A stretch of 53,647 nucleotides of DNA, taken from the IMG/VR virus record IMGVR_UViG_3300010354_000120, positions 1 through 53,647 of that record; one strand, written 5' to 3'. Position 1 is the first letter of the stretch. Each line of letters begins with the position of its first letter. Below the pieces are notes generated by a model, which saw only the letters and a program-made list of their open reading frames with translations, was not told the DNA's origin and did no database searches. Source of the stretch: a virus. The position numbers and the translations under genes are program-made. This document shows, in pieces, positions 1 through 53,647 of this stretch.

Positions 1-1
1 A

Positions 2-160
2 TCTGTGAGAAATGGTGGGCTTTATGGCGGGGGTGGAGGAGGTATGGATAATGGTAATGGTGGCACTGGAGCATCCGGAGCAATAAAAATTATCTGGGCA
101 AGTGTAAATGCTGGGATTGCTAGGACATATCCAACCACAAATGCCAGAGATTTGCCGTAA
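2..160 (+). CDS. Glycine-rich tail fibre/structural protein, C-terminal end (partial)
   Basis: Open reading frame entering from the left edge, 52 residues before the stop. It has a glycine run (YGGGGGG), then GASGAIKIIW and a short polar tail. Glycine-rich C-termini with a GA(S)GAIKIIW-like ending are common in phage and cyanophage fibre and tip proteins. Only the end is visible, so the full function cannot be judged; a virion adhesin or fibre component is inferred. Confidence 0.6.
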   Translation, partial: SVRNGGLYGGGGGGMDNGNGGTGASGAIKIIWASVNAGIARTYPTTNARDLP

Positions 161-196
161 TTTTTACAATAAATAAAACATGCGCAACCCTCAAAT

Positions 197-225
197 TTGA
201 CAGCAGAACGTTCTCATGCTATACT
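197..225 (+). promoter_or_regulatory. Sigma70-type promoter
   Basis: TTGACA at 197-202 and TATACT at 220-225 with exactly 17 bp between them. It lies in the gap between the fibre gene end (160) and the next start (247), so it should fire the 247-2940 gene run with host RNA polymerase. Confidence 0.85.
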
Positions 226-246
226 ACTGGTAGTCCCTTAGGTAAT

Positions 247-486
247 ATGAATAAGGAACTTTTAGAGAAAATTGAATACTTTGTGAATGAATTAAATTGG
301 TCCGAGAATGACGAAATAGACATTCAGATTGGTGGATGTGCTTCAAGTGGTTTATCCGCAAGCGATACTGCAAATTCAAAATGGCATCGATCATATGGAT
401 CCACAGTATATCAAAATGACGCATTTATTGTAATTAAGAATAAGAGTAGAAGTCCTGTCATTCGGACAAATTCACAACAACAATAA
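247..486 (+). CDS. Hypothetical protein (79 aa)
   Basis: First gene after a consensus promoter. The protein is 79 residues, acidic in the first third, with a Gly-Cys-Ala-Ser-Ser-Gly segment and a hydrophobic strand (DAFIVIKN) near the end. No family recognised. It is followed four bases later by the HNH gene, so the two are probably co-transcribed. Confidence 0.6.
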   Translation: MNKELLEKIEYFVNELNWSENDEIDIQIGGCASSGLSASDTANSKWHRSYGSTVYQNDAFIVIKNKSRSPVIRTNSQQQ

Positions 487-490
487 ACAT

Positions 491-862
491 ATGCCACTCT
501 ATAACTCTTCCGGGGATTATTTGTTCAATCTCCAAGCATGTTCTTCAGCAGAAGCTAAAAGAATGTGGAGGAATGAGATAAAAGAAAAATGGAATCATGA
601 ATGTGCGTATTGTGGATCTAATGATGAATTAACACTTGACCATATCATTCCTCTTGCCAAAGGAGGTGTTGATTATACACATAATGTTCTTTGTAGTTGC
701 AGAAAATGCAATTCTGATAAGGGACATACCCCCTGGAGAGAGTGGTATGGAAGTCAAGAATTTTTCTCATATGAGAGAATGGAAAAAATAGAAGAGTGGA
801 CCAGACCACCAAGACCATCAAATTTATATACTTACCGACAAAGGAGAAATAATGCATCATGA
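491..862 (+). CDS. HNH endonuclease
   Basis: 123 aa. The HNH/McrA-like core is complete: CAYC (about residues 38-41), the LDHIIPLAKGG block holding the catalytic His, NVL, then CxxCN and a Lys three residues on. The two Cys pairs should bind a structural zinc and the DHII...N...K residues the catalytic metal. Possible roles are DNA processing or homing-type cleavage; no intron is seen next to it. Its stop overlaps the ATG of the glutaredoxin gene (ATGA). Confidence 0.85.
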   Translation: MPLYNSSGDYLFNLQACSSAEAKRMWRNEIKEKWNHECAYCGSNDELTLDHIIPLAKGGVDYTHNVLCSCRKCNSDKGHTPWREWYGSQEFFSYERMEKIEEWTRPPRPSNLYTYRQRRNNAS

Positions 863-1101
863 GGTTCACAGTTTATGCTAAGGATGGTTGTGTATATTGT
901 GACAAGATTAAAACAATCTTTAATCTTGCTGAAATAGACTACGTTGCATATACATTGGAGAGTGGAGCGTTCACTTATAATCAATTTGTTGAAGTTTTTG
1001 GTGAAGATGCTACATTCCCTCAGGTTGTTTTGAACGATACTCAATCTTTAGGTGGATGTCACCAAACAATTAAATACCTACGCGAAAATAATGTACTTTA
1101 A
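859..1101 (+). CDS. Glutaredoxin (dithiol, CVYC)
   Basis: 80 aa, normal length for a phage glutaredoxin. The active site is CVYC (Cys11, Cys14), followed by the cis-proline strand FPQVV and a GG near the C-terminal helix. The expected role is a hydrogen donor for ribonucleotide reductase (like T4 NrdC) or general thiol reduction. Start chosen at ATG 859, which overlaps the previous stop. A second, mutated glutaredoxin-like gene lies at 47341-47580. Confidence 0.9.
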   Translation: MRFTVYAKDGCVYCDKIKTIFNLAEIDYVAYTLESGAFTYNQFVEVFGEDATFPQVVLNDTQSLGGCHQTIKYLRENNVL

Positions 1102-1316
1102 TGTCTATTGAAAAACACAATAAATCTGGAATAAATAAAAGAGAACAAAATCATGATATTGATCGTGGTTTTGAGTTCATGCTAAGAAAAAAGAAAGGGA
1201 GGGACCAGCAAGATCAACCAAAAACTTTTCACATAAAGTTTGGCAAAATGGTCTCTCTCTTTTACCGGGAGTTCCATTTCCATTTTGAATTTTCATTTGA
1301 CACTAGAAAACGATAA
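1101..1316 (+). CDS. Hypothetical basic protein (71 aa)
   Basis: Starts on the A of the preceding TAA stop (TAATG), a tight coupling that supports translation. It is Lys/Arg-rich, with an aromatic His/Phe-rich end (FHFHFEF). No domain recognised. The coupling and the lack of another gene in this stretch are the main evidence. Confidence 0.5.
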   Translation: MSIEKHNKSGINKREQNHDIDRGFEFMLRKKKGRDQQDQPKTFHIKFGKMVSLFYREFHFHFEFSFDTRKR

Positions 1317-1332
1317 CTCTCTGGGGGAAGTC

Positions 1333-1575
1333 ATGTTAGCACTAACTCTGACCATTACAACTTTAATTTCAATAATGTTCTTTTTCGTTGGAGGTGTAGT
1401 AGGATGGTTGACAAAGCAACATTTCTACGAAAAGGCGTACTTATCATCTTTGCCAGTAACTCATCCAGAAATGTTTGATAGTGATGGAAATTTAATCCCA
1501 GATGAAATTATAGCAATCCGATTTGAAAATACAGACGATTATGACTACAACTACGACGAAGAAGAGAACGACTAG
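1333..1575 (+). CDS. Small membrane protein with acidic tail (80 aa)
   Basis: Start chosen at ATG 1333, which has a strong GGGGGAAG ribosome site just upstream; a longer frame from 1240 would overlap the preceding gene and lacks such a site. Residues about 4-27 form one transmembrane helix (LTITTLISIMFFFVGGVVGWL). The rest is cytosolic and ends in an Asp/Glu/Tyr-rich tail. Probably a conserved cyanophage inner-membrane protein; function unknown. Confidence 0.65.
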   Translation: MLALTLTITTLISIMFFFVGGVVGWLTKQHFYEKAYLSSLPVTHPEMFDSDGNLIPDEIIAIRFENTDDYDYNYDEEEND

Positions 1576-2110
1576 AAAACCAGTATCGCTAGACCTGCCG
1601 ATAAATCCATTTGTATTTGAGGTTCTGGAACTGGCGTCAAAGCAAAGAAGTAAAGCTTTAAAGGTGGAAGTTCTGCGCAAGTATGAGCATCCATCTTTAA
1701 AGTCTCTTTTTATTTGGAATTTTGATCCAAGTGTGGTTTCCATGCTTCCAGATGGACCGGTTCCTTATTCTGACATTACTAAACAAACAGTTAATTCTGG
1801 AACGCTTAGTGAGAATGTGTCCAGGGGATTGGACATAAGAGATGCTCAGTCACAGGATTTGAAGGGTGATGGGAGAACTTCATTGCGCAATGAATATGTC
1901 CATCTCTACAATTTTGTGAGGGGTGGAAACAATACACTCTCTCAGATTCGCAGAGAGACTATGTTCATCAGTATTGTTGAGGCACTTCATCCTAGGGAAG
2001 CAGAGGTTGTTTGTTTGGTAAAGGATAAGAAACTCACCGACAAATATAATATTCCATTTGAGGTTGTGAAGGAAGCATATTTGGATATTCAATGGGGAAA
2101 TCGCTCTTGA
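1541..2110 (+). CDS. DUF6433-type protein
   Basis: 189 aa from ATG 1541, which overlaps the preceding gene by 35 bases; a TTG at 1523 is the only in-frame alternative. The Thr/Lys-rich N-terminus leads into a helical body. A motif of the type REAEVVCLVKDKKL...Y.I....V..AYLDIQWG near the C-terminus matches what I know of DUF6433 proteins of T4-like cyanophages and pelagiphages. Function unknown. The family assignment is from memory of the motif, not a search. Confidence 0.65.
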   Translation: MTTTTTKKRTTRKPVSLDLPINPFVFEVLELASKQRSKALKVEVLRKYEHPSLKSLFIWNFDPSVVSMLPDGPVPYSDITKQTVNSGTLSENVSRGLDIRDAQSQDLKGDGRTSLRNEYVHLYNFVRGGNNTLSQIRRETMFISIVEALHPREAEVVCLVKDKKLTDKYNIPFEVVKEAYLDIQWGNRS

Positions 2111-2126
2111 TCTAATTTAAATTATT

Positions 2127-2414
2127 ATGAATGAATTAAATCCAAAGGATTATAGTTGTCAGGTTCTCCTAGAGAAAACTACGTTAGAACGGGCAAAGGA
2201 TACGTCATATCCAAATGATGCATATTTAATTTGGTATGTAGTTGATGGTGTGGAGTATATTGATTTAACTCGCGCACATAAAAGAGTGAACTTGTTTGAT
2301 TATTATTACGATAAATATGGACCCGGAGCAGTTCGAAAAATTGATTTTGGGTATGGAAGATCCAATCCAAAGACCTGGGGATGTGCTCCTAAGATTAAAG
2401 GTAAGAAAAAATGA
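2127..2414 (+). CDS. Hypothetical protein (95 aa)
   Basis: 95 residues with an aromatic central part (LIWYVVDGVEYIDLTRAHKR) and a basic, Gly/Lys-rich end. No family recognised. Its stop overlaps the next ATG (ATGA), so it is translated together with the 65-aa gene and speD downstream. Confidence 0.6.
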   Translation: MNELNPKDYSCQVLLEKTTLERAKDTSYPNDAYLIWYVVDGVEYIDLTRAHKRVNLFDYYYDKYGPGAVRKIDFGYGRSNPKTWGCAPKIKGKKK

Positions 2415-2608
2415 CTGAAGGAAGTGGTGGGTTTGGTGCAAAAGACCCAAATGTTATTATTCATACGGATGAAGTTGGAAAACTTCTTCGAAGTTATAAA
2501 AAGGTCAAGAGATATATGCGATCTAGCATATATGATGTAAAGAAGATGGATGGAACTGAAACTATGGTATCAGATCTATTAGATAAGTATTATGATCCGG
2601 ATGTCTGA
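2411..2608 (+). CDS. Hypothetical protein (65 aa)
   Basis: Starts in an ATGA overlap with the previous gene and ends two bases before speD. 65 residues, mixed charge, Gly-rich N-terminus; the C-terminal half (Y-D-V-K-K-M-D-G...) is probably helical. No domain recognised. Confidence 0.55.
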   Translation: MTEGSGGFGAKDPNVIIHTDEVGKLLRSYKKVKRYMRSSIYDVKKMDGTETMVSDLLDKYYDPDV

Positions 2609-2610
2609 CA

Positions 2611-2940
2611 ATGTTGGGAAAACATTACCTATTAAATCTCTATGATTGCCCCTTTCATCTTTTAAACGATGAAAGGTTTCTTATTGATTTACTGGAGAAC
2701 GCAGCATCTGCGAGTGGGGCAACGGTAGTCCAGACAATCTTCAAAAAATTTGATCCACAGGGTGTAACTGTATTAACTCTTTTGGAAGAAAGTCACATTT
2801 CAATTCACACTTGGCCGGAAACTGGTGAAGCAGCTGTTGACATTTTTACATGCGGAGATGCGAATCCTAAGGTCGGATGTGATATAATTTGTATTCAGTT
2901 GAAATCTGAAAATCACAATATGAGTTACATCGAAAGATAA
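2611..2940 (+). CDS. speD: S-adenosylmethionine decarboxylase proenzyme
   Basis: 109 aa, close to the short bacterial (class 1B) SpeD. The self-cleavage site is LLEESHISIHTWPE: cleavage before Ser61 yields the pyruvoyl group, with His66 and Cys80 (TCGD) as the processing and catalytic residues expected in the family. It makes decarboxylated AdoMet for spermidine synthesis. speD is a known cyanophage auxiliary metabolic gene; polyamines may help genome packaging or sustain host growth (inference). Confidence 0.93.
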   Translation: MLGKHYLLNLYDCPFHLLNDERFLIDLLENAASASGATVVQTIFKKFDPQGVTVLTLLEESHISIHTWPETGEAAVDIFTCGDANPKVGCDIICIQLKSENHNMSYIER

Positions 2941-3007
2941 CTTAATGGGATTTGGTATAAGATTGATACTATTTTGTATAAATTGCTACTAAAAATCAGG
3001 ATTTCGA

Positions 3008-3015
3008 CATAAATA
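3008..3015 (+). promoter_or_regulatory. T4-like late promoter (CATAAATA)
   Basis: CATAAATA is one base off the T4-type late -10 box TATAAATA. It sits 78 bases before the 55-aa gene at 3093, in the only gap between speD and that gene. Confidence 0.45.
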
Positions 3016-3031
3016 TATTTGCAATCGTTCA

Positions 3032-3083
3032 TTTACTCTACGGAGTAAACGGAAGTAAGGAGACAGAAGGAACGTAGACGTTC
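3032..3083 (+). promoter_or_regulatory. Structured leader element, copy 1
   Basis: Contains the hairpin TTTACTC-TACG-GAGTAAA, then the core AACGGAAGTA-N8-C-A-GAAGGAACG, then the near-perfect hairpin GAACGT-AG-ACGTTC (3070-3083). The core recurs in the leader of the DUF4278 gene at 3268-3311, also followed by a hairpin. It lies 10 bases before the start at 3093, so it is probably a 5'-UTR RNA element. No known RNA family is assigned. Confidence 0.5.
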
Positions 3084-3092
3084 ATTACTATC

Positions 3093-3260
3093 ATGTTCGA
3101 AATAGCTCTTCCACTAGTGCTCTCATGTTCCCAGGCAAATATTCTAATGATTAGAATATATGGCAAGGATTATCCGCCAAGAATTGAAAGGGAATTGTTT
3201 AGAGAGATTAAAGATCTCTCACCAAAATGGTGCGAGTGGAGACTCTGGAATGATGCTTAA
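3093..3260 (+). CDS. Small exported Cys-pair protein (55 aa)
   Basis: Begins MFEIALPLVLSCSQA, a short hydrophobic N-terminus ending in a Cys, and has a second Cys near the end (KWCEW). The pattern LSCS-x-A ... R-x-E-L/I ... I ... C matches the 63-aa protein at 44080-44271, so the two appear paralogous. Similar short proteins occur in cyanophages to my knowledge, without a function. The coding sequence contains two strong palindromes (3139-3159 and 3202-3220), so an RNA role is also possible. Confidence 0.55.
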   Translation: MFEIALPLVLSCSQANILMIRIYGKDYPPRIERELFREIKDLSPKWCEWRLWNDA

Positions 3261-3267
3261 ATGATAG

Positions 3268-3311
3268 TAACGGAAGTATGCCGCCTGAAGGAACGCTCTT
3301 TTGTTTAGAGC
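3268..3311 (+). promoter_or_regulatory. Structured leader element, copy 2
   Basis: AACGGAAGTA-N8-C-T-GAAGGAACG, matching the core of the copy at 3046-3074, followed by the hairpin GCTCT (3295-3299) / AGAGC (3307-3311). A GGAG ribosome site and the ATG of the DUF4278 gene follow within 16 bases. Two leaders in tandem with a shared core suggest a common cis-acting RNA or ribosomal control. Confidence 0.5.
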
Positions 3312-3326
3312 ATAGGAGTAACCAAA

Positions 3327-3503
3327 ATGGCAAGAGCTTGTTATCGTGGTGTTTGGTATGACACTGAAACACCCAAGAAGGAATTTGTGGAATGGCATCG
3401 GAATGTTGATGCAAAAGATCATTCATATCGTGGACAGCATTATTATCCCATTCAAACTATGACTGAGGATACTAAAAAGAAAATTTACAAAGGTATGTTC
3501 TAA
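3327..3503 (+). CDS. DUF4278-type protein
   Basis: 58 aa. It has two YRG-x2-Y boxes (CYRGVWYD near the start, SYRGQHYYP near residue 40), the hallmark of DUF4278, a short family common in cyanobacteria and their phages. Function unknown. RBS AGGAG 8 bases before the ATG. The stop shares bases with the next start (TAATG). Confidence 0.7.
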   Translation: MARACYRGVWYDTETPKKEFVEWHRNVDAKDHSYRGQHYYPIQTMTEDTKKKIYKGMF

Positions 3504-3616
3504 TGGCAAACGCACTACAGGTAATCGGTGGTATTACACTATTGCAGGTTGTGTTTATATGCTCAATCTCATTCTTTGTATGCAAAATTTGTCCCAACGT
3601 AAGAGGTAAAAAATGA
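3503..3616 (+). CDS. Tiny single-span membrane protein (37 aa)
   Basis: 37 residues. Residues 7-27 are a hydrophobic helix (VIGGITLLQVVFICSISFFVC), followed by a short CKIC and a basic end. It starts in a TAATG overlap and its stop overlaps the ATG of the next gene (ATGA). Likely a membrane micro-protein; function unknown. Confidence 0.5.
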   Translation: MANALQVIGGITLLQVVFICSISFFVCKICPNVRGKK

Positions 3617-3717
3617 TTACAAATTCTCTAGTTCCACTTCTTATTATCCGCAACAAAATTAATAAAGATAAGAAACTGAAGGATGCTCAACTAATCAGAG
3701 CAATGCAAACCAAATAA
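3613..3717 (+). CDS. Tiny basic protein (34 aa)
   Basis: 34 residues: a short hydrophobic start (LVPLLII), then a Lys/Asn-rich helix. Supported by an ATGA overlap with the gene before and by a terminator starting 8 bases after its stop, which marks it as the last gene of the unit. No family recognised. Confidence 0.4.
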   Translation: MITNSLVPLLIIRNKINKDKKLKDAQLIRAMQTK

Positions 3718-3724
3718 ATTTTCT

Positions 3725-3751
3725 GGGGGTCTTGACACCCCCTATTTTTTT
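3725..3751 (+). terminator. Rho-independent terminator
   Basis: GGGGGT (3725-3730) pairs with ACCCCC (3737-3742) around a 6-base loop, followed by seven T (3745-3751). The loop contains most of the -35 box of the next promoter. Confidence 0.85.
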
Positions 3752-3760
3752 GTGTATACT
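3732..3760 (+). promoter_or_regulatory. Sigma70-type promoter inside a terminator
   Basis: TTGACA (3732-3737) and TATACT (3755-3760), 17 bp apart: a consensus promoter. The -35 box is the loop and first stem base of the terminator, so termination and initiation share the same bases. It drives 3782 and probably thyX to phoH. Confidence 0.85.
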
Positions 3761-3781
3761 GATAGTAGTTTCTGGAGGACC

Positions 3782-3976
3782 ATGAACGCTGATAAATTAG
3801 AAAGGATACGTCTCATATGCAAGAATATGAACGTTCTGATTTCTTGTTTGGAAAAGGAACTTGGTGGTATTGAAGATGACTCCGAACCTGAAGAGGGTCT
3901 AACTTTTGCCTCACTATATCAGAACGAATCTTGCGTATATTATCCAGATGACTATGATGAAGTATTTAACGACTGA
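3782..3976 (+). CDS. Hypothetical acidic protein (64 aa)
   Basis: Start at ATG 3782 with TGGAGG upstream; the frame is open further left but that part would precede the transcription start. First half helical with two Cys, second half acidic with Tyr/Asp. No family recognised. First gene of the thyX transcription unit. Confidence 0.6.
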   Translation: MNADKLERIRLICKNMNVLISCLEKELGGIEDDSEPEEGLTFASLYQNESCVYYPDDYDEVFND

Positions 3977-3985
3977 GGGAGTAGA

Positions 3986-4738
3986 ATGAAGCCAGTAAAA
4001 GCAAAGGACCTTGTTGAACTTGATGGACATATGGGCGTTGTTGCCCTTCAGAAAACGCCTCTTCCGCAAACAGTAATTTGGCAGGCAGGTAAGAATGATT
4101 ACAGTGAGGACCCCATTCATACCAAGAAACCTCCAAATGAAACTAAATCGGGTGAGTGGGTCATTGAGCAACTTCTAGCAAATGATCGCGGTCACTGGGG
4201 ACCTCTGGAGCACCCAGCAATTACTTTTGATTGCTATGGGTTCGTTCACAATGTTCCAATGCAAGCACGAACTCACCGAGTTGGTGTATCCTTTGATGTT
4301 CAATCTCAAAGATATACTGGTCGTCGTGTTATGAAAGTTGCTAAAGGAGAACTCAAACCAGAAGAGGTATTTTATGTTCGCCCTCCTGGTCTCTATTTGG
4401 ACCGTAAGGGGCACAAATACGAGTGGACACACAAGGACTACCAATGTGAGTTATGTCGCTGTGTAGAAGCATCTGCGCACTACTCAGACGGTTATGAGAG
4501 GGGTATGGCAGAGGAGCACCTGAGGGATTATCTACCACAGAACATTCGCCAGAACTTTGTAGTCTCATTCTCTCTGAGAGCAGCACTTCACTTCCTGGAT
4601 CTTCGTGCTAAACTGGATGCACAATTGGAAATTCAGGCATTATGTGAGTGCATGGTTCCTGTGATTAAGGATTGGGTTCCGGAAGTGTTTAGTTACTATG
4701 AAACAAAACGTTTACATAAAGCAAGACTGTCTCCATGA
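3986..4738 (+). CDS. thyX: FAD-dependent thymidylate synthase
   Basis: 250 aa. The ThyX signature is at residues 95-110 (RTHRVGVSFDVQSQRY, the R-x-H-R...S...SxRY form), preceded by GHWGPLEHPAITF as expected for the flavin/dUMP site. The first Arg of the usual RHR triplet is replaced by Thr, with an Arg one position earlier. It methylates dUMP to dTMP using methylene-tetrahydrofolate and FAD/NADPH. ThyX commonly stands in for T4 Td in cyanophages. GAGGGAG upstream is the ribosome site. The stop overlaps the next start. Confidence 0.93.
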   Translation: MKPVKAKDLVELDGHMGVVALQKTPLPQTVIWQAGKNDYSEDPIHTKKPPNETKSGEWVIEQLLANDRGHWGPLEHPAITFDCYGFVHNVPMQARTHRVGVSFDVQSQRYTGRRVMKVAKGELKPEEVFYVRPPGLYLDRKGHKYEWTHKDYQCELCRCVEASAHYSDGYERGMAEEHLRDYLPQNIRQNFVVSFSLRAALHFLDLRAKLDAQLEIQALCECMVPVIKDWVPEVFSYYETKRLHKARLSP

Positions 4739-4938
4739 TCAAATCAATTACTGATGAAATTACTGGTATGAAATCATACTTCTTCAAAGACAATCTAACT
4801 GGTCATACATTTAAAATTCTTGCAACGGAAGAAGAGGTTCAAAAGTTATTTCGCTCAAATCCGGATTTAGAACCTGCTGATATCTCAGATTATTTGGCAG
4901 AAGAATCTACATCCATATATCTTGATACATTTGAATAA
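4735..4938 (+). CDS. Hypothetical protein (67 aa)
   Basis: Coupled to thyX by an ATGA overlap. 67 residues, acidic C-terminal half (ATEEEVQKLFRSNPDLEPADI), probably alpha/beta. No domain recognised. Confidence 0.55.
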   Translation: MIKSITDEITGMKSYFFKDNLTGHTFKILATEEEVQKLFRSNPDLEPADISDYLAEESTSIYLDTFE

Positions 4939-4941
4939 ATA
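4934..4941 (+). promoter_or_regulatory. Possible late promoter (AATAAATA)
   Basis: AATAAATA overlaps the stop of the 67-aa gene and lies 24 bases before the next start at 4965. One base off TATAAATA; weak on its own in AT-rich DNA. Confidence 0.3.
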
Positions 4942-4964
4942 AACGTAACATATAATTCTTAATT

Positions 4965-5207
4965 ATGCCGATATATCCTGTAAAGAATTTGAAGACAGGT
5001 GAGACGCAAGAACTTACTATGTCTTTAAGTGACTATGAAAATTGGCGAAAGGAAAATCCGGATTGGGATAAGGATTGGTCCGCTGGGGTTGCTGGCGTCG
5101 GGGAGGTAGGCGACTGGCAAAATAAACTAATCCAAAAACATCCGGGTTGGAATGATGTGCTTCACCGGGCATCAAAAATGCCAGGATCCAGAGTAAAACC
5201 CTTCTAA
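4965..5207 (+). CDS. Conserved protein, FmdB-like N-terminus without zinc cysteines (80 aa)
   Basis: 80 aa. The start MPIYPVKNLKTGETQELTMS resembles the N-terminus of FmdB/zinc-ribbon regulators and the T4-like MPxYxFxNxxTGE proteins, but there is no Cys at all. The second half is Trp-rich (WRKENPDWDKDW, GDWQNK, PGWNDVL). Conserved in cyanophages as far as I recall; function unknown. It lies directly upstream of phoH. Confidence 0.65.
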   Translation: MPIYPVKNLKTGETQELTMSLSDYENWRKENPDWDKDWSAGVAGVGEVGDWQNKLIQKHPGWNDVLHRASKMPGSRVKPF

Positions 5208-5216
5208 GTTAAAATA

Positions 5217-5975
5217 ATGGCAAGAAAAAGAAAGTCTACATCACAGCAACCAATTGGTGTTGGTATGACAGCAAAACAATTGAAGAGAAAGAAACCAATC
5301 AACTTAGATCTACTTTTAGAAATTGAACCTCTAACAGACAATCAGGAAAAATTGTTTGATGCTTATGATGCAGGAAAGCATGTAGTTGCATACGGAGTAG
5401 CGGGCACGGGTAAAACTTTTATCACTCTCTATAATGCAATTCAGGATGTCTTAGATGAAAAGACACCATATGAAAAAATCTACCTAGTAAGATCTCTTGT
5501 CGCAACAAGAGAGATTGGATTCCTTCCGGGTGATCATGAAGACAAATCTTCTCTCTATCAAATTCCATATAAGAACATGGTAAAATACATGTTCCAAATG
5601 CCCAGCGATGCTGACTTCGAAATGCTGTATGGAAATCTGAAGACGCAGGGAACGATTAGTTTTTGGAGCACTTCTTTTATTCGTGGAACTACTCTGGATA
5701 ATTCCATCATCATCGTGGATGAGTTTCAGAATTTGAACTTTCATGAACTGGATTCTATTATTACTCGCGTTGGCGAAAATAGTAAAATCATGTTCTGTGG
5801 AGATGCTTCACAATCAGATCTCATCAAGACCAATGAGAAGAATGGCATCATTGATTTCATGAGAATTCTTCGCACTATGCCTTCTATGGCATTGGTTGAA
5901 TTTGGCATTGATGATATTGTAAGATCTGGCATCTGTAAAGAGTATATTATTGCAAAAACTGAATTGGGACTTTGA
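5217..5975 (+). CDS. phoH: PhoH-like ATPase
   Basis: 252 aa. Walker A GVAGTGKT at residues 60-67, Walker B SIIIVDEFQN at about 163-172, and a sensor-type GDASQSD near residue 198, as in PhoH/superfamily-1-like ATPases. A common cyanophage marker gene. Its role is uncertain: host PhoH is phosphate-regulated in some bacteria, but an RNA/DNA ATPase function is equally likely. The basic N-terminus (MARKRKSTS) may contact nucleic acid. It overlaps the next gene by one base (TGATG). Confidence 0.9.
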   Translation: MARKRKSTSQQPIGVGMTAKQLKRKKPINLDLLLEIEPLTDNQEKLFDAYDAGKHVVAYGVAGTGKTFITLYNAIQDVLDEKTPYEKIYLVRSLVATREIGFLPGDHEDKSSLYQIPYKNMVKYMFQMPSDADFEMLYGNLKTQGTISFWSTSFIRGTTLDNSIIIVDEFQNLNFHELDSIITRVGENSKIMFCGDASQSDLIKTNEKNGIIDFMRILRTMPSMALVEFGIDDIVRSGICKEYIIAKTELGL

Positions 5976-6658
5976 TGACTTTTAATCATGTTGAGTTGAA
6001 TCTCCCTTCGATTGAAAGGGAGACTATAGATGGCATTCGTTATTATAAAGTCTCCGACACAGAAAATGTGCTTCGGAGACTAGTCTCCATCACATCAGTA
6101 ATCAGTCATTTCAATCGCGAAACATTTGCTTCGTGGAGAAGGCGGGTTGGTGATGCAGAGGCAGATAAAATCACAAGACTGGCGACAAGTCGGGGAACTG
6201 ATATGCATACTCTGGTAGAGATGTATTTGAAGAACCTCGACTGCCCTTCTAATATTCTTCCAATCTCAGAAATGCTGTTTCAGATGTCTGTGCCCACACT
6301 GAAACGTATAAATAATATACGTGCTCTTGAGGGAGCACTCTATAGCACATATCTTGGTGTAGCTGGAACCGTCGATTGTATTGCTGAATTTGATGGCGAA
6401 CTAGCGATTATAGATTTCAAAACGTCCAAAAAACCAAAACCACGTGAGTGGATCGAGCATTATTTTGTCCAGTGTTGCGCATATGCATGTATGTTGCATG
6501 AAATGACTGGCATTTCCGTCAAAAAGTTTGTGATCATCATGGCATGTGAAAACGGCGAAGTCGCTGTTTACGAAGAATATGACAAGAAAAAATATTTGAA
6601 AATGTTAGTTCAATACATTAAGAATTTTGTCGAAACAGCATCTGAACAATACGCTTGA
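5975..6658 (+). CDS. PD-(D/E)XK exonuclease (RecB/Cas4-like)
   Basis: 227 aa. The nuclease core is visible: GTDMHTLVE (His of RecB-type nucleases, near residue 70), GVAGTVDCIAEF (Asp of PD), ELAIIDFKTSKK (D-x-K) and the downstream Gln/Tyr helix (VQCCAYA). Found next to phoH in cyanophages; probably acts in recombination or host DNA degradation. Its stop codon TGA lies inside the -35 box of the gp33 promoter. Confidence 0.8.
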   Translation: MTFNHVELNLPSIERETIDGIRYYKVSDTENVLRRLVSITSVISHFNRETFASWRRRVGDAEADKITRLATSRGTDMHTLVEMYLKNLDCPSNILPISEMLFQMSVPTLKRINNIRALEGALYSTYLGVAGTVDCIAEFDGELAIIDFKTSKKPKPREWIEHYFVQCCAYACMLHEMTGISVKKFVIIMACENGEVAVYEEYDKKKYLKMLVQYIKNFVETASEQYA

Positions 6659-6683
6659 CGGACGCGGCATTATATGTTAAACT
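6655..6683 (+). promoter_or_regulatory. Sigma70-type promoter for gp33
   Basis: TTGACG (6655-6660) and TAAACT (6678-6683), 17 bp apart. The TGA of the -35 box is the stop codon of the nuclease gene. The predicted RNA start near 6690 is after the in-frame GTG at 6687, which argues for the ATG at 6732 as the gp33 start. Confidence 0.65.
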
Positions 6684-6731
6684 TGAGTGAGTCATATAGG
6701 TATCAAATTGCACGTAACAGTCCTAGGGTAC

Positions 6732-6989
6732 ATGGAAGAAGATCTAAAAGAAGCACTTGAAAAGAAGTTTTTCTGCTCATCAAAATTTGCTCAAGAAATT
6801 GAGATTTTGGTCAGGGATAATATTGATATGAGTTATATCGATGCGATCATATATTTTTGTGAGGTAAACTCTCTTGACTTAGAATCAATCCCTAAGTTGA
6901 TTTCAAAACCCCTGAAAGAAAAGATTAAATATGAGGCGATGGAATTGAATTTCCTGAAGAGAACTTCTCATGCCAAACTTCCGATATGA
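6732..6989 (+). CDS. 33: Late promoter transcription accessory protein gp33
   Basis: 85 aa from ATG 6732 (GTG 6687 rejected, see promoter). The pattern MSYIDAIIYFCEVNSLDLESIPKLISKPLKEKI...L-N-F-L-K-R fits the gp33 family of T4-like phages, including the short form in cyanophages. gp33 bridges the RNA polymerase beta flap and the sliding clamp so that gp55-RNAP starts at TATAAATA late promoters, many of which are seen in this window. Identification rests on motif memory and on position beside gp59/gp32. Confidence 0.72.
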   Translation: MEEDLKEALEKKFFCSSKFAQEIEILVRDNIDMSYIDAIIYFCEVNSLDLESIPKLISKPLKEKIKYEAMELNFLKRTSHAKLPI

Positions 6990-6997
6990 TGTTGTGA

Positions 6998-7591
6998 ATG
7001 ACACCCTTTGATTGTTATAAAACTTATCTTGCACTAAAAAATCACTTCACAAAAGAAAAGTATGACTACCACAAATATTGTGGTAAAAGTCGAGCATCAT
7101 TACAATCCTTCTACAATCGCAAGGATAGATTTTGGTTCGAAAAATTATCCAGAAACAAAACAGATAAAGAAATTGTAGACTTTTTCGTATCTAATTTTGT
7201 ATCTAAGGATAATCCAGACACTCTATGGATCGGTGAGATTATTCGTAGCGGTGACAAAACATATTCCGAATGGAAAAAAAGAACTCAATCTTTGACATAT
7301 TTGTTTAAAGAAGAGACTGAAAAATTATTTAAAGACCACACTCTTGATGATGCGTTTGATTGCTCTAAAGGGCACCCAATTGTTCTTAAGTCATTTCTTA
7401 ATGGAGAGATTAGTATTGAAACTTTGGTGATTTATAATCGAATATTTGAGATTGGAAAGCAATTTGATAAAAAGTTAAATGATCCAGTGTGGACATTAGT
7501 ATCCCTAAAACTTAGAAAATATAATGACTTTCTAAATATTAACATCTTCCCTTACAGAAAAAATTTAAAAAGTATATTACTTGGAGATTGA
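6998..7591 (+). CDS. 59: gp59 loader of gp41 DNA helicase
   Basis: 197 aa (T4 gp59 is 217). Key matches to T4 gp59: YDYHKYCGK near residue 24, R-x-R-F-W-F-E-K-L-S near 45, FFVSNFV...WIGEI at about 63-82, and a helical C-terminal domain. It loads the replicative helicase on gp32-coated forks and is followed in order by gp32, its binding partner. It ends on the base before the next gene's leader. Confidence 0.85.
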   Translation: MTPFDCYKTYLALKNHFTKEKYDYHKYCGKSRASLQSFYNRKDRFWFEKLSRNKTDKEIVDFFVSNFVSKDNPDTLWIGEIIRSGDKTYSEWKKRTQSLTYLFKEETEKLFKDHTLDDAFDCSKGHPIVLKSFLNGEISIETLVIYNRIFEIGKQFDKKLNDPVWTLVSLKLRKYNDFLNINIFPYRKNLKSILLGD

Positions 7592-7592
7592 T

Positions 7593-7940
7593 ATGGGTTT
7601 CTTTGACTCTGATATTGTGAGGTCGGAACTTGCGGAGATCTCCGACTTACAGGAAAGGATTTATTCCAATGTGTTCAAGTTTTCTTCTATGACTAGGGAG
7701 GAAAAACTTGAGCACGTTGATTTATTAGATCTTCTGCTACAAAAGCAACAGGTTCTTTATACGCGATTGAAATTGTCAGATGATCCAAAAGCAAAGGAAA
7801 TGAAAAATCGCATTACGGAATCTGCAAAAATGATGGGTCTTCCCATAAATTCTGATGTTGGGATTGTATTAAAGAATATAGCAGCAGTTCTGCAGTCAAT
7901 GCGCGAAAGAATTGACAGGACCGGTTCGGACCTGCCATAA
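7593..7940 (+). CDS. Conserved protein, DUF1825-like
   Basis: 115 aa. Start ATG 7593 with GGAG nine bases upstream; an earlier in-frame start would lie inside gp59. The N-terminus MGFFDSDIVRSEL and a helical body with LLLQKQ..LYTRLKLSDDP recall cyanobacterial DUF1825 proteins (MxFFDSEIV...). Similarity judged by eye. It sits between gp59 and gp32, so a replication role is possible. Confidence 0.6.
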   Translation: MGFFDSDIVRSELAEISDLQERIYSNVFKFSSMTREEKLEHVDLLDLLLQKQQVLYTRLKLSDDPKAKEMKNRITESAKMMGLPINSDVGIVLKNIAAVLQSMRERIDRTGSDLP

Positions 7941-7987
7941 TAGAATCATAAAGGTCGGATGGCAGACGACTAAATATTAAAATGGGC

Positions 7988-8016
7988 TTGACATCCCTTC
8001 CGCTCAATACTAGGAT
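7988..8016 (+). promoter_or_regulatory. Sigma70-type promoter for gp32
   Basis: TTGACA (7988-7993), 17 bp, TAGGAT (8011-8016). It gives gp32 its own transcript, with a leader of about 38 bases before ATG 8061. Confidence 0.75.
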
Positions 8017-8060
8017 AAAGTTGTCACAAGTGCCAAATACAAAACATACGGAGCATACAC

Positions 8061-8990
8061 ATGTCTTTTGCTGATCTCAAAAAGCAATCTACACTGGGTT
8101 CTTTGACTGATAAACTAGTCAAACAAGTAGAAAAACTGAATAGTGGTGGTGGATCTGGAGTTGATGACCGCTTCTGGAAACCCGAAATGGATAAGAGTGG
8201 CGTCGGATCTGCCGTAATTCGCTTTCTTCCCGCGCCCAAAGGAGAAGATCTTCCTTGGGTTCAAATGTTCTCTCATGCCTTCCAAGGTCCTGGTGGATGG
8301 TATATTGAGAATTCTCTGACAACTCTTGGTCAGAAAGATCCCGTCTCAGAGTATAATCGCACTCTGTGGAATAGTGGTAATGAAAAGGACAAGGAAACTG
8401 TGCGCAGGCAAAAGCGCAAACTGTCCTACTACGCAAACATCTATGTTGTTCGCGATCCTGCACATCCTGAAAATGAGGGTCGTGTATTCCTGTTCAAGTT
8501 TGGTAAGAAAATCTTTGACAAGATTCTGAATGCTATGCAACCAGAATTTGAAGATGAGACTCCTATCAATCCATTTGACTTTTGGACCGGTGCCAATTTC
8601 AAACTGAAGTTGGTCAAGAAGGATGGTTACTGGAACTATGATAAGTCCGAATTCGCTGCTTCTAAACCTCTTATGGAGGATGATGATGCGCTGGAAGCAA
8701 TCTGGGAGAAGCAGCACCTTCTGCAACCCCTTGTTGCTGCAGATCAATTCAAGTCATATCAAGATCTTGAAAAGCGTCTGAAGTATGTGATCGGACAAAA
8801 ACAGTCTGCTCGCAGAGAAGATCCTGAGGTTATGGATGAGGAGACTCTTGAAGAGCGTTCTCCTGAACTTCCAGACAATCTGCGTGATCAACTTAACAGT
8901 CTGTCATCCAGTCGCGTAGAAAGTTCCTCTGGGGGTGATGAGGACGACGATGATGCAATGTCTTACTTTCAACGACTAGTTGATATGTGA
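8061..8990 (+). CDS. 32: gp32 single-stranded DNA-binding protein
   Basis: 309 aa (T4 gp32 is 301). The N-terminal basic/Ser-Leu stretch KKQSTLGSL corresponds to the cooperativity (LAST-type) motif. The OB core contains WYIEN and LSYYANIYVVRDPAHPENEGRVFLFKFGKKIFDKI, nearly parallel to T4. The acidic tail (GGDEDDDDAMSYF) is the binding arm for partner proteins. The T4 zinc ligands (the CPVC region) are absent: the corresponding stretch reads KDPVSEYN. It coats ssDNA in replication and recombination. Confidence 0.95.
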   Translation: MSFADLKKQSTLGSLTDKLVKQVEKLNSGGGSGVDDRFWKPEMDKSGVGSAVIRFLPAPKGEDLPWVQMFSHAFQGPGGWYIENSLTTLGQKDPVSEYNRTLWNSGNEKDKETVRRQKRKLSYYANIYVVRDPAHPENEGRVFLFKFGKKIFDKILNAMQPEFEDETPINPFDFWTGANFKLKLVKKDGYWNYDKSEFAASKPLMEDDDALEAIWEKQHLLQPLVAADQFKSYQDLEKRLKYVIGQKQSARREDPEVMDEETLEERSPELPDNLRDQLNSLSSSRVESSSGGDEDDDDAMSYFQRLVDM

Positions 8991-9668
8991 TCACTCAAAT
9001 AGTCTAATATTATCGCCTCTCTTAAGGGTTCTACTTACATATTGAGTAGAACCTTTTTTATATGGCATCAATCTCTCAATATCATCTAATACAAGACCCA
9101 GATACTTTGGTTTGAGGAGATTAATGCTTCTTTTTTCATTTTCTTTTTTTGATTCCCACTCATAGTATGTTACTGGTCTAGCAACACCATCGGAAATCAT
9201 TTCTTCACCGCGCCCTGGATCAAAATAAGTAATAGAGAAATCTTCAGGAACTTTAAGTCCCGCATTCATGATCACAACTCCTGCGGTATTACGAATCTCT
9301 GTCGTTTCATAATGATGAATTCCATTATAGAGATTCTCATACGATCCATATTTTTCAAGCATGATACGGTCAAATACGGTCTGCTTAACTGGCCATTCTG
9401 AGTGGACATTCACAATATTATTGGAAAGAAGAACTACCCAATCAAGATTCGAATCTTTATATGTTTTATAAGCAACATTATCTGGGCGTTCGTCACCAAC
9501 AATCTGATACTTTGTGAAAAACGCTAGGTTGTCAAGAATGTCTTCACGTATTTTTCCGCGCTTAAATATATTCTTTACTTCTGTAAAGTCAGAAATATTT
9601 TTGCGCTCGTTATCCCTACTAACGTATTCAAAATTGGGAAGATATTTAAAATATGAATATGATGACAT
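8991..9668 (-). CDS. 53: Baseplate wedge protein gp53
   Basis: 225 aa. The N-terminal part has SYFKYLPNFEYV and a YQIVGDERPDNVAYKTYKD...WVVLLSNN block, corresponding to the T4 gp53 segment where the protein reads RPEELA...YWVLLMCN. The C-terminus (KPKYLGLVLDDIERLM...Y-V-S-R-T-L-K-R-G) is partly encoded by the gp32 terminator DNA. gp53 joins wedges around the hub. Stop directly abuts the gp32 stop (convergent genes). Expressed late with gp48 and gp4 on the minus strand. Confidence 0.82.
   Translation of the reverse strand: MSSYSYFKYLPNFEYVSRDNERKNISDFTEVKNIFKRGKIREDILDNLAFFTKYQIVGDERPDNVAYKTYKDSNLDWVVLLSNNIVNVHSEWPVKQTVFDRIMLEKYGSYENLYNGIHHYETTEIRNTAGVVIMNAGLKVPEDFSITYFDPGRGEEMISDGVARPVTYYEWESKKENEKRSINLLKPKYLGLVLDDIERLMPYKKGSTQYVSRTLKRGDNIRLFE
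9027..9059 (+). terminator. gp32 terminator embedded in the antisense gp53 gene
   Basis: GGTTCTACT (9027-9035) / AGTAGAACC (9045-9053), a 9-bp perfect stem with a 9-base loop, followed by six T (9054-9059). It lies 37 bases after the gp32 stop but inside the 3' end of gp53 on the other strand. The minus strand has no U-run after the stem, so it acts on the gp32 direction only. Confidence 0.85.
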
Positions 9669-9670
9669 GA

Positions 9671-10579
9671 TTAGTAACCGATTGGATGATCTGATTCTCT
9701 TTGATAATCTACATCGTAGATTGGTTCAATCTCTGTGAATTGTAGTTGCATAGAATACTGCGCCATGGTTGCGTCAGCATCATCATATGTCATGTATGAA
9801 CCTAGGGGAGTGTAATCAACTGCACAATTCTTTAGGGCACAGCACTTCTTAATCAGGTTAATTGATGGGTGTGTTTGAGAAGTTCCCTTTAGGTACTTAA
9901 TTTCAAAGACATATGGCGCTTTAAGAAATAATCTACCTGGAGTAAGTCTTACTGCCATATTTTCTTTGAAGAATCGAATGATTCTTTTTACTGATTTACC
10001 CTCTCTTTCATTCCTTGCGGTCATTTTGAAAGTGAACTGGAAGTCCCTAAGTGTTGGTCCTTGGAAAAGCAACTCAAGGTTTGGGTTGATGATCTGTCCA
10101 GTTGCCCTAGAAAGAAGACCTTCTCCGACACCAGCAGCTTGCTCTGCCATGTAGAGGTTTGCGAGTTTTGGATCCTGAAGAACGTCTTTGGCAAGTCCAC
10201 CAAGATTCTGACCAAGATTATCAAAACTCTTAGTGTCCATGAAGTCCAGAGATGAATTGACAAGTCTTCTCTGAAGTTCGTTTAATGACTTTGCTTCCCA
10301 CTGAACCGAGTTACTATCTGTAATTGGTGCTTGAACGGGAAGATACGCAGTGGGACCAATTCTTCTATATTTCACATCACCAACTTGCAGACCACCAGAC
10401 GCTGCTGTGCCAAGAGCCTTGGCCAACTCCCAAACGGTAAAAGAAACCCGATCCTGTTCGGGATCCATGTTGATAGGATAGGTTAGGAATGCACCGCCAA
10501 AAGAATCGCTAGTATCAGGTGATGCAATAGGAGCTGATGATACAGATCCTGCTTGTTCTGGAGACGTTGCTTCTGGCAT
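9671..10579 (-). CDS. 48: Baseplate tail tube cap gp48
   Basis: 302 aa. The middle contains GPTLRDFQFTFKMTARNERE, a long strand typical of tube-like proteins, and the end reads YSMQLQFTEIEPIYD, as in tail tube cap/initiator proteins. The Ser/Pro-rich N-terminus is probably flexible. It caps the hub and helps start tube polymerisation. It is called gp48 from its place upstream of gp53 in the same unit; gp54 is the alternative, since both share the tube fold. Confidence 0.72.
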   Translation of the reverse strand: MPEATSPEQAGSVSSAPIASPDTSDSFGGAFLTYPINMDPEQDRVSFTVWELAKALGTAASGGLQVGDVKYRRIGPTAYLPVQAPITDSNSVQWEAKSLNELQRRLVNSSLDFMDTKSFDNLGQNLGGLAKDVLQDPKLANLYMAEQAAGVGEGLLSRATGQIINPNLELLFQGPTLRDFQFTFKMTARNEREGKSVKRIIRFFKENMAVRLTPGRLFLKAPYVFEIKYLKGTSQTHPSINLIKKCCALKNCAVDYTPLGSYMTYDDADATMAQYSMQLQFTEIEPIYDVDYQRESDHPIGY

Positions 10580-10596
10580 TATGAGATAATGGTTTG

Positions 10597-10608
10597 TATT
10601 TATTTATG
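10597..10608 (-). promoter_or_regulatory. Late promoter for gp48-gp53 (minus strand)
   Basis: On the minus strand CATAAATAAATA reads from 10608 to 10597, 18-29 bases before the gp48 start. It overlaps the stop codon of the preceding minus-strand gene. It gives two overlapping one-off matches to TATAAATA. Confidence 0.5.
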
Positions 10609-10944
10609 AGAGAATTTAGCGAACGGTATTTTTCGTAATTCTGAGATTTCCTCCGGATATACTATGTGAAGTTTTCCAATCACTTCAATCCAGGTATATT
10701 GTCTTGCCATTCCCCAGTGAAAGTTAATCGCCCGGAATCCCCATTTTTCAATTGAGGTGACAGCAACGAGTGGATGAGCATCGTATTCAAAGTTACTTGT
10801 TTTTGGATAATAAACAAATGTATAGTATCCACCAACTTCAGGTATTAATACAGATTCTGTAAAAACTTCCAGAATACTCATCATAAGAGAGTCTGGATCC
10901 ATTTGCCCCGATATTTTTTTATTGAGTTCTTGTATTCTACTCAT
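10600..10944 (-). CDS. Conserved virion-region protein (114 aa)
   Basis: 114 aa. Helical start, then YYTFVYYPKT, Y-D-x-HPLVAV and GFRAINFHWGMARQYTWIEVIGKLHIVYPEE. The aromatic block INFHWG..RQYTW is a motif I associate with a conserved, unnamed protein beside gp4 in T4-like cyanophages. Probably structural or an assembly factor. Its start overlaps the gp4 stop (ATGA type). Confidence 0.65.
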   Translation of the reverse strand: MSRIQELNKKISGQMDPDSLMMSILEVFTESVLIPEVGGYYTFVYYPKTSNFEYDAHPLVAVTSIEKWGFRAINFHWGMARQYTWIEVIGKLHIVYPEEISELRKIPFAKFSHK

Positions 10945-11396
10945 CCCTTCAGTCCCAATTCTTCTTCGGTTATGATCTTAAATTCAATCCTATTATCCTT
11001 ACAAAATTCTTTTGCTGCTTGCCACTTCGATTGATTTACTGCATAAGTCTGAACTTCTGTAATGTATGATTTTGTTGTCCTAGATCTTTGTTTCGGCGGC
11101 AGTGTTGACTTTTTGGGTTTAACTTCAATCAGATACTTGTGTTTTTTTCCATCATTTTCTAGCACTTCAATTAGAAAGTCTGGATAATATCTACATACTT
11201 TTTCTTTCACTGGATTCCAATATGGAATTGAGAACTCTTCAGATCCATACCTAAGAACCGCAGATGTTCTATCACACCACTTCATGAATTTTAGTTCCCA
11301 ACTGCTCCTATAAATTATGTTTGAAGGATCTCCAATATATTTCTCTGGGTTTTGGGGGTGAAATCTTCCCTGATAATACTTGGAATCTTTGGGCAT
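10941..11396 (-). CDS. 4: Head completion protein gp4 (nuclease fold)
   Basis: 151 aa from the ATG at 11396, chosen because it gives the same length as T4 gp4 (150 aa) and follows the late promoter by 24 bases; the frame is open 15 residues further but that part would lie in the promoter. Matches to T4 gp4: NPEKYIGDP...YRSSWELKFMKWCD, YYPDF and LIEVKPKK (the E-x-K of a PD-(D/E)XK fold), then TYAVNQSKWQAA. gp4 finishes filled heads before tail joining. Confidence 0.85.
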   Translation of the reverse strand: MPKDSKYYQGRFHPQNPEKYIGDPSNIIYRSSWELKFMKWCDRTSAVLRYGSEEFSIPYWNPVKEKVCRYYPDFLIEVLENDGKKHKYLIEVKPKKSTLPPKQRSRTTKSYITEVQTYAVNQSKWQAAKEFCKDNRIEFKIITEEELGLKG

Positions 11397-11419
11397 ACAT
11401 AATATATAAGAGTAAGCTT

Positions 11420-11427
11420 TATTTATA
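11420..11427 (-). promoter_or_regulatory. Late promoter, perfect TATAAATA (minus strand)
   Basis: The plus strand reads TATTTATA at 11420-11427, so the minus strand has TATAAATA exactly, 24 bases before the gp4 ATG. It lies 2 bases from the ATG of the divergent gp54-like gene. Confidence 0.75.
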
Positions 11428-11428
11428 A

Positions 11429-12259
11429 ATGCCCGCACCAAAACCGGTAATTAAGACTAACTCTCAGATTAAGTCTCTCCTGCTTCAACCATCCCTAACG
11501 TCACACTTTCAGGCATGGTTGGAACCGCCACCGGATCTACGTCAGTTCTATGATGCCGAGCATCTTTCTTTGTCATGCCATGAGGCGGCTCTTCCTGGTT
11601 CTGCAATCATGACTGCAGAATTGAATGATGATTATACCGGTGTCACAGAAAGACTTGGTTATCGCAGGCAGCATGATGAAAGAGCAACCTTTACATTCTA
11701 TGTTGATCTTGGTGGGTCTACACAGGGATCATATAGTGTAATTTGGTTTTTTGAGAAGTGGATTCAATATGCTATGAATGATGACGATCAAAGAAAAGAT
11801 AAGAATCGTTTCTATCGAGTAAGATATTCTGATCGATACAGATCTCCGGAAATTTATATCAATAAGTTTGAACGTGAAATGCAAGGAACATATCTTGCAT
11901 ATACATTTCTGCAAGCATATCCAGTTGAAATGATTACCATGCCTGTCAAGTATACTACATCGGAATTGATGATGTGTACAGTATCATTTACATATAACAG
12001 ATTTATTGTTGAAAGATTGGGATATGGAAGTGGAAATAATAACCCACGATTTGCTGGAAATCCAGCACAAACTCCAGTAAATCAGAATGCCAATTCGCCA
12101 AGTCCCCAAAATCCAAATAATAGACCCGTTAATGGTGCAGTATATAATGATTTCTTGAATGGTGATACTCAAAGAAATGGTAGAGCAATTGGCAATCCAG
12201 CACTTGATCAATATGGAACAAGAGATCAACTTGGCAGATCACAGGGTCTATTGGGGTGA
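11429..12259 (+). CDS. 54: gp54-like baseplate tail tube initiator
   Basis: 276 aa. The core follows the phage tube (gp19-like) pattern: SCHEAALPGSAI, then RATFTFYVD, YSVIWFFEKWIQY and late VSFTYNRF. The C-terminal 80 residues are Asn/Pro/Gly-rich and probably disordered. It is divergent from gp4 and ahead of the hub genes. T4 gp54 contains a gp19-like tube domain, hence the call; another tube-like baseplate protein is possible. No clear ribosome site precedes the ATG. Confidence 0.62.
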   Translation: MPAPKPVIKTNSQIKSLLLQPSLTSHFQAWLEPPPDLRQFYDAEHLSLSCHEAALPGSAIMTAELNDDYTGVTERLGYRRQHDERATFTFYVDLGGSTQGSYSVIWFFEKWIQYAMNDDDQRKDKNRFYRVRYSDRYRSPEIYINKFEREMQGTYLAYTFLQAYPVEMITMPVKYTTSELMMCTVSFTYNRFIVERLGYGSGNNNPRFAGNPAQTPVNQNANSPSPQNPNNRPVNGAVYNDFLNGDTQRNGRAIGNPALDQYGTRDQLGRSQGLLG

Positions 12260-12265
12260 TAAATA
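12258..12265 (+). promoter_or_regulatory. Late promoter (GATAAATA)
   Basis: GATAAATA overlaps the gp54-like stop and lies 26 bases before the gp26 ATG. One base off TATAAATA. Confidence 0.5.
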
Positions 12266-12290
12266 AAGCATCTGAACTTTTTGAGAGATT

Positions 12291-13010
12291 ATGCCGTTAC
12301 CAAAGATTTCTACTCCGACTTATGAATTGGAACTGCCATCAACAGGAAAAAAGATAGAGTATAGACCCTTTTTGGTTAGGGAAGAAAAACTTCTTGTTTT
12401 GGCACTAGAAAGTCAGGACACCAAACAAATTTCCACAGCAATTAAGAACGTAATTAAAAATTGTATTGAAACAAAAGGCGTTAAAGTGGAAACTCTTCCC
12501 ACATTTGACATTGAATACATCTTCCTAAACATTAGGGGAAAGTCTGTTGGGGAAGAGATTGAAGTCAATATTATCTGTCCCGATGATGACAGCACCACTG
12601 TTCTCACTAAGATTAGTGTTGATGATATTCATGTCCAGAAGAATCCCGAGCACAATAACAAAATTAAGCTTGATGATTCTTTAATGATGGAGATGAAGTA
12701 TCCATCATTAGATCAATTCGTGAAGAGTAATTTTGATCTCGAATCCGACAATAACATGGAGCAATCGTTTGATTTGATTGCATCATGTATTGATAAGATC
12801 TATAATGAAGATGAAGTTTGGGTTGCTGCCGATGTAACCAAAAAGGAACTTAGTGATTTCCTTGATCAAATGAATACAACTCAATTCAAGCAGATTGAAA
12901 AATTCTTTGAAACGATGCCCAAACTATCACACACTGTGACAGTTAAGAATCCAAGCACTGGGGTTGAGAGTGAGGTTGTTCTAGAGGGACTATCAAGTTT
13001 TTTCGCCTAG
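12291..13010 (+). CDS. 26: Baseplate hub / tail assembly chaperone gp26
   Basis: 239 aa (T4 gp26 is 208). It begins MPLPKISTPTYELELPSTGKKIEYRPFLVREEKLLVLA and ends with a short VTVKNPSTG strand, the cyanophage gp26 pattern. It is needed for hub assembly. It ends in T-TTT-TTC-GCC-TAG, a -1 slippery heptamer two codons from the stop; the -1 frame runs straight into the 60-aa gp51 frame. This is the arrangement of lambda G/GT-type tail assembly chaperones, and the tape-measure-like gene follows. Confidence 0.82.
   Translation: MPLPKISTPTYELELPSTGKKIEYRPFLVREEKLLVLALESQDTKQISTAIKNVIKNCIETKGVKVETLPTFDIEYIFLNIRGKSVGEEIEVNIICPDDDSTTVLTKISVDDIHVQKNPEHNNKIKLDDSLMMEMKYPSLDQFVKSNFDLESDNNMEQSFDLIASCIDKIYNEDEVWVAADVTKKELSDFLDQMNTTQFKQIEKFFETMPKLSHTVTVKNPSTGVESEVVLEGLSSFFA
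12998..13004 (+). promoter_or_regulatory. Candidate programmed -1 frameshift site (T TTT TTC)
   Basis: Canonical X XXY YYZ heptamer in the gp26 frame: T, TTT, TTC, then GCC TAG. After a -1 slip the codons are TTT TTT CGC CTA GCC ATG..., open through gp51 to 13195. This would make a gp26-gp51 fusion of about 300 residues. Confidence 0.6.
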
Positions 13011-13012
13011 CC

Positions 13013-13195
13013 ATGTCCCACATGGATCTTGAAAACTATTTCGTATTAAATTTCTCCTTAATGCAGTATCATAAATATTCATTAACAGAGATAGAAAATA
13101 TGATTCCTTGGGAGAGAGATGTCTATGTGGGTATGTTGAAGAATCATCTTGAAGAAGAACGATTAAAAGCAGAGGCTCAGAAAAATGCCCGTTGA
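13013..13195 (+). CDS. 51: gp51-like hub assembly protein (60 aa)
   Basis: 60 aa, in the -1 frame relative to gp26, starting two bases after its stop; a second in-frame ATG at 13022 is also usable. Sequence: LNFSLMQYHKYSLTEIENMIPWERDVYVGML, then a charged helix. The S-x-x-E-I-x-x-(I/M)P-x-x-E form is like the T domain of GT tail chaperones. In cyanophages this small gene is usually named gp51. It may be made free, as a fusion with gp26, or both. It overlaps the next gene by 11 bases. Confidence 0.65.
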   Translation: MSHMDLENYFVLNFSLMQYHKYSLTEIENMIPWERDVYVGMLKNHLEEERLKAEAQKNAR

Positions 13196-16100
13196 TTCTT
13201 TGGGAAAACTTTCCCTTTATACTGGCACTAAACAGACTGATTCAATATCAGAAGAAGATATTAACGATATTATCCTCCGACTCCTTGGGTTGGAGGATAC
13301 TTTTGATATTGACTATGATACATACAAGACTCTGCTAAAGCAAAAATTAATTGAGAACCAGATTCTCACCAGTAAAGGAAAGGCGATGCCTTCTGAAGAG
13401 GCTGAACTTCTTACTGAAGAATTGAAGAGAATTAAAGGAAAGGTTGGTAGATTTACAATTAAAAAGAAGAAGATTGGTGCAGATGCGTTTAAGAAATCTG
13501 CTGCTTCTGGGGCAACTGGTTCTGGAGTAAATAAGACTGCTAAACTATTATTTGGTCAACCTGGCGCAGGTCCACGCGGAACAGGATCTGCAGCGTCGGG
13601 TGTTAGACCAGTGGACGATAAAGAAGGAAAGAAGAGTGCCGATAGGAGCACCCAATTCGTAGACTCTTTAAAAAATATTGGGGAATCTCTACAAAATATC
13701 CTCAACACTCTAAAGAATCAATCAAAATCGGAAAAGAAGGAAGAAGAAAAGAATAGACGGGAAAAGGTAAGATCAAAAAGATCAAAGGAAGAAGAAAAAT
13801 TAGAGAAGAAAAGAGCAAAGGAATTAAAGAAATTACAGGAACAATTAATTGCTCCCATTAAAGGGCCCCTGGAAAGAATTTGGAATTTTATTAAATACAC
13901 TTTCCTTGGTGCTGCATTCAATTCACTAATGAAGTGGATAAGTGATCCAAAGAATGCCAAGAAAGTTGAGGTTCTTGGGCGTTTGCTTAAGACATTCTGG
14001 CCAGCTTTATTGGCAGCATTCTTGCTATTCATGACTCCCTTTGGGGGATTTGTCCGCAACACCATTAGATTAGTAGGTTTCTTTGCCAAGGGTATGGCGA
14101 AGATCATGCCTATGCTACTATCGGCACTAAGGAACTTAAAACTTACTGCTGGTGGTAGATTAACTGGTCGCGGAAAAGTTGCAGCAGCTGCTGGTCTTTT
14201 TATGGCTGGTGCTGCCATTCCTGCTCTAATGCCAGGAACAGTTGATGCTCAAGAAAGAAAAACTGAAAGTGCTCCAGGATCAAAAGAAGATAAGATAAAG
14301 CAACTACAAGCAGAAAGGTCAAAGGTTGGTTTATTTGATCCATGGGGCAAAAAAGCAGAGATTGATGAACAAATTCATCGTCTTAGAACCGGAGAAACTA
14401 AGAGATATGCTGGCGGCGGCCGCATCTTTAGTGGATTTGTTGGTGGTGATACAGGAACTCCTGTAACTGGGGCTGGAGAAGATACGCAATTACTACCAGT
14501 AGAGGGTGGCGGTAGTGCCGTATTGGCAAAAGGTGAATTGGTTCTTAATGAAGAGCAGCAACAAAAACTTGCTAATGAGACTGGGGTAGATCCTGCAAAG
14601 TTTGTAGTTGGTGGTGGAGGAACAGATGTTGCCGGTCAACTTAGACCAGTTTCTGCTCAAGATCCTCTTGGTGGAATTAGGTCTCAGACTCAGAGGTTCT
14701 CTCAGGGTGGTATAATTGGTTCAGGAAAAATTGGATCAACTGGTTCACAACCTTCGGGATCAGCAAATCCAATTAATCTTTGGAAGTATTATGGTGAACT
14801 TATAAAGGCTGGTAGATTTAAGGACATCTTTACACAAAAACCTCAGCAAAAAGCAGAAAATAAGGTAGGTGACTATAATAATGTATGGAATGACTTTGTA
14901 AAGAACTCTTTTACGAAACATGGTTTAGGAGGAAAATCTTCGGCACCAAAACCAACATCTAAGGGATCCACTGCTAAACCCAAAGCGCGAGGATATGCTG
15001 GCGGAGGAAGAGTTGCGCCTGCTCAATTGGGTGCTGTTGTTGGCGGGGCGGATGCGAAAAATATTAACCCAATATATAAGCAATCACTACCGATTCTTTT
15101 CCAGGCATTACAAAGCGGAAGATGGAAGGAACGAGGATGGGGAACTAAAGAGTTTATGCAAATGCTCACTGCACGAATGATGCAGGAAAGCCACAATTTT
15201 ACCAAAACTAGAGAAATTGCTGATGTATCCCCATCAGATCCAAAAGGTAAGCCAGGTTGGAACTATTTCAATAAAATTCGCGGTTATGGAAGCAATCCTG
15301 TATTAGGAAATAAGGGCGATGCCGATGGATATAATTTTATCGGAAGGGGTCCGGTTCAACTCACTGGAAGAGCAAATTATGAGATGTTTAATAAGTGGTT
15401 ACAGAGAAATGGATACAAGGGATATGATGTTGTAAAAAATCCTGGATTGATTGAAAAGGATCCCAAGGTTCAAGCACTTTCAGTTCTCTCATATCTGGAG
15501 AATCGTCAACAATTGTTCCCAGGTGCGAATCTGGCACAGATGGCATCTAGTGGAAATCTCAAAGATTTTGTTTATTCCATTAATGGTGGGCATCATGGAT
15601 TAGATGTGACACAAAAAAATCTTCAGGGAATCAAAACTCATAATGTAGATTTCAATAAACCCCCAAGTATTGTGCCAACACAACCACAAGCACCAAAGAG
15701 AAATTGGGTCCAAAGGTTATTGAATAGACCTGCCACTCCTGCTGCCAGACCTGCTGCCAAACCTGCTGCAGCTGCTCCCAAACCAGCAGCTGCACCACAA
15801 AGATCCTGGTATGATCCACGTGGATGGGTAGGAAAGCAGCACGGTGGTTCTATGATCACCGAAAATACAGGTATGAATATTCCTGGAGCAACCGCAGATA
15901 GGCAATTGGTTGCCCTTCAACCAGGAGAAAATCATTATATCTTTACTAAGAGATTTGTTGAGCATGGTGGTCTTGATGCTGTTGATAATTTGGTCGCTCA
16001 GTTTGATCCACATTCTGCTCCGGCAAAAGATGGTCGCCGTTCAAATTTGGCACAAATTAGTAATCAGGTAAATAGAAATGTGCCCGGACCACCGGTAAAG

Positions 16101-16277
16101 AATTCAGAAAACAACATGTCACTTCCAGCGATTAGACAATCCGCTATGTCTGGACCACTTGGACAAATGGAAGCGATGGATACTACTGGTTCTGAGGTGC
16201 CCATATTCTCTGCAGCTGCTGGTTCTGGAATACCAGAAAGAAGTAGACTTTGTGAAATCTACGGAATTGTGGGGTAA
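13185..16277 (+). CDS. Tape-measure-like virion protein with GH19 muramidase/chitinase-like domain
   Basis: 1030 aa. Layout: acidic N-terminus (1-80); Lys/Glu-rich coiled coil (about 180-225); hydrophobic segment (about 235-345, YTFLGAAFNSLMKWI, AALLAAFLLFM); Gly-rich linkers with AGGGR at about 407 and 602; a GH19-type hydrolase at about 630-830 with MMQES (catalytic Glu near 668) and GRGPVQLTGRANY at about 720; an Ala/Pro/Lys linker; then WYDPRGWVGK. GH19 domains cut glycan chains, so it probably opens the host wall during DNA injection. Position after gp26/gp51 suggests the tape measure or a hub-packed enzyme. Shares modules with the next gene. Confidence 0.75.
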   Translation: MPVDSLGKLSLYTGTKQTDSISEEDINDIILRLLGLEDTFDIDYDTYKTLLKQKLIENQILTSKGKAMPSEEAELLTEELKRIKGKVGRFTIKKKKIGADAFKKSAASGATGSGVNKTAKLLFGQPGAGPRGTGSAASGVRPVDDKEGKKSADRSTQFVDSLKNIGESLQNILNTLKNQSKSEKKEEEKNRREKVRSKRSKEEEKLEKKRAKELKKLQEQLIAPIKGPLERIWNFIKYTFLGAAFNSLMKWISDPKNAKKVEVLGRLLKTFWPALLAAFLLFMTPFGGFVRNTIRLVGFFAKGMAKIMPMLLSALRNLKLTAGGRLTGRGKVAAAAGLFMAGAAIPALMPGTVDAQERKTESAPGSKEDKIKQLQAERSKVGLFDPWGKKAEIDEQIHRLRTGETKRYAGGGRIFSGFVGGDTGTPVTGAGEDTQLLPVEGGGSAVLAKGELVLNEEQQQKLANETGVDPAKFVVGGGGTDVAGQLRPVSAQDPLGGIRSQTQRFSQGGIIGSGKIGSTGSQPSGSANPINLWKYYGELIKAGRFKDIFTQKPQQKAENKVGDYNNVWNDFVKNSFTKHGLGGKSSAPKPTSKGSTAKPKARGYAGGGRVAPAQLGAVVGGADAKNINPIYKQSLPILFQALQSGRWKERGWGTKEFMQMLTARMMQESHNFTKTREIADVSPSDPKGKPGWNYFNKIRGYGSNPVLGNKGDADGYNFIGRGPVQLTGRANYEMFNKWLQRNGYKGYDVVKNPGLIEKDPKVQALSVLSYLENRQQLFPGANLAQMASSGNLKDFVYSINGGHHGLDVTQKNLQGIKTHNVDFNKPPSIVPTQPQAPKRNWVQRLLNRPATPAARPAAKPAAAAPKPAAAPQRSWYDPRGWVGKQHGGSMITENTGMNIPGATADRQLVALQPGENHYIFTKRFVEHGGLDAVDNLVAQFDPHSAPAKDGRRSNLAQISNQVNRNVPGPPVKNSENNMSLPAIRQSAMSGPLGQMEAMDTTGSEVPIFSAAAGSGIPERSRLCEIYGIVG

Positions 16278-16283
16278 TAACAA

Positions 16284-19200
16284 ATGGCAAAAATAGATGT
16301 ATCAAAGCTATTACCTCAAGCAAACAAAACTGCTGGAATTGTAAAGAGGACTACAACTTTTGATCCGAAGAAATATACTCCAATTACAAAATCTCTATCT
16401 CCAACGCAAAGAGATAATTCTGATACTGATAAAGATGATATTGATGAAGTTCATGTAAAAGAAGTAAACAGAGTAGAAGGTCTTGTAGGAAATATTTCCA
16501 ATTTATTAATGTCTTCTGAGACCTTTAAAGCGAGACGTGCGGAGCGAGAGAGAAAACTTCTGGTGTCTGCAGACCGGCAGAATAAAGAAGCAGAATTAGA
16601 AGCAGATAAGGCTGAGAGTAAATTCAACGGGCCCAAACTTCTTAGAAAGGTTGTGGGTGGTAATATTATTGATGCCATTTACAGATTTTTCCTATACACA
16701 TTTCTTGGAGCGATCTTCAATAGCACTAAGGATATTATTCCTCCTCTCATTAAAACATTTGGAAAGGTATTAGATCCAATCGCAAAGATTTTCACATCAC
16801 TTGTTGGATTCTTATTTGAGGGATTTGTATTTTTTGTAGACCTTGGATTTAAGGTTCATGATACAATTAGAGGAACTGCGAAGTTTCTTGGTGGGGACTT
16901 TGGAGTAAAGATCTTTGATTCCTTCACAGGAGGTCTGACCACATTCTTAAATACTGCACTCATCGTCGGAATGTTGCTTGCTTCGGCAGGTATGATGCCC
17001 GACTTTGGATTAGGTGGAGGTGGAAAAGGAAAGAGAGGCGCAGCTCCTGGAAGTAGACCTGGCACAAGACCCCCAGCTCCTGGCGCAAGACCTGGAGCAA
17101 GACCCCCAGCACCCGGTGCAAGACCCAGCAGACCGGGTGGACCTGCCGCAAGACCGGGCGCACCACAAGTTAGACCGCCTGCACCAGGAATGCCCAGAGG
17201 GGGTGTTGCAAGGGGAATTGGAGGAGGTGTTGCAACGGCTGCTGAGAGCGGCGCAAGAAGGACAGTCGCTAAGGGTGCAAGTAGAGTTGGTTCAAAATTT
17301 GTACCGTTTATCGGTCCAATTATTGACTTTGCTATTCGTACATTAATCTTCGGTGATTCTCCTGGAAGAGCAGCTGCGGGTGCTGCTGGTGTTGCTGCTG
17401 GACAGGCACTGGGTGGTATTCTGGGTGGCGCAATTGGCACTATTGCTGGATCTGTTGTTCCAATTATCGGAAACTTACTTGCTGGAGGCGCTGGAGCACT
17501 TATCGGTTCTGTGATTGGTGGTTTCGTTGGTGATGCCATCGGAACAACTCTTTATGATATGATTTTTGAAAAGGCGTCACAGAATAAGCCACAGAAAAAG
17601 GCAACTGGTGGAAATATTTCTGCAAAACCCGCACGTTCAACTACAAAAACAGTAACAAGAAGAAGACGCTTAAAGGTCAATTCAAAAACTCAGCAGAAGC
17701 AGAGAACTGAACCCGGAAAGGATATTGGTGGAAAGAATATCATTCAAAGACTCTTCCCAGATACGGATTCTCCTGATGGTAGTGGCGAAGCAGGTGCTGG
17801 TGGAGTTCTTGGATGGGCCAAGAGAATTCTTGGTATGGATGAGCAATCTAAAGAGAAAGGAAAAAGAGGAAATCCATATAAAGCACTTACAGACACTTCA
17901 GACATTCTGAAGAAGATTCCTGTGGTTGGTGGAATCATGGGAGCATCGATTGACATCGCCCTCGGTCAAAAACCACATGACATGGTTTATAACCAGCTGG
18001 GTGAATCGATTGCTGCTATTATTCAGTCTGCTGGAGAAAGGTCTACGACTGAGGCTTTGAGGCAGATTGTTTCGGCATATGCATCTGGAGGAGTTGTAAC
18101 TGAATCCACAAGATTTTCGGATAATAATTCTCTTGGAGAATCCTTAGGTAAAGCATTTAAACATGCTATCGGTATTGAATCTGCAATTGCAATTCGAAAT
18201 ATTCAAACCGAGTCTAGCAAAAAAGGTGTTAGAAGTGGAGCAGAAAGAACTGGTGAATGGGAAGGTAGTCGTGGTGCTCCCGGTTCAGGTGAAGGTGATG
18301 TAGGAAAACCAAAACCGGGGAGTGGAGGATCATCTCCCGGAAGTATACAACCGACACAACCAAAAGCTCCCGGTGTGCCAGGTGCTGCACCAGCATCTGG
18401 TGGAGGTGGTGGAGGAAATGTTAATGTTACGATGTCGCAAAATCAGAAAAAGGCCCTTGATATTCTTTCAAAATATGAATCGGCCAGCTCTGGTGGATAT
18501 AATGCAGTGAATCAGATTGGCGTTGCTGGTGGAAGAGGGGTTAAGGGCTTTGCTGGAGACTTCCGCAAAATGGATCAGCACGGTGGAAGAGCACTCACCG
18601 ATATGACAATTGCCGAAATTATGGCGCTGCAAGCACCAAGTAGCATGTCTGACGCAGAATGGATTAAGAGAGGAAGGTTACATGCTGTGGGTAGATATCA
18701 GTTTATTGGTGGAACTCTTCCTGGAGTAGTTCAGAGAGCAGGTATACCTAAAGACGCCAAGTTCACTAAAGAAGTTCAAGATTTACTTGCACTTCAGTAT
18801 ATGAAGGAAGCTGGAATTGGTGCATGGATTGGTCCAGCAGATCATGCAACAGCAGAAGAAAGAAGAATTATTGAGGCAGCAAGAAAGGATCCTATTAAAT
18901 TCTCTAGAGCACAAGGCAAAGCAGGAGCTCCTGTAACAGCATCTAGACCGCCAGGAAAACCATTAGGGGGTATATCCCAACACCTTCACGGGGATCCAAA
19001 TAGACCCGGATATGATTATAGTGGCCACGGCACTCAAGGCAATGCTCATGATCACTTCTCATTCACCAATAGAGAAACTGCGATTGCCGCATACAAAGCA
19101 CTCAAAGCAGCTGGATATGATGTGACTGAATTTGAGGGTTATGGTAGAGTTGGTGATCACAGTGCAAGAGGTGGACACTTCGGAAGACATGGACATGATC

Positions 19201-19952
19201 CAACTTATGAAGATGCTTCCGATGGTGTAGCATTTGACGTTCCTTGGTACCAATTTGGTAGTGGTGCAATAGGAAAGAATGATTATGAAAAATCCAGAGC
19301 GGTAGAGAGAATTGTCAAGCAAGCAATCTCCGGACAAATAACAAGTGCGGATGGATCTACTAAAGTTTGGGACTCAAAGACTAAAACTTGGGTTGCAGGA
19401 ACTCCTGGCACAAGTCCAGCATCTACAGCACAAAGAAAAGTAGGTCAATCAGCGGTACTTAACGGGAAACCGGTAGTTTGGGATGGAGCAAAGTGGTCTC
19501 CAAAGAGAGATTCCTCTGGAAACATACTTTCAAAAATATCTGAATTTTTTGCACCAAAAGCTGCTGCGGCTCCCGCAGTAAAACCAGCGGCAAAGCCAGC
19601 GGCAGGTGCAGCGACAAAACCAGCAGCAAAACCAGCGACAAAACCAGCAGCAAAACCAGCAGCAAAACCAGCACCAAAACGGGCTTGGTATGATCCACGC
19701 GGTTGGGTTGGTAAGGAAGAAGGTGGAAGAATTGCCCCAACTCCTTCCAGAAATGATTTTGATTCACTAAAATCTAAAGCATCATATGAGAAAGCAGATC
19801 CTCAAGTAATGATACAACCAATCATTATTGACAACTTTATTCCTATGCAGATGCCATCAGGAACTACAAGTTTTGGTCATGGTGCCGCACGTGGCGCGGG
19901 TGGTGCTGGATTAAATAAAACATATAAACGTAATAGTTTGAGTAGACATTAA
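16284..19952 (+). CDS. Second tape-measure-like protein with lysozyme-like and peptidase-like domains
   Basis: 1222 aa. Layout: charged N-terminus; hydrophobic helices at about 130-260 (IYRFFLYTFLGAIFNS, like the previous gene); Pro/Arg/Gly linker (about 250-315); Ala/Gly membrane-like segment (about 355-430); Gly/Ser linkers; lysozyme-like domain at about 716-880 (LDILSKYESAS...YNAVNQ, LTDMTIAEIMALQ, AVGRYQFIGGTL); a His/Asp-rich domain at about 905-1020 (GHGTQGNAHDHF, GDHSARGGHFG, DGVAFDVP) resembling M15/extensin-like peptidases; Ala/Lys/Pro linker; WYDPRGWVGK. Likely a tail-borne wall-degrading protein or tape measure. The peptidase call is weaker than the lysozyme call. Confidence 0.7.
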   Translation: MAKIDVSKLLPQANKTAGIVKRTTTFDPKKYTPITKSLSPTQRDNSDTDKDDIDEVHVKEVNRVEGLVGNISNLLMSSETFKARRAERERKLLVSADRQNKEAELEADKAESKFNGPKLLRKVVGGNIIDAIYRFFLYTFLGAIFNSTKDIIPPLIKTFGKVLDPIAKIFTSLVGFLFEGFVFFVDLGFKVHDTIRGTAKFLGGDFGVKIFDSFTGGLTTFLNTALIVGMLLASAGMMPDFGLGGGGKGKRGAAPGSRPGTRPPAPGARPGARPPAPGARPSRPGGPAARPGAPQVRPPAPGMPRGGVARGIGGGVATAAESGARRTVAKGASRVGSKFVPFIGPIIDFAIRTLIFGDSPGRAAAGAAGVAAGQALGGILGGAIGTIAGSVVPIIGNLLAGGAGALIGSVIGGFVGDAIGTTLYDMIFEKASQNKPQKKATGGNISAKPARSTTKTVTRRRRLKVNSKTQQKQRTEPGKDIGGKNIIQRLFPDTDSPDGSGEAGAGGVLGWAKRILGMDEQSKEKGKRGNPYKALTDTSDILKKIPVVGGIMGASIDIALGQKPHDMVYNQLGESIAAIIQSAGERSTTEALRQIVSAYASGGVVTESTRFSDNNSLGESLGKAFKHAIGIESAIAIRNIQTESSKKGVRSGAERTGEWEGSRGAPGSGEGDVGKPKPGSGGSSPGSIQPTQPKAPGVPGAAPASGGGGGGNVNVTMSQNQKKALDILSKYESASSGGYNAVNQIGVAGGRGVKGFAGDFRKMDQHGGRALTDMTIAEIMALQAPSSMSDAEWIKRGRLHAVGRYQFIGGTLPGVVQRAGIPKDAKFTKEVQDLLALQYMKEAGIGAWIGPADHATAEERRIIEAARKDPIKFSRAQGKAGAPVTASRPPGKPLGGISQHLHGDPNRPGYDYSGHGTQGNAHDHFSFTNRETAIAAYKALKAAGYDVTEFEGYGRVGDHSARGGHFGRHGHDPTYEDASDGVAFDVPWYQFGSGAIGKNDYEKSRAVERIVKQAISGQITSADGSTKVWDSKTKTWVAGTPGTSPASTAQRKVGQSAVLNGKPVVWDGAKWSPKRDSSGNILSKISEFFAPKAAAAPAVKPAAKPAAGAATKPAAKPATKPAAKPAAKPAPKRAWYDPRGWVGKEEGGRIAPTPSRNDFDSLKSKASYEKADPQVMIQPIIIDNFIPMQMPSGTTSFGHGAARGAGGAGLNKTYKRNSLSRH

Positions 19953-19954
19953 AA

Positions 19955-21295
19955 ATGCCGAATAACATCCATGCTCAAGGTGGGGAAGCTAATATAACCC
20001 AGTTTGAAATCACATCAAATTATACAGGGAAGACTACAGAAGTTTCTGGTGGTATTGCTGAGTTGGGCATATATGAAAGTCTATTGGACACCTCAGTAAG
20101 AACATCTGCAACTATTGCCGATACTGGGTATTCTTCGAGTGAGGGTAATGCTGCCATGACACAGGATCATGGCAACACCTTTACATTGAACTTAACTTCT
20201 GGAGAAAAAACAGAACTTGCCGTTGAGGATTCTTATGGAAACAAATTGATGTTCCAAGGAGATTATGCGCTGGCCGTAAAAGAAATGAGGGCAATTTCTG
20301 AACATGCAAGAAAGAGTGTTTATACGATTGATTTCTTTTCCCCAGAATCCATTCAAAACGAATTGCAAAAAACAAGAGTCACTAAACGTTATGATGGGAA
20401 AATTCCAGATAATGTGAATAAAATTTTGAGGGAGGTTTTAAAGACTCCGAAGAATGTTACAGTAGATCCAGGATTAAATGATTTTAACTTTCTGGGATAT
20501 AGTCAGAAACCGTTTTATATTATTCCGTGGCTGGCAAAAAGAACTGTTCCCGATATGCCAAATGCTTTGAACAATCTTGCTGGATATTTCTTCTATGAGG
20601 TTGCTCAAGATGGAAATGGCGTTGGTGGATATCAATTCAGATCGATTGATAAGTTATTCACAGTTGGTCCAAAGAGAAGACTTATCAGTACATCATCAAC
20701 GGAACTTCCTCCTGGATACAATGCAAAAATTTTAAACTATCATTTTGATAGTGGAATTGATATTGAAAGGTCTCTTAAGATTGGTTCACTTATGAAGCAA
20801 GAATTAAAGGGATTTGAGCCATTTAGCAATGCTTATAGAGAAACTGAATTTGATACAAAAAATCAGTTTCAAGAGCAGAATATTGGTGGAATTTATAGAC
20901 CAAATATCGGTGAGGAGATTCATCAAGAAATAACAAAGGTATATACAAAATTTGATGACACTGGAGTTCTTCCAGTTGGACAAACTTTAAAGGAACAACT
21001 CAAACACTCAAAAGGAGAAGTTAATTTTGATGTGAATGAGATCTTACGTCAGTCTTCCGCAAGATATAATAATCTCTTTAACACCAAGATGACTATTACG
21101 ATTCCTGCAGATTTTGGATTACATGCTGGAGATTTGGTTTTTGCAGATTTTCCAGAAGTGTCAAATAAAGAGAATCAAGATGTAAGTAAGAACAAAGGTG
21201 GTATATATATGATAGTAGATATCGGACACCGAATCAGCAAAAACAGCTCTTACACATCATTACATCTTGTAAGAGAATCACTTGGTCGAAAATGA
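19955..21295 (+). CDS. gp27-like baseplate hub protein
   Basis: 446 aa. All-beta start (ITQFEITSNYTGKTTEVSGGIAELGIYESLLD) followed by a DTSVRTSATIADTGY strand, a middle with PWLAKRTVPDMP...GYFFYE and a C-terminal MTITIPADFGLHAGDLVFADFPE. This is the build of gp27/gpD-type hub proteins that cap the tube trimer and hold the spike. T4 gp27 is 391 aa. Its position before the gp5-type OB protein supports the call. Spacing to the previous gene is 2 bases. Confidence 0.65.
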   Translation: MPNNIHAQGGEANITQFEITSNYTGKTTEVSGGIAELGIYESLLDTSVRTSATIADTGYSSSEGNAAMTQDHGNTFTLNLTSGEKTELAVEDSYGNKLMFQGDYALAVKEMRAISEHARKSVYTIDFFSPESIQNELQKTRVTKRYDGKIPDNVNKILREVLKTPKNVTVDPGLNDFNFLGYSQKPFYIIPWLAKRTVPDMPNALNNLAGYFFYEVAQDGNGVGGYQFRSIDKLFTVGPKRRLISTSSTELPPGYNAKILNYHFDSGIDIERSLKIGSLMKQELKGFEPFSNAYRETEFDTKNQFQEQNIGGIYRPNIGEEIHQEITKVYTKFDDTGVLPVGQTLKEQLKHSKGEVNFDVNEILRQSSARYNNLFNTKMTITIPADFGLHAGDLVFADFPEVSNKENQDVSKNKGGIYMIVDIGHRISKNSSYTSLHLVRESLGRK

Positions 21296-21306
21296 GGAAT
21301 GAAATC

Positions 21307-21525
21307 ATGACAGAAAGATCTTTACAGCAACATATTAATGATGATCGCGATGAATTGGATGATCCAAGGATTAGTGCTCAACGTCGTCGTCACATTGAAG
21401 ATGAACTTGATTGTTTAGAAAGATATCAAGTAAATCATCCAGATGATGATCATGATCCAACAAATTTGGAATTGTTCTGCGACTCCCATCCAGATGCTCT
21501 AGAGTGTCGTATTTACGAAGACTGA
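21307..21525 (+). CDS. Hypothetical acidic protein (72 aa)
   Basis: Start placed at ATG 21307, with GAGG nine bases upstream; ATG 21292, overlapping the hub stop as ATGA, would add five residues. Rich in Asp/Glu/Arg, helical (RRRHIEDELDCLERY), ending ECRIYED. Function unknown. It lies between hub and spike genes, so a small structural or assembly role is possible. Confidence 0.6.
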   Translation: MTERSLQQHINDDRDELDDPRISAQRRRHIEDELDCLERYQVNHPDDDHDPTNLELFCDSHPDALECRIYED

Positions 21526-21535
21526 TGTAATCTAA

Positions 21536-24199
21536 ATGACAGCAAATCTTTTTAATGGAGAATTCTCCGGAACATCTGAATTCCATTGGTGGATGGGGCA
21601 GATTGTTGACGAAAAAAATTGGGTAGACAATCACTCACACAAAATTCACAAACGTGATGATGAGGCTGGATGGGGATATCGATACAAGGTGCGAATTTTT
21701 GGTAGAGACACCAAAGAGAAGTATCAAGACACCGAAGACGATCAACTTCCGATGGCGGAAGTTATGTTCCCAACTACGGGGGGGAGCGGGCATACTGGTT
21801 CTACTCAAACTCCTAATTTGCGTCAGGGAAATTATGTAATTGGTTTTTATAAGGATGGAATTGATGCCACAGAGCCTATTATTATGGGAGTTCTTGGAAA
21901 TCAATCCCAAACAAGACTGTTTGGAGGAGATCCCGATGAAGGATATATTCCCAGAACCGGTTACATTGGATTGAAGGAAACAAAAACAGCATCAACCAAA
22001 AATCTACTTTTAGAGGGTCCATCAAAAGGAACACCTCCATTAGAAGAAAGTCCACATCCTTTTGTTAGTAGAGTTGCTCACGTTGATCAACTTAAAGATG
22101 GGGCATATTCTCACTATGTTCCAAAAACAAGAGAATGTGACGGACCAAATGGAGAAATGGCGGGCATTCAAAGAGCACTTAGAAATCTGTTAAAGCTAGT
22201 AAATCAGATTAGATCCGAAGCAAGTAGTTTCTTTGGTGCAGCATCCGATTTGCAGAGTTCAATACCATCTTTAATTGGAACCGCTACTGCATTCATTGCA
22301 GAGTTGATCAAAACCATGATCGATAAAATCCGTGGTTATACAAACAATATCGTTGATGAGGGAATTAAACAAATTGTAAACTTTGTAATTCCAAATCAAA
22401 GAGCCAAATTCAATCGAGTTGTAGAGCAGCAGCAAGATGGGTTGCAATGCTTGTTTAATAAATTAATTGCAGGATTATTGGATCTTGTCAAAGGAATACT
22501 TCAAAAAGCAGTTGATAAATTAATTGATGCTCCGATGTGTGCCGCTGAAGAAATGGCAGGAGGTGTTTTTGGCAACATTATTGGTCCAATTGCAAATAAA
22601 ATAAAATCAGTAATTAAAAAGATTGAAGCAGCATCTGGACAGAAAATTAGTGTAAAGGGTGGTCCTATGGACATCCTCAGCATTCTTTGGGGACTTCTCA
22701 ATTTTCTTTCGTGTGATGAGAAGCTTGATTGTACCATGAACGACCAGTGGAGTTTCTGGTACGGTCCAAAGGAAAAGGCAGATGAGGTTAGAGCAAACCT
22801 TGGAGATCTTGCAAATAGTCTCTCTTCCGGTGGCGGCGGTGGAGGAGGCGGCGGTGGCGGCGGAGGTGGTTGCGATAGCAATGCTAAACCATGTGGACCT
22901 CCAGCGGTAAACTTCACAGGCAACGGTAAAGGCGCTAAAGGAAATGCAGTAATCAGTCCATCAGGATCTTTACTTGCTGTTGATATGGTATCTGGTGGTG
23001 AGGGATATACTCAACCGCCATCCGCAACTCTTATGGATCACTGTGGTAAAGGAAATGGGGCTAATACAGTAGTATTGATTACTCCAACTGGATCCCAACC
23101 AAAACCGACCGATAGAAGAGTTGATGATCCTGGATACAGAGAGGGACAAATTTTCCCACCAGATCCAGCTGGAACAACTGACACGTCTGATACACCGGCA
23201 GATGCACCATCTTCTGCGCCACCCGATGGTGAATATCCAGTAACACCCGGAACAAATACTGGTCTAGGTGGACTTCCTGGATATGCCGATCAGAATATAC
23301 AACAGTCTCCAAATGGGGAGATTGGTAGTTTCGTTGATAGTGGAATTATTTCCGACCTGAATGTATTCACAACTAATGATTCCGAGTCTGAACAAGAGTA
23401 TTCTGTTAGTGGGGTTCTAATTCTTGATCCCGGTATTGCATATTTACCTGCCCCAGATGGAGATGTTGGTGCAAATGGAGCGGTTTATGCAACGTCGGTA
23501 GATACGATTGTTGGAAATGATATTGATGGATATAATGTCCTTCCACCACTTAGTGTGGTTCCCGTTCGCCCCGGAGATACAATTGCAGCTCCACCAAATA
23601 CTCAGGTGGAAATTTATGATAATGATGGAAATGTCGCTGGCATAATTACTGGACAGGGACCATTATTCCCAATCCCCGTAGATGTTGGTGGTTCAATTAC
23701 AACCCCAACTCCACCTATTATTGGCATTGGCACAACAGTAATACCTCCTAGCATTCCTGGTATTGGCACTGGCGTAACAGTAATACCTCCTGGAGGAACA
23801 TTTGTCCCCGGACCATCTTCTTCAGGAACTTATCCAGTAGTCCTTACAATAGGTCAAGTCATTGTAACAAATCCAGGTGTAAATTATCAACCCGGAGATA
23901 CAATTACCATCGTTCCTGATAATGGAGCTGTTCTTGAGCCAGTATTTGATAGTGTTGGAAGAGTTGAATCTGTAAACGTAGTAAATCCAGGAATAGGATT
24001 TACAGAGTGGCCGAATATTTCTGTGAGATCATCTCAGGGAGTGAACGCAATATTAACTCCACTTTTTGATATAATTAGAGTTGGAGATATTGCAGAAGAT
24101 GATGATAGATTGCCAGAGGATGTTCAACTACTTCACGTTGTTGATTGTGTTGGCAAGGTGATCACAAATAGTACAGGTAAAATAATACCAAATAACTAG
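21536..24199 (+). CDS. gp5-type baseplate hub OB-fold protein without lysozyme domain
   Basis: 887 aa. The first 130 residues are the gp5/VgrG OB-fold type: FHWWMGQIVDEKNW..., GYRYKVRIFGRD, LPMAEVMFPTTGGSG, GNYVIGFYKDG, PIIMGVLGN. A helical middle (about 200-400) follows, then 14 consecutive Gly (432-445), then Pro/Gly-rich beta repeats of the form V-x-N-P-G-x-x-Y-x-P-G-D ... G-x-V-x-x-V-x-V. There is no lysozyme motif, unlike T4 gp5; wall hydrolase domains are in the two giant proteins upstream. Probably the central hub/spike platform. Confidence 0.72.
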   Translation: MTANLFNGEFSGTSEFHWWMGQIVDEKNWVDNHSHKIHKRDDEAGWGYRYKVRIFGRDTKEKYQDTEDDQLPMAEVMFPTTGGSGHTGSTQTPNLRQGNYVIGFYKDGIDATEPIIMGVLGNQSQTRLFGGDPDEGYIPRTGYIGLKETKTASTKNLLLEGPSKGTPPLEESPHPFVSRVAHVDQLKDGAYSHYVPKTRECDGPNGEMAGIQRALRNLLKLVNQIRSEASSFFGAASDLQSSIPSLIGTATAFIAELIKTMIDKIRGYTNNIVDEGIKQIVNFVIPNQRAKFNRVVEQQQDGLQCLFNKLIAGLLDLVKGILQKAVDKLIDAPMCAAEEMAGGVFGNIIGPIANKIKSVIKKIEAASGQKISVKGGPMDILSILWGLLNFLSCDEKLDCTMNDQWSFWYGPKEKADEVRANLGDLANSLSSGGGGGGGGGGGGGGCDSNAKPCGPPAVNFTGNGKGAKGNAVISPSGSLLAVDMVSGGEGYTQPPSATLMDHCGKGNGANTVVLITPTGSQPKPTDRRVDDPGYREGQIFPPDPAGTTDTSDTPADAPSSAPPDGEYPVTPGTNTGLGGLPGYADQNIQQSPNGEIGSFVDSGIISDLNVFTTNDSESEQEYSVSGVLILDPGIAYLPAPDGDVGANGAVYATSVDTIVGNDIDGYNVLPPLSVVPVRPGDTIAAPPNTQVEIYDNDGNVAGIITGQGPLFPIPVDVGGSITTPTPPIIGIGTTVIPPSIPGIGTGVTVIPPGGTFVPGPSSSGTYPVVLTIGQVIVTNPGVNYQPGDTITIVPDNGAVLEPVFDSVGRVESVNVVNPGIGFTEWPNISVRSSQGVNAILTPLFDIIRVGDIAEDDDRLPEDVQLLHVVDCVGKVITNSTGKIIPNN
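22829..22870 (+). repeat. GGN codon run encoding 14 glycines
   Basis: Fourteen GGN codons in a row (mixed GGT, GGC, GGA) in the gp5-type gene, much more GC-rich than its surroundings. It acts as a flexible hinge between the helical and beta parts of the protein. Mixed codons reduce slippage compared with a pure repeat. Confidence 0.9.
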
Positions 24200-24218
24200 T
24201 AATGAACGCAGGTAATTC

Positions 24219-24875
24219 ATGGCAGGACAACTAATCAATAGAAACCGCCACGGTGGCGGGGCTAAAGAAAATGAAGAGGGGTTGAAGTACGGAAATCGTC
24301 ATGGTCAAATTGAATTTGGTCATCTTCATCTTGGCGATCCATCTCGAAAACTTAAAGCAGATGTTACATCTGGAGTAATGCTCCAAGCATTTGACTCAAG
24401 GCACTATGTGTCCCTTGACAATGATGGCCCACGACAAGGGTGGACATTAAGTAGATGTCCAAGTGTTTATGGCATTCAATGCGCCACAGATAATGCTGGA
24501 ACAGTTAATTCTGAGAAGGGAATTGGATACTTTCTGATGTGCGAAACTGGTGATGTTGTAATCAGAGCACCAAAGGGAAGAATTCGTCTGAGTGCCTTGG
24601 ATGTAGATATTAGAGCAGATGGTCCAAACAACAAGAAGGGATCCATTAATCTGGATTCGAATCAATCTATAAATATGAAGACTGGAACGTTTGATGTTCA
24701 AGCAAACGTTGGTGCTCGTATTTTTACTCCAAAGACCATGAATTTGGTCGCAAATACTTCCCTACACTTGGTAAGTAATTTTATGAATGGGTTGACTGCG
24801 GCATCTGCAACCAAAAATAACAAAGAATTCAATCCTTCAACAAGAGAATTCGATAAGAAGTCACTTTATACTTAA
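24219..24875 (+). CDS. Baseplate spike-like beta-helix protein
   Basis: 218 aa. After a Gly/His-rich start, residues about 100-190 show regular short strands: GDVVIRAPKGRIRLSALDVDIRADG, GSINLDSNQSINMKTGTFDVQANVG. This octad-like pattern is that of the gp5 C-terminal/VgrG triple-stranded beta-helix spike. With the OB gene just upstream it may supply the needle as a separate chain. Inference from pattern and place; no close family recognised. Confidence 0.6.
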   Translation: MAGQLINRNRHGGGAKENEEGLKYGNRHGQIEFGHLHLGDPSRKLKADVTSGVMLQAFDSRHYVSLDNDGPRQGWTLSRCPSVYGIQCATDNAGTVNSEKGIGYFLMCETGDVVIRAPKGRIRLSALDVDIRADGPNNKKGSINLDSNQSINMKTGTFDVQANVGARIFTPKTMNLVANTSLHLVSNFMNGLTAASATKNNKEFNPSTREFDKKSLYT

Positions 24876-24880
24876 TAATA

Positions 24881-25696
24881 ATGGCATTTCAATTAGATGA
24901 TTTATGTGTTTCTCACCAATTTGTTGTTGGTGAAGGATATCATTTGCCACTTGGATTGGGACCAACCAAAATTCGTGGAAGTGCTTACATAGAATCTCCA
25001 ATGACAGTTGGATCTGATAAGGCATTCCCCGGTATTTGGGCATCATGTATGATTGGGCCCATGAAAAATGGCGACTCTCCTCCTGCTGTGATTCCTGGAT
25101 TTATTAATGCATGTGGGCCCGTAAATAATTCTCCATATTCCTTGGCGGTAATTGGAGATGCGTGCATTTTTCAGAATCTTGATGTGAATCGCAATATTGT
25201 TGCCGGAAAGAACATTAGAGCTGGTGGAAATATTATTGCTCAGGGGCATGTAATGTCCCATTGTGGGGGGCATGTTCTTGCTGCAAAGAAAAACTTTGAT
25301 ATTCCACACCCAACCAAGGAAGGTTGGAGACTTGCTCATAGTTGTGTAGAAGGTCCAGAGGCTGCTGTATATGTAAGAGGAAAGGTTGTTAATAAAACTG
25401 AGATTGATCTACCGGAATATTGGACAAATCTTGTTGATCCACAATCAATTACGGTTTCTTTAACTCCAATTGGAGCACATCAGGATGTAATTGTAAAGAG
25501 AATTGGTGATAATAAAGTATATCTTCAAGCAAAAGGTGGTATTCCAATAAACTGTTTCTACCACATCTTTGGTGAAAGAATAGATACTGAGAAGTTAATT
25601 CCAGAATACGAAGGAACTATTGAAGATTATCCAGGAGATAATTCACAACGTTCAATCGTTGGATATCACTATGACGTTCGTAATGAAAAGGAGTGA
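24881..25696 (+). CDS. Virion structural protein with conserved C-terminal domain
   Basis: 271 aa. The first half has hexad-like beta turns (NIVAGKNIRAGGNIIAQGHV). The second half has the motif FDIPHPTKEGWRLAHSCVEG, then A-x-V-Y-V-R-G, L-P-E-Y-W and SITVSLTPIG. This HPTKEG(W/Y)RL-x-H-x-C-x-EGP-x-x-x-V-Y-x-RG domain recurs at the C-terminus of cyanophage structural proteins (from memory), often after a fibre-like part. Likely a baseplate or tip component. Confidence 0.65.
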   Translation: MAFQLDDLCVSHQFVVGEGYHLPLGLGPTKIRGSAYIESPMTVGSDKAFPGIWASCMIGPMKNGDSPPAVIPGFINACGPVNNSPYSLAVIGDACIFQNLDVNRNIVAGKNIRAGGNIIAQGHVMSHCGGHVLAAKKNFDIPHPTKEGWRLAHSCVEGPEAAVYVRGKVVNKTEIDLPEYWTNLVDPQSITVSLTPIGAHQDVIVKRIGDNKVYLQAKGGIPINCFYHIFGERIDTEKLIPEYEGTIEDYPGDNSQRSIVGYHYDVRNEKE

Positions 25697-25701
25697 AATA
25701 A

Positions 25702-27522
25702 ATGGAAGAACAATATATTAGGCCAATACCAGTTGGCGAAGTATACCCGGATATTGAGGATGATATTAGTTCATCATACTTTACTGCAGAACCACCACCA
25801 GAATTTCCACCCGATCCAAATGTTCAGATCATTATTACGGGAGTTGGAACTTATCAGGGATTAGAAGTATCTGGTGATTATACTCATCGTTCAATCGTCA
25901 ATATCACTCATACTGGCGTTGGAACTGCGTTGAGATCAGAAGGAACATCTGCCATTGTTGGTGTAGGAGGCACTTCCGGTGTTTGGGCAAGTGGAACTAC
26001 TGCTATTACTGCAAACGGAACCACTGCCATTAAGGCAACTGGAACATCATCCGCAATCGTTGCAGTAGGAGGCACTTCCGGTGTTTGGGCAAGTGGAACT
26101 ACTGCTATTACTGCAAACGGAACTACTGCTATAAATGCAACCGGGAACGTGAGTCTTGGTGGAGGAACTGTTACTGTTGGAAGAGTGGATACAGATAATG
26201 TAGAAGTTCTGGGAGAATTTACATCCAATCTAATTCCAAACGCAACAAGCACATATGACATTGGATCATCAAGTAGAAGATGGGATCAAATTTATTCTGA
26301 TTATCTGATTGCCACAACTCAGGTTGGAATTGGAACCAATACTTCTGTTGCAACTCTAACAATTGGAGATGTGTCAACTTCACCATCGAATAAAGGTGCA
26401 TTGGCAGTTAAAACCCTACCAAATAATGGAACTACAACACAAGCAGCTTTATATTTGGAAGAGCAAGTTGGAACAGAAGGATGGTATGTCATCGTAAATG
26501 CTGACGGAGATTTAAATTTCAACAATTCTGGATCAACTACTGATGCGGTAAGATTTTTAGACGATGATAATGTTTTAATTGCAAAAGGATATCTTGGAGT
26601 TAATACCGATGTTACTCCAACCAAAGCTCTAATGGTGCGCGGACAAGGAGAATTTACTAGCACAGTCACTGCACCAGATTTTGTTGGCAATTTAACTGGA
26701 ATTGCCGACAAAACAAGAACGATTTCAACTGATGTTGCTGGAGTATATTATCCAACATGGGTTGATACAAATAACGTTGGTAATTCTGGAGAACAATTCT
26801 ATACAAATTCCAATTTTAAATATAATCCATCAACTGATGTTTTAACCGTTGGGACCATTGCAGCATCTCTTCAGGGAGGAGCAGATCAGGTTAAAACACA
26901 ATCCAACGCAACTAACGGCGCATTTTATCCAACATTTGTAGACACCAATAACGGATCTGCCACCGCAGAAAGTCTTTGGACAGATGCTGGATTGGCTTAT
27001 AATCCATCAACTAATACACTAACTGCAGGATTTTTCTCAGGGAATGGTAGTGCATTGACTGGAGTATCCGCAGGAGATGCATCTACAGTATACGTTGATG
27101 AATCAGAAGATGATAATGTGGCATACAACGTTGTCTTTCTTGATGTTAGTGGAGGTGGAAATGCGAATAAAGCACTTCAAGTTGATGATGGGGGATTGAC
27201 ATTTAATCCCAGCACAAATACTTTAGTTGCAAATAACGTTACTGGAGCAGCATCTCAGGTATTAACACAATCCCAATCAACCAATGGAACATATTATCTA
27301 GCCTTTGTAGATACTAACAATACAAATGCCACCGCAGAAAGTATTTGGACCGATGCCGGCATTCTATACAACCCATCAAGCAATATTCTTTCTACTGGAG
27401 AGGTAATTGCATCGGGTGGATTTAGAAGTGATAGTGGAAGTCCTGTTCTAATCACAGTTTCTGGAACAACACTCACATTTACTGTGACTGGAACTGGAAG
27501 TGCGACTCTGACACTAGCATAA
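25702..27522 (+). CDS. Tail fibre-like protein with internal repeats (606 aa)
   Basis: 606 aa, Thr/Ser/Gly/Ala-rich beta repeats. N-terminal tandem copies of VGGTSGVWASGTTAITANGT (about residues 88-107 and 122-141); an anchor-like Y-D-I-G-S-S-S-R-R-W-D; a module of about 100 residues (AALYLEEQVGTEGWY...DGDLNFNN) also present in the 1100-aa fibre at 36846; then repeats of YNPSTNTLTAG and FVDTNNxxATAES(L/I)WTDAG. Probably a receptor-binding or decorating fibre. Followed by a fresh promoter. Confidence 0.7.
   Translation: MEEQYIRPIPVGEVYPDIEDDISSSYFTAEPPPEFPPDPNVQIIITGVGTYQGLEVSGDYTHRSIVNITHTGVGTALRSEGTSAIVGVGGTSGVWASGTTAITANGTTAIKATGTSSAIVAVGGTSGVWASGTTAITANGTTAINATGNVSLGGGTVTVGRVDTDNVEVLGEFTSNLIPNATSTYDIGSSSRRWDQIYSDYLIATTQVGIGTNTSVATLTIGDVSTSPSNKGALAVKTLPNNGTTTQAALYLEEQVGTEGWYVIVNADGDLNFNNSGSTTDAVRFLDDDNVLIAKGYLGVNTDVTPTKALMVRGQGEFTSTVTAPDFVGNLTGIADKTRTISTDVAGVYYPTWVDTNNVGNSGEQFYTNSNFKYNPSTDVLTVGTIAASLQGGADQVKTQSNATNGAFYPTFVDTNNGSATAESLWTDAGLAYNPSTNTLTAGFFSGNGSALTGVSAGDASTVYVDESEDDNVAYNVVFLDVSGGGNANKALQVDDGGLTFNPSTNTLVANNVTGAASQVLTQSQSTNGTYYLAFVDTNNTNATAESIWTDAGILYNPSSNILSTGEVIASGGFRSDSGSPVLITVSGTTLTFTVTGTGSATLTLA
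25963..26123 (+). repeat. 102-bp tandem repeat in fibre gene
   Basis: A 59-base block at 25963-26021 is repeated exactly at 26065-26123, a spacing of 102 bases (34 codons). Near-identity at DNA level points to recent duplication or gene conversion, and offers a site for repeat-number change. Confidence 0.85.
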
Positions 27523-27551
27523 TGTGCCGGTTGAAAAACTGTCCACTCACC

Positions 27552-27580
27552 TTGACTTCCTCCCCCAAGCACCCTATACT
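27552..27580 (+). promoter_or_regulatory. Sigma70-type promoter
   Basis: TTGACT (27552-27557), 17 bp, TATACT (27575-27580), in the 87-base gap after the fibre gene. It starts the small-gene/tRNA unit. A CTGTCCAC lies 28 bases before the -10 box, similar to the TG(G/T)CAC composite seen elsewhere. Confidence 0.8.
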
Positions 27581-27609
27581 ATTAGGGTAGTCAGGAAATC
27601 CAACTCCCC

Positions 27610-27825
27610 ATGAGCGAAAAATTTCAAGAGCATGATGAAGAGTATCTTACACGATGCGTCGTAGATACTGCAAGTAGGACTATTAGGATTTATTCCAATC
27701 GGGGAAGTGAAAAGACTGTTGTTTGTGAAACAGTTGATGAGTTTCTAAATGTTCTATATACTATTCGCAATTCTGTTCAGGAAGATGATATTATCTTCGC
27801 TGAACCTCCGGTTCTCCAACAATAA
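27610..27825 (+). CDS. Hypothetical protein (71 aa)
   Basis: First gene after the promoter. 71 residues: CVVDTASRTIRIYSNRGSEKTVVCETVDEFLNVL forms a likely beta-beta-alpha unit, then an acidic end. Conserved-looking but unnamed; no domain recognised. Confidence 0.6.
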   Translation: MSEKFQEHDEEYLTRCVVDTASRTIRIYSNRGSEKTVVCETVDEFLNVLYTIRNSVQEDDIIFAEPPVLQQ

Positions 27826-27827
27826 TT

Positions 27828-28031
27828 ATGGCAAACAAGACAACTCCCCAAAATGTCAACGAGGCAAATCGAGCATTATTTGCAGCAAAATGGAATTTGC
27901 CAAAAGCAGCAGAACATTGTGGAATGACAATCAAAGAAATGAAAATGACGTTTAGGGAGTTCTTGAAGTATCATCCAGTTACATATAAAGAGCATGGAAC
28001 TCAACTTGAATTGATATATAGAGATGAGTAA
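27828..28031 (+). CDS. Hypothetical small helical protein (67 aa), HTH-like segment
   Basis: 67 aa. Residues about 24-45 (LPKAAEHCGMTIKEMKMTFREF) have the spacing of a helix-turn-helix, so DNA binding is possible but unproven. The stop TAA is immediately followed, with no gap, by the first base of a tRNA. Confidence 0.55.
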   Translation: MANKTTPQNVNEANRALFAAKWNLPKAAEHCGMTIKEMKMTFREFLKYHPVTYKEHGTQLELIYRDE

Positions 28032-28112
28032 GCGAGAGTGGTGTAACGGTAGCCACGCTGCGCTTAGAACGCAGTGTCGAAAGACGTAGGGGTTCGATTC
28101 CCCTCTCTCGCA
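28032..28112 (+). tRNA. tRNA-Leu (anticodon UAG)
   Basis: 81 bases. Acceptor GCGAGAG / CTCTCGC, anticodon stem CTGCG / CGCAG with loop CTTAGAA (anticodon TAG at 28065-28067), a class II variable arm GTC-GAAA-GAC, and a T arm GGGG-TTCGATT-CCCC. No encoded CCA. It reads CUA (and other CUN) leucine codons. Phage tRNAs help translate AT-rich genes in GC-richer hosts. Confidence 0.93.
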
Positions 28113-28135
28113 CTTAAGATCATCCGGTATGAATT

Positions 28136-28414
28136 ATGGAAATGGAATACTACATAGAGCAAAAATTTTGTTGGTATAACAACAAAACTCAACTTGTTCT
28201 GATGTATTTTTTAAATACGGTTCCATTTACATTTGATGATCTTGATGAGGAGTATTGGAATGATCCCGAAGTAATTAAAATAGCAAATCAAGAGCGATCT
28301 TTCGAAGCAGAGGATTTATTTCGTGGGTCAAATTATCTAATTCAAGAAGAATGTCATCCATGTTTTTATGAGGTGAATGTAATTAATCCAGAATGTCTTC
28401 CAGACTCATATTAA
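28136..28414 (+). CDS. Hypothetical protein (92 aa)
   Basis: 92 aa, rich in Tyr/Phe/Glu, with three Cys (one early, two in EECHPCFYEV). No family recognised. Starts 23 bases after the tRNA, so it may be on the same transcript. Confidence 0.55.
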   Translation: MEMEYYIEQKFCWYNNKTQLVLMYFLNTVPFTFDDLDEEYWNDPEVIKIANQERSFEAEDLFRGSNYLIQEECHPCFYEVNVINPECLPDSY

Positions 28415-28433
28415 TTTTTATTGGAGGTGTAAA

Positions 28434-28577
28434 ATGTCTTTGATTTCTCAACGCGATCGTGAACTTACAATTAGAGCACTTGAATACTATTCTTCTTGGG
28501 TTAAAGATCCACAAGAAAAGACAGAGTATCAAAATCTTCTGAATTGGGTTAAGTTACAACACGCAAAAGCATCATGA
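28434..28577 (+). CDS. Hypothetical small protein (47 aa)
   Basis: 47 aa from ATG 28434 with TTGGAGG seven bases upstream. Amphipathic helices (RDRELTIRALEYYSSWVKD, EYQNLLNWVKLQHAK). The stop overlaps the next ATG (ATGA). No family recognised, but the strong ribosome site and overlap support it. Confidence 0.6.
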   Translation: MSLISQRDRELTIRALEYYSSWVKDPQEKTEYQNLLNWVKLQHAKAS

Positions 28578-28759
28578 ACGTTAAAATCAATATGTGGTGG
28601 AGTGAAAATATAAAGAGATGGAGATGGACTTTAGTATATGATGTTGGGGCGGCGCGGGAAATGAATAGTGGAAGTCATGAACATCTCACTGATGCCACTG
28701 CGGCGATATATAATATCGTGAATGAACTGCACGAAAAAAACACTTCGATTATTCTTTAA
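28574..28759 (+). CDS. Hypothetical protein (61 aa)
   Basis: 61 aa, Trp-rich N-terminus (MWWSENIKRWRWTLVYDV) suggesting a small beta hairpin, then a helix. Coupled to the previous gene by an ATGA overlap. Function unknown. Confidence 0.55.
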   Translation: MNVKINMWWSENIKRWRWTLVYDVGAAREMNSGSHEHLTDATAAIYNIVNELHEKNTSIIL

Positions 28760-28764
28760 ATTTA

Positions 28765-29388
28765 ATGAAAAAATATAATTTAACATGTGCCCAAGATTGG
28801 GTGCAATATTTTGACCGCCTCTTCAAAACGGTTGAGATTGACAATTTTCTGGAATTTGGTCTTGGGGTGGGAACAGAATTTCTTTGCGATCATGCTGGTC
28901 ACGTAACCTCAGTTGAACTTTCCACCGGAGATTATAATCTGCAGTGGACGAATCAAACCAAGGAACATCTAAAGGATTACGAAAACTGGACGCTTCATTA
29001 TGTCAACATTCCTGATGAAATTCAAAAAGCAAATCAGGACGCTATTGATCGCCAATATCCATTAGAAGATCTTTCATATCTTCCAGTTCTTGAGAATCTA
29101 GTCGTTCCTTTTATGACAGAAAGAGAATATGATGTGATTTTTGTCGATCCGGGAATTCATAATCGTGGAGATATTGTGAATTTAGCATTTGGACATGCTG
29201 GAATTGTTGCTTGTCATGATAGTGACAGGACCGGAAGAGTTATTAAAAATATTTACGGTTATAATATCGTAAACGTTCCTGAAAATTACACTGAAATTCA
29301 CCGCGACGACACCTATTGTGGCACTACTTTCTGGGTAGACCACACAATGGAAGGTGCAGATGTATTGATTCGCGTTCTTAAAACATGA
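28765..29388 (+). CDS. Class I SAM-dependent methyltransferase-like protein
   Basis: 207 aa. Motif I-like FLEFGLGVGTEFL (residues about 28-40), then HVTSVELS (acidic end of strand 2) and YDVIFVDPGIHNRGD (motif IV region), so a Rossmann methyltransferase or sugar/nucleotide-modifying relative. The substrate is not evident. It ends just before a late-type box and a terminator. Alternative: an inactive Rossmann protein. Confidence 0.6.
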   Translation: MKKYNLTCAQDWVQYFDRLFKTVEIDNFLEFGLGVGTEFLCDHAGHVTSVELSTGDYNLQWTNQTKEHLKDYENWTLHYVNIPDEIQKANQDAIDRQYPLEDLSYLPVLENLVVPFMTEREYDVIFVDPGIHNRGDIVNLAFGHAGIVACHDSDRTGRVIKNIYGYNIVNVPENYTEIHRDDTYCGTTFWVDHTMEGADVLIRVLKT

Positions 29389-29439
29389 TAAATAGGTAAA
29401 TGCGATACTAATTCGCTAGTGACCCAAAAAGTGTGACTT

Positions 29440-29463
29440 CAAAACCTCCTACGGGAGGTTTTG
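29440..29463 (+). terminator. Hairpin terminator
   Basis: CAAAACCTCC (29440-29449), loop TACG, GGAGGTTTTG (29454-29463): a 10-bp perfect stem whose 3' arm ends in TTTTG. Ends the 27610-29388 unit. Symmetric A/T arms allow action on either strand. Confidence 0.75.
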
Positions 29464-29469
29464 TTGTAT

Positions 29470-29477
29470 GATAAATA
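29470..29477 (+). promoter_or_regulatory. Late promoter (GATAAATA)
   Basis: GATAAATA seven bases after the terminator and 32 bases before the 1999-aa gene. A second GATAAATA lies at 29387-29394, before the terminator. Confidence 0.55.
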
Positions 29478-29508
29478 ATCCATAACGGAAACTATAAGAT
29501 TTAATAAA

Positions 29509-32500
29509 ATGGGTCTCTCCAGATTAGATAATTTTCTGAAATCAACTACTGGCACAATCCTATACGTTGATCCTAGCAGCTTGGATTCTAGCGATAGTGT
29601 TGACAATCAGGGTAATTCCCTAACCAGACCTTTTAAGACAATTCAAAGGGCTCTAATTGAAGCCGCAAGATTTTCTTATCAGAGAGGTGTAAATAACGAT
29701 AGATTTTCAAAAACCACCGTTCTGGTGTTTCCGGGTGTTCATACGATTGACAATCGCCCAGGTTATTTTCCAGATGGTTCCACATTCAAAACCAGAATAG
29801 GAACTACCGTAACTGATCTTTATGAATGGGATCTAGTTACTTCATTTGCTATTAATAGTAGCAATAATGCTCTCTATAAAATGAATAGTTTTTATGGGGG
29901 CGTTATTGTTCCACGTGGAACATCTATTATTGGTTTAGATGAGAAGAAGACTATAATTAGACCAAAATATGTTCCAAATCCAGAAAATGCTAATGTTGAA
30001 AGATCCGCAATTTTCCGTTTAACCGGATCATCTCACATTTCGAATATAACTATTCTTGATGCAGACCCACAAGGAAGTGCTTATCTTGATTATACATCAA
30101 ATTCCGCAATTCCTAATTTTTCTCATCACAAACTATGTGCATTTGAATATGTTGATGGCGTTAATACTATTAACATTTCAGATAATTTCTTAACATATAA
30201 AACAAGTAGAACCGATCTTGATGGATATTATCAAAAACTATCCATCGTTTATGGAAACAGTAGTCAGAGGTCTATTAGCCCAGATTATCCATCCACGGTT
30301 GACATTGAAGCAATTGTTGATGAATACAAAATTATTGGTTCTCTTGGATCTACATATAGTATCGATGACATTTATGCTGGAGATGGTGTAACGCCAACGA
30401 CTGAGATTACAGTCGTTACTAAAGCATCATTTGATGATATCGCAATTGATACTTTAATTGAAATTAGTGGAATTAATGTTTCTGGATATGATGGACAATA
30501 TGTTGTCACTGCGGTTGTAAACTCAACAACATTTAAATATACCGCAAGTAATGCTCCCATCAATGCGGCACCATCTGTAGCAGAAATTGGAAGCGCAACA
30601 GCAAATGTTTCGGTAGATTCCACAGTTACAACATCTCCGGAAATTCATAATTGCGCGTTCCGATCATCCTATGGGATGAGTGCCATCTGTGCTGATGGAG
30701 AAGTTATAAACGGATTTAAGTCAATTGAAGTTCATAATTGTAATGCAATCTCTCTTCAAAATGATGATAATGCATTCATCATTTATAATGCAACAAATGG
30801 AACATATAATGACATAACAGGATCAATCAAAAATCTACATTCAAATATTAATTCAAAATACAAACCGGATTATGTCAATTTCTTTGCTAACGCAAAGAAT
30901 GATGCAGAAATTTCCATAACAAATAGTAGAGTTATTGGATATGCACAACAATTTTTATCAGAATCTGGATCCGACATTTCTCTCATTAATGTTGCGTCAA
31001 AATTTGGAGCTAGGTCATTAGTTTCCAAAGGATATAGAAGTGAAGCGTATTCAAGAAATGATCTTGGATATGTATCACACGTGATCGCCCCCAAAGAGGA
31101 AACTGCTTCTCCTGTATCAATTAAATTTGATAGTCTAGATAAATCCAAGATTGTTTCCATCGGGATTACTAGTAGATTATATCTTGCTCAACAAACATCA
31201 CAATCATATCCACCAGCACACATAGTTGATGGATATAGATTGGGTGCAAAAGAAAATGATACTTTGTATGTAAATCTATCAGATCCTAGTGGGATTACCA
31301 CAACATATTCGGCAAGAATCGTGATGCCGAATACTCAAGGATCTGGTGCGGAAATTTCATCCAAAAAGTCGTTTATTGTATCCAGAACTGGAACTGGTAA
31401 TGTAATCTCAAGCAATACCATTACTCTTACAACCAATCACACATTACTTGATGGCGAAAAAATTAGACTTATTGGGGTGACTGGAGAAATTCCCGATGGA
31501 TTGGAGAGTGATAGAATTTATTATGCAATTGTTTCTGGAGTATCCGCAAATCAACTTAAAGTTGCAAAAACTTTAGACGATGCTCTTACCGGAACCGATA
31601 TTGTAATTAATAATAAAGGTGGACTATTATTAGTTGAAAGTAGAGTATCAGATAAACAAAGTGGTGATATTGGACATCCAATTCAATGGGACAGTACAAA
31701 TAATCAATGGTATGTAAATGTTTCCGCAGCATCCACAGAAAATAGAATTTATTCTGCTATCGGAAACTTTGGATCAAATCAAACATCATATAGTTATGTA
31801 ACTAGAGATCCGGATCAAAGATCTGAAGTTGACACAATATATCAAATTCGTTATATAATTCCCAAGGAATCTTTGAACGCATCTCCTCCATCTCGCGATT
31901 TTGTTGTTCAGGAATCAAACACTTCAATTGGATCAACTTCGGAAATGAGCGTTCAGTGGAACGCATCAAATTCATCAGCACTTACAAATTCCACCGACCT
32001 AAGAAATACCCGCGTCATTTCTAATGCATCCTGGTCCACTAATGTTGCAACTATCGTCACTGAACTTCCACATAACCTAACATTGGGATCAAAGGTTCAG
32101 ATAATAAATGTAACAAGTACCAATAATACAGTTGGATCAGCAACCTCTGGATTTAATGGAAATTATACCGTAGCAAGCATTGGCAATGCCAAGCAATTTA
32201 GCTATGCTCTGGCAGAAAATCCTGGAGTATATACAAATAATAATTCCGTCAGAAACGCACAATTACCATATTATAAGAGAACTGATTTTAGCTTAACGCA
32301 TAAAATTTATGAGATTGAAACAATTCAAGAGTATGAAAGTGGAGTTAAGGATGGAATTTATCACATAACTATTGTAAATTCTAGCGTATCTCCAACTGAT
32401 AATTATTTTTCCGCAGAAAAATTCTCTCAGGATACAACTTACCTATATCCACTAATTGATCGTGATAATAGGAATTCCGATCCAACATCAACTGTGTCAT

Positions 32501-35500
32501 TTGCAGAATCTAATAATATCGGTCGAGTTGTTGTAAATGATTCAAAATACAGTTTAACTAAAGAATCAGTATCTAAATCCCTATATGATACCAATTTGGG
32601 AGTAGGAATTACTGAATTCAAATCATCTCCAACTGGATTGGCACATACTGTATATACAACAATTGATCATAGATTAAATGGTGTTTCAAATCTGAGTATT
32701 GTTTCTCCCGGAGCAAATTATACTGATGGTGAATATTATAATGTTCCACTATCTGCGATTGGATCGTCTATAACAGGAAATCATGCTACGGCCAGACTGA
32801 CAGTGGCTTCCGGATCCATAAGTTCAATTAGAATTATGGATAATGGCAGTGCCTATGGCATTGGAAATACTCTTAGAATTACTTCTGGAATTACTACTGC
32901 TGTTGGATGGACATCGGCAAATTATCCAGTAGTTCGTGTTGAGGGAATTGAGAATGCTGTTGGAGAAACTTTAATCATTTCCGGGATCTCAAGCATCACA
33001 ACAAATCATCTCAATAATCTATATAAAATCACTGGCATTAGTGCTGGAAATACGAAGCAAATTGAGGTTCAAGCATCTACTGCTTTAATATCACCACTCT
33101 CAACCGGAATTGGAAACGTAGTAACTGCCACTGCACAGGCATTTGTTGCAGGAAAGGTGGTTGGCATTTCAACAATAAATTATGATTATACAACCGGCAT
33201 TGCAACTGTTGGATTTAATACAGCACATGGATATAAAGTTGGAACCAAAATTAGATTTGGTGGCGCAAGTTCTAGTTTCTACAATAAAGATGTAATCGTA
33301 ACAGATGTTGTAGGATTAACCACAGCAAAAGTATCTCTTGGAATTGGAACAAATTATCCGATTGTTGGTGGAACCATTGAATCATATGCACACTTATTAT
33401 CATCATATGGTGGAGGAATTAAGTATGATGTAGAAGCTACTAGTGGTAGATTAGTTGTTTCTTATGCTGGATTAACAACTTGTATATTAGCACCAATACT
33501 CTCAACGGATAATACGGAAAGCGGTGGTATTACAGTATCGGGAGCTGTTAATTGTGGACTGAGAATTGGTGATTACTTCTTAATTGATTCTGAAATATTC
33601 AGAGTAAAGCAGGTTGTAACAAGCAATACTGTGATGGCATTTAGAGGACTGTTGGGCACTAGTGCGGCTAGTCATTCGGCAAGTTCTGTTCTGAGAAGAA
33701 TTACCCCAATTCCAATTGAATTGCGCAAGAGTTCTTTAATCCGGGCAGCTGGACATTACTTTGAACACGTTGGTTTCGGTCCAGGAAACTATTCCACAGG
33801 TAAATTTGATTATCAATCAAGACAATTGAATGGTGAAGAATTGCTAAATGCATATAGCATTGATGGTAATGGAGGAACCACACTATTCTCAGGAACAAAT
33901 CAAGATGGTGATGTATTTGTTGGTGGATCAAAAATTGATGCATCAACAGGTGAAGTTCAAAAAGTAAGAGTTCCTGTTCAAATTACCAGTGCGTCTCAAC
34001 TCAAAAAGAATTCTAAAGATATTGGATATTCTGTAGACAACTTTGATAGAATTTCAATTGATGAGGGACTATCAGTAAGTGGAGGTGTAGACAAAGACTC
34101 GCTCTCTAAATTTGATGGTCCAGTTATTTTCAATAGCAGAGTTGCATCAAAATCTCCACTTGGACTTGAAGTAAAATCACTTTATATTCAAGGAGAGGCA
34201 TCTACCCCAAGAAAACTCACTGTTGGAATTGCAACTCCAACTACTCCAGGAAGCATTGGTGATATTGTTTGGACTCAAAACCCAACAGTTGACCAATATC
34301 TTGGATGGATTTATACAACTGGACATGTTTGGGAGAAGTATGGTTATATTGGGGTAAACCCGGCAGATGTTAAGGGTGTTGGTGTCTCAAGTAACGGAAC
34401 ATATATTGGATTTACAACCAATCTCAATATTGTTGGAAATGGCGTGTCAATTACTGCACGCGGAAGCGTTTCTGGAGTAACGACACTTTCTATTGATGCA
34501 ACTTCAAGAGTCGCAATTTCAACTGCGAATAATGTCTTCGCCGGTATTGCCACTCAGATCAACTTTGTTGGTGCTGGTGTTACAATTTCTGCTACTGTTT
34601 CCGCAGGTATTGCAACAATTAACTTTAGAGCAACTGAGGCTGGAGGAGCACCAGTTGCGCCTTCAGGAACTCCAAATGCTATTGCTGCATATGATGTTGC
34701 TGGAAATCTTTCCCAAGTTACAGCATTTACATATTTTAGCAATATTCTAGATCTAACTGGCAGTACAGCAACTTCATTGTTCAAAATAAATCAAGGTGCT
34801 AATGGAAACACTCTTGATCTGGTTAATTCCGGTAGTGGAAAGATTCTTCAAGCAGGATCTTCTGCAAGTGATGTTGCACCAATTGTATTCACGACTTCTA
34901 AGCATATTGGTATTGGAACAAATACCCCAGATTCTGGTTTAGACTTGAGATATAGAACTGGAAGTGGAAATGCTATAACAGTTCGCACAACGCATACTGG
35001 TGCCACCAATGACATCAAGATGCAGATGGATAATAATGGTAGATTGGGAATACTTACCTCTGCCACATATGCAGCGACTCATACTCTTGGGTTGGATGTA
35101 AACGGACTTGTTGGAGTGACAAGTGCGATAAGATTCTCAACTGTTGATAGAACACAGAGAATCACTCTACAAGCTCCAAGCACGGTTGTTGGAACGGCAT
35201 ACACATTATCTCTTCCAACTCAGGTTGGCGGCGCAAATAGTATACTCTATACATCATCTTCCGGAATTCTTGGTTGGATTACGCCGAATAACATTTTGGC
35301 AAACTCCAGCACATCTTCACTTCCAGAAGGATCTAACCTATATTACACAGATGAAAGAGCGCAAGATGCGACAGGATCTGCAATCAATACTGGTATTCAA
35401 ACCGGTATTACTGTGGTTTATGATGATGCAAATAATCGCATCAACTTCAACGTCATTAGTGGAACATTCCCATATTCAACCAGAGGATTTATGATTCAAA

Positions 35501-35508
35501 TTGGGTGA
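29509..35508 (+). CDS. Giant beta-helix virion/fibre protein (1999 aa)
   Basis: 1999 aa, the largest gene here. N-terminus MGLSRLDNFLKSTTGTILYV, then NSLTRPFKTIQRALIEAARFSYQRG and FPGVHTIDNRPG, a conserved cyanophage start that leads into a pectate-lyase-like right-handed beta-helix (SHISNITILDAD; later ISLINVASKFG). The middle has Ig-like strand-rich repeats. The C-terminal 500 residues are fibre-like, with IGIGTNTPDSGLDLRY and the phage-fibre motif SLPEGSNLYYTDERAQD. Likely a long tail fibre or large baseplate-attached adhesin. Late promoter 32 bases upstream. Confidence 0.75.
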   Translation: MGLSRLDNFLKSTTGTILYVDPSSLDSSDSVDNQGNSLTRPFKTIQRALIEAARFSYQRGVNNDRFSKTTVLVFPGVHTIDNRPGYFPDGSTFKTRIGTTVTDLYEWDLVTSFAINSSNNALYKMNSFYGGVIVPRGTSIIGLDEKKTIIRPKYVPNPENANVERSAIFRLTGSSHISNITILDADPQGSAYLDYTSNSAIPNFSHHKLCAFEYVDGVNTINISDNFLTYKTSRTDLDGYYQKLSIVYGNSSQRSISPDYPSTVDIEAIVDEYKIIGSLGSTYSIDDIYAGDGVTPTTEITVVTKASFDDIAIDTLIEISGINVSGYDGQYVVTAVVNSTTFKYTASNAPINAAPSVAEIGSATANVSVDSTVTTSPEIHNCAFRSSYGMSAICADGEVINGFKSIEVHNCNAISLQNDDNAFIIYNATNGTYNDITGSIKNLHSNINSKYKPDYVNFFANAKNDAEISITNSRVIGYAQQFLSESGSDISLINVASKFGARSLVSKGYRSEAYSRNDLGYVSHVIAPKEETASPVSIKFDSLDKSKIVSIGITSRLYLAQQTSQSYPPAHIVDGYRLGAKENDTLYVNLSDPSGITTTYSARIVMPNTQGSGAEISSKKSFIVSRTGTGNVISSNTITLTTNHTLLDGEKIRLIGVTGEIPDGLESDRIYYAIVSGVSANQLKVAKTLDDALTGTDIVINNKGGLLLVESRVSDKQSGDIGHPIQWDSTNNQWYVNVSAASTENRIYSAIGNFGSNQTSYSYVTRDPDQRSEVDTIYQIRYIIPKESLNASPPSRDFVVQESNTSIGSTSEMSVQWNASNSSALTNSTDLRNTRVISNASWSTNVATIVTELPHNLTLGSKVQIINVTSTNNTVGSATSGFNGNYTVASIGNAKQFSYALAENPGVYTNNNSVRNAQLPYYKRTDFSLTHKIYEIETIQEYESGVKDGIYHITIVNSSVSPTDNYFSAEKFSQDTTYLYPLIDRDNRNSDPTSTVSFAESNNIGRVVVNDSKYSLTKESVSKSLYDTNLGVGITEFKSSPTGLAHTVYTTIDHRLNGVSNLSIVSPGANYTDGEYYNVPLSAIGSSITGNHATARLTVASGSISSIRIMDNGSAYGIGNTLRITSGITTAVGWTSANYPVVRVEGIENAVGETLIISGISSITTNHLNNLYKITGISAGNTKQIEVQASTALISPLSTGIGNVVTATAQAFVAGKVVGISTINYDYTTGIATVGFNTAHGYKVGTKIRFGGASSSFYNKDVIVTDVVGLTTAKVSLGIGTNYPIVGGTIESYAHLLSSYGGGIKYDVEATSGRLVVSYAGLTTCILAPILSTDNTESGGITVSGAVNCGLRIGDYFLIDSEIFRVKQVVTSNTVMAFRGLLGTSAASHSASSVLRRITPIPIELRKSSLIRAAGHYFEHVGFGPGNYSTGKFDYQSRQLNGEELLNAYSIDGNGGTTLFSGTNQDGDVFVGGSKIDASTGEVQKVRVPVQITSASQLKKNSKDIGYSVDNFDRISIDEGLSVSGGVDKDSLSKFDGPVIFNSRVASKSPLGLEVKSLYIQGEASTPRKLTVGIATPTTPGSIGDIVWTQNPTVDQYLGWIYTTGHVWEKYGYIGVNPADVKGVGVSSNGTYIGFTTNLNIVGNGVSITARGSVSGVTTLSIDATSRVAISTANNVFAGIATQINFVGAGVTISATVSAGIATINFRATEAGGAPVAPSGTPNAIAAYDVAGNLSQVTAFTYFSNILDLTGSTATSLFKINQGANGNTLDLVNSGSGKILQAGSSASDVAPIVFTTSKHIGIGTNTPDSGLDLRYRTGSGNAITVRTTHTGATNDIKMQMDNNGRLGILTSATYAATHTLGLDVNGLVGVTSAIRFSTVDRTQRITLQAPSTVVGTAYTLSLPTQVGGANSILYTSSSGILGWITPNNILANSSTSSLPEGSNLYYTDERAQDATGSAINTGIQTGITVVYDDANNRINFNVISGTFPYSTRGFMIQIG

Positions 35509-35511
35509 TAC

Positions 35512-35533
35512 ATAGACCCCTTCGGGGGTCTAT
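35512..35533. terminator. Stem-loop between convergent genes
   Basis: ATAGACCCC (35512-35520), TTCG loop, GGGGTCTAT (35525-35533). A very stable C(UUCG)G-type hairpin on the plus strand; it lies between the 1999-aa gene and the antisense cassette and includes the stop of the latter. No long U-run on either side, so it may act as an RNA end stabiliser as much as a terminator. Confidence 0.55.
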
Positions 35534-35934
35534 TCCGTAATAGCCATCACCGAATAAATTCCACAGGTCATATCAAAAATTTCACCAGATTTCAAATAAA
35601 TTTCTAATGGATATGCCATTGTTGTAGATAGTCCTGCATAACTATCTGCTCCATGAAATCCTCTGGTGACTCTATAACTTTCATAATTTCCGCCCAAAAA
35701 CACTTGATTGGAATCATCATTTGTTATATAAACTCTTGATAGACCTCTTCCTATTCCGCTCATATCAACACTTGACACCTGATTATAATTTACTGAGTTT
35801 CCCCAGCGAAGGGTCAAAGTTCCAGAGCTTGCTTTTGCAAAATCTATTAATAATCTAGTATTTGTTGTTGCAGTAAAAAGAGCAGATCCACCTACAGTAG
35901 AAGATTGACCATTTAAAATAGTAACGTTTGCCAT
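35530..35934 (-). CDS. Small virion-like protein, paralogue 1 (134 aa)
   Basis: 134 aa. Pattern: MANVTILNGQSS..GSALFTATTNTRLLI, TLTLRWGNSV, VDMSGIGRGLSRVYI, then a C-terminal block AYPLEIYLKSGEIFDMTCGIYSVMAI. All-beta, no membrane segment. Third of a minus-strand tandem; about 120 bases of its 3' half differ at one base from paralogue 2, while its centre differs strongly. Placed between two fibre genes, so an adhesin or fibre-associated subunit is inferred. Confidence 0.7.
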   Translation of the reverse strand: MANVTILNGQSSTVGGSALFTATTNTRLLIDFAKASSGTLTLRWGNSVNYNQVSSVDMSGIGRGLSRVYITNDDSNQVFLGGNYESYRVTRGFHGADSYAGLSTTMAYPLEIYLKSGEIFDMTCGIYSVMAITE

Positions 35935-35944
35935 AATTAGATAA

Positions 35945-36340
35945 TTACTCCGAAACTGCCATCACCGAATAAATTCCACAGGTCATATCAAAAATTTCAC
36001 CAGATTTCAAATAAATTTCTAATGGATATGCCATTGTTGTAGATAGTCCTGCATAGCTATCTGCTCCATGAAATCCTTTAGTGACTCTATAACTTTCATA
36101 TGCCCCGCTTCCGGCGGTGTCAGCATCAGAAATATAGACTCTGGCCAAATTTCTTCCGATGGAATTCATATCAACACTTGACACCTGATTATAATTTACT
36201 GAGTTTCCCCAGCGAAGGGTCAAAGTTCCAGAGCTTGCTTTTGCAAAACTAATCAATAATCTTGTATTTGAAGAGGCGGTAAAAAGAGCAGATCCACCTA
36301 CAGTAGAAGATTGACCATTTAAAATAGTAACGTTTGCCAT
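35945..36340 (-). CDS. Small virion-like protein, paralogue 2 (131 aa)
   Basis: 131 aa, same build as paralogue 1: nearly identical N-terminal and C-terminal parts, but a different centre (RVYISDADTAGSGAYES against the other copy's RVYITNDDSNQVFLGGNYES). It starts 11 bases before paralogue 1 in transcription order, with the same leader (GATTATCTAATT before the ATG). The mosaic of identity and divergence looks like duplication with gene conversion or selection on a surface loop. Confidence 0.7.
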   Translation of the reverse strand: MANVTILNGQSSTVGGSALFTASSNTRLLISFAKASSGTLTLRWGNSVNYNQVSSVDMNSIGRNLARVYISDADTAGSGAYESYRVTKGFHGADSYAGLSTTMAYPLEIYLKSGEIFDMTCGIYSVMAVSE

Positions 36341-36350
36341 AATTAGATAA

Positions 36351-36764
36351 TCATCCTTGTTCTGGGAGTGCTATACAGTTATATGGGCCACATAAAGCAT
36401 AGAATTGATGCCCAGTATCTAACAATAATTCCACCGGAAGAGGTTCGATATAAGTATCTTCTGCAGTAGATTCTTGGTTATTTGTAGGGACAAAGTTTTC
36501 CAGCCAAACATTATGAGATGAAGTTCCAATATCATCAACATCATAATGAACTTGGTATGCAATATTACTGCCAAATGCTCTACATAGAGTTGTTGATTGA
36601 CTGAGAAGAGATGCTGACGGTCCCCAGAATAGACTAACTTGACCCGCCTGGGCCCCAGTTCTAACCCCCTCCATATAAAGAATGACTATCCTAGTAGGAG
36701 AAGGAGCAGTATATAAAAGTGTTGAACCGTTTGATGATTGACCGGATATGATAGTCGTAGCCAT
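36351..36764 (-). CDS. Small virion-like protein, paralogue 3 (137 aa)
   Basis: 137 aa, first of the minus-strand cassette. More distant relative of the other two: MATTIISGQSSNGSTLLYTAPSPTRIVI, then VSLFWGPS, and PLPVELLLDTGHQFYALCGPYNCIALPE aligned with their C-terminal block. A perfect late promoter (TATAAATA, minus strand) lies 31 bases upstream, so these are late, probably virion genes. Confidence 0.7.
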   Translation of the reverse strand: MATTIISGQSSNGSTLLYTAPSPTRIVILYMEGVRTGAQAGQVSLFWGPSASLLSQSTTLCRAFGSNIAYQVHYDVDDIGTSSHNVWLENFVPTNNQESTAEDTYIEPLPVELLLDTGHQFYALCGPYNCIALPEQG

Positions 36765-36794
36765 GGATTAAATATCAATTACCACATGTCTAGA

Positions 36795-36802
36795 TATTTA
36801 TA
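36795..36802 (-). promoter_or_regulatory. Late promoter, perfect TATAAATA (minus strand)
   Basis: The plus strand reads TATTTATA; the minus strand gives TATAAATA exactly, 31 bases before the start of the antisense cassette. Five bases separate it from the plus-strand late box. Confidence 0.75.
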
Positions 36803-36807
36803 TCATT

Positions 36808-36815
36808 TATAAATA
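36808..36815 (+). promoter_or_regulatory. Late promoter, perfect TATAAATA (plus strand)
   Basis: TATAAATA exactly, 31 bases before the start of the 1100-aa fibre gene at 36846. Together with 36795-36802 it forms a back-to-back late promoter pair. Confidence 0.75.
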
Positions 36816-36845
36816 ACTAAAACCGTAGGGTGGATAGGGAAACCC

Positions 36846-39800
36846 ATGACCGCAATCAACAAGAACTTCATTGTAAAGAATGGTCTACAAGTCGGAAACG
36901 ATTTGATTGTGGCCAATGCAGATAATAATAGGGTTGGAATTGCATCAACAATACCAACAAGCACATTCTCTGTGGGTGGGCAAATTGCAGCAGATCAAGT
37001 AGTTGTTAGTGGAGTTTCCACACTCACTCAACTAAAAGGAACTCAAGCAAGTTATACACAGGTTGATGCAGCAACGTTGTATGCAGCATCCGGAATCGTA
37101 ACTGCTTTGACTGGATCAAATATCAACATTTCCGGAGAAGTCAAATCCAATAGATTTGCAGTTGGAACCGGCGGATCGATTTTTAGCGTTACTAGTGCTG
37201 GTGTTGGCGTAGGAACAACCGTACCAACACAGGAGTTTGAAGTTGTTGGAGATGCAAACGTTACAGGTGCACTCTCAGCACTCGTTGTCAATAGTAACGT
37301 AAAATCAACAGGTGTTAGTACATTTGCAAGAGCAGATGTCACCAATCTTCAGGCAACTGATGTCAACATCATTGGCATAAGCACCCTAGGTTTCGCCAAT
37401 GCAACGAAATTAACAGTATCTTCCAACACAACGTTGGGTATTACCACAGTTACTGGATCTTTAGACGCATCTCAAATTAACGTTACAGGTATTACTACTA
37501 TTGGTAATGTTAATGTAAATCAGATTAATGCAACCGGTTTCTCAACATTTTCATATATTGGAGTTGCCAATTCAGTTGCAATCGGAACAGATAGATATAC
37601 TTCTGCACTTTCGATTGGAAACATAAGTGAAATAGTTAGTTTGAGAGGTGGACTATCCGTTAAGACCCTTCCAAACAGCAGTACAGTTGGCGAAGCGGCG
37701 ATTTACATTGAAGAGCAAAGTGGCAATGAAGGTTGGTACATGCTTGTTGACGTTGATGGGGATCTAAACTTCAACAACTCATCATCCGCCACTCACTCCG
37801 TTGAATTTCAAGATAATGACGATGTTGTAATTAGAAAAGGTCATCTTGGAATTTTAACCACAACGGCTCAAGATGCGTTGACTGTTATTGGAAATGCAAG
37901 AATTACTGGTGTTACTACCTTAACAACAACTACAACATCGGCATTAAATGCATCACAACTTAATGTTTCCGGTGTTTCTACATTTGCTGGAATCACTACA
38001 GTTACTGGATCTACATTATTCTCCAAGCAACTTAATGTATCTGGAGTTTCGACCTTTGTTGATGCGACCACACATCAAAAAGGAATTAGCGTAACTGGTG
38101 TTGCTAATGTAACCGGCGTAAATGCCACTGGTGTTATTACAGCAACATCATTTAGTGGAAATGCTACTAGTGCGACTTATGCCTCTAATGCTGGAGTAGC
38201 AACCTATGCATCCACAGCAGGAGTCTCTACTAGTGTTAGTGGTGGTCCAGGAAGTCTGACTCAACTTAATGTCACCGGGGTTTCCACTTTAGGAGTCACT
38301 GAAGCATCTCAACTTAACGTATCCGGAGTCTCAACCTTTGCTGGCATCACTACGGTCACTGGATCCACATTATTTTCTAAGCAACTATGGGTTTCTGGTG
38401 TAACCACAGTAACAGACTTAAAGGCAACTCAGACCACTATTACTGGAGTCTCAACTTTAGGTGTTACTGGAGTATCACAACTTAATGTTTCTGGTGTAAC
38501 CACAGTAACTGACCTTAAAGCGACTCAAACAACCATTACCGGATTCTCAACTTTAGGTGTAACAACAGCAACCGTATTATCCACAAATACCCTGAGAGTT
38601 GCTGGCATTTCAACATATGTAACTGGACCAATTTTAGTGGGATCAGCAACTTCCACTGGCACTGCAGATCAGAAGTTGCAAGTAACTGGAAAGGCATATG
38701 TATCAAGTTCCGTTGGAATCGGATCAACAAATCCAACAGAGGCATTGGATGTTGTTGGAAATATCAAGGTTCGTGGAACCGTAATCGGAGATGGATTTAG
38801 TGGACCCGGTATTATTACAAGTATTATTGATGGTGCCGGAAGTGATGCCGTATTAGTTTCTCCTGGTGTTTATAAAATCGACCTTTATGGATCTGCAATC
38901 GGTGAAGCATGGGGAACGGTTCAAAATGGTTCAGGGGAAATTGGTGTTAGAACTGACGTTCTTGTTGGCATGGGAACAACTGTTCCTCCCGAATACACAC
39001 TTGACGTTTATGCAAAGTATGCAGAAGAGGCGGCAAGATTCCTTGTTCAAGGTAGCAACGTTTATGCTCCATTCATTGTCAACTCAAACGTTCAGGTCAA
39101 TAACCTAAACGCACAATATCATGGAGGAAAGTCGGCGCCGGGTGGATCAATTGTTGGTACGACGGACGAGCAAACACTTACCAATAAAACACTTACGGTT
39201 CCAGTGATTACTGGATTGGGTGCAACTTTCAATGGTGCAACTAGCGGAAGTGTAACTCTTAAGGCAACGGCAACTGCCGGCACTAATACAATCACTCTTC
39301 CAGCAACAACTGGAAACGTTGTTACTACTGGAGATAGTGGAACAGTCACCAGCACAATGATTGCTAATGACACAATTACAAATACCGATGTTAATTCTGC
39401 TGCAGGAATAGTTTACAGTAAACTGAATTTGTCTGGTGGCATTGTCAATGCTGACATTAACGCATCTGCAGCAATTGCCATTTCCAAACTTGCATCATCA
39501 ACAATTTCTGGTATATCACTAGGAAGCAACTTAAACAACCTGACAATTGGAGCATATCTCACTCAAAACGGTCAAACATATAATGGATCCACAGCAAGAA
39601 CGGTAGAAGTTGATGCAGCCTCAGTCAATACTGCATCAAAAGTTGTGGTTAGAGATGGTTCCGGAAACTTTGCTGCTGGTATTGTAACAGTAACCACACT
39701 ATCAGCAACCAATGAAAACGTTTCTGGTATTTCAACTCTTGGTAATCTCAAAACCCTACCACTATTAGAAAAGGTAAATGTTGTTGCAGGAACTGCAAAT

Positions 39801-40148
39801 GGAACCTCAAACATCGACGTTCTTACATCTAATGTTTGGATGTTTACAACTGCAGCAACTGCCAACTGGACACACAATATTCGCGGAAATGCTTCAATAT
39901 CTCTGAATACTTTGATGGCAACCGGTGATTCAATCGTTGTCACTATTTTGGCCAAATGTGGAGTTGGTAAGTCATATTCAACAGACATTACCATAGATGG
40001 AGGTGCGCAAACAGAAATGTGGGCAGGTGGAACGGCACCAACAGCAGGTTTATCAACTGCAAATTATGACATGTATACTTGGACGATTGTAAAAACCGCA
40101 TCTGCAACATTCAGTGTTTTCCCGGCACAATCTCAGTTCGGAGCGTGA
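36846..40148 (+). CDS. Repeat-rich tail fibre protein (1100 aa)
   Basis: 1100 aa. Start MTAINKNFIVKNGLQVGNDLIVANADNNRVGI, a conserved cyanophage fibre N-terminus. Many short beta repeats of the form QLNVSGVSTFAGITTVTGST and VSGVTTVTDLKATQTTITG; one 26-residue unit occurs twice with identical protein but different codons. Contains the EEQxGxEGWY...DGDLNFNN module shared with the 606-aa fibre. Late in the sequence: LTNKTLTVPVITG and ANDTITNTDVNSAAGI, common phage fibre motifs. Probably a long tail fibre; the repeats form the shaft. Confidence 0.75.
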   Translation: MTAINKNFIVKNGLQVGNDLIVANADNNRVGIASTIPTSTFSVGGQIAADQVVVSGVSTLTQLKGTQASYTQVDAATLYAASGIVTALTGSNINISGEVKSNRFAVGTGGSIFSVTSAGVGVGTTVPTQEFEVVGDANVTGALSALVVNSNVKSTGVSTFARADVTNLQATDVNIIGISTLGFANATKLTVSSNTTLGITTVTGSLDASQINVTGITTIGNVNVNQINATGFSTFSYIGVANSVAIGTDRYTSALSIGNISEIVSLRGGLSVKTLPNSSTVGEAAIYIEEQSGNEGWYMLVDVDGDLNFNNSSSATHSVEFQDNDDVVIRKGHLGILTTTAQDALTVIGNARITGVTTLTTTTTSALNASQLNVSGVSTFAGITTVTGSTLFSKQLNVSGVSTFVDATTHQKGISVTGVANVTGVNATGVITATSFSGNATSATYASNAGVATYASTAGVSTSVSGGPGSLTQLNVTGVSTLGVTEASQLNVSGVSTFAGITTVTGSTLFSKQLWVSGVTTVTDLKATQTTITGVSTLGVTGVSQLNVSGVTTVTDLKATQTTITGFSTLGVTTATVLSTNTLRVAGISTYVTGPILVGSATSTGTADQKLQVTGKAYVSSSVGIGSTNPTEALDVVGNIKVRGTVIGDGFSGPGIITSIIDGAGSDAVLVSPGVYKIDLYGSAIGEAWGTVQNGSGEIGVRTDVLVGMGTTVPPEYTLDVYAKYAEEAARFLVQGSNVYAPFIVNSNVQVNNLNAQYHGGKSAPGGSIVGTTDEQTLTNKTLTVPVITGLGATFNGATSGSVTLKATATAGTNTITLPATTGNVVTTGDSGTVTSTMIANDTITNTDVNSAAGIVYSKLNLSGGIVNADINASAAIAISKLASSTISGISLGSNLNNLTIGAYLTQNGQTYNGSTARTVEVDAASVNTASKVVVRDGSGNFAAGIVTVTTLSATNENVSGISTLGNLKTLPLLEKVNVVAGTANGTSNIDVLTSNVWMFTTAATANWTHNIRGNASISLNTLMATGDSIVVTILAKCGVGKSYSTDITIDGGAQTEMWAGGTAPTAGLSTANYDMYTWTIVKTASATFSVFPAQSQFGA
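37956..38387 (+). repeat. Duplicated fibre repeat with synonymous recoding
   Basis: Copies at 37956-38033 and 38310-38387 encode the same 26 residues (from QLNVSGVSTF to LFSKQL), yet 13 of 26 codons differ, all silently. A further pair from about 38391 and 38491 (VSGVTTVTDLKATQTTITG) shows the same trend after an identical start. Confidence 0.85.
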
Positions 40149-40154
40149 TGAATT

Positions 40155-40835
40155 ATGAGCCCAATATTATCCACATTTAGTCTTGGCAGAAGGCAAACAA
40201 GATCTTCAGTAATTACTGTTTCATATGTCGCTAATGCATTTTCATCAACTCATCAAATAACAATTCCAGCAACTGCTCAAGCAAATGACATCGTTGTAAT
40301 CTGTTGGACCGGTAGAGCAACTTGGAGTAATGGACCCGCTGATGCAGACCCATCGGGATGGACTTTAATAGGTGGTGATTTTGATTCTGATGTCGTCCAA
40401 TCAAACGACGTAAATACAAGATTTTGGTATAAGAAGATAATATCTGGTGATGTAAACTCAACTGTTACAGTTGCAAATAGTGGATGGAACACTGATGTGA
40501 ATAGTTTAATTGTATTGAGACCCTCAGTGAGCGCAACTCCAACTGTTGCATCATTCTCCGTACAATCTACATCTGGAGATCCTACACAACAAACCAGAGA
40601 TGGAACTGCTGTTGTTACTCCACACGCAACACTTGCTTTCTATAAATCCGGAGCTGCAATCGATCCAAGAACAGAATCTTCTGGAACCTTTAGCGAATTG
40701 AATAGCGGAACAACTAACTATATCAAATATAGAATATTTAATACTAATGCTGATAGAATAAGCACCAACATTGATATGGCTGATGAAGGTTGGAACGGTT
40801 TAGCATCATGTATTATTAGTTTCGCAAAGACCTGA
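40155..40835 (+). CDS. Beta-sandwich structural protein (226 aa)
   Basis: 226 aa: SSTHQITIPATAQANDIVVICWTGRA, then W-T-L-I-G-G-D, TRFWYKKIISGD and SLIVLRPS. A jelly-roll-like pattern often found in phage accessory virion proteins (I-P-A-x-x-x-x-G-D-x-(L/V)-V-x). Six bases after the fibre gene and followed by a terminator, so the last gene of the fibre unit. Possible adhesin tip. Confidence 0.6.
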   Translation: MSPILSTFSLGRRQTRSSVITVSYVANAFSSTHQITIPATAQANDIVVICWTGRATWSNGPADADPSGWTLIGGDFDSDVVQSNDVNTRFWYKKIISGDVNSTVTVANSGWNTDVNSLIVLRPSVSATPTVASFSVQSTSGDPTQQTRDGTAVVTPHATLAFYKSGAAIDPRTESSGTFSELNSGTTNYIKYRIFNTNADRISTNIDMADEGWNGLASCIISFAKT

Positions 40836-40861
40836 TCAAACCACTTCAGAAAGTGGCACAG

Positions 40862-40890
40862 AAGACCCTCTGGACCCCCCGGAGGGTCTT
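40862..40890 (+). terminator. Rho-independent-like terminator
   Basis: AAGACCCTC (40862-40870) / GAGGGTCTT (40882-40890), 9-bp stem, followed by ATTG. A smaller hairpin CCACTT-CAGA-AAGTGG (40841-40856) sits just before it. The short T-run makes it weaker than others here. Confidence 0.7.
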
Positions 40891-40919
40891 ATTGTATGGA
40901 TGTGACCAGGGACCACCCT

Positions 40920-41027
40920 ATGCAACGTACAACGCTTGACAGACTGATCTTCGTATCATCCTTCTGTGTCTTCATGAACTGGGGTGTGCGTGTTGTTCAT
41001 TCGGTATTGAACTATGCTCTATCTTGA
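40920..41027 (+). CDS. Tiny membrane-like protein (35 aa)
   Basis: From ATG 40920 (AGGGA upstream): MQRTTLDRLIFVSSFCVFMN, then WGVRVVHSVLNYALS. Hydrophobic centre, basic N-terminus; an in-frame ATG at 40896 would add eight residues. It overlaps the next gene by 14 bases. Supported only by composition, position after a terminator and the coupled overlap. Confidence 0.4.
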   Translation: MQRTTLDRLIFVSSFCVFMNWGVRVVHSVLNYALS

Positions 41028-41433
41028 TCTGAATGGGTACAACTACAGCAAAAAACTATGCGAAAGCGTGGTGACTTGGTTCGTCAAAAAATATCTTCCA
41101 AGGCACAAACTGGAGATTGAAGTATCTCATCGTGGCATGATGAGGGAAGGTTTCTATGGACTTTGCACTGTTCAAGATTGTGATCATCGTCCTAGGTCTT
41201 TTCTGATTGAACTTCACAATAAGATGGAGCGTGAGTTTTACATTCAAACTCTGCTTCATGAGTTAGTTCATGTGCGTCAACATGTTCGTGGTGAGTTAAA
41301 AGATCGGGGTTCAAAAAGACTCTGGAAAGGTGTGGACCATAGTCAGACTGATTATGAGGATCAACCTTGGGAGAGGGATGCTTATGAGCAAGAAGTGATA
41401 TTACTTAAAGAGTATTTGCATGAAGTTCTGTAA
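41014..41433 (+). CDS. SprT-like zinc metalloprotease
   Basis: 139 aa. HExxH at residues 82-86 (LLHELVHVRQH), with a further His at 90 and a downstream acidic stretch (DYEDQPWERDAYEQE) whose Glu residues could be the third ligand. The first 80 residues give the beta-sheet with RSFLIELHNK. SprT/zincin-like proteins act on DNA-protein crosslinks or as housekeeping peptidases; the phage role is unknown. Confidence 0.7.
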   Translation: MLYLDLNGYNYSKKLCESVVTWFVKKYLPRHKLEIEVSHRGMMREGFYGLCTVQDCDHRPRSFLIELHNKMEREFYIQTLLHELVHVRQHVRGELKDRGSKRLWKGVDHSQTDYEDQPWERDAYEQEVILLKEYLHEVL

Positions 41434-41449
41434 AGAATACTTGAAAGAC

Positions 41450-41478
41450 TTGACATGACCTCCAAAACCCTATACAAT
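41450..41478 (+). promoter_or_regulatory. Sigma70-type promoter
   Basis: TTGACA (41450-41455), 17 bp, TACAAT (41473-41478; TATACA two bases earlier is an alternative). Drives the LOG-family gene at 41554 with a leader of about 70 bases. Confidence 0.75.
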
Positions 41479-41553
41479 AACCTTTGTCAGGGTTGATAAG
41501 GAATTAAGCTTTAAGAATCTATTATAACTAAAGAGGTATATTAGGAACTTCTT

Positions 41554-42105
41554 ATGAAGAAGAAAGTTGCTATTTTTGGATCCGCAAGAACTTCACCAGA
41601 CTCTGGACTCTATCAGTCGGTGGAGAGAATGGCAAAGAATCTATCTGAAAAGGGATGGATTATTGTGACTGGCGGTGGACCAGGAACGATGGAAGCAGCA
41701 AATAAAGGTGCGATGAGTGTATGTGGAGATACAGAAGTCTGTTCTCTTGCACATGCAATCTATCTTCCTTTTGAGGAAGCAATTAATGAATATGTTCAAG
41801 AGCACACAAAGCATGACGATTTCTTTACACGTCTGAAGACATTTTCTGAGTGTGATGCCTTTATCGTAACGCCAGGAGGAATTGGAACTCTTCTGGAGAT
41901 GGCATTAGTCTATCAGTTAATTCAGGTTTCTCACTTAGAAAGAAAGCCTGTCATTTGTGTAGGAAGAATGTGGAGATCATTCAGACATTGGTTGGAAGAT
42001 TATATGCTGGATAATCACTTTTTGAATGAGAATGAGATGAAGATGATTCACTATGTGGATCGATTTAGTGAAGCAGTTCATATCCTAGAGGGATACGACA
42101 TTTGA
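41554..42105 (+). CDS. LOG-family nucleotide 5'-monophosphate phosphoribohydrolase
   Basis: 183 aa, the usual length of LOG proteins. GGGPGTMEAANKGA at residues 40-53 and the signature TPGGIGTLLE at 106-115, with Arg93 at the place of the catalytic Arg (RLKTF before DAFI). Family members split cytokinin riboside 5'-phosphates or, in the PpnN type, other NMPs into base and ribose 5-phosphate. A PRPP synthetase follows 300 bases on, so the ribose 5-phosphate could feed PRPP. Formerly annotated lysine decarboxylase; there is no support for that activity. Confidence 0.82.
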   Translation: MKKKVAIFGSARTSPDSGLYQSVERMAKNLSEKGWIIVTGGGPGTMEAANKGAMSVCGDTEVCSLAHAIYLPFEEAINEYVQEHTKHDDFFTRLKTFSECDAFIVTPGGIGTLLEMALVYQLIQVSHLERKPVICVGRMWRSFRHWLEDYMLDNHFLNENEMKMIHYVDRFSEAVHILEGYDI

Positions 42106-42110
42106 TAAAC

Positions 42111-42153
42111 TGGCACATGGGGAACTTCGGTTCCCCTTTTCTGTCTATATACT
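42111..42153 (+). promoter_or_regulatory. TGGCAC composite promoter
   Basis: TGGCAC (42111-42116), 31 bases, TATACT (42148-42153), no -35 box. The spacer holds the terminator of the LOG gene. One of five similar sites in the window. Confidence 0.5.
42119..42140 (+). terminator. Rho-independent terminator
   Basis: GGGGAAC (42119-42125), TTCG loop, GTTCCCC (42130-42136), TTTT. Ends the LOG transcript; lies within the next promoter's spacer. Confidence 0.85.
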
Positions 42154-42171
42154 GTTCGTAGTTGCAATAAG

Positions 42172-42318
42172 ATGATGCCGATTCCTCTGGATTTTTTGTT
42201 TTCGGATCGAACTCTTGATTTTGTGCTTCCTGAGCGATTGCGTCAGAAAACACCCGACCAGGAGACTGCTGCAGAACGCAACGCTGAGAACCCTGATCGG
42301 GACAGGACTGAAAACTGA
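42172..42318 (+). CDS. Hypothetical small protein (48 aa)
   Basis: 48 aa from ATG 42172 (or 42175): MMPIPLDFLFSDRTLDFVLP, then a charged tail ending RDRTEN. The predicted RNA start near 42160 leaves a very short leader without a clear ribosome site. No family recognised; its place between a promoter and the prs promoter is the main support. Confidence 0.4.
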   Translation: MMPIPLDFLFSDRTLDFVLPERLRQKTPDQETAAERNAENPDRDRTEN

Positions 42319-42322
42319 TTTT

Positions 42323-42351
42323 TTGTTCAATTTTGCGTTTCATGGTAGAAT
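42323..42351 (+). promoter_or_regulatory. Sigma70-type promoter for prs
   Basis: TTGTTC (42323-42328), 17 bp, TAGAAT (42346-42351), 55 bases before ATG 42406. Weaker than the other sigma70 sites. Confidence 0.5.
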
Positions 42352-42405
42352 GTCCACGGTGTGCGATCCCATGATGCGTTTTTGTCAAACTACAACGGAG
42401 TGACT

Positions 42406-43362
42406 ATGAAGTATGATAAGTTTCGCCTCATTGCTGGCACAGCAAATGAACAACTTTCGCATGAAATTGCTGAGTATCTGAATGTTGAACTGACCGATAG
42501 AACAATCAAATCATTTGCAGATGGCGAAACTTATGGGCAAGTAAATGCAGCAGTAAGAGGTTGCAACGTGTTCATTGTGCAACCAACATGTGCTCCAACA
42601 AATGACCATTTGATGGAGATTTTGATCTTGATTGATGCTTGTCGCCGTGCATCAGCAAAGGAAATTACCGCAGTCATTCCCTACTTTGGATATGCGCGAT
42701 CGGATAGAAAGGCGGCAGGAAGAGAGAGTATTACTGCAAAGTTGGTGGCAAATCTTCTTACTTCCGCAGGAGCAGATCGGGTTCTTTCAATGGATCTTCA
42801 CTCCGCACAAATTCAAGGATATTTTGATATTCCATGCGACAATACTTACGGTGCTCCGAGCATGGCAAAGTATCTTCGAACAAAGTATGCAGATGAATTG
42901 GACGATGTAGTGGTAGTTTCTCCTGATGTTGGGGGAGTTGCAAGAGCAAGATCTTTTGGTAAGTTGTTAAACAATGCACCACTTGCAATTGTAGATAAGA
43001 GGCGAACTGCGCATAATGTTGCAGAAAGTCTGACAGTAATTGGTGATGTAGAGAATAAGATTGCCATTCTTGTGGATGACATGATTGACACTGGTGGGAC
43101 TATTTCCGGAGCAGCAAAATTACTCAAGCAGAAAGGTGCAAGAAAAGTATTGGCATGTGCTACACACGGAGTATTATCCTATCCAGCAGTTGAAAGAATC
43201 TCTGAACCAGGAGTATTCGAAGAGGTTGTGATTACAAATACCATTCCAGTTCCTCCAGAGAAGAACTTTTCGCATCTACAAGTTCTGTCCATTTCAAATG
43301 TAATGGGAGAGGCAATCTCCCGAATTCATGAAGAAGTTTCTATGAGCAGTATGTTCCAATGA
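42406..43362 (+). CDS. prs: Ribose-phosphate pyrophosphokinase (PRPP synthetase)
   Basis: 318 aa, full length for class I. Start ATG 42406 (GGAG upstream) rather than the frame's earlier GTG. Visible: IPYFGYARSDRK (94-102, ATP site region), MDLHSAQIQGYFD (129-141, metal/ribose site), LVDDMIDTGGTI (222-233, PRPP-binding loop). Makes PRPP from ribose 5-phosphate and ATP for nucleotide synthesis. Known from some cyanophages. Its pairing with the upstream LOG-family gene suggests a salvage route. The stop overlaps the next start (ATGA). Confidence 0.95.
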   Translation: MKYDKFRLIAGTANEQLSHEIAEYLNVELTDRTIKSFADGETYGQVNAAVRGCNVFIVQPTCAPTNDHLMEILILIDACRRASAKEITAVIPYFGYARSDRKAAGRESITAKLVANLLTSAGADRVLSMDLHSAQIQGYFDIPCDNTYGAPSMAKYLRTKYADELDDVVVVSPDVGGVARARSFGKLLNNAPLAIVDKRRTAHNVAESLTVIGDVENKIAILVDDMIDTGGTISGAAKLLKQKGARKVLACATHGVLSYPAVERISEPGVFEEVVITNTIPVPPEKNFSHLQVLSISNVMGEAISRIHEEVSMSSMFQ

Positions 43363-43538
43363 AAGAAGGTTTTATTACAAAAGATGGATACGCAGCAGTT
43401 CCATTTGGAAAGAAGCAGTTGATGATTATTTTTGATGGGCATCAGTTGGAGGTTGTGAATACAGAACTTCAGGCAAAAAGATTTATTGCAAAGCACCGAA
43501 CTAATCCAAAGGTGGGAACTGTTTTTGTGCCGGAATAG
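43359..43538 (+). CDS. Hypothetical protein (59 aa)
   Basis: 59 aa, ATGA overlap with prs. MKEGFITKDGYAAVPFGKKQ, then MIIFDGHQLEVV and a basic helix (AKRFIAKH). Looks like a small beta-beta-alpha protein. No family recognised. Co-transcribed with prs. Confidence 0.55.
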   Translation: MKEGFITKDGYAAVPFGKKQLMIIFDGHQLEVVNTELQAKRFIAKHRTNPKVGTVFVPE

Positions 43539-43542
43539 AAAG

Positions 43543-43583
43543 TGGCACACCAATCCCATTCGGAGGAGAAATTGCAGTATAAT
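43543..43583 (+). promoter_or_regulatory. TGGCAC composite promoter
   Basis: TGGCAC (43543-43548), 29 bases, TATAAT (43578-43583). Starts five bases after the previous stop; no terminator lies within it, so the motif is not just a terminator side effect. Confidence 0.5.
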
Positions 43584-43604
43584 AAAAATGTAGGAAAGGA
43601 CCCC

Positions 43605-43799
43605 ATGAAGAAACGCTTTATTCATGTTTCTCCAAAAACTCAAAAGGCTAAGATTATTTTCAATCAATTCATGCACGGACTTCACTCATGTATAATAGAT
43701 AAAGAGGATGGAAACAAAATGTTTCTGATCTCCATCAGTCAAAGGCATTCCTTTTGGATTGAACGTGGTGGTAATTTGGATTGGGAGATTATTAAATGA
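43605..43799 (+). CDS. Small protein, paralogue of 51983-52219 (64 aa)
   Basis: 64 aa from ATG 43605 (AGGAAAGGA upstream). Shares with the 78-aa protein at 51983 the scheme V-x-P-K-T-x-K-A-K, then (S/P)C-I-(I/V), G-x-x-M-F-L, FW-I, W-E-I-I. Both follow a TG(G/T)CAC-type promoter or a gene led by one. Function unknown. Confidence 0.6.
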   Translation: MKKRFIHVSPKTQKAKIIFNQFMHGLHSCIIDKEDGNKMFLISISQRHSFWIERGGNLDWEIIK

Positions 43800-44050
43800 A
43801 ACTATTAGCCTTGGCTTCTACACTTCCCCTGCTCATGGGAAGTGGCAGTGAGGTGATTAGTCAAGCAGCATCAAAAACTGAGTATGTGGATCCGACTGCA
43901 GAGCAGCGAGTTGTGCAGTTTAATGCCAATCGTGCATGTGCCATTCTTTCAGATATTCCGTATCAAAAGGCACATGTAAAAACTGAAAAGTGGGAAGAAT
44001 TTGTGTCTTGTATGCAATTCATGCGAGACATCAATGGTATAACGTATTAA
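43796..44050 (+). CDS. Putative exported protein (84 aa)
   Basis: 84 aa with a signal-peptide-like start (MKLLALASTLPLLMGSGSEV), then a polar body with two Cys (RACAIL, VSCMQF) that could form a disulfide. ATGA overlap with the previous gene. Function unknown; an envelope-targeted protein is inferred. Confidence 0.55.
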   Translation: MKLLALASTLPLLMGSGSEVISQAASKTEYVDPTAEQRVVQFNANRACAILSDIPYQKAHVKTEKWEEFVSCMQFMRDINGITY

Positions 44051-44058
44051 CATAAATA
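44051..44058 (+). promoter_or_regulatory. Possible late promoter (CATAAATA)
   Basis: CATAAATA 22 bases before the Cys-pair protein at 44080. The same box precedes its relative at 3093. Confidence 0.35.
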
Positions 44059-44079
44059 CTACCAGTGAATATCTAAATC

Positions 44080-44271
44080 ATGATTCACGTCTTTCTATTT
44101 GTTCCAATTTTTATGTCATCAGTTACACTTAGTTGTTCGGATGCACAAAAAATTGCCTCATCTGTAATGTTGGCAAAGGGTCTTACAATGACTCAGAGAG
44201 AAGAAATTATATCCAATCTACAGGAAACTGTTTCTGAATGTCCTCTCACAACAAAGGAATCTAAAAAATGA
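44080..44271 (+). CDS. Small exported Cys-pair protein (63 aa)
   Basis: 63 aa: hydrophobic MIHVFLFVPIFMSSVTLSCS, then A-x-K-I...R-E-E-I-I-S-N-L and a second Cys (SECPL). Same scheme as the 55-aa protein at 3093-3260, so a small paralogous family in this phage. Possibly exported or membrane-attached; function unknown. The stop overlaps the next ATG. Confidence 0.55.
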   Translation: MIHVFLFVPIFMSSVTLSCSDAQKIASSVMLAKGLTMTQREEIISNLQETVSECPLTTKESKK

Positions 44272-44432
44272 TTAGTCAACAATACGCAAACGCTTGCGAT
44301 CTTATGGTAGAAGATCTCTGGGAAGTTCATTCCAGAATCCGAGTAATGGCTAAAGAACTTGGGTGTGAAACTGAATTGGAAGAAGTGAAGAATGAACTGC
44401 TGGTGTATCTTAAGGGAAAAAGGAACTCATGA
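44268..44432 (+). CDS. Hypothetical small protein (54 aa)
   Basis: 54 aa with ATGA overlaps at both ends, which supports it well. Helical and acidic (ACDLMVEDLWEVHSRIRVM, ELEEVKNELLVYL). No family recognised. Confidence 0.55.
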   Translation: MISQQYANACDLMVEDLWEVHSRIRVMAKELGCETELEEVKNELLVYLKGKRNS

Positions 44433-44680
44433 TTCAATTCTATGTTTGGTTGGCAATTTTCGCTGTAGTCGGATATTTTATCGTCACAGATCGATCGATT
44501 GCAGAGTATTTTTTGCTAATCATTGGATGGATTAAACTCCATTTCCAAAGATGGGTGTTTATGGTGTCCTGGCATATTCGTCATAATCCAAGAAATCCAT
44601 TTGTGAAGTGGCATCTTGATCGAAAGTATCATGCTATGGCGAAAGAACTGCTACAAGCACAGCAAGTTTGTGAAGATTGA
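44429..44680 (+). CDS. Small membrane protein (83 aa)
   Basis: 83 aa. Residues about 3-20 (QFYVWLAIFAVVGYFIV) and 27-45 (YFLLIIGWIKLHFQRWVF) are hydrophobic, then a basic tail (IRHNPRNPFVKWHLDRKY) expected in the cytosol. Conserved-looking cyanophage membrane protein; function unknown. Confidence 0.6.
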   Translation: MIQFYVWLAIFAVVGYFIVTDRSIAEYFLLIIGWIKLHFQRWVFMVSWHIRHNPRNPFVKWHLDRKYHAMAKELLQAQQVCED

Positions 44681-44693
44681 GGAACACTTTATT

Positions 44694-44903
44694 ATGAAAT
44701 GTTATAAGCCATACTCACCAGAGTGGCATCGAAGACGTTTTCTAAAAGAAGCGTTGGACAAATATTTGGATGATTATGTTGCCAACGCTGTGATTTTGGG
44801 TGATATTCTTGATATTCTTTCTGAGAGATCGGAAAGTGCATATGCAGAGTTCTCTAAACTTAATGAGTTAGAAGCGATGCTGCATGAAACAGATGTAAAA
44901 TAA
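44694..44903 (+). CDS. Hypothetical helical protein (69 aa)
   Basis: 69 aa from ATG 44694; the frame extends upstream over the previous gene, but that part is unlikely. Basic start (YSPEWHRRRFLKEALDKYL), then acidic helices. A GAGG lies 11 bases upstream. No family recognised. Confidence 0.55.
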   Translation: MKCYKPYSPEWHRRRFLKEALDKYLDDYVANAVILGDILDILSERSESAYAEFSKLNELEAMLHETDVK

Positions 44904-44923
44904 ATTAAGGGGTTGCATTACAA

Positions 44924-45241
44924 ATGCTTTCTACACAATATCGCTTGAGACTAGAAGAGATTTGCAATAGAATTTCTCACGGTGAACCAGTTGGACTGGA
45001 GGATATGATCTGGGCAGAGAAACTTGCAAAAGCAAATAGATCTGCAGCAACAATGCTTCGTCAGGCAAGAAGAAGAGCGGCTAATCCAGATATGGTTGAG
45101 GGCAGTCTGGACGATTTTATGAACATTATGGATCTTGGGGATCCTGATCCCAGAAATCATAGATCACGATTTGATGGTGCAGATGATATAATTGATTGGT
45201 TTAAGCAAGATAAACCAGATGACTGGAGGCAGAGAGACTGA
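44924..45241 (+). CDS. Hypothetical helical protein (105 aa)
   Basis: 105 aa. LRLEEICNRISHGEPVGLEDMIWAEKLAKANRSA, then an Arg/Ala-rich helix (MLRQARRRAA) and an acidic C-terminus (DDIIDWFKQDKPDD). Resembles a protein common in cyanophages (from memory); function unknown. One-base overlap with the next gene (TGATG). Confidence 0.6.
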   Translation: MLSTQYRLRLEEICNRISHGEPVGLEDMIWAEKLAKANRSAATMLRQARRRAANPDMVEGSLDDFMNIMDLGDPDPRNHRSRFDGADDIIDWFKQDKPDDWRQRD

Positions 45242-45375
45242 TGCAAAGTGAATTTGAATTTCTGTTCACGGAGACTGTCAAGGTTCTTGTGAATGTCTGT
45301 TATGTCTTGGTATTTTTTACTGGTGGACTCTATCTTGGTTACTTAATTGGGCGAATTCACGGTCGGGATGATTAA
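45241..45375 (+). CDS. Tiny single-span membrane protein (44 aa)
   Basis: 44 aa from ATG 45241 (TGATG overlap). One hydrophobic helix (VLVNVCYVLVFFTGGLYLGYLIG), acidic N-terminus and basic end, so N-out orientation is likely. Function unknown. Confidence 0.5.
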   Translation: MQSEFEFLFTETVKVLVNVCYVLVFFTGGLYLGYLIGRIHGRDD

Positions 45376-45389
45376 TCCTGGAGTTTTAT

Positions 45390-45617
45390 ATGGCTTACTC
45401 AGAAGCACATGATTTTAGTCGATTGTTTTTTAAAAATGTCGATGTGAGAATAGAAAAGCTTGGGTCACAACACTATTGGATTGGGGTAGAAAGACCCGGT
45501 AGTGGAACTCAAGCATCTGTAAATTTTTGGATAGAAACGGATTTGCAGATTAGGTCAAGATTCACAGAAGTTCGACATGATGATGATGACAATCCACGAT
45601 ATGGAATTCTACCATAA
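45390..45617 (+). CDS. Hypothetical protein (75 aa)
   Basis: 75 aa; ribosome site CTGGAG seven bases upstream. Beta-rich (VDVRIEKLGSQHYWIGVERP, SVNFWIETDL) with an acidic His/Asp run (RHDDDDNPR) near the end. No family recognised. Confidence 0.55.
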   Translation: MAYSEAHDFSRLFFKNVDVRIEKLGSQHYWIGVERPGSGTQASVNFWIETDLQIRSRFTEVRHDDDDNPRYGILP

Positions 45618-45620
45618 ATA
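45613..45620 (+). promoter_or_regulatory. Possible late promoter (CATAAATA)
   Basis: CATAAATA overlapping the previous stop, 26 bases before ATG 45647. One base off TATAAATA. Confidence 0.4.
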
Positions 45621-45646
45621 GATTTTGTTATTATAGGAGAATTGAA

Positions 45647-45997
45647 ATGCCAAATCCAAATCACCCAGTAAAACCTGGGGATGATCTTGTTTCTCAATGG
45701 AGTTCTAAGCCTGGTTCAGATGCAAAATCGCTTGCTGAGGATGCGGCTTCCTGGGGATCTGATCAGGAATTAAATGCCGTCATTCAATTTCTTAAGTTGA
45801 AAAGATTGAATGCATACGCACATGAGCTGCAAGAAGTTCGTAGGCCATCAGACACCCCAATAAATGAGCGGGCATTGAATATAATCAATACAAATCCAAC
45901 CAATGCTTATACAGCGGAACAGATTGATCTGATTCGTAGAGCTTTGATTGAATCAATTACTCCACCACCCCAAAATCCAAACGTGATTATTCCTTGA
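45647..45997 (+). CDS. Hypothetical protein (116 aa)
   Basis: 116 aa; TAGGAG site upstream. Pro/Asp-rich ends and a helical middle (LNAVIQFLKLKRLNAYAHELQEV; AEQIDLIRRALIES). No domain recognised. Its late-type promoter suggests a late, perhaps virion-linked gene among early-type neighbours. Confidence 0.55.
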   Translation: MPNPNHPVKPGDDLVSQWSSKPGSDAKSLAEDAASWGSDQELNAVIQFLKLKRLNAYAHELQEVRRPSDTPINERALNIINTNPTNAYTAEQIDLIRRALIESITPPPQNPNVIIP

Positions 45998-46014
45998 TGT
46001 GGCAGATTGATAAG

Positions 46015-46056
46015 TGTCACAGCACCTCTTGCTGAAATGCCTTTTAGTGCTATAGT
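46015..46056 (+). promoter_or_regulatory. TGTCAC composite promoter
   Basis: TGTCAC (46015-46020), 30 bases, TATAGT (46051-46056). Supports the start at 46082, as an upstream ATG at 46067 would be only a few bases from the RNA start. Confidence 0.45.
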
Positions 46057-46081
46057 ATTATTATGAATGAGGAGAAGGACT

Positions 46082-46654
46082 ATGTTGACCAGTGGGCACG
46101 TGAAGTTTCTGTATCACACAGAAGGTTCCGAATATAACTCTTTGTATAAAGATCTGGTTGATAATCAAACAGTTGAAATTCAATCTCCTGTAACAGATCT
46201 GAATATTCATCAATATTTCAATCTGTTCAATAGTTTTCTTCGTGCAGTTGGATTTGCGGATGAAACTATCATGAACGGAGCAGCGCAATGTGCATTTAAT
46301 GAGATGCGCAGAGTAGAAGATATGCGTAAGGTTGCTGAAAACAATGATCTTATTCTTGATGAGGACTTGGGTGAGCGTATTGTGGATGCTGTTGCTCCTG
46401 TAGAAGAACGTGCTGTGGCAGCAGAGATTCGTGCTAAAGAGTTGAGTGAAGTTGTACTTGATCTGAAGGCACAACTTTCCCGTGCTCTAAATCCAGATAA
46501 TCCAAATTATACGGATGAAGAGGTTGAAGCAATGACGGAAGAACTTATTCGTGAAGTTTCTGAAGAACTTGAAGTTGCCAGGACTTTTGTAAGACTTGAT
46601 CCACTGAATCACATTGATTATCCTGGTAGTCACAATTTTGGAGAAGAAGCATGA
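46082..46654 (+). CDS. Hypothetical protein with coiled-coil segment (190 aa)
   Basis: 190 aa from ATG 46082, with AGGAGAAGG just upstream. First third: HVKFLYHTEGSEYNSLYKDLV...YFNLFNSFLRAVGF. Middle: acidic coiled-coil-like helix (VEERAVAAEIRAKELSEVVLDLKAQL). Acidic end. No family recognised. The stop overlaps the tiny membrane gene (ATGA). Confidence 0.6.
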   Translation: MLTSGHVKFLYHTEGSEYNSLYKDLVDNQTVEIQSPVTDLNIHQYFNLFNSFLRAVGFADETIMNGAAQCAFNEMRRVEDMRKVAENNDLILDEDLGERIVDAVAPVEERAVAAEIRAKELSEVVLDLKAQLSRALNPDNPNYTDEEVEAMTEELIREVSEELEVARTFVRLDPLNHIDYPGSHNFGEEA

Positions 46655-46737
46655 TTACATACATTCTCACCTTTTTGATTTGGTTTGGGATTGGATATTA
46701 CGTTGCTGACGCTATTTTGAAACTCATTGGAAGGTGA
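46651..46737 (+). CDS. Micro membrane protein (28 aa)
   Basis: 28 aa, almost all one transmembrane helix (ITYILTFLIWFGIGYYVADAIL) with a basic end (KLIGR). ATGA overlap with the gene before and three bases to the gene after, which is also membrane-bound. Could assist that protein; function unknown. Confidence 0.45.
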   Translation: MITYILTFLIWFGIGYYVADAILKLIGR

Positions 46738-46740
46738 CAA

Positions 46741-47160
46741 ATGAACAAACAAAATGGATTTATTGACCCTGCAGTTGTTGCTATTGCTGTAGGTGTGGTA
46801 GTGATTGGTGGTCTCATCTTTATTGGTGGTCCTCAATACAATGTGTGGCAACAATCTCTTGCTGGTAAAGCAGAACTGCAAAAGGCAGAATATACCCGAC
46901 AAGTAGCAGTTTTGGAAGCACAAGCAAAGAAAGATTCTGCACAACAACTTGCTGATGCTGAGATCATCCGTGCTCAAGGTGTTGCTAAAGCAAACTCCAT
47001 TATTGGCGAGAGTCTGAAGGATAATCCTGCTTATCTTCAGTATCTGTGGATTACTGAGGGTGAGAAAGATTCCAATCGCACAGTGTATATGGTTCCCAGT
47101 AATGGTGGAGCACCAATCCCCACTTTTGATATTCAGCAACAACCACAACCCAAGAAGTGA
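46741..47160 (+). CDS. Membrane-anchored coiled-coil protein, SPFH/prohibitin-like
   Basis: 139 aa. N-terminal anchor (VVAIAVGVVVIGGLIFIG, about residues 12-30), then a long Ala/Glu/Lys coiled coil (AELQKAEYTRQVAVLEAQAKKDSAQQLADAEIIRAQG) like the C-terminal helix of band-7/prohibitin proteins, and a Val-Tyr-Met-Val-Pro strand followed by a Gln/Pro tail. Short relatives of this type occur in cyanophages. It may act on membrane or protease complexes of the host; inference. Confidence 0.6.
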   Translation: MNKQNGFIDPAVVAIAVGVVVIGGLIFIGGPQYNVWQQSLAGKAELQKAEYTRQVAVLEAQAKKDSAQQLADAEIIRAQGVAKANSIIGESLKDNPAYLQYLWITEGEKDSNRTVYMVPSNGGAPIPTFDIQQQPQPKK

Positions 47161-47161
47161 T

Positions 47162-47344
47162 ATGATTATTTTTCCAGTGGCATGTATTTTGTTTGGATGT
47201 CTTCAGGACGTTCCTATTGATCGTATTAATAGCGCGATTGATAATCCTGTCCGTGCCGTTCAAACTGCCATGCCACGGAAGACGACGAAACAAAAAATGG
47301 CATGTTATGTTGAGGGAGTTTTTTATGTGGAGTGTCCAAAATGA
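47162..47344 (+). CDS. Putative small lipoprotein (60 aa)
   Basis: 60 aa from ATG 47162. The N-terminus MIIFPVACILFGC ends in a lipobox-like LFGC (Phe at -2 is unusual), then a polar body and a Cys pair (MACYVEG, VECPK). The stop overlaps the ATG of the glutaredoxin-like gene. Confidence 0.5.
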   Translation: MIIFPVACILFGCLQDVPIDRINSAIDNPVRAVQTAMPRKTTKQKMACYVEGVFYVECPK

Positions 47345-47580
47345 TTGAACAAGTTGTATTGTATTCCAACGGAAGTCAAGAGTGCGAACGCATCAAAATG
47401 CTTCTTCAAAGCATTGGTGGGGAATATCATGAATATCATCTTGGCGTTGATTTTAGTGATCGTCAGTTCCGACAGGAGTTTGGAAGTGAGGCAGAGTATC
47501 CGCAGGTTGCAATTGGATTAAATCATATCGGAAGCTTAAAAGAAACTCTACAGTATCTTAACACCAGGGGTGTTGTATGA
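47341..47580 (+). CDS. Glutaredoxin-like protein with SxxC in place of CxxC
   Basis: 79 aa. Thioredoxin-fold pattern as in the gene at 859: VVLYSNGSQEC (Ser12, Cys15), then EYHLG, FRQEFGSEAEYPQVAIG (cis-Pro) and IGSLKETLQYL. The first, nucleophilic Cys is Ser, so normal dithiol exchange is not possible; it may bind a partner or glutathione instead. Start ATG 47341, ATGA overlap; a GTG at 47332 would add three residues. Confidence 0.7.
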   Translation: MIEQVVLYSNGSQECERIKMLLQSIGGEYHEYHLGVDFSDRQFRQEFGSEAEYPQVAIGLNHIGSLKETLQYLNTRGVV

Positions 47581-48194
47581 AGGAAGAAGCATATAATAAA
47601 GCGTGGGAAGCAGTAGAAAAACTCTATGCTGAGAACGGTGATGCACTTCAACAACTTGCTGATATTGAAAAGGAGGAACGAATGGATGCTGTGAGAACTG
47701 CTATTGCTGGTATTGATAAGTATTCCGATGCTCTCAAAGAACTTCGTAAGATTGAACATGAAGAACTAATTGAAGAACTACAAGCAAAGAAAAAAGAAAA
47801 CTTTCAACTGGTTGCTGATGCTTGTATGAAAGAATACGAGCAGAAGTATCATCGTGATGTATTCCCAGTAGATGAATACTGGGTGTATATGGTTTCCGAA
47901 TACTTCGGCACGGGTGAAGGTCAAACCGTCTGTATTATGATGACACAGGCATCGCCATATGGTGCTGATTTTACTGAAGACAATCGCTATGTGCCTATCA
48001 ACTCTCAGCAATATCGTGCTGTGAGAGCATTTCATGAGCAGTTTGGCACTTGGTATCTTCATGGACTCAGATTTCTCAGTAAAGAAGATTTCTTCAGTGA
48101 ATATTCATACTACATTCCTCCTGCGATGATGAAACTCTCCAACAAAAGTTGCTTCAAAGAGTTCCACACACGAGTTCATTATAATTTCTCATGA
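47577..48194 (+). CDS. Hypothetical protein (205 aa)
   Basis: 205 aa. The first 80 residues are strongly helical and charged (coiled-coil-like; ALQQLADIEKEERMDAV). The rest is mixed alpha/beta with many aromatic residues (DEYWVYMVSEYFG, EQFGTWYLHGLRF, SEYSYYIPPAMM). No family recognised. ATGA overlaps on both sides. Confidence 0.6.
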   Translation: MKEEAYNKAWEAVEKLYAENGDALQQLADIEKEERMDAVRTAIAGIDKYSDALKELRKIEHEELIEELQAKKKENFQLVADACMKEYEQKYHRDVFPVDEYWVYMVSEYFGTGEGQTVCIMMTQASPYGADFTEDNRYVPINSQQYRAVRAFHEQFGTWYLHGLRFLSKEDFFSEYSYYIPPAMMKLSNKSCFKEFHTRVHYNFS

Positions 48195-48391
48195 CTGACA
48201 AAGAACTTTACAACCCTGATGAGTTTCTGCTTGATGGCATCAAAAAGTATCACTATGAAGTGATGGATGAAGGGCATCATGTGTGGATGGCATTCTATTT
48301 TGAGAATGGCAACACGGGGCACTTGAATATCTTTCTGAACGATGGTAAGATACAGACACGCTATGAGGAGTGGGATGAAGATGCCATCTAA
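48191..48391 (+). CDS. Hypothetical protein (66 aa)
   Basis: 66 aa, acidic: EVMDEGHHVWMAFYFENGNTGHLNIF, a likely beta hairpin, ending in EEWDEDAI. ATGA overlap with the gene before. The next gene starts within its last codons. Confidence 0.55.
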   Translation: MTDKELYNPDEFLLDGIKKYHYEVMDEGHHVWMAFYFENGNTGHLNIFLNDGKIQTRYEEWDEDAI

Positions 48392-48713
48392 AATGAAGCA
48401 ATGGGTTGAGAATGCTCTGTGGTCATGTAGAAATTGTATTACCTTTAGATTTGATAATTACAATGACAATATTGATCGCTGCGCATTTTTCGAAGAGTTG
48501 AATAGTGGGTGGTATCAAATGTATATCTACCCATATGATGACATGTATATTCCTATCATTAGCAAAGAACGTAGGTTGCGGTTAGATCAACAACCCTATA
48601 CATTCTATGTGTCTGAGGAGGATTATGATGCCCTAATGGAGAGTTTGGAAAATCCACCAGAACCGTCAGAGGCATTACTTGAACTCTTTAAACGTAAATT
48701 GCCGTGGGACTAA
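48381..48713 (+). CDS. Hypothetical protein (110 aa)
   Basis: 110 aa from ATG 48381 (GAGGAG ten bases upstream; ATG 48375 is too close to it). SCRNCITF near the start, aromatic middle (GWYQMYIYPYDDMYIP), then YTFYVSEEDYDALMESLENPPEPSEALLELF. No family recognised. Confidence 0.55.
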   Translation: MPSKMKQWVENALWSCRNCITFRFDNYNDNIDRCAFFEELNSGWYQMYIYPYDDMYIPIISKERRLRLDQQPYTFYVSEEDYDALMESLENPPEPSEALLELFKRKLPWD

Positions 48714-48723
48714 TTTTGCATTC

Positions 48724-48731
48724 AATAAATA
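48724..48731 (+). promoter_or_regulatory. Possible late promoter (AATAAATA)
   Basis: AATAAATA 19 bases before the structural gene at 48751, in the only gap of this stretch. Confidence 0.4.
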
Positions 48732-48750
48732 GATAAAAACCAATTGAAAC

Positions 48751-49740
48751 ATGAATGCGGACGAACTTCGTAATATTCACGAAGCTTATCTGAAGGTTGT
48801 ATCTAATGCACCATCAGAAAGTAAAGCGAAAAATAAGAAAAAATCAACCAAACCAAGAACTCGGGTTGATGAATGTTTTGATGCATATAAATCTGTTGTT
48901 GAATCTAAAGAATTAAATTCACATAAAGATTCGGGTCAATTTAATATTGACGATTATTTTAGTAAATATAAATCAGTTGTTGATGTTAAAAATGACCCTA
49001 AAAGAGATTCAATTGAGTATAATACAGTAATACCACAGCATACCGTATATGAAGATGTAGTTGATTTCTCACTACCTCAAGATGAATATCTAGTTGAGAT
49101 TATTAGTGATATTGTTAGCAATACTGAATATAAATCGGATAGTGAAGTAGATCCACTTGACCCAGAATTGTGCGAATCTGTCTTTAATCATCCCATTAAT
49201 ACTATTAAAACCTCTGATCCATTAACGCCTGTATCAAAGAAATTCGAAGACATTGATCACTTATCTGCTGATTATGTCTTATTTAAAACTCGCGTTCAAG
49301 CTCAATTAAGCACATTAGGTGGTGGGGGTTCAGTTCTCCTTAGAGAGTTGGATGATGTCAATCTGAATACTAGCGTTCCTAACGATGGAGATACGCTGGT
49401 CTACGATGACACTCAAAAGAAATGGATACCATCCGCTGCAGCTGATCTTGGCGCTGTTGATATCATTAATTCTGAAATAACAACGGCCGGCACTCATATC
49501 GTTTCCATTAGTGAGAATATTGTTTATATTGACAATGCAACAACAGTTGTAATGCCAGCAAATCCGGTGTCTGATGAAAGTCATTGGATATCAAACATTC
49601 ATACTTCAGATACTGTGATTAATGGCAATGGAAAAAATATCATCATCGATGGTATAACATATGCAACATTTCCTTTGCCTCCCAATTCTACATTACATCT
49701 ACACTACAATTCTACCAAGGGCAATTGGTATTTAATCTAA
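48751..49740 (+). CDS. Structural/fibre-like protein (329 aa)
   Basis: 329 aa. Start MNADELRNIHEAYLKVVSNA, a helical start I associate with cyanophage structural proteins. There are two copies of a (D/E)-x-(Y/F)-x-x-Y-K-S-V-V box (DAYKSVVES, SKYKSVVDV). Around residue 200 comes the fibre motif LRELDDVNLN...PNDGDTLVYDDTQKKWIP, then a beta-rich end (TVVMPANP, NIIIDGITYA). Probably a virion fibre or decoration protein with the next gene. Confidence 0.65.
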   Translation: MNADELRNIHEAYLKVVSNAPSESKAKNKKKSTKPRTRVDECFDAYKSVVESKELNSHKDSGQFNIDDYFSKYKSVVDVKNDPKRDSIEYNTVIPQHTVYEDVVDFSLPQDEYLVEIISDIVSNTEYKSDSEVDPLDPELCESVFNHPINTIKTSDPLTPVSKKFEDIDHLSADYVLFKTRVQAQLSTLGGGGSVLLRELDDVNLNTSVPNDGDTLVYDDTQKKWIPSAAADLGAVDIINSEITTAGTHIVSISENIVYIDNATTVVMPANPVSDESHWISNIHTSDTVINGNGKNIIIDGITYATFPLPPNSTLHLHYNSTKGNWYLI

Positions 49741-49756
49741 GGAGAGTATTAATCAA

Positions 49757-51697
49757 ATGACATATTTTAGCTCCAGAAATAAGGTATCAACAACCAATAG
49801 TTCAACTACACCTTTGGCAGAATCTGCTACGTTTACGGGAACTGGTGAAGAAGTTTATATTTACAATTCTGCGGTTATAAACTGCAATTCAGATACTGCG
49901 TGTACATTACATATTGACTTGAGTTCAAATAATACCAATTGGGATAAAACCGTCACGTTTACTCTAGCAGCAAACGTAGAAGAATGTCATCGGGTAAGTA
50001 TTACTGGTAAATATTTGCGTGTTAGGTTGATTAATAATGGTGGCAATCAATCATTCTTGAGATTGCAAACTTTATATGGCGATTATTCGGAAATTTCTAG
50101 ATCTTCCAATAGTTTATCGACTGTAGACAATGAATCGGTCTTGACAAGAGCAGTTGTCACTGGAACAACAAGAGGATCTTACTTCACAAATGTTCCAGTA
50201 ACTACAGAGGGGCATTTGGAAGTAGCTGTTCATACTCCAAGACTTCCTTTTGGAAGTGTTCACGTGGAGTCCCTTTATCCAGTGTTTCAGAGAGATGCTG
50301 TATACGGATTGAACGATCAAAAAGTTGCTTATGGCAAAACTTTAAGTGGAATAGTCAGCACTACCAATTCCATGTTTAAAGTTTCAACTGGAATATCTAC
50401 ATATGGTTCTGCTCAATTACAAAGTAGAGAACGTCTGAGATATAGACCTGGCCAGGGAATTGTCGGTAGATTTGCCGGATTTTTTGATGTCGGCGTTACA
50501 AGTTGCTATTTACTTGCCGGGTTGGGACATGCAGAAGATGGAGTATTTTTTGGATATAAAGATACTGAATTTGGAATTCTTCACTCTAAACGTGGTGTTA
50601 GAGAAATTCAGACCTTGGGAATTACAACGGCATCTTCAACGAATGAGAATGTGACAGTCACTCTTGCTGGAATTGCATTTACTGCCGCAGTTACTAATTC
50701 TGGCATTGCATCCAGAACCGCATATGAAATTTCTCAAGCAACATATGCTGGATGGTCTGCACAACAGAATGGAACTTCTGTTGTGTTTCTTTCTAATTCT
50801 GCCGGAAATAAAACCGGAACATTTTCTCTTTCGGGAACAACGGCTTGGGGAACATTTGTAGAAACAAAGGCTGGTGCTGCGGCATCAGATACATGGATTC
50901 CAAAAACGCAGTGGAATGGTGATAGACTTGATGGAAGTGATAATTTCAATCCATCTGGATTTGTTCTTGATCCAACGAAGGGTAATGTATATCAAATAGG
51001 TATTCAGTATCTTGGATATGGGGCTCTTACATTTGACGTTGAAGTTGCCTCACCTGGAAATAATCCAGAATTTGTGACCGCGCATGTAATTGATATTCCA
51101 AACAAGAATACACTTCCAACATTCTCAAATCCGTCGTTTCCATTTACGATGACTGCAACTTCAGCAGGAAGCACCAGTGATTTAAGTGTGAATATTAGTT
51201 CGTTTGCGGGATTTATTGAGGGGCGGAGAGTATTGCAGGGAAACAGGTATACCTATAACAATAGCAGTGTGGCGGTAGGTGACGCTGCATTTCATTGTAT
51301 TTTTACACTCATGAATAAATTTGTGTTTAATGGTAGGGCAAATCAGTCAACTATTAATCTTGTTGATGTGTCTGTTGCATATAAGCACACACAACCAGGA
51401 GTGTTTTATCTGATTAAAAATGCAACTCTTGTAGGAACGCCAAATTTTGTGGATTGGGCCTCTACATCATGCTCTGCGATTGACATTTCAGCAACAACAG
51501 CTACTGTTGCATCCAATGACCAATTTCTTGGTGCCGTAGCTATGGGAGAGAGTGGGCAACTGGAACTTAAATTATCAGATGAAACTACTGGATCACTTAT
51601 TTTACAACCTGGGGAAACTTTGACCATAGCTGCTAAGACGCGAAATGGAACAGCTGCTTTTGCATCTGCAGTTTTGAATACTAGAGAGGACCAGTGA
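49757..51697 (+). CDS. Large virion protein of a type also seen in giant viruses (646 aa)
   Basis: 646 aa. All-beta. Distinctive blocks: RERLRYRPGQGIVGRFAGFF (about 223-242), LAGLGHAEDGVFFGYKDTEFGI, DTWIPKTQWNGDRLDG, FVLDPTKGNVYQIGIQYLGYGALTFDVE. I associate this block series with structural proteins of cyanophages and of algal/giant DNA viruses; that link is from memory. GGAGAG ribosome site. Ends a late structural pair with 48751-49740. Receptor binding or capsid/tail decoration possible. Confidence 0.65.
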   Translation: MTYFSSRNKVSTTNSSTTPLAESATFTGTGEEVYIYNSAVINCNSDTACTLHIDLSSNNTNWDKTVTFTLAANVEECHRVSITGKYLRVRLINNGGNQSFLRLQTLYGDYSEISRSSNSLSTVDNESVLTRAVVTGTTRGSYFTNVPVTTEGHLEVAVHTPRLPFGSVHVESLYPVFQRDAVYGLNDQKVAYGKTLSGIVSTTNSMFKVSTGISTYGSAQLQSRERLRYRPGQGIVGRFAGFFDVGVTSCYLLAGLGHAEDGVFFGYKDTEFGILHSKRGVREIQTLGITTASSTNENVTVTLAGIAFTAAVTNSGIASRTAYEISQATYAGWSAQQNGTSVVFLSNSAGNKTGTFSLSGTTAWGTFVETKAGAAASDTWIPKTQWNGDRLDGSDNFNPSGFVLDPTKGNVYQIGIQYLGYGALTFDVEVASPGNNPEFVTAHVIDIPNKNTLPTFSNPSFPFTMTATSAGSTSDLSVNISSFAGFIEGRRVLQGNRYTYNNSSVAVGDAAFHCIFTLMNKFVFNGRANQSTINLVDVSVAYKHTQPGVFYLIKNATLVGTPNFVDWASTSCSAIDISATTATVASNDQFLGAVAMGESGQLELKLSDETTGSLILQPGETLTIAAKTRNGTAAFASAVLNTREDQ

Positions 51698-51719
51698 TCA
51701 TTTGTGCCACCTGATGAAC

Positions 51720-51761
51720 TGTCACAGTTCCCCCACATTTGAGTGGGATCACCCTTAATAT
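51720..51761 (+). promoter_or_regulatory. TGTCAC composite promoter
   Basis: TGTCAC (51720-51725), 30 bases, TAATAT (51756-51761). The spacer contains a small hairpin (CCCAC / GTGGG, about 51731-51746). Starts the 51786-52392 unit. Confidence 0.4.
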
Positions 51762-51785
51762 GAGTATATGAAAAGGGAAAGGTCA

Positions 51786-51983
51786 ATGAGCAACAACAAC
51801 GCGAGCGCAAGTGGAGGAATGGGATTGACTGGATGGCTGACCGTCCTGTTTGTTGGACTTAAACTCACTGGACACATTACATGGCCTTGGATTTGGGTTC
51901 TTTCGCCCCTATGGATTGGTTTTTCGATTGGAGTTGTAATTTTTCTAATTGTCTTTTTGGTTCTGTTTTTGAGTGGTAGGTGA
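51786..51983 (+). CDS. Small two-span membrane protein (65 aa)
   Basis: 65 aa from ATG 51786 (AAAGGGAAAGG upstream; ATG 51768 is too near the RNA start). Ser/Asn/Gly-rich start, then GWLTVLFVGLKLTGHITWPWIWVLSPLWIGF and IGVVIFLIVFLVLFL. The LKLTG-x-I-(T/S)W-x-W-x-x-VLSPLW motif is that of short phage membrane proteins hit by the Tmemb_185A (fragile-X-F) family (from memory). Function unknown. Confidence 0.65.
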   Translation: MSNNNASASGGMGLTGWLTVLFVGLKLTGHITWPWIWVLSPLWIGFSIGVVIFLIVFLVLFLSGR

Positions 51984-52219
51984 TGCGTAAAGTCGTTGTA
52001 AAACCAAAGACAAGCAAAGCAAAAAATCGTCTTGCAAATACAATGGGGGGAAATCCTGTCTGTATCGTAGAGCAGGATACTGGTGGTGAGATGTTTCTTG
52101 CGTCAGAAAATCGCAAATACTTTTTCTGGATCAGCACTCGCACAGGAACCTCCAGATTTGGAGACAAAATGGATGCTAATTGGGAAATTATAAGTGAGAT
52201 TAAAGAGGTGATCGAATGA
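51983..52219 (+). CDS. Small protein, paralogue of 43605-43799 (78 aa)
   Basis: 78 aa from ATG 51983 (TGATG overlap). VVVKPKTSKAKNRLANTMGG, PVCIVEQDTGGEMFLAS, YFFWIS and ANWEIIS follow the same order as in the 64-aa protein at 43605, with an insertion before the W-E-I-I end. Function unknown; retained duplication suggests selection. Confidence 0.6.
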   Translation: MRKVVVKPKTSKAKNRLANTMGGNPVCIVEQDTGGEMFLASENRKYFFWISTRTGTSRFGDKMDANWEIISEIKEVIE

Positions 52220-52392
52220 AACCAAATTTCCGAAAAGTGTTAGAGATGGCTCTTGAAGAAGGTGTTAGATTTGGATACAATCGTGCTCATAAACACGTGG
52301 AGAACCCACATGAAGATGCTGTGGTTGATTTAGTTGTTGAAGGTGCGATGAATTCTCTTTATGAATGGTTTGATTTTGGCGATGACACTTGA
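52216..52392 (+). CDS. Hypothetical protein (58 aa)
   Basis: 58 aa, ATGA overlap. Helical: FRKVLEMALEEGVRFGYNRA, a His-rich linker, DAVVDLVVEGAMNSLYEWFDF. Last gene before a terminator. Confidence 0.55.
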   Translation: MKPNFRKVLEMALEEGVRFGYNRAHKHVENPHEDAVVDLVVEGAMNSLYEWFDFGDDT

Positions 52393-52397
52393 TTAAC

Positions 52398-52438
52398 TGG
52401 CACACCGACCCACTCCAGGTCGGTTTTTGCCTTATAAT
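52398..52438 (+). promoter_or_regulatory. TGGCAC composite promoter
   Basis: TGGCAC (52398-52403), 29 bases, TATAAT (52433-52438). A terminator fills the spacer, as at 42111-42153. Confidence 0.55.
52405..52428 (+). terminator. Rho-independent terminator
   Basis: CCGACC (52405-52410), 7-base loop, GGTCGG (52418-52423), TTTTT. Ends the 51786-52392 unit and lies inside the next promoter. Confidence 0.85.
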
Positions 52439-52459
52439 GTTCATATACGAAAGAGAGCG

Positions 52460-52618
52460 ATGACCCCCATCAATAAACAGCATTGGGATGATCTCTATGC
52501 CCGTCTGCATGATGCTTATGTGGAGTGCTTAAAGCATCACAATCCAACCTATGAACAGAAACTAGCACAGGTTCTGGATCATATGATCATGAACAAAAAG
52601 TATCTTTATATCCGATGA
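52460..52618 (+). CDS. Hypothetical protein (52 aa)
   Basis: 52 aa from ATG 52460. Helical, His/Tyr-rich (WDDLYARLHDAYVECLKHHN). First gene after the TATAAT box. The stop overlaps the next ATG. Confidence 0.5.
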   Translation: MTPINKQHWDDLYARLHDAYVECLKHHNPTYEQKLAQVLDHMIMNKKYLYIR

Positions 52619-52812
52619 ACTACGTTTGCATTATTGACGAAGTTGTTCAATTTTCCAGCACTAGTCCAAATGACTTCGCACATTATCTTATGATGTATGA
52701 AGATGAAATCTTTGAGGCAGAAGAGCGGGGTGAGTTTGTTCAGATGCTCTCTTTGAATGATGAAGAGTTTGATGCTATGTTCCCTGCGGAGGATGAAGAT
52801 GAGCTTACTTGA
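52615..52812 (+). CDS. Hypothetical acidic protein (65 aa)
   Basis: 65 aa, very acidic (YEDEIFEAEERGEF, FPAEDEDELT). ATGA overlap with the gene before; the next gene starts within its last codons. Strong negative charge is typical of small phage inhibitors or DNA mimics, but nothing here proves that. Confidence 0.55.
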   Translation: MNYVCIIDEVVQFSSTSPNDFAHYLMMYEDEIFEAEERGEFVQMLSLNDEEFDAMFPAEDEDELT

Positions 52813-52993
52813 TACTTTGAACTATCTCATACAGGAACAGGAGGGTCATCTTCAATGCTGTGAATGGGATATTCGCGAAGAAACTAATCAAGAAAATCCT
52901 GACCTTGATTGGTATTGTGAGCAATGGGATCTGTGCTATGAACGGATAAACGATCTTCATAAAATTAAATCTATCGTTGAGGAACAATTATGA
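52799..52993 (+). CDS. Hypothetical protein (64 aa)
   Basis: 64 aa from ATG 52799 (GGAGG eight bases upstream). Acidic, with four Cys (HLQCCEWD, WYCEQWDLCYE). Possible metal binding; no family recognised. ATGA overlap with the next gene. Confidence 0.55.
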   Translation: MSLLDTLNYLIQEQEGHLQCCEWDIREETNQENPDLDWYCEQWDLCYERINDLHKIKSIVEEQL

Positions 52994-53337
52994 GCGGTGG
53001 ACACTTTGGTGATTGTGGTTACGACTATTATAAGGTAGCACAGTTTGCTGATGAGTTGGAAGTAGAAATCCAAAACAACAACAAACCAGATGAGTATGAG
53101 TATGCTCCCAATCTTTCACCAGAAACTATCAAGTATTTGAGGAAACAACTTCGTCTGATGCGTAAGGTATCAGAAATCATGAGGCACATTGATTATCTGT
53201 ATTCTGGTGATCATGGTGAAGATAGTTTTATGGTGCGCGTGAAAGAAGTGGAGAAACACTGGGAGGAGATTGAAGAAATAGTTACACGTATGGATAATCA
53301 TCCAGATGGATGGCAAGAAACTGGAGACGGAGTATGA
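52990..53337 (+). CDS. Conserved phage protein of the MSGGHF type (115 aa)
   Basis: 115 aa. MSGGHFGDCGYDYYKVAQFADEL, SPETIKYLRKQLRLMRK, HIDYLYSGDHGEDSF. This start and the D-Y-L-x-S-G-D-x-G-E-D-S-F end are common to a family spread over many phages (from memory); function unknown. Confidence 0.7.
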   Translation: MSGGHFGDCGYDYYKVAQFADELEVEIQNNNKPDEYEYAPNLSPETIKYLRKQLRLMRKVSEIMRHIDYLYSGDHGEDSFMVRVKEVEKHWEEIEEIVTRMDNHPDGWQETGDGV

Positions 53338-53525
53338 CTACCAGAGCACTACAAATCTTGGAATGCACGATGGAACTCTCTATGAGACCCAAAAGTAAAG
53401 ATAGGCAGAAGTTGATTGCCCGTGTAATCAACAAAGTTGCTGATAGATTATGCACCGATTGTGGAGAACTTGAAGACCCTGTATCTGTGTTGCGTGAAAT
53501 TGCTGATGAAGTCGAGGCACTCTAA
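53334..53525 (+). CDS. Hypothetical protein (63 aa)
   Basis: 63 aa from ATG 53334 (ATGA overlap). Basic helical first half, then CTDCGE (a Cys pair) and an acidic helix. No family recognised. Its stop shares a base with the next ATG (TAATG). Confidence 0.55.
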   Translation: MTTRALQILECTMELSMRPKSKDRQKLIARVINKVADRLCTDCGELEDPVSVLREIADEVEAL

Positions 53526-53647
53526 TGGTTGAAAAAGTAAAGTTTGTAAGTATCACTCGTGTGATTGATGACCGCAAAGGTATTCATTATCTTGATGCTA
53601 TTGATGAGAATGGAATGCACTGGACAGCAGAGATGGATAATAAACAA
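53525..53647 (+). CDS. Hypothetical protein, N-terminal part (partial)
   Basis: 41 residues to the window edge, start in TAATG overlap. VKFVSITRVIDDRKGIHYLDAI then GMHWTAEM: beta hairpin pattern. Too short to classify. Confidence 0.5.
   Translation, partial: MVEKVKFVSITRVIDDRKGIHYLDAIDENGMHWTAEMDNKQ

Follow-up and report, generated by a model that had tools for sequence, protein, structure and literature searches.

The locus analysed here raises the question of what three small antisense genes, lying between two tail fibre genes of a marine phage, might encode, and how two of them came to be nearly identical in some blocks and strongly diverged in their centres. The window, i.e., the whole stretch of DNA that was analysed, is an entire IMG/VR record, a linear fragment of 53,647 bases encoding a tail tube, a baseplate hub, a tail lysozyme, a single-strand DNA-binding protein, and a giant fibre, and its source is a T4-like marine myovirus of the kind infecting ocean cyanobacteria. 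The giant tail fibre gene (29509-35508, plus strand, 1999 aa; phrog_529 tail fibre, E 0), whose product is the proposed client of the cassette proteins, yielded 458 phage records, and its relatives belong almost entirely to Synechococcus and Prochlorococcus phages. On the other side, the second fibre gene (36846-40148, plus strand, 1100 aa; C-terminal phrog_5906 match, E 1.2e-35) is divergent from the cassette, and it is the corresponding neighbour in two IMG/VR contigs, L004 and L005. Two further genes were observed near the fibre cluster, namely a DprA-like recombination-mediator gene (41554-42105) and a ribose-phosphate pyrophosphokinase-like gene (42361-43362), the latter with a weaker nicotinamide phosphoribosyltransferase match.

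A sequence-only reading had described the cassette as three minus-strand genes of 134, 131, and 137 aa with the same start and end blocks, and all three proved to be complete ORFs in that place. Copy 1 (35530-35934, minus strand, 134 aa) matches the family HMM and, like copy 2 (35945-36340, minus strand, 131 aa), with which it shares 86% identity, was assigned to type A, while the promoter-proximal copy 3 (36351-36764, minus strand, 137 aa) represents type B, which is single-copy in each of three close genomes. The common blocks were recovered in the DNA of copies 1 and 2; in copy 3, they appear as a protein-level pattern and not at the DNA level. Copy 3 shows about 28-30% amino acid identity to the other two, with a whole-protein match of E 1.2e-6 and a probability of 97% in a profile-profile comparison, and by these comparisons it is a distant paralogue of both. 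The stop codons of copy 1 and the giant fibre gene are 21 nt apart on opposite strands.

The mosaic of copies 1 and 2 was also as that reading had reported. Between 35543-35661 and 35958-36076, a single base out of 119 is different (35641, A/G), further identity brings the exact tracts to 98, 21, 20, 83, and 73 nt, and the centre after the RVYI motif differs by many replacements and a 3-codon indel. Altogether, 36 codons differ between the two genes. All but three of them fall in codons 59-83, in a shorter second block of divergence at codons 21-31, or among the last four codons. Read on the minus strand, the homogenised C-terminal frame block of copy 1 (35543-35685) matches 35958-36100 of copy 2 in the exact tracts of 98, 21, and 20 nt with short mismatches between them. 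The variable central segments (35686-35759 in copy 1, with dense silent and replacement changes and the indel, and 36101-36165 in copy 2) lie between exact tracts. The homogenised middle frame block (35760-35842) is an 83-nt exact tract equal to 36166-36248, and the homogenised N-terminal frame block together with the upstream spacer (35873-35945) is a 73-nt exact tract equal to 36279-36351.

The placement of silent differences was compared with random placement among codons for the same residue in every type-A pair. Each of the five pairs from a single genome showed clustered silent differences (p 0.0002-0.0102), and none of the 16 between-genome pairs did (lowest p 0.051); combining one pair per genome gave p of about 1e-6. 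In the window pair, silent divergence was 0.00, 0.00, and 0.05 in the frame blocks against 0.57 for the variable block. The frame blocks reach 0.37-0.95 when genomes are compared with one another, so silent-site constraint cannot account for their identity within a genome, whereas the central block shows about 0.5-0.84 within genomes, close to the between-genome level. In the tree of the frame partition, type-A copies cluster by genome; in that of the variable partition, the copies of L004 and L005 do not, with grouping by genome not rejected (p-AU about 0.24). Gene conversion, one of the two processes suggested earlier, is thus borne out by frame-block silent sites that are homogenised within each of three genomes and strongly diverged between them. 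A gene-conversion (concerted evolution) array is a well-supported description of the type-A genes, and the pattern fits old copies whose frames would have been homogenised repeatedly in each lineage. The other suggestion, selection on a binding loop, found no such backing: the variable block of the window pair has a pN/pS of about 0.4 (0.23/0.57) without a positive-selection signal, and since this value is below 1, the block may be relaxed or diverse and receptor-driven selection is unsupported.

A survey of relatives placed the cassette in a conserved position with 1 to 4 copies. Contig L004 carries B+A+A in antisense between the equivalent two fibre genes, L005 (154 kb) carries B+A+A+A in the equivalent antisense slot, both with variable centres, and in the single-cell marine virus AG-345-E08 a lone, distant member lies in this slot on the same strand. 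A scan for additional relatives with the start of the second fibre gene retrieved the L005 contig alone. The cassette has its own late promoter, as previously proposed: a minus-strand T4-type TATAAATA (36795-36802), 30 nt upstream of the copy-3 start and kept in L004, L005, and L013, stands back to back with a TATAAATA on the plus strand (36808-36815) for the downstream fibre gene. The motif occurs 5 times in the window against 3.3 expected, which is near chance; the paired arrangement is kept in all four genomes (the window, L004, L005, and AG-345-E08). The cyanomyovirus late motif has been given as NATAAATA (PMC2984593). Where the cassette and the giant fibre gene converge, the window has a GC hairpin (35512-35533; z-scores of -2.4 on the minus and -2.9 on the plus strand) that recurs at the corresponding position in L004 and L005 and is likely a terminator shared by both transcription units. 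The cassette-less phages O18, P-TIM68, S-SM2, and Bellamy have in this slot a gene of about 560-850 codons on the sense strand, whose product could be an alternative tip. This slot gene was observed to be glycine-rich near its end where read.

These observations bear on two other accounts of the array. It is improbable that the copies reflect recent duplication and neutral drift in a dispensable array, with relaxed centres and with frames alike through recency. Such a history would agree with pN/pS below 1 everywhere and with a copy number ranging from 1 to 4, but a central silent divergence of about 0.5-0.84 beside blocks at or near 0 means that one recent duplication is insufficient; the pattern is repeated in three genomes, the ORFs are intact, and both the promoters and the synteny have been retained. 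A diversity-generating retroelement or DNA inversion as the source of variation, to which constant blocks flanking a variable block and an antisense cassette between fibre genes might point, was rejected as very improbable: the differences between copies 1 and 2 involve every type of base, silent sites, and indels instead of adenine-directed substitutions, no inverted repeats of at least 20 nt surround the cassette, and a single orientation is found in four genomes.

Concerning the wider family, a profile built from the 14 proteins first collected found PSSM2_025 (YP_214257.1, T4-GC 22) of the cultured phage P-SSM2 (E 4.4e-17), and AG-345-F15 proteins also belong to the family by profile search (E 3.2e-34); both sets of relatives are annotated as hypothetical. 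Types A and B align end to end with the F15/E08 group in a profile comparison (probability 98%, E 1.6e-13), and the 14-protein alignment has invariant G8, T19, R25, G48, G65, P110, Y128, and E135 (copy-3 numbering). Used as a query, PSSM2_025 returned 11 IMG/VR loci and L063. Cassette proteins and PSSM2_025-type proteins have in common the match to the profile and an adjoining fibre that carries the C-terminal tag, and together they are, on this evidence, best called a new family. The cassette proteins had no significant match in the family libraries Pfam, PHROG, and NCBIfam and none among PDB sequences, with profiles and single proteins as queries. Phage records gave zero matches to the cassette region in a nucleotide search and nothing beyond chance matches to type A or B in a protein search, and none were found in genome contigs scanned with type A. 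The family profile likewise found no member in P-TIM68, S-SM2, Bellamy, SynMITS9220M01, S-PM2, Syn9, S-SSM7, P-SSM7, S-CAM22, S-SRM01, or S-CAM7. A literature search for P-SSM2 virion data on PSSM2_025 retrieved none. As a separate observation, L063 is contig QCAW01000019.1 of the Pelagibacteraceae single-cell genome AG-345-F21, filed as a SAR11 cell, and carries a fibre cluster of the P-SSM2/F15 type that includes three family members and may derive from a co-sorted or infecting phage.

The relatives point to the fibre C-terminus as the probable site of action. At P-SSM2-type loci, members are situated on the sense strand and, wherever the upstream gene could be read, about 20-30 nt 3' of a fibre gene, with the next fibre gene directly after, and the upstream fibres end in a common peptide of the type F-x-T-x-x-W-N-I/M-P (e.g., FQTKNWNMPF, FTTKYWNIPLS, FESKWHIPF, and FQTGDWHMPL). 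This tag ends 14 of the 15 ORFs upstream of members and none of the 85 other ORFs at the same loci; the lone untagged upstream ORF is explained by an intervening 53-codon fibre ORF, which itself ends in WNIPL. At L063, examined afterwards, all three upstream fibres carry the tag, and a memberless fibre ends in YYFSGSWRVA. The giant fibre of the window ends in FPYSTRGFMIQIG (35467-35505, plus strand), a proposed docking tag that resembles those of P-SSM2-type fibres, and the giant fibres of L004 and L005 have similar ends, FPYTTRGFMIPIN and FPYATRGFNIPIG, respectively. Of the 554 ORFs at all loci, 17 matched a tag regex that covers both forms, among them the window, L004, and L005 giant fibres, and each of the 17 adjoins a member; these counts are not fully independent because the regex was composed after the examples were known and the upstream fibres share local homology. 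The giant fibre of AG-345-E08 ends in YPFTTKGFPGSFA (FTTKGFPGSFA), outside the regex. An IMG/VR-wide DNA pattern for NWNMPF followed by a stop was in frame in four cases, each with a member about 24 nt behind; two other matches (L058 and L062) were off-frame and discarded.

The tag is absent from the giant fibres of cassette-less phages. Those of O18, E15, P-TIM68, S-SM2, SynMITS9220M01, and Bellamy, 42-45% identical to that of the window from residue 1 to about 1626-1816, end in a GQNF-type module, while the giant fibres of P-SSM2 and F15 presumably end in an S74-like tail. The last several hundred residues of giant fibres (33000-35508 in the window) were observed to take at least three unlike forms among cyanophages, the first ~1650 residues being 42-45% identical. 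A fibre of L049 and L050, closely related to the tagged F15/L051 fibres (about 87% identity in the penultimate segment), terminates in a different domain, and no member follows it. Members can also be exchanged between slots, as the sequence-only reading anticipated when it called the proteins exchangeable: in relatives, one member is found in different fibre slots. The slot-1 member of L050 has 92% identity to the slot-2 member of L049 and 32% to the L049 slot-1 member, and the slot-1 flanking fibres of these two loci are 87-88% identical. Slot swapping with near-identical flanking fibre genes was seen for L049/L050, L047/L048, and L051/L017.

Structure prediction and mapping of the variable part, both proposed from the outset, gave AlphaFold2 models with confident ends and a weak variable part (mean pLDDT about 68). 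For copy 1, the beta core has a pLDDT of about 70-90, with low confidence at residues 63-71 and 84-106; this low-confidence centre (about residues 63-106) lies over the variable block and is compatible with a predicted loop region. Beta strands are predicted for the C-terminus, at E119-133 of copy 1 and at E120-124 and E127-134 of copy 3. Foldseek searches against the PDB gave only weak cupin or jelly-roll matches, none with E <0.001. Against BFVD, they listed small unnamed marine phage proteins, one of them with E <0.001 (3.6e-4, TM about 0.45), a model-based hint of a common beta domain and nothing more. An S-TIM5 virion protein from the BFVD list was set aside, as the family profile has no match among the proteins of S-TIM5 or S-SCSM1.

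Taken as a whole, we consider it fairly probable that the cassette encodes late-expressed, exchangeable proteins that bind the C-terminal peptide of the giant fibre and form a receptor-contacting tip; the shared peptide on adjoining fibres lends backing to the earlier suggestion of adhesins or fibre caps. The cassette would be expressed late to give small, mostly beta-structured accessory proteins, which would enter the virion by docking on the peptide at the very C-terminus of the neighbouring giant fibre as an exchangeable tip. Conserved frame segments would serve the fold and the fibre docking, and the variable centre would be the receptor contact surface. The frames of the tandem type-A genes would be homogenised by gene conversion or unequal recombination; because the centres stay different, each copy would present another tip surface, and the shared frames would supply homology for swapping centres.

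The main rival to this tip reading casts the products as fibre-specific folding chaperones comparable to Tfa or T4 gp38 that would grip the fibre C-terminus during assembly and might be released afterwards. Small proteins encoded at the 3' end of a fibre gene, with a C-terminal peptide common to their clients, are what one would expect of it, a released chaperone would likewise bind the fibre C-terminus, and known chaperones have variable client-binding domains, such as the N-terminal beta-sandwich of Pam3 gp25 (PMC9608196). We nevertheless regard it as rather unlikely, since there were zero Tfa or chaperone family matches, the predicted structure is almost all-beta and lacks a C-terminal helical trimerisation domain, and neither tandem paralogues with one hypervariable centre nor swapping between unlike fibres with the same tag is required of a chaperone. 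If the products were instead small proteins that decorate the virion or belong to the stalk, with no part in host recognition, this would suit the late promoter and the weak fold likeness to small marine phage virion proteins in BFVD (E 3.6e-4); a tag at the distal fibre C-terminus and a hypervariable centre favour a tip over a stalk, and we find this account quite improbable.

Extending the tip reading, we tentatively suggest, with some doubt, a plug-and-socket system in marine T4-like phages, in which fibre ends would carry either a built-in tip domain or a socket peptide for separate tips, and some phages would keep a conversion-maintained array of 3-4 alternative tips per giant fibre. If so, a single genome could vary the receptor specificity of its fibres or virions and would need neither inversion nor a retroelement to do so. 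A 2010 review regarded T4-type tail fibres as lacking in cyanomyoviruses and proposed that structural proteins of unknown function may substitute for them (PMC2984593). Few host-recognition proteins of marine cyanomyoviruses have been identified, and the cassette family offers a concrete, fast-evolving candidate with a recognisable fibre partner, a probable docking peptide, and a member in cultured P-SSM2, as well as a case of lytic-phage diversification through gene conversion between tandem copies.

When compared to known systems, the cassette comes closest to the gp38 of T2/S16-type phages, long-tail-fibre tip adhesins in which a conserved frame carries hypervariable segments (PMC12892980, PMC10844046). 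Both are small separate proteins encoded beside a distal fibre gene, in both a conserved framework alternates with hypervariable segments exchanged by recombination, and both show modular exchange and a seat, proposed for the cassette proteins, at the fibre C-terminal end. In contrast to gp38, the cassette proteins are about half the size, have no sequence match to it, and have a core predicted as all-beta instead of a poly-glycine II sandwich; the window members are without repeated glycine-rich motifs, although some F15 members have one Gly-rich run, and the cassette consists of tandem antisense copies beside a fibre with a short C-terminal peptide. The best reading of this comparison is that the cassette proteins would be gp38-like in role and not homologous. 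Tfa and Pam3 gp25 are likewise small partners encoded beside the fibre, with a C-terminal action (proposed here) and a variable client-binding part; the cassette differs in its lack of a family match, its predicted beta C-terminus in place of helical trimerisation, its tandem conversion array, and its slot swapping. In the invertible S/U system of phage Mu, one locus also offers alternative fibre-end proteins, whereas the cassette has one orientation in four genomes, no inversion repeats, and changes by conversion and recombination between direct copies. PSSM2_025 and the AG-345-F15 proteins belong to the same family, with the same fibre neighbourhood and a C-terminal tag on the upstream fibre, but are encoded on the sense strand, one per fibre slot, where the cassette is a tandem antisense array. 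The cassette is thus best called a system of the separate-tip kind, built from a new family.
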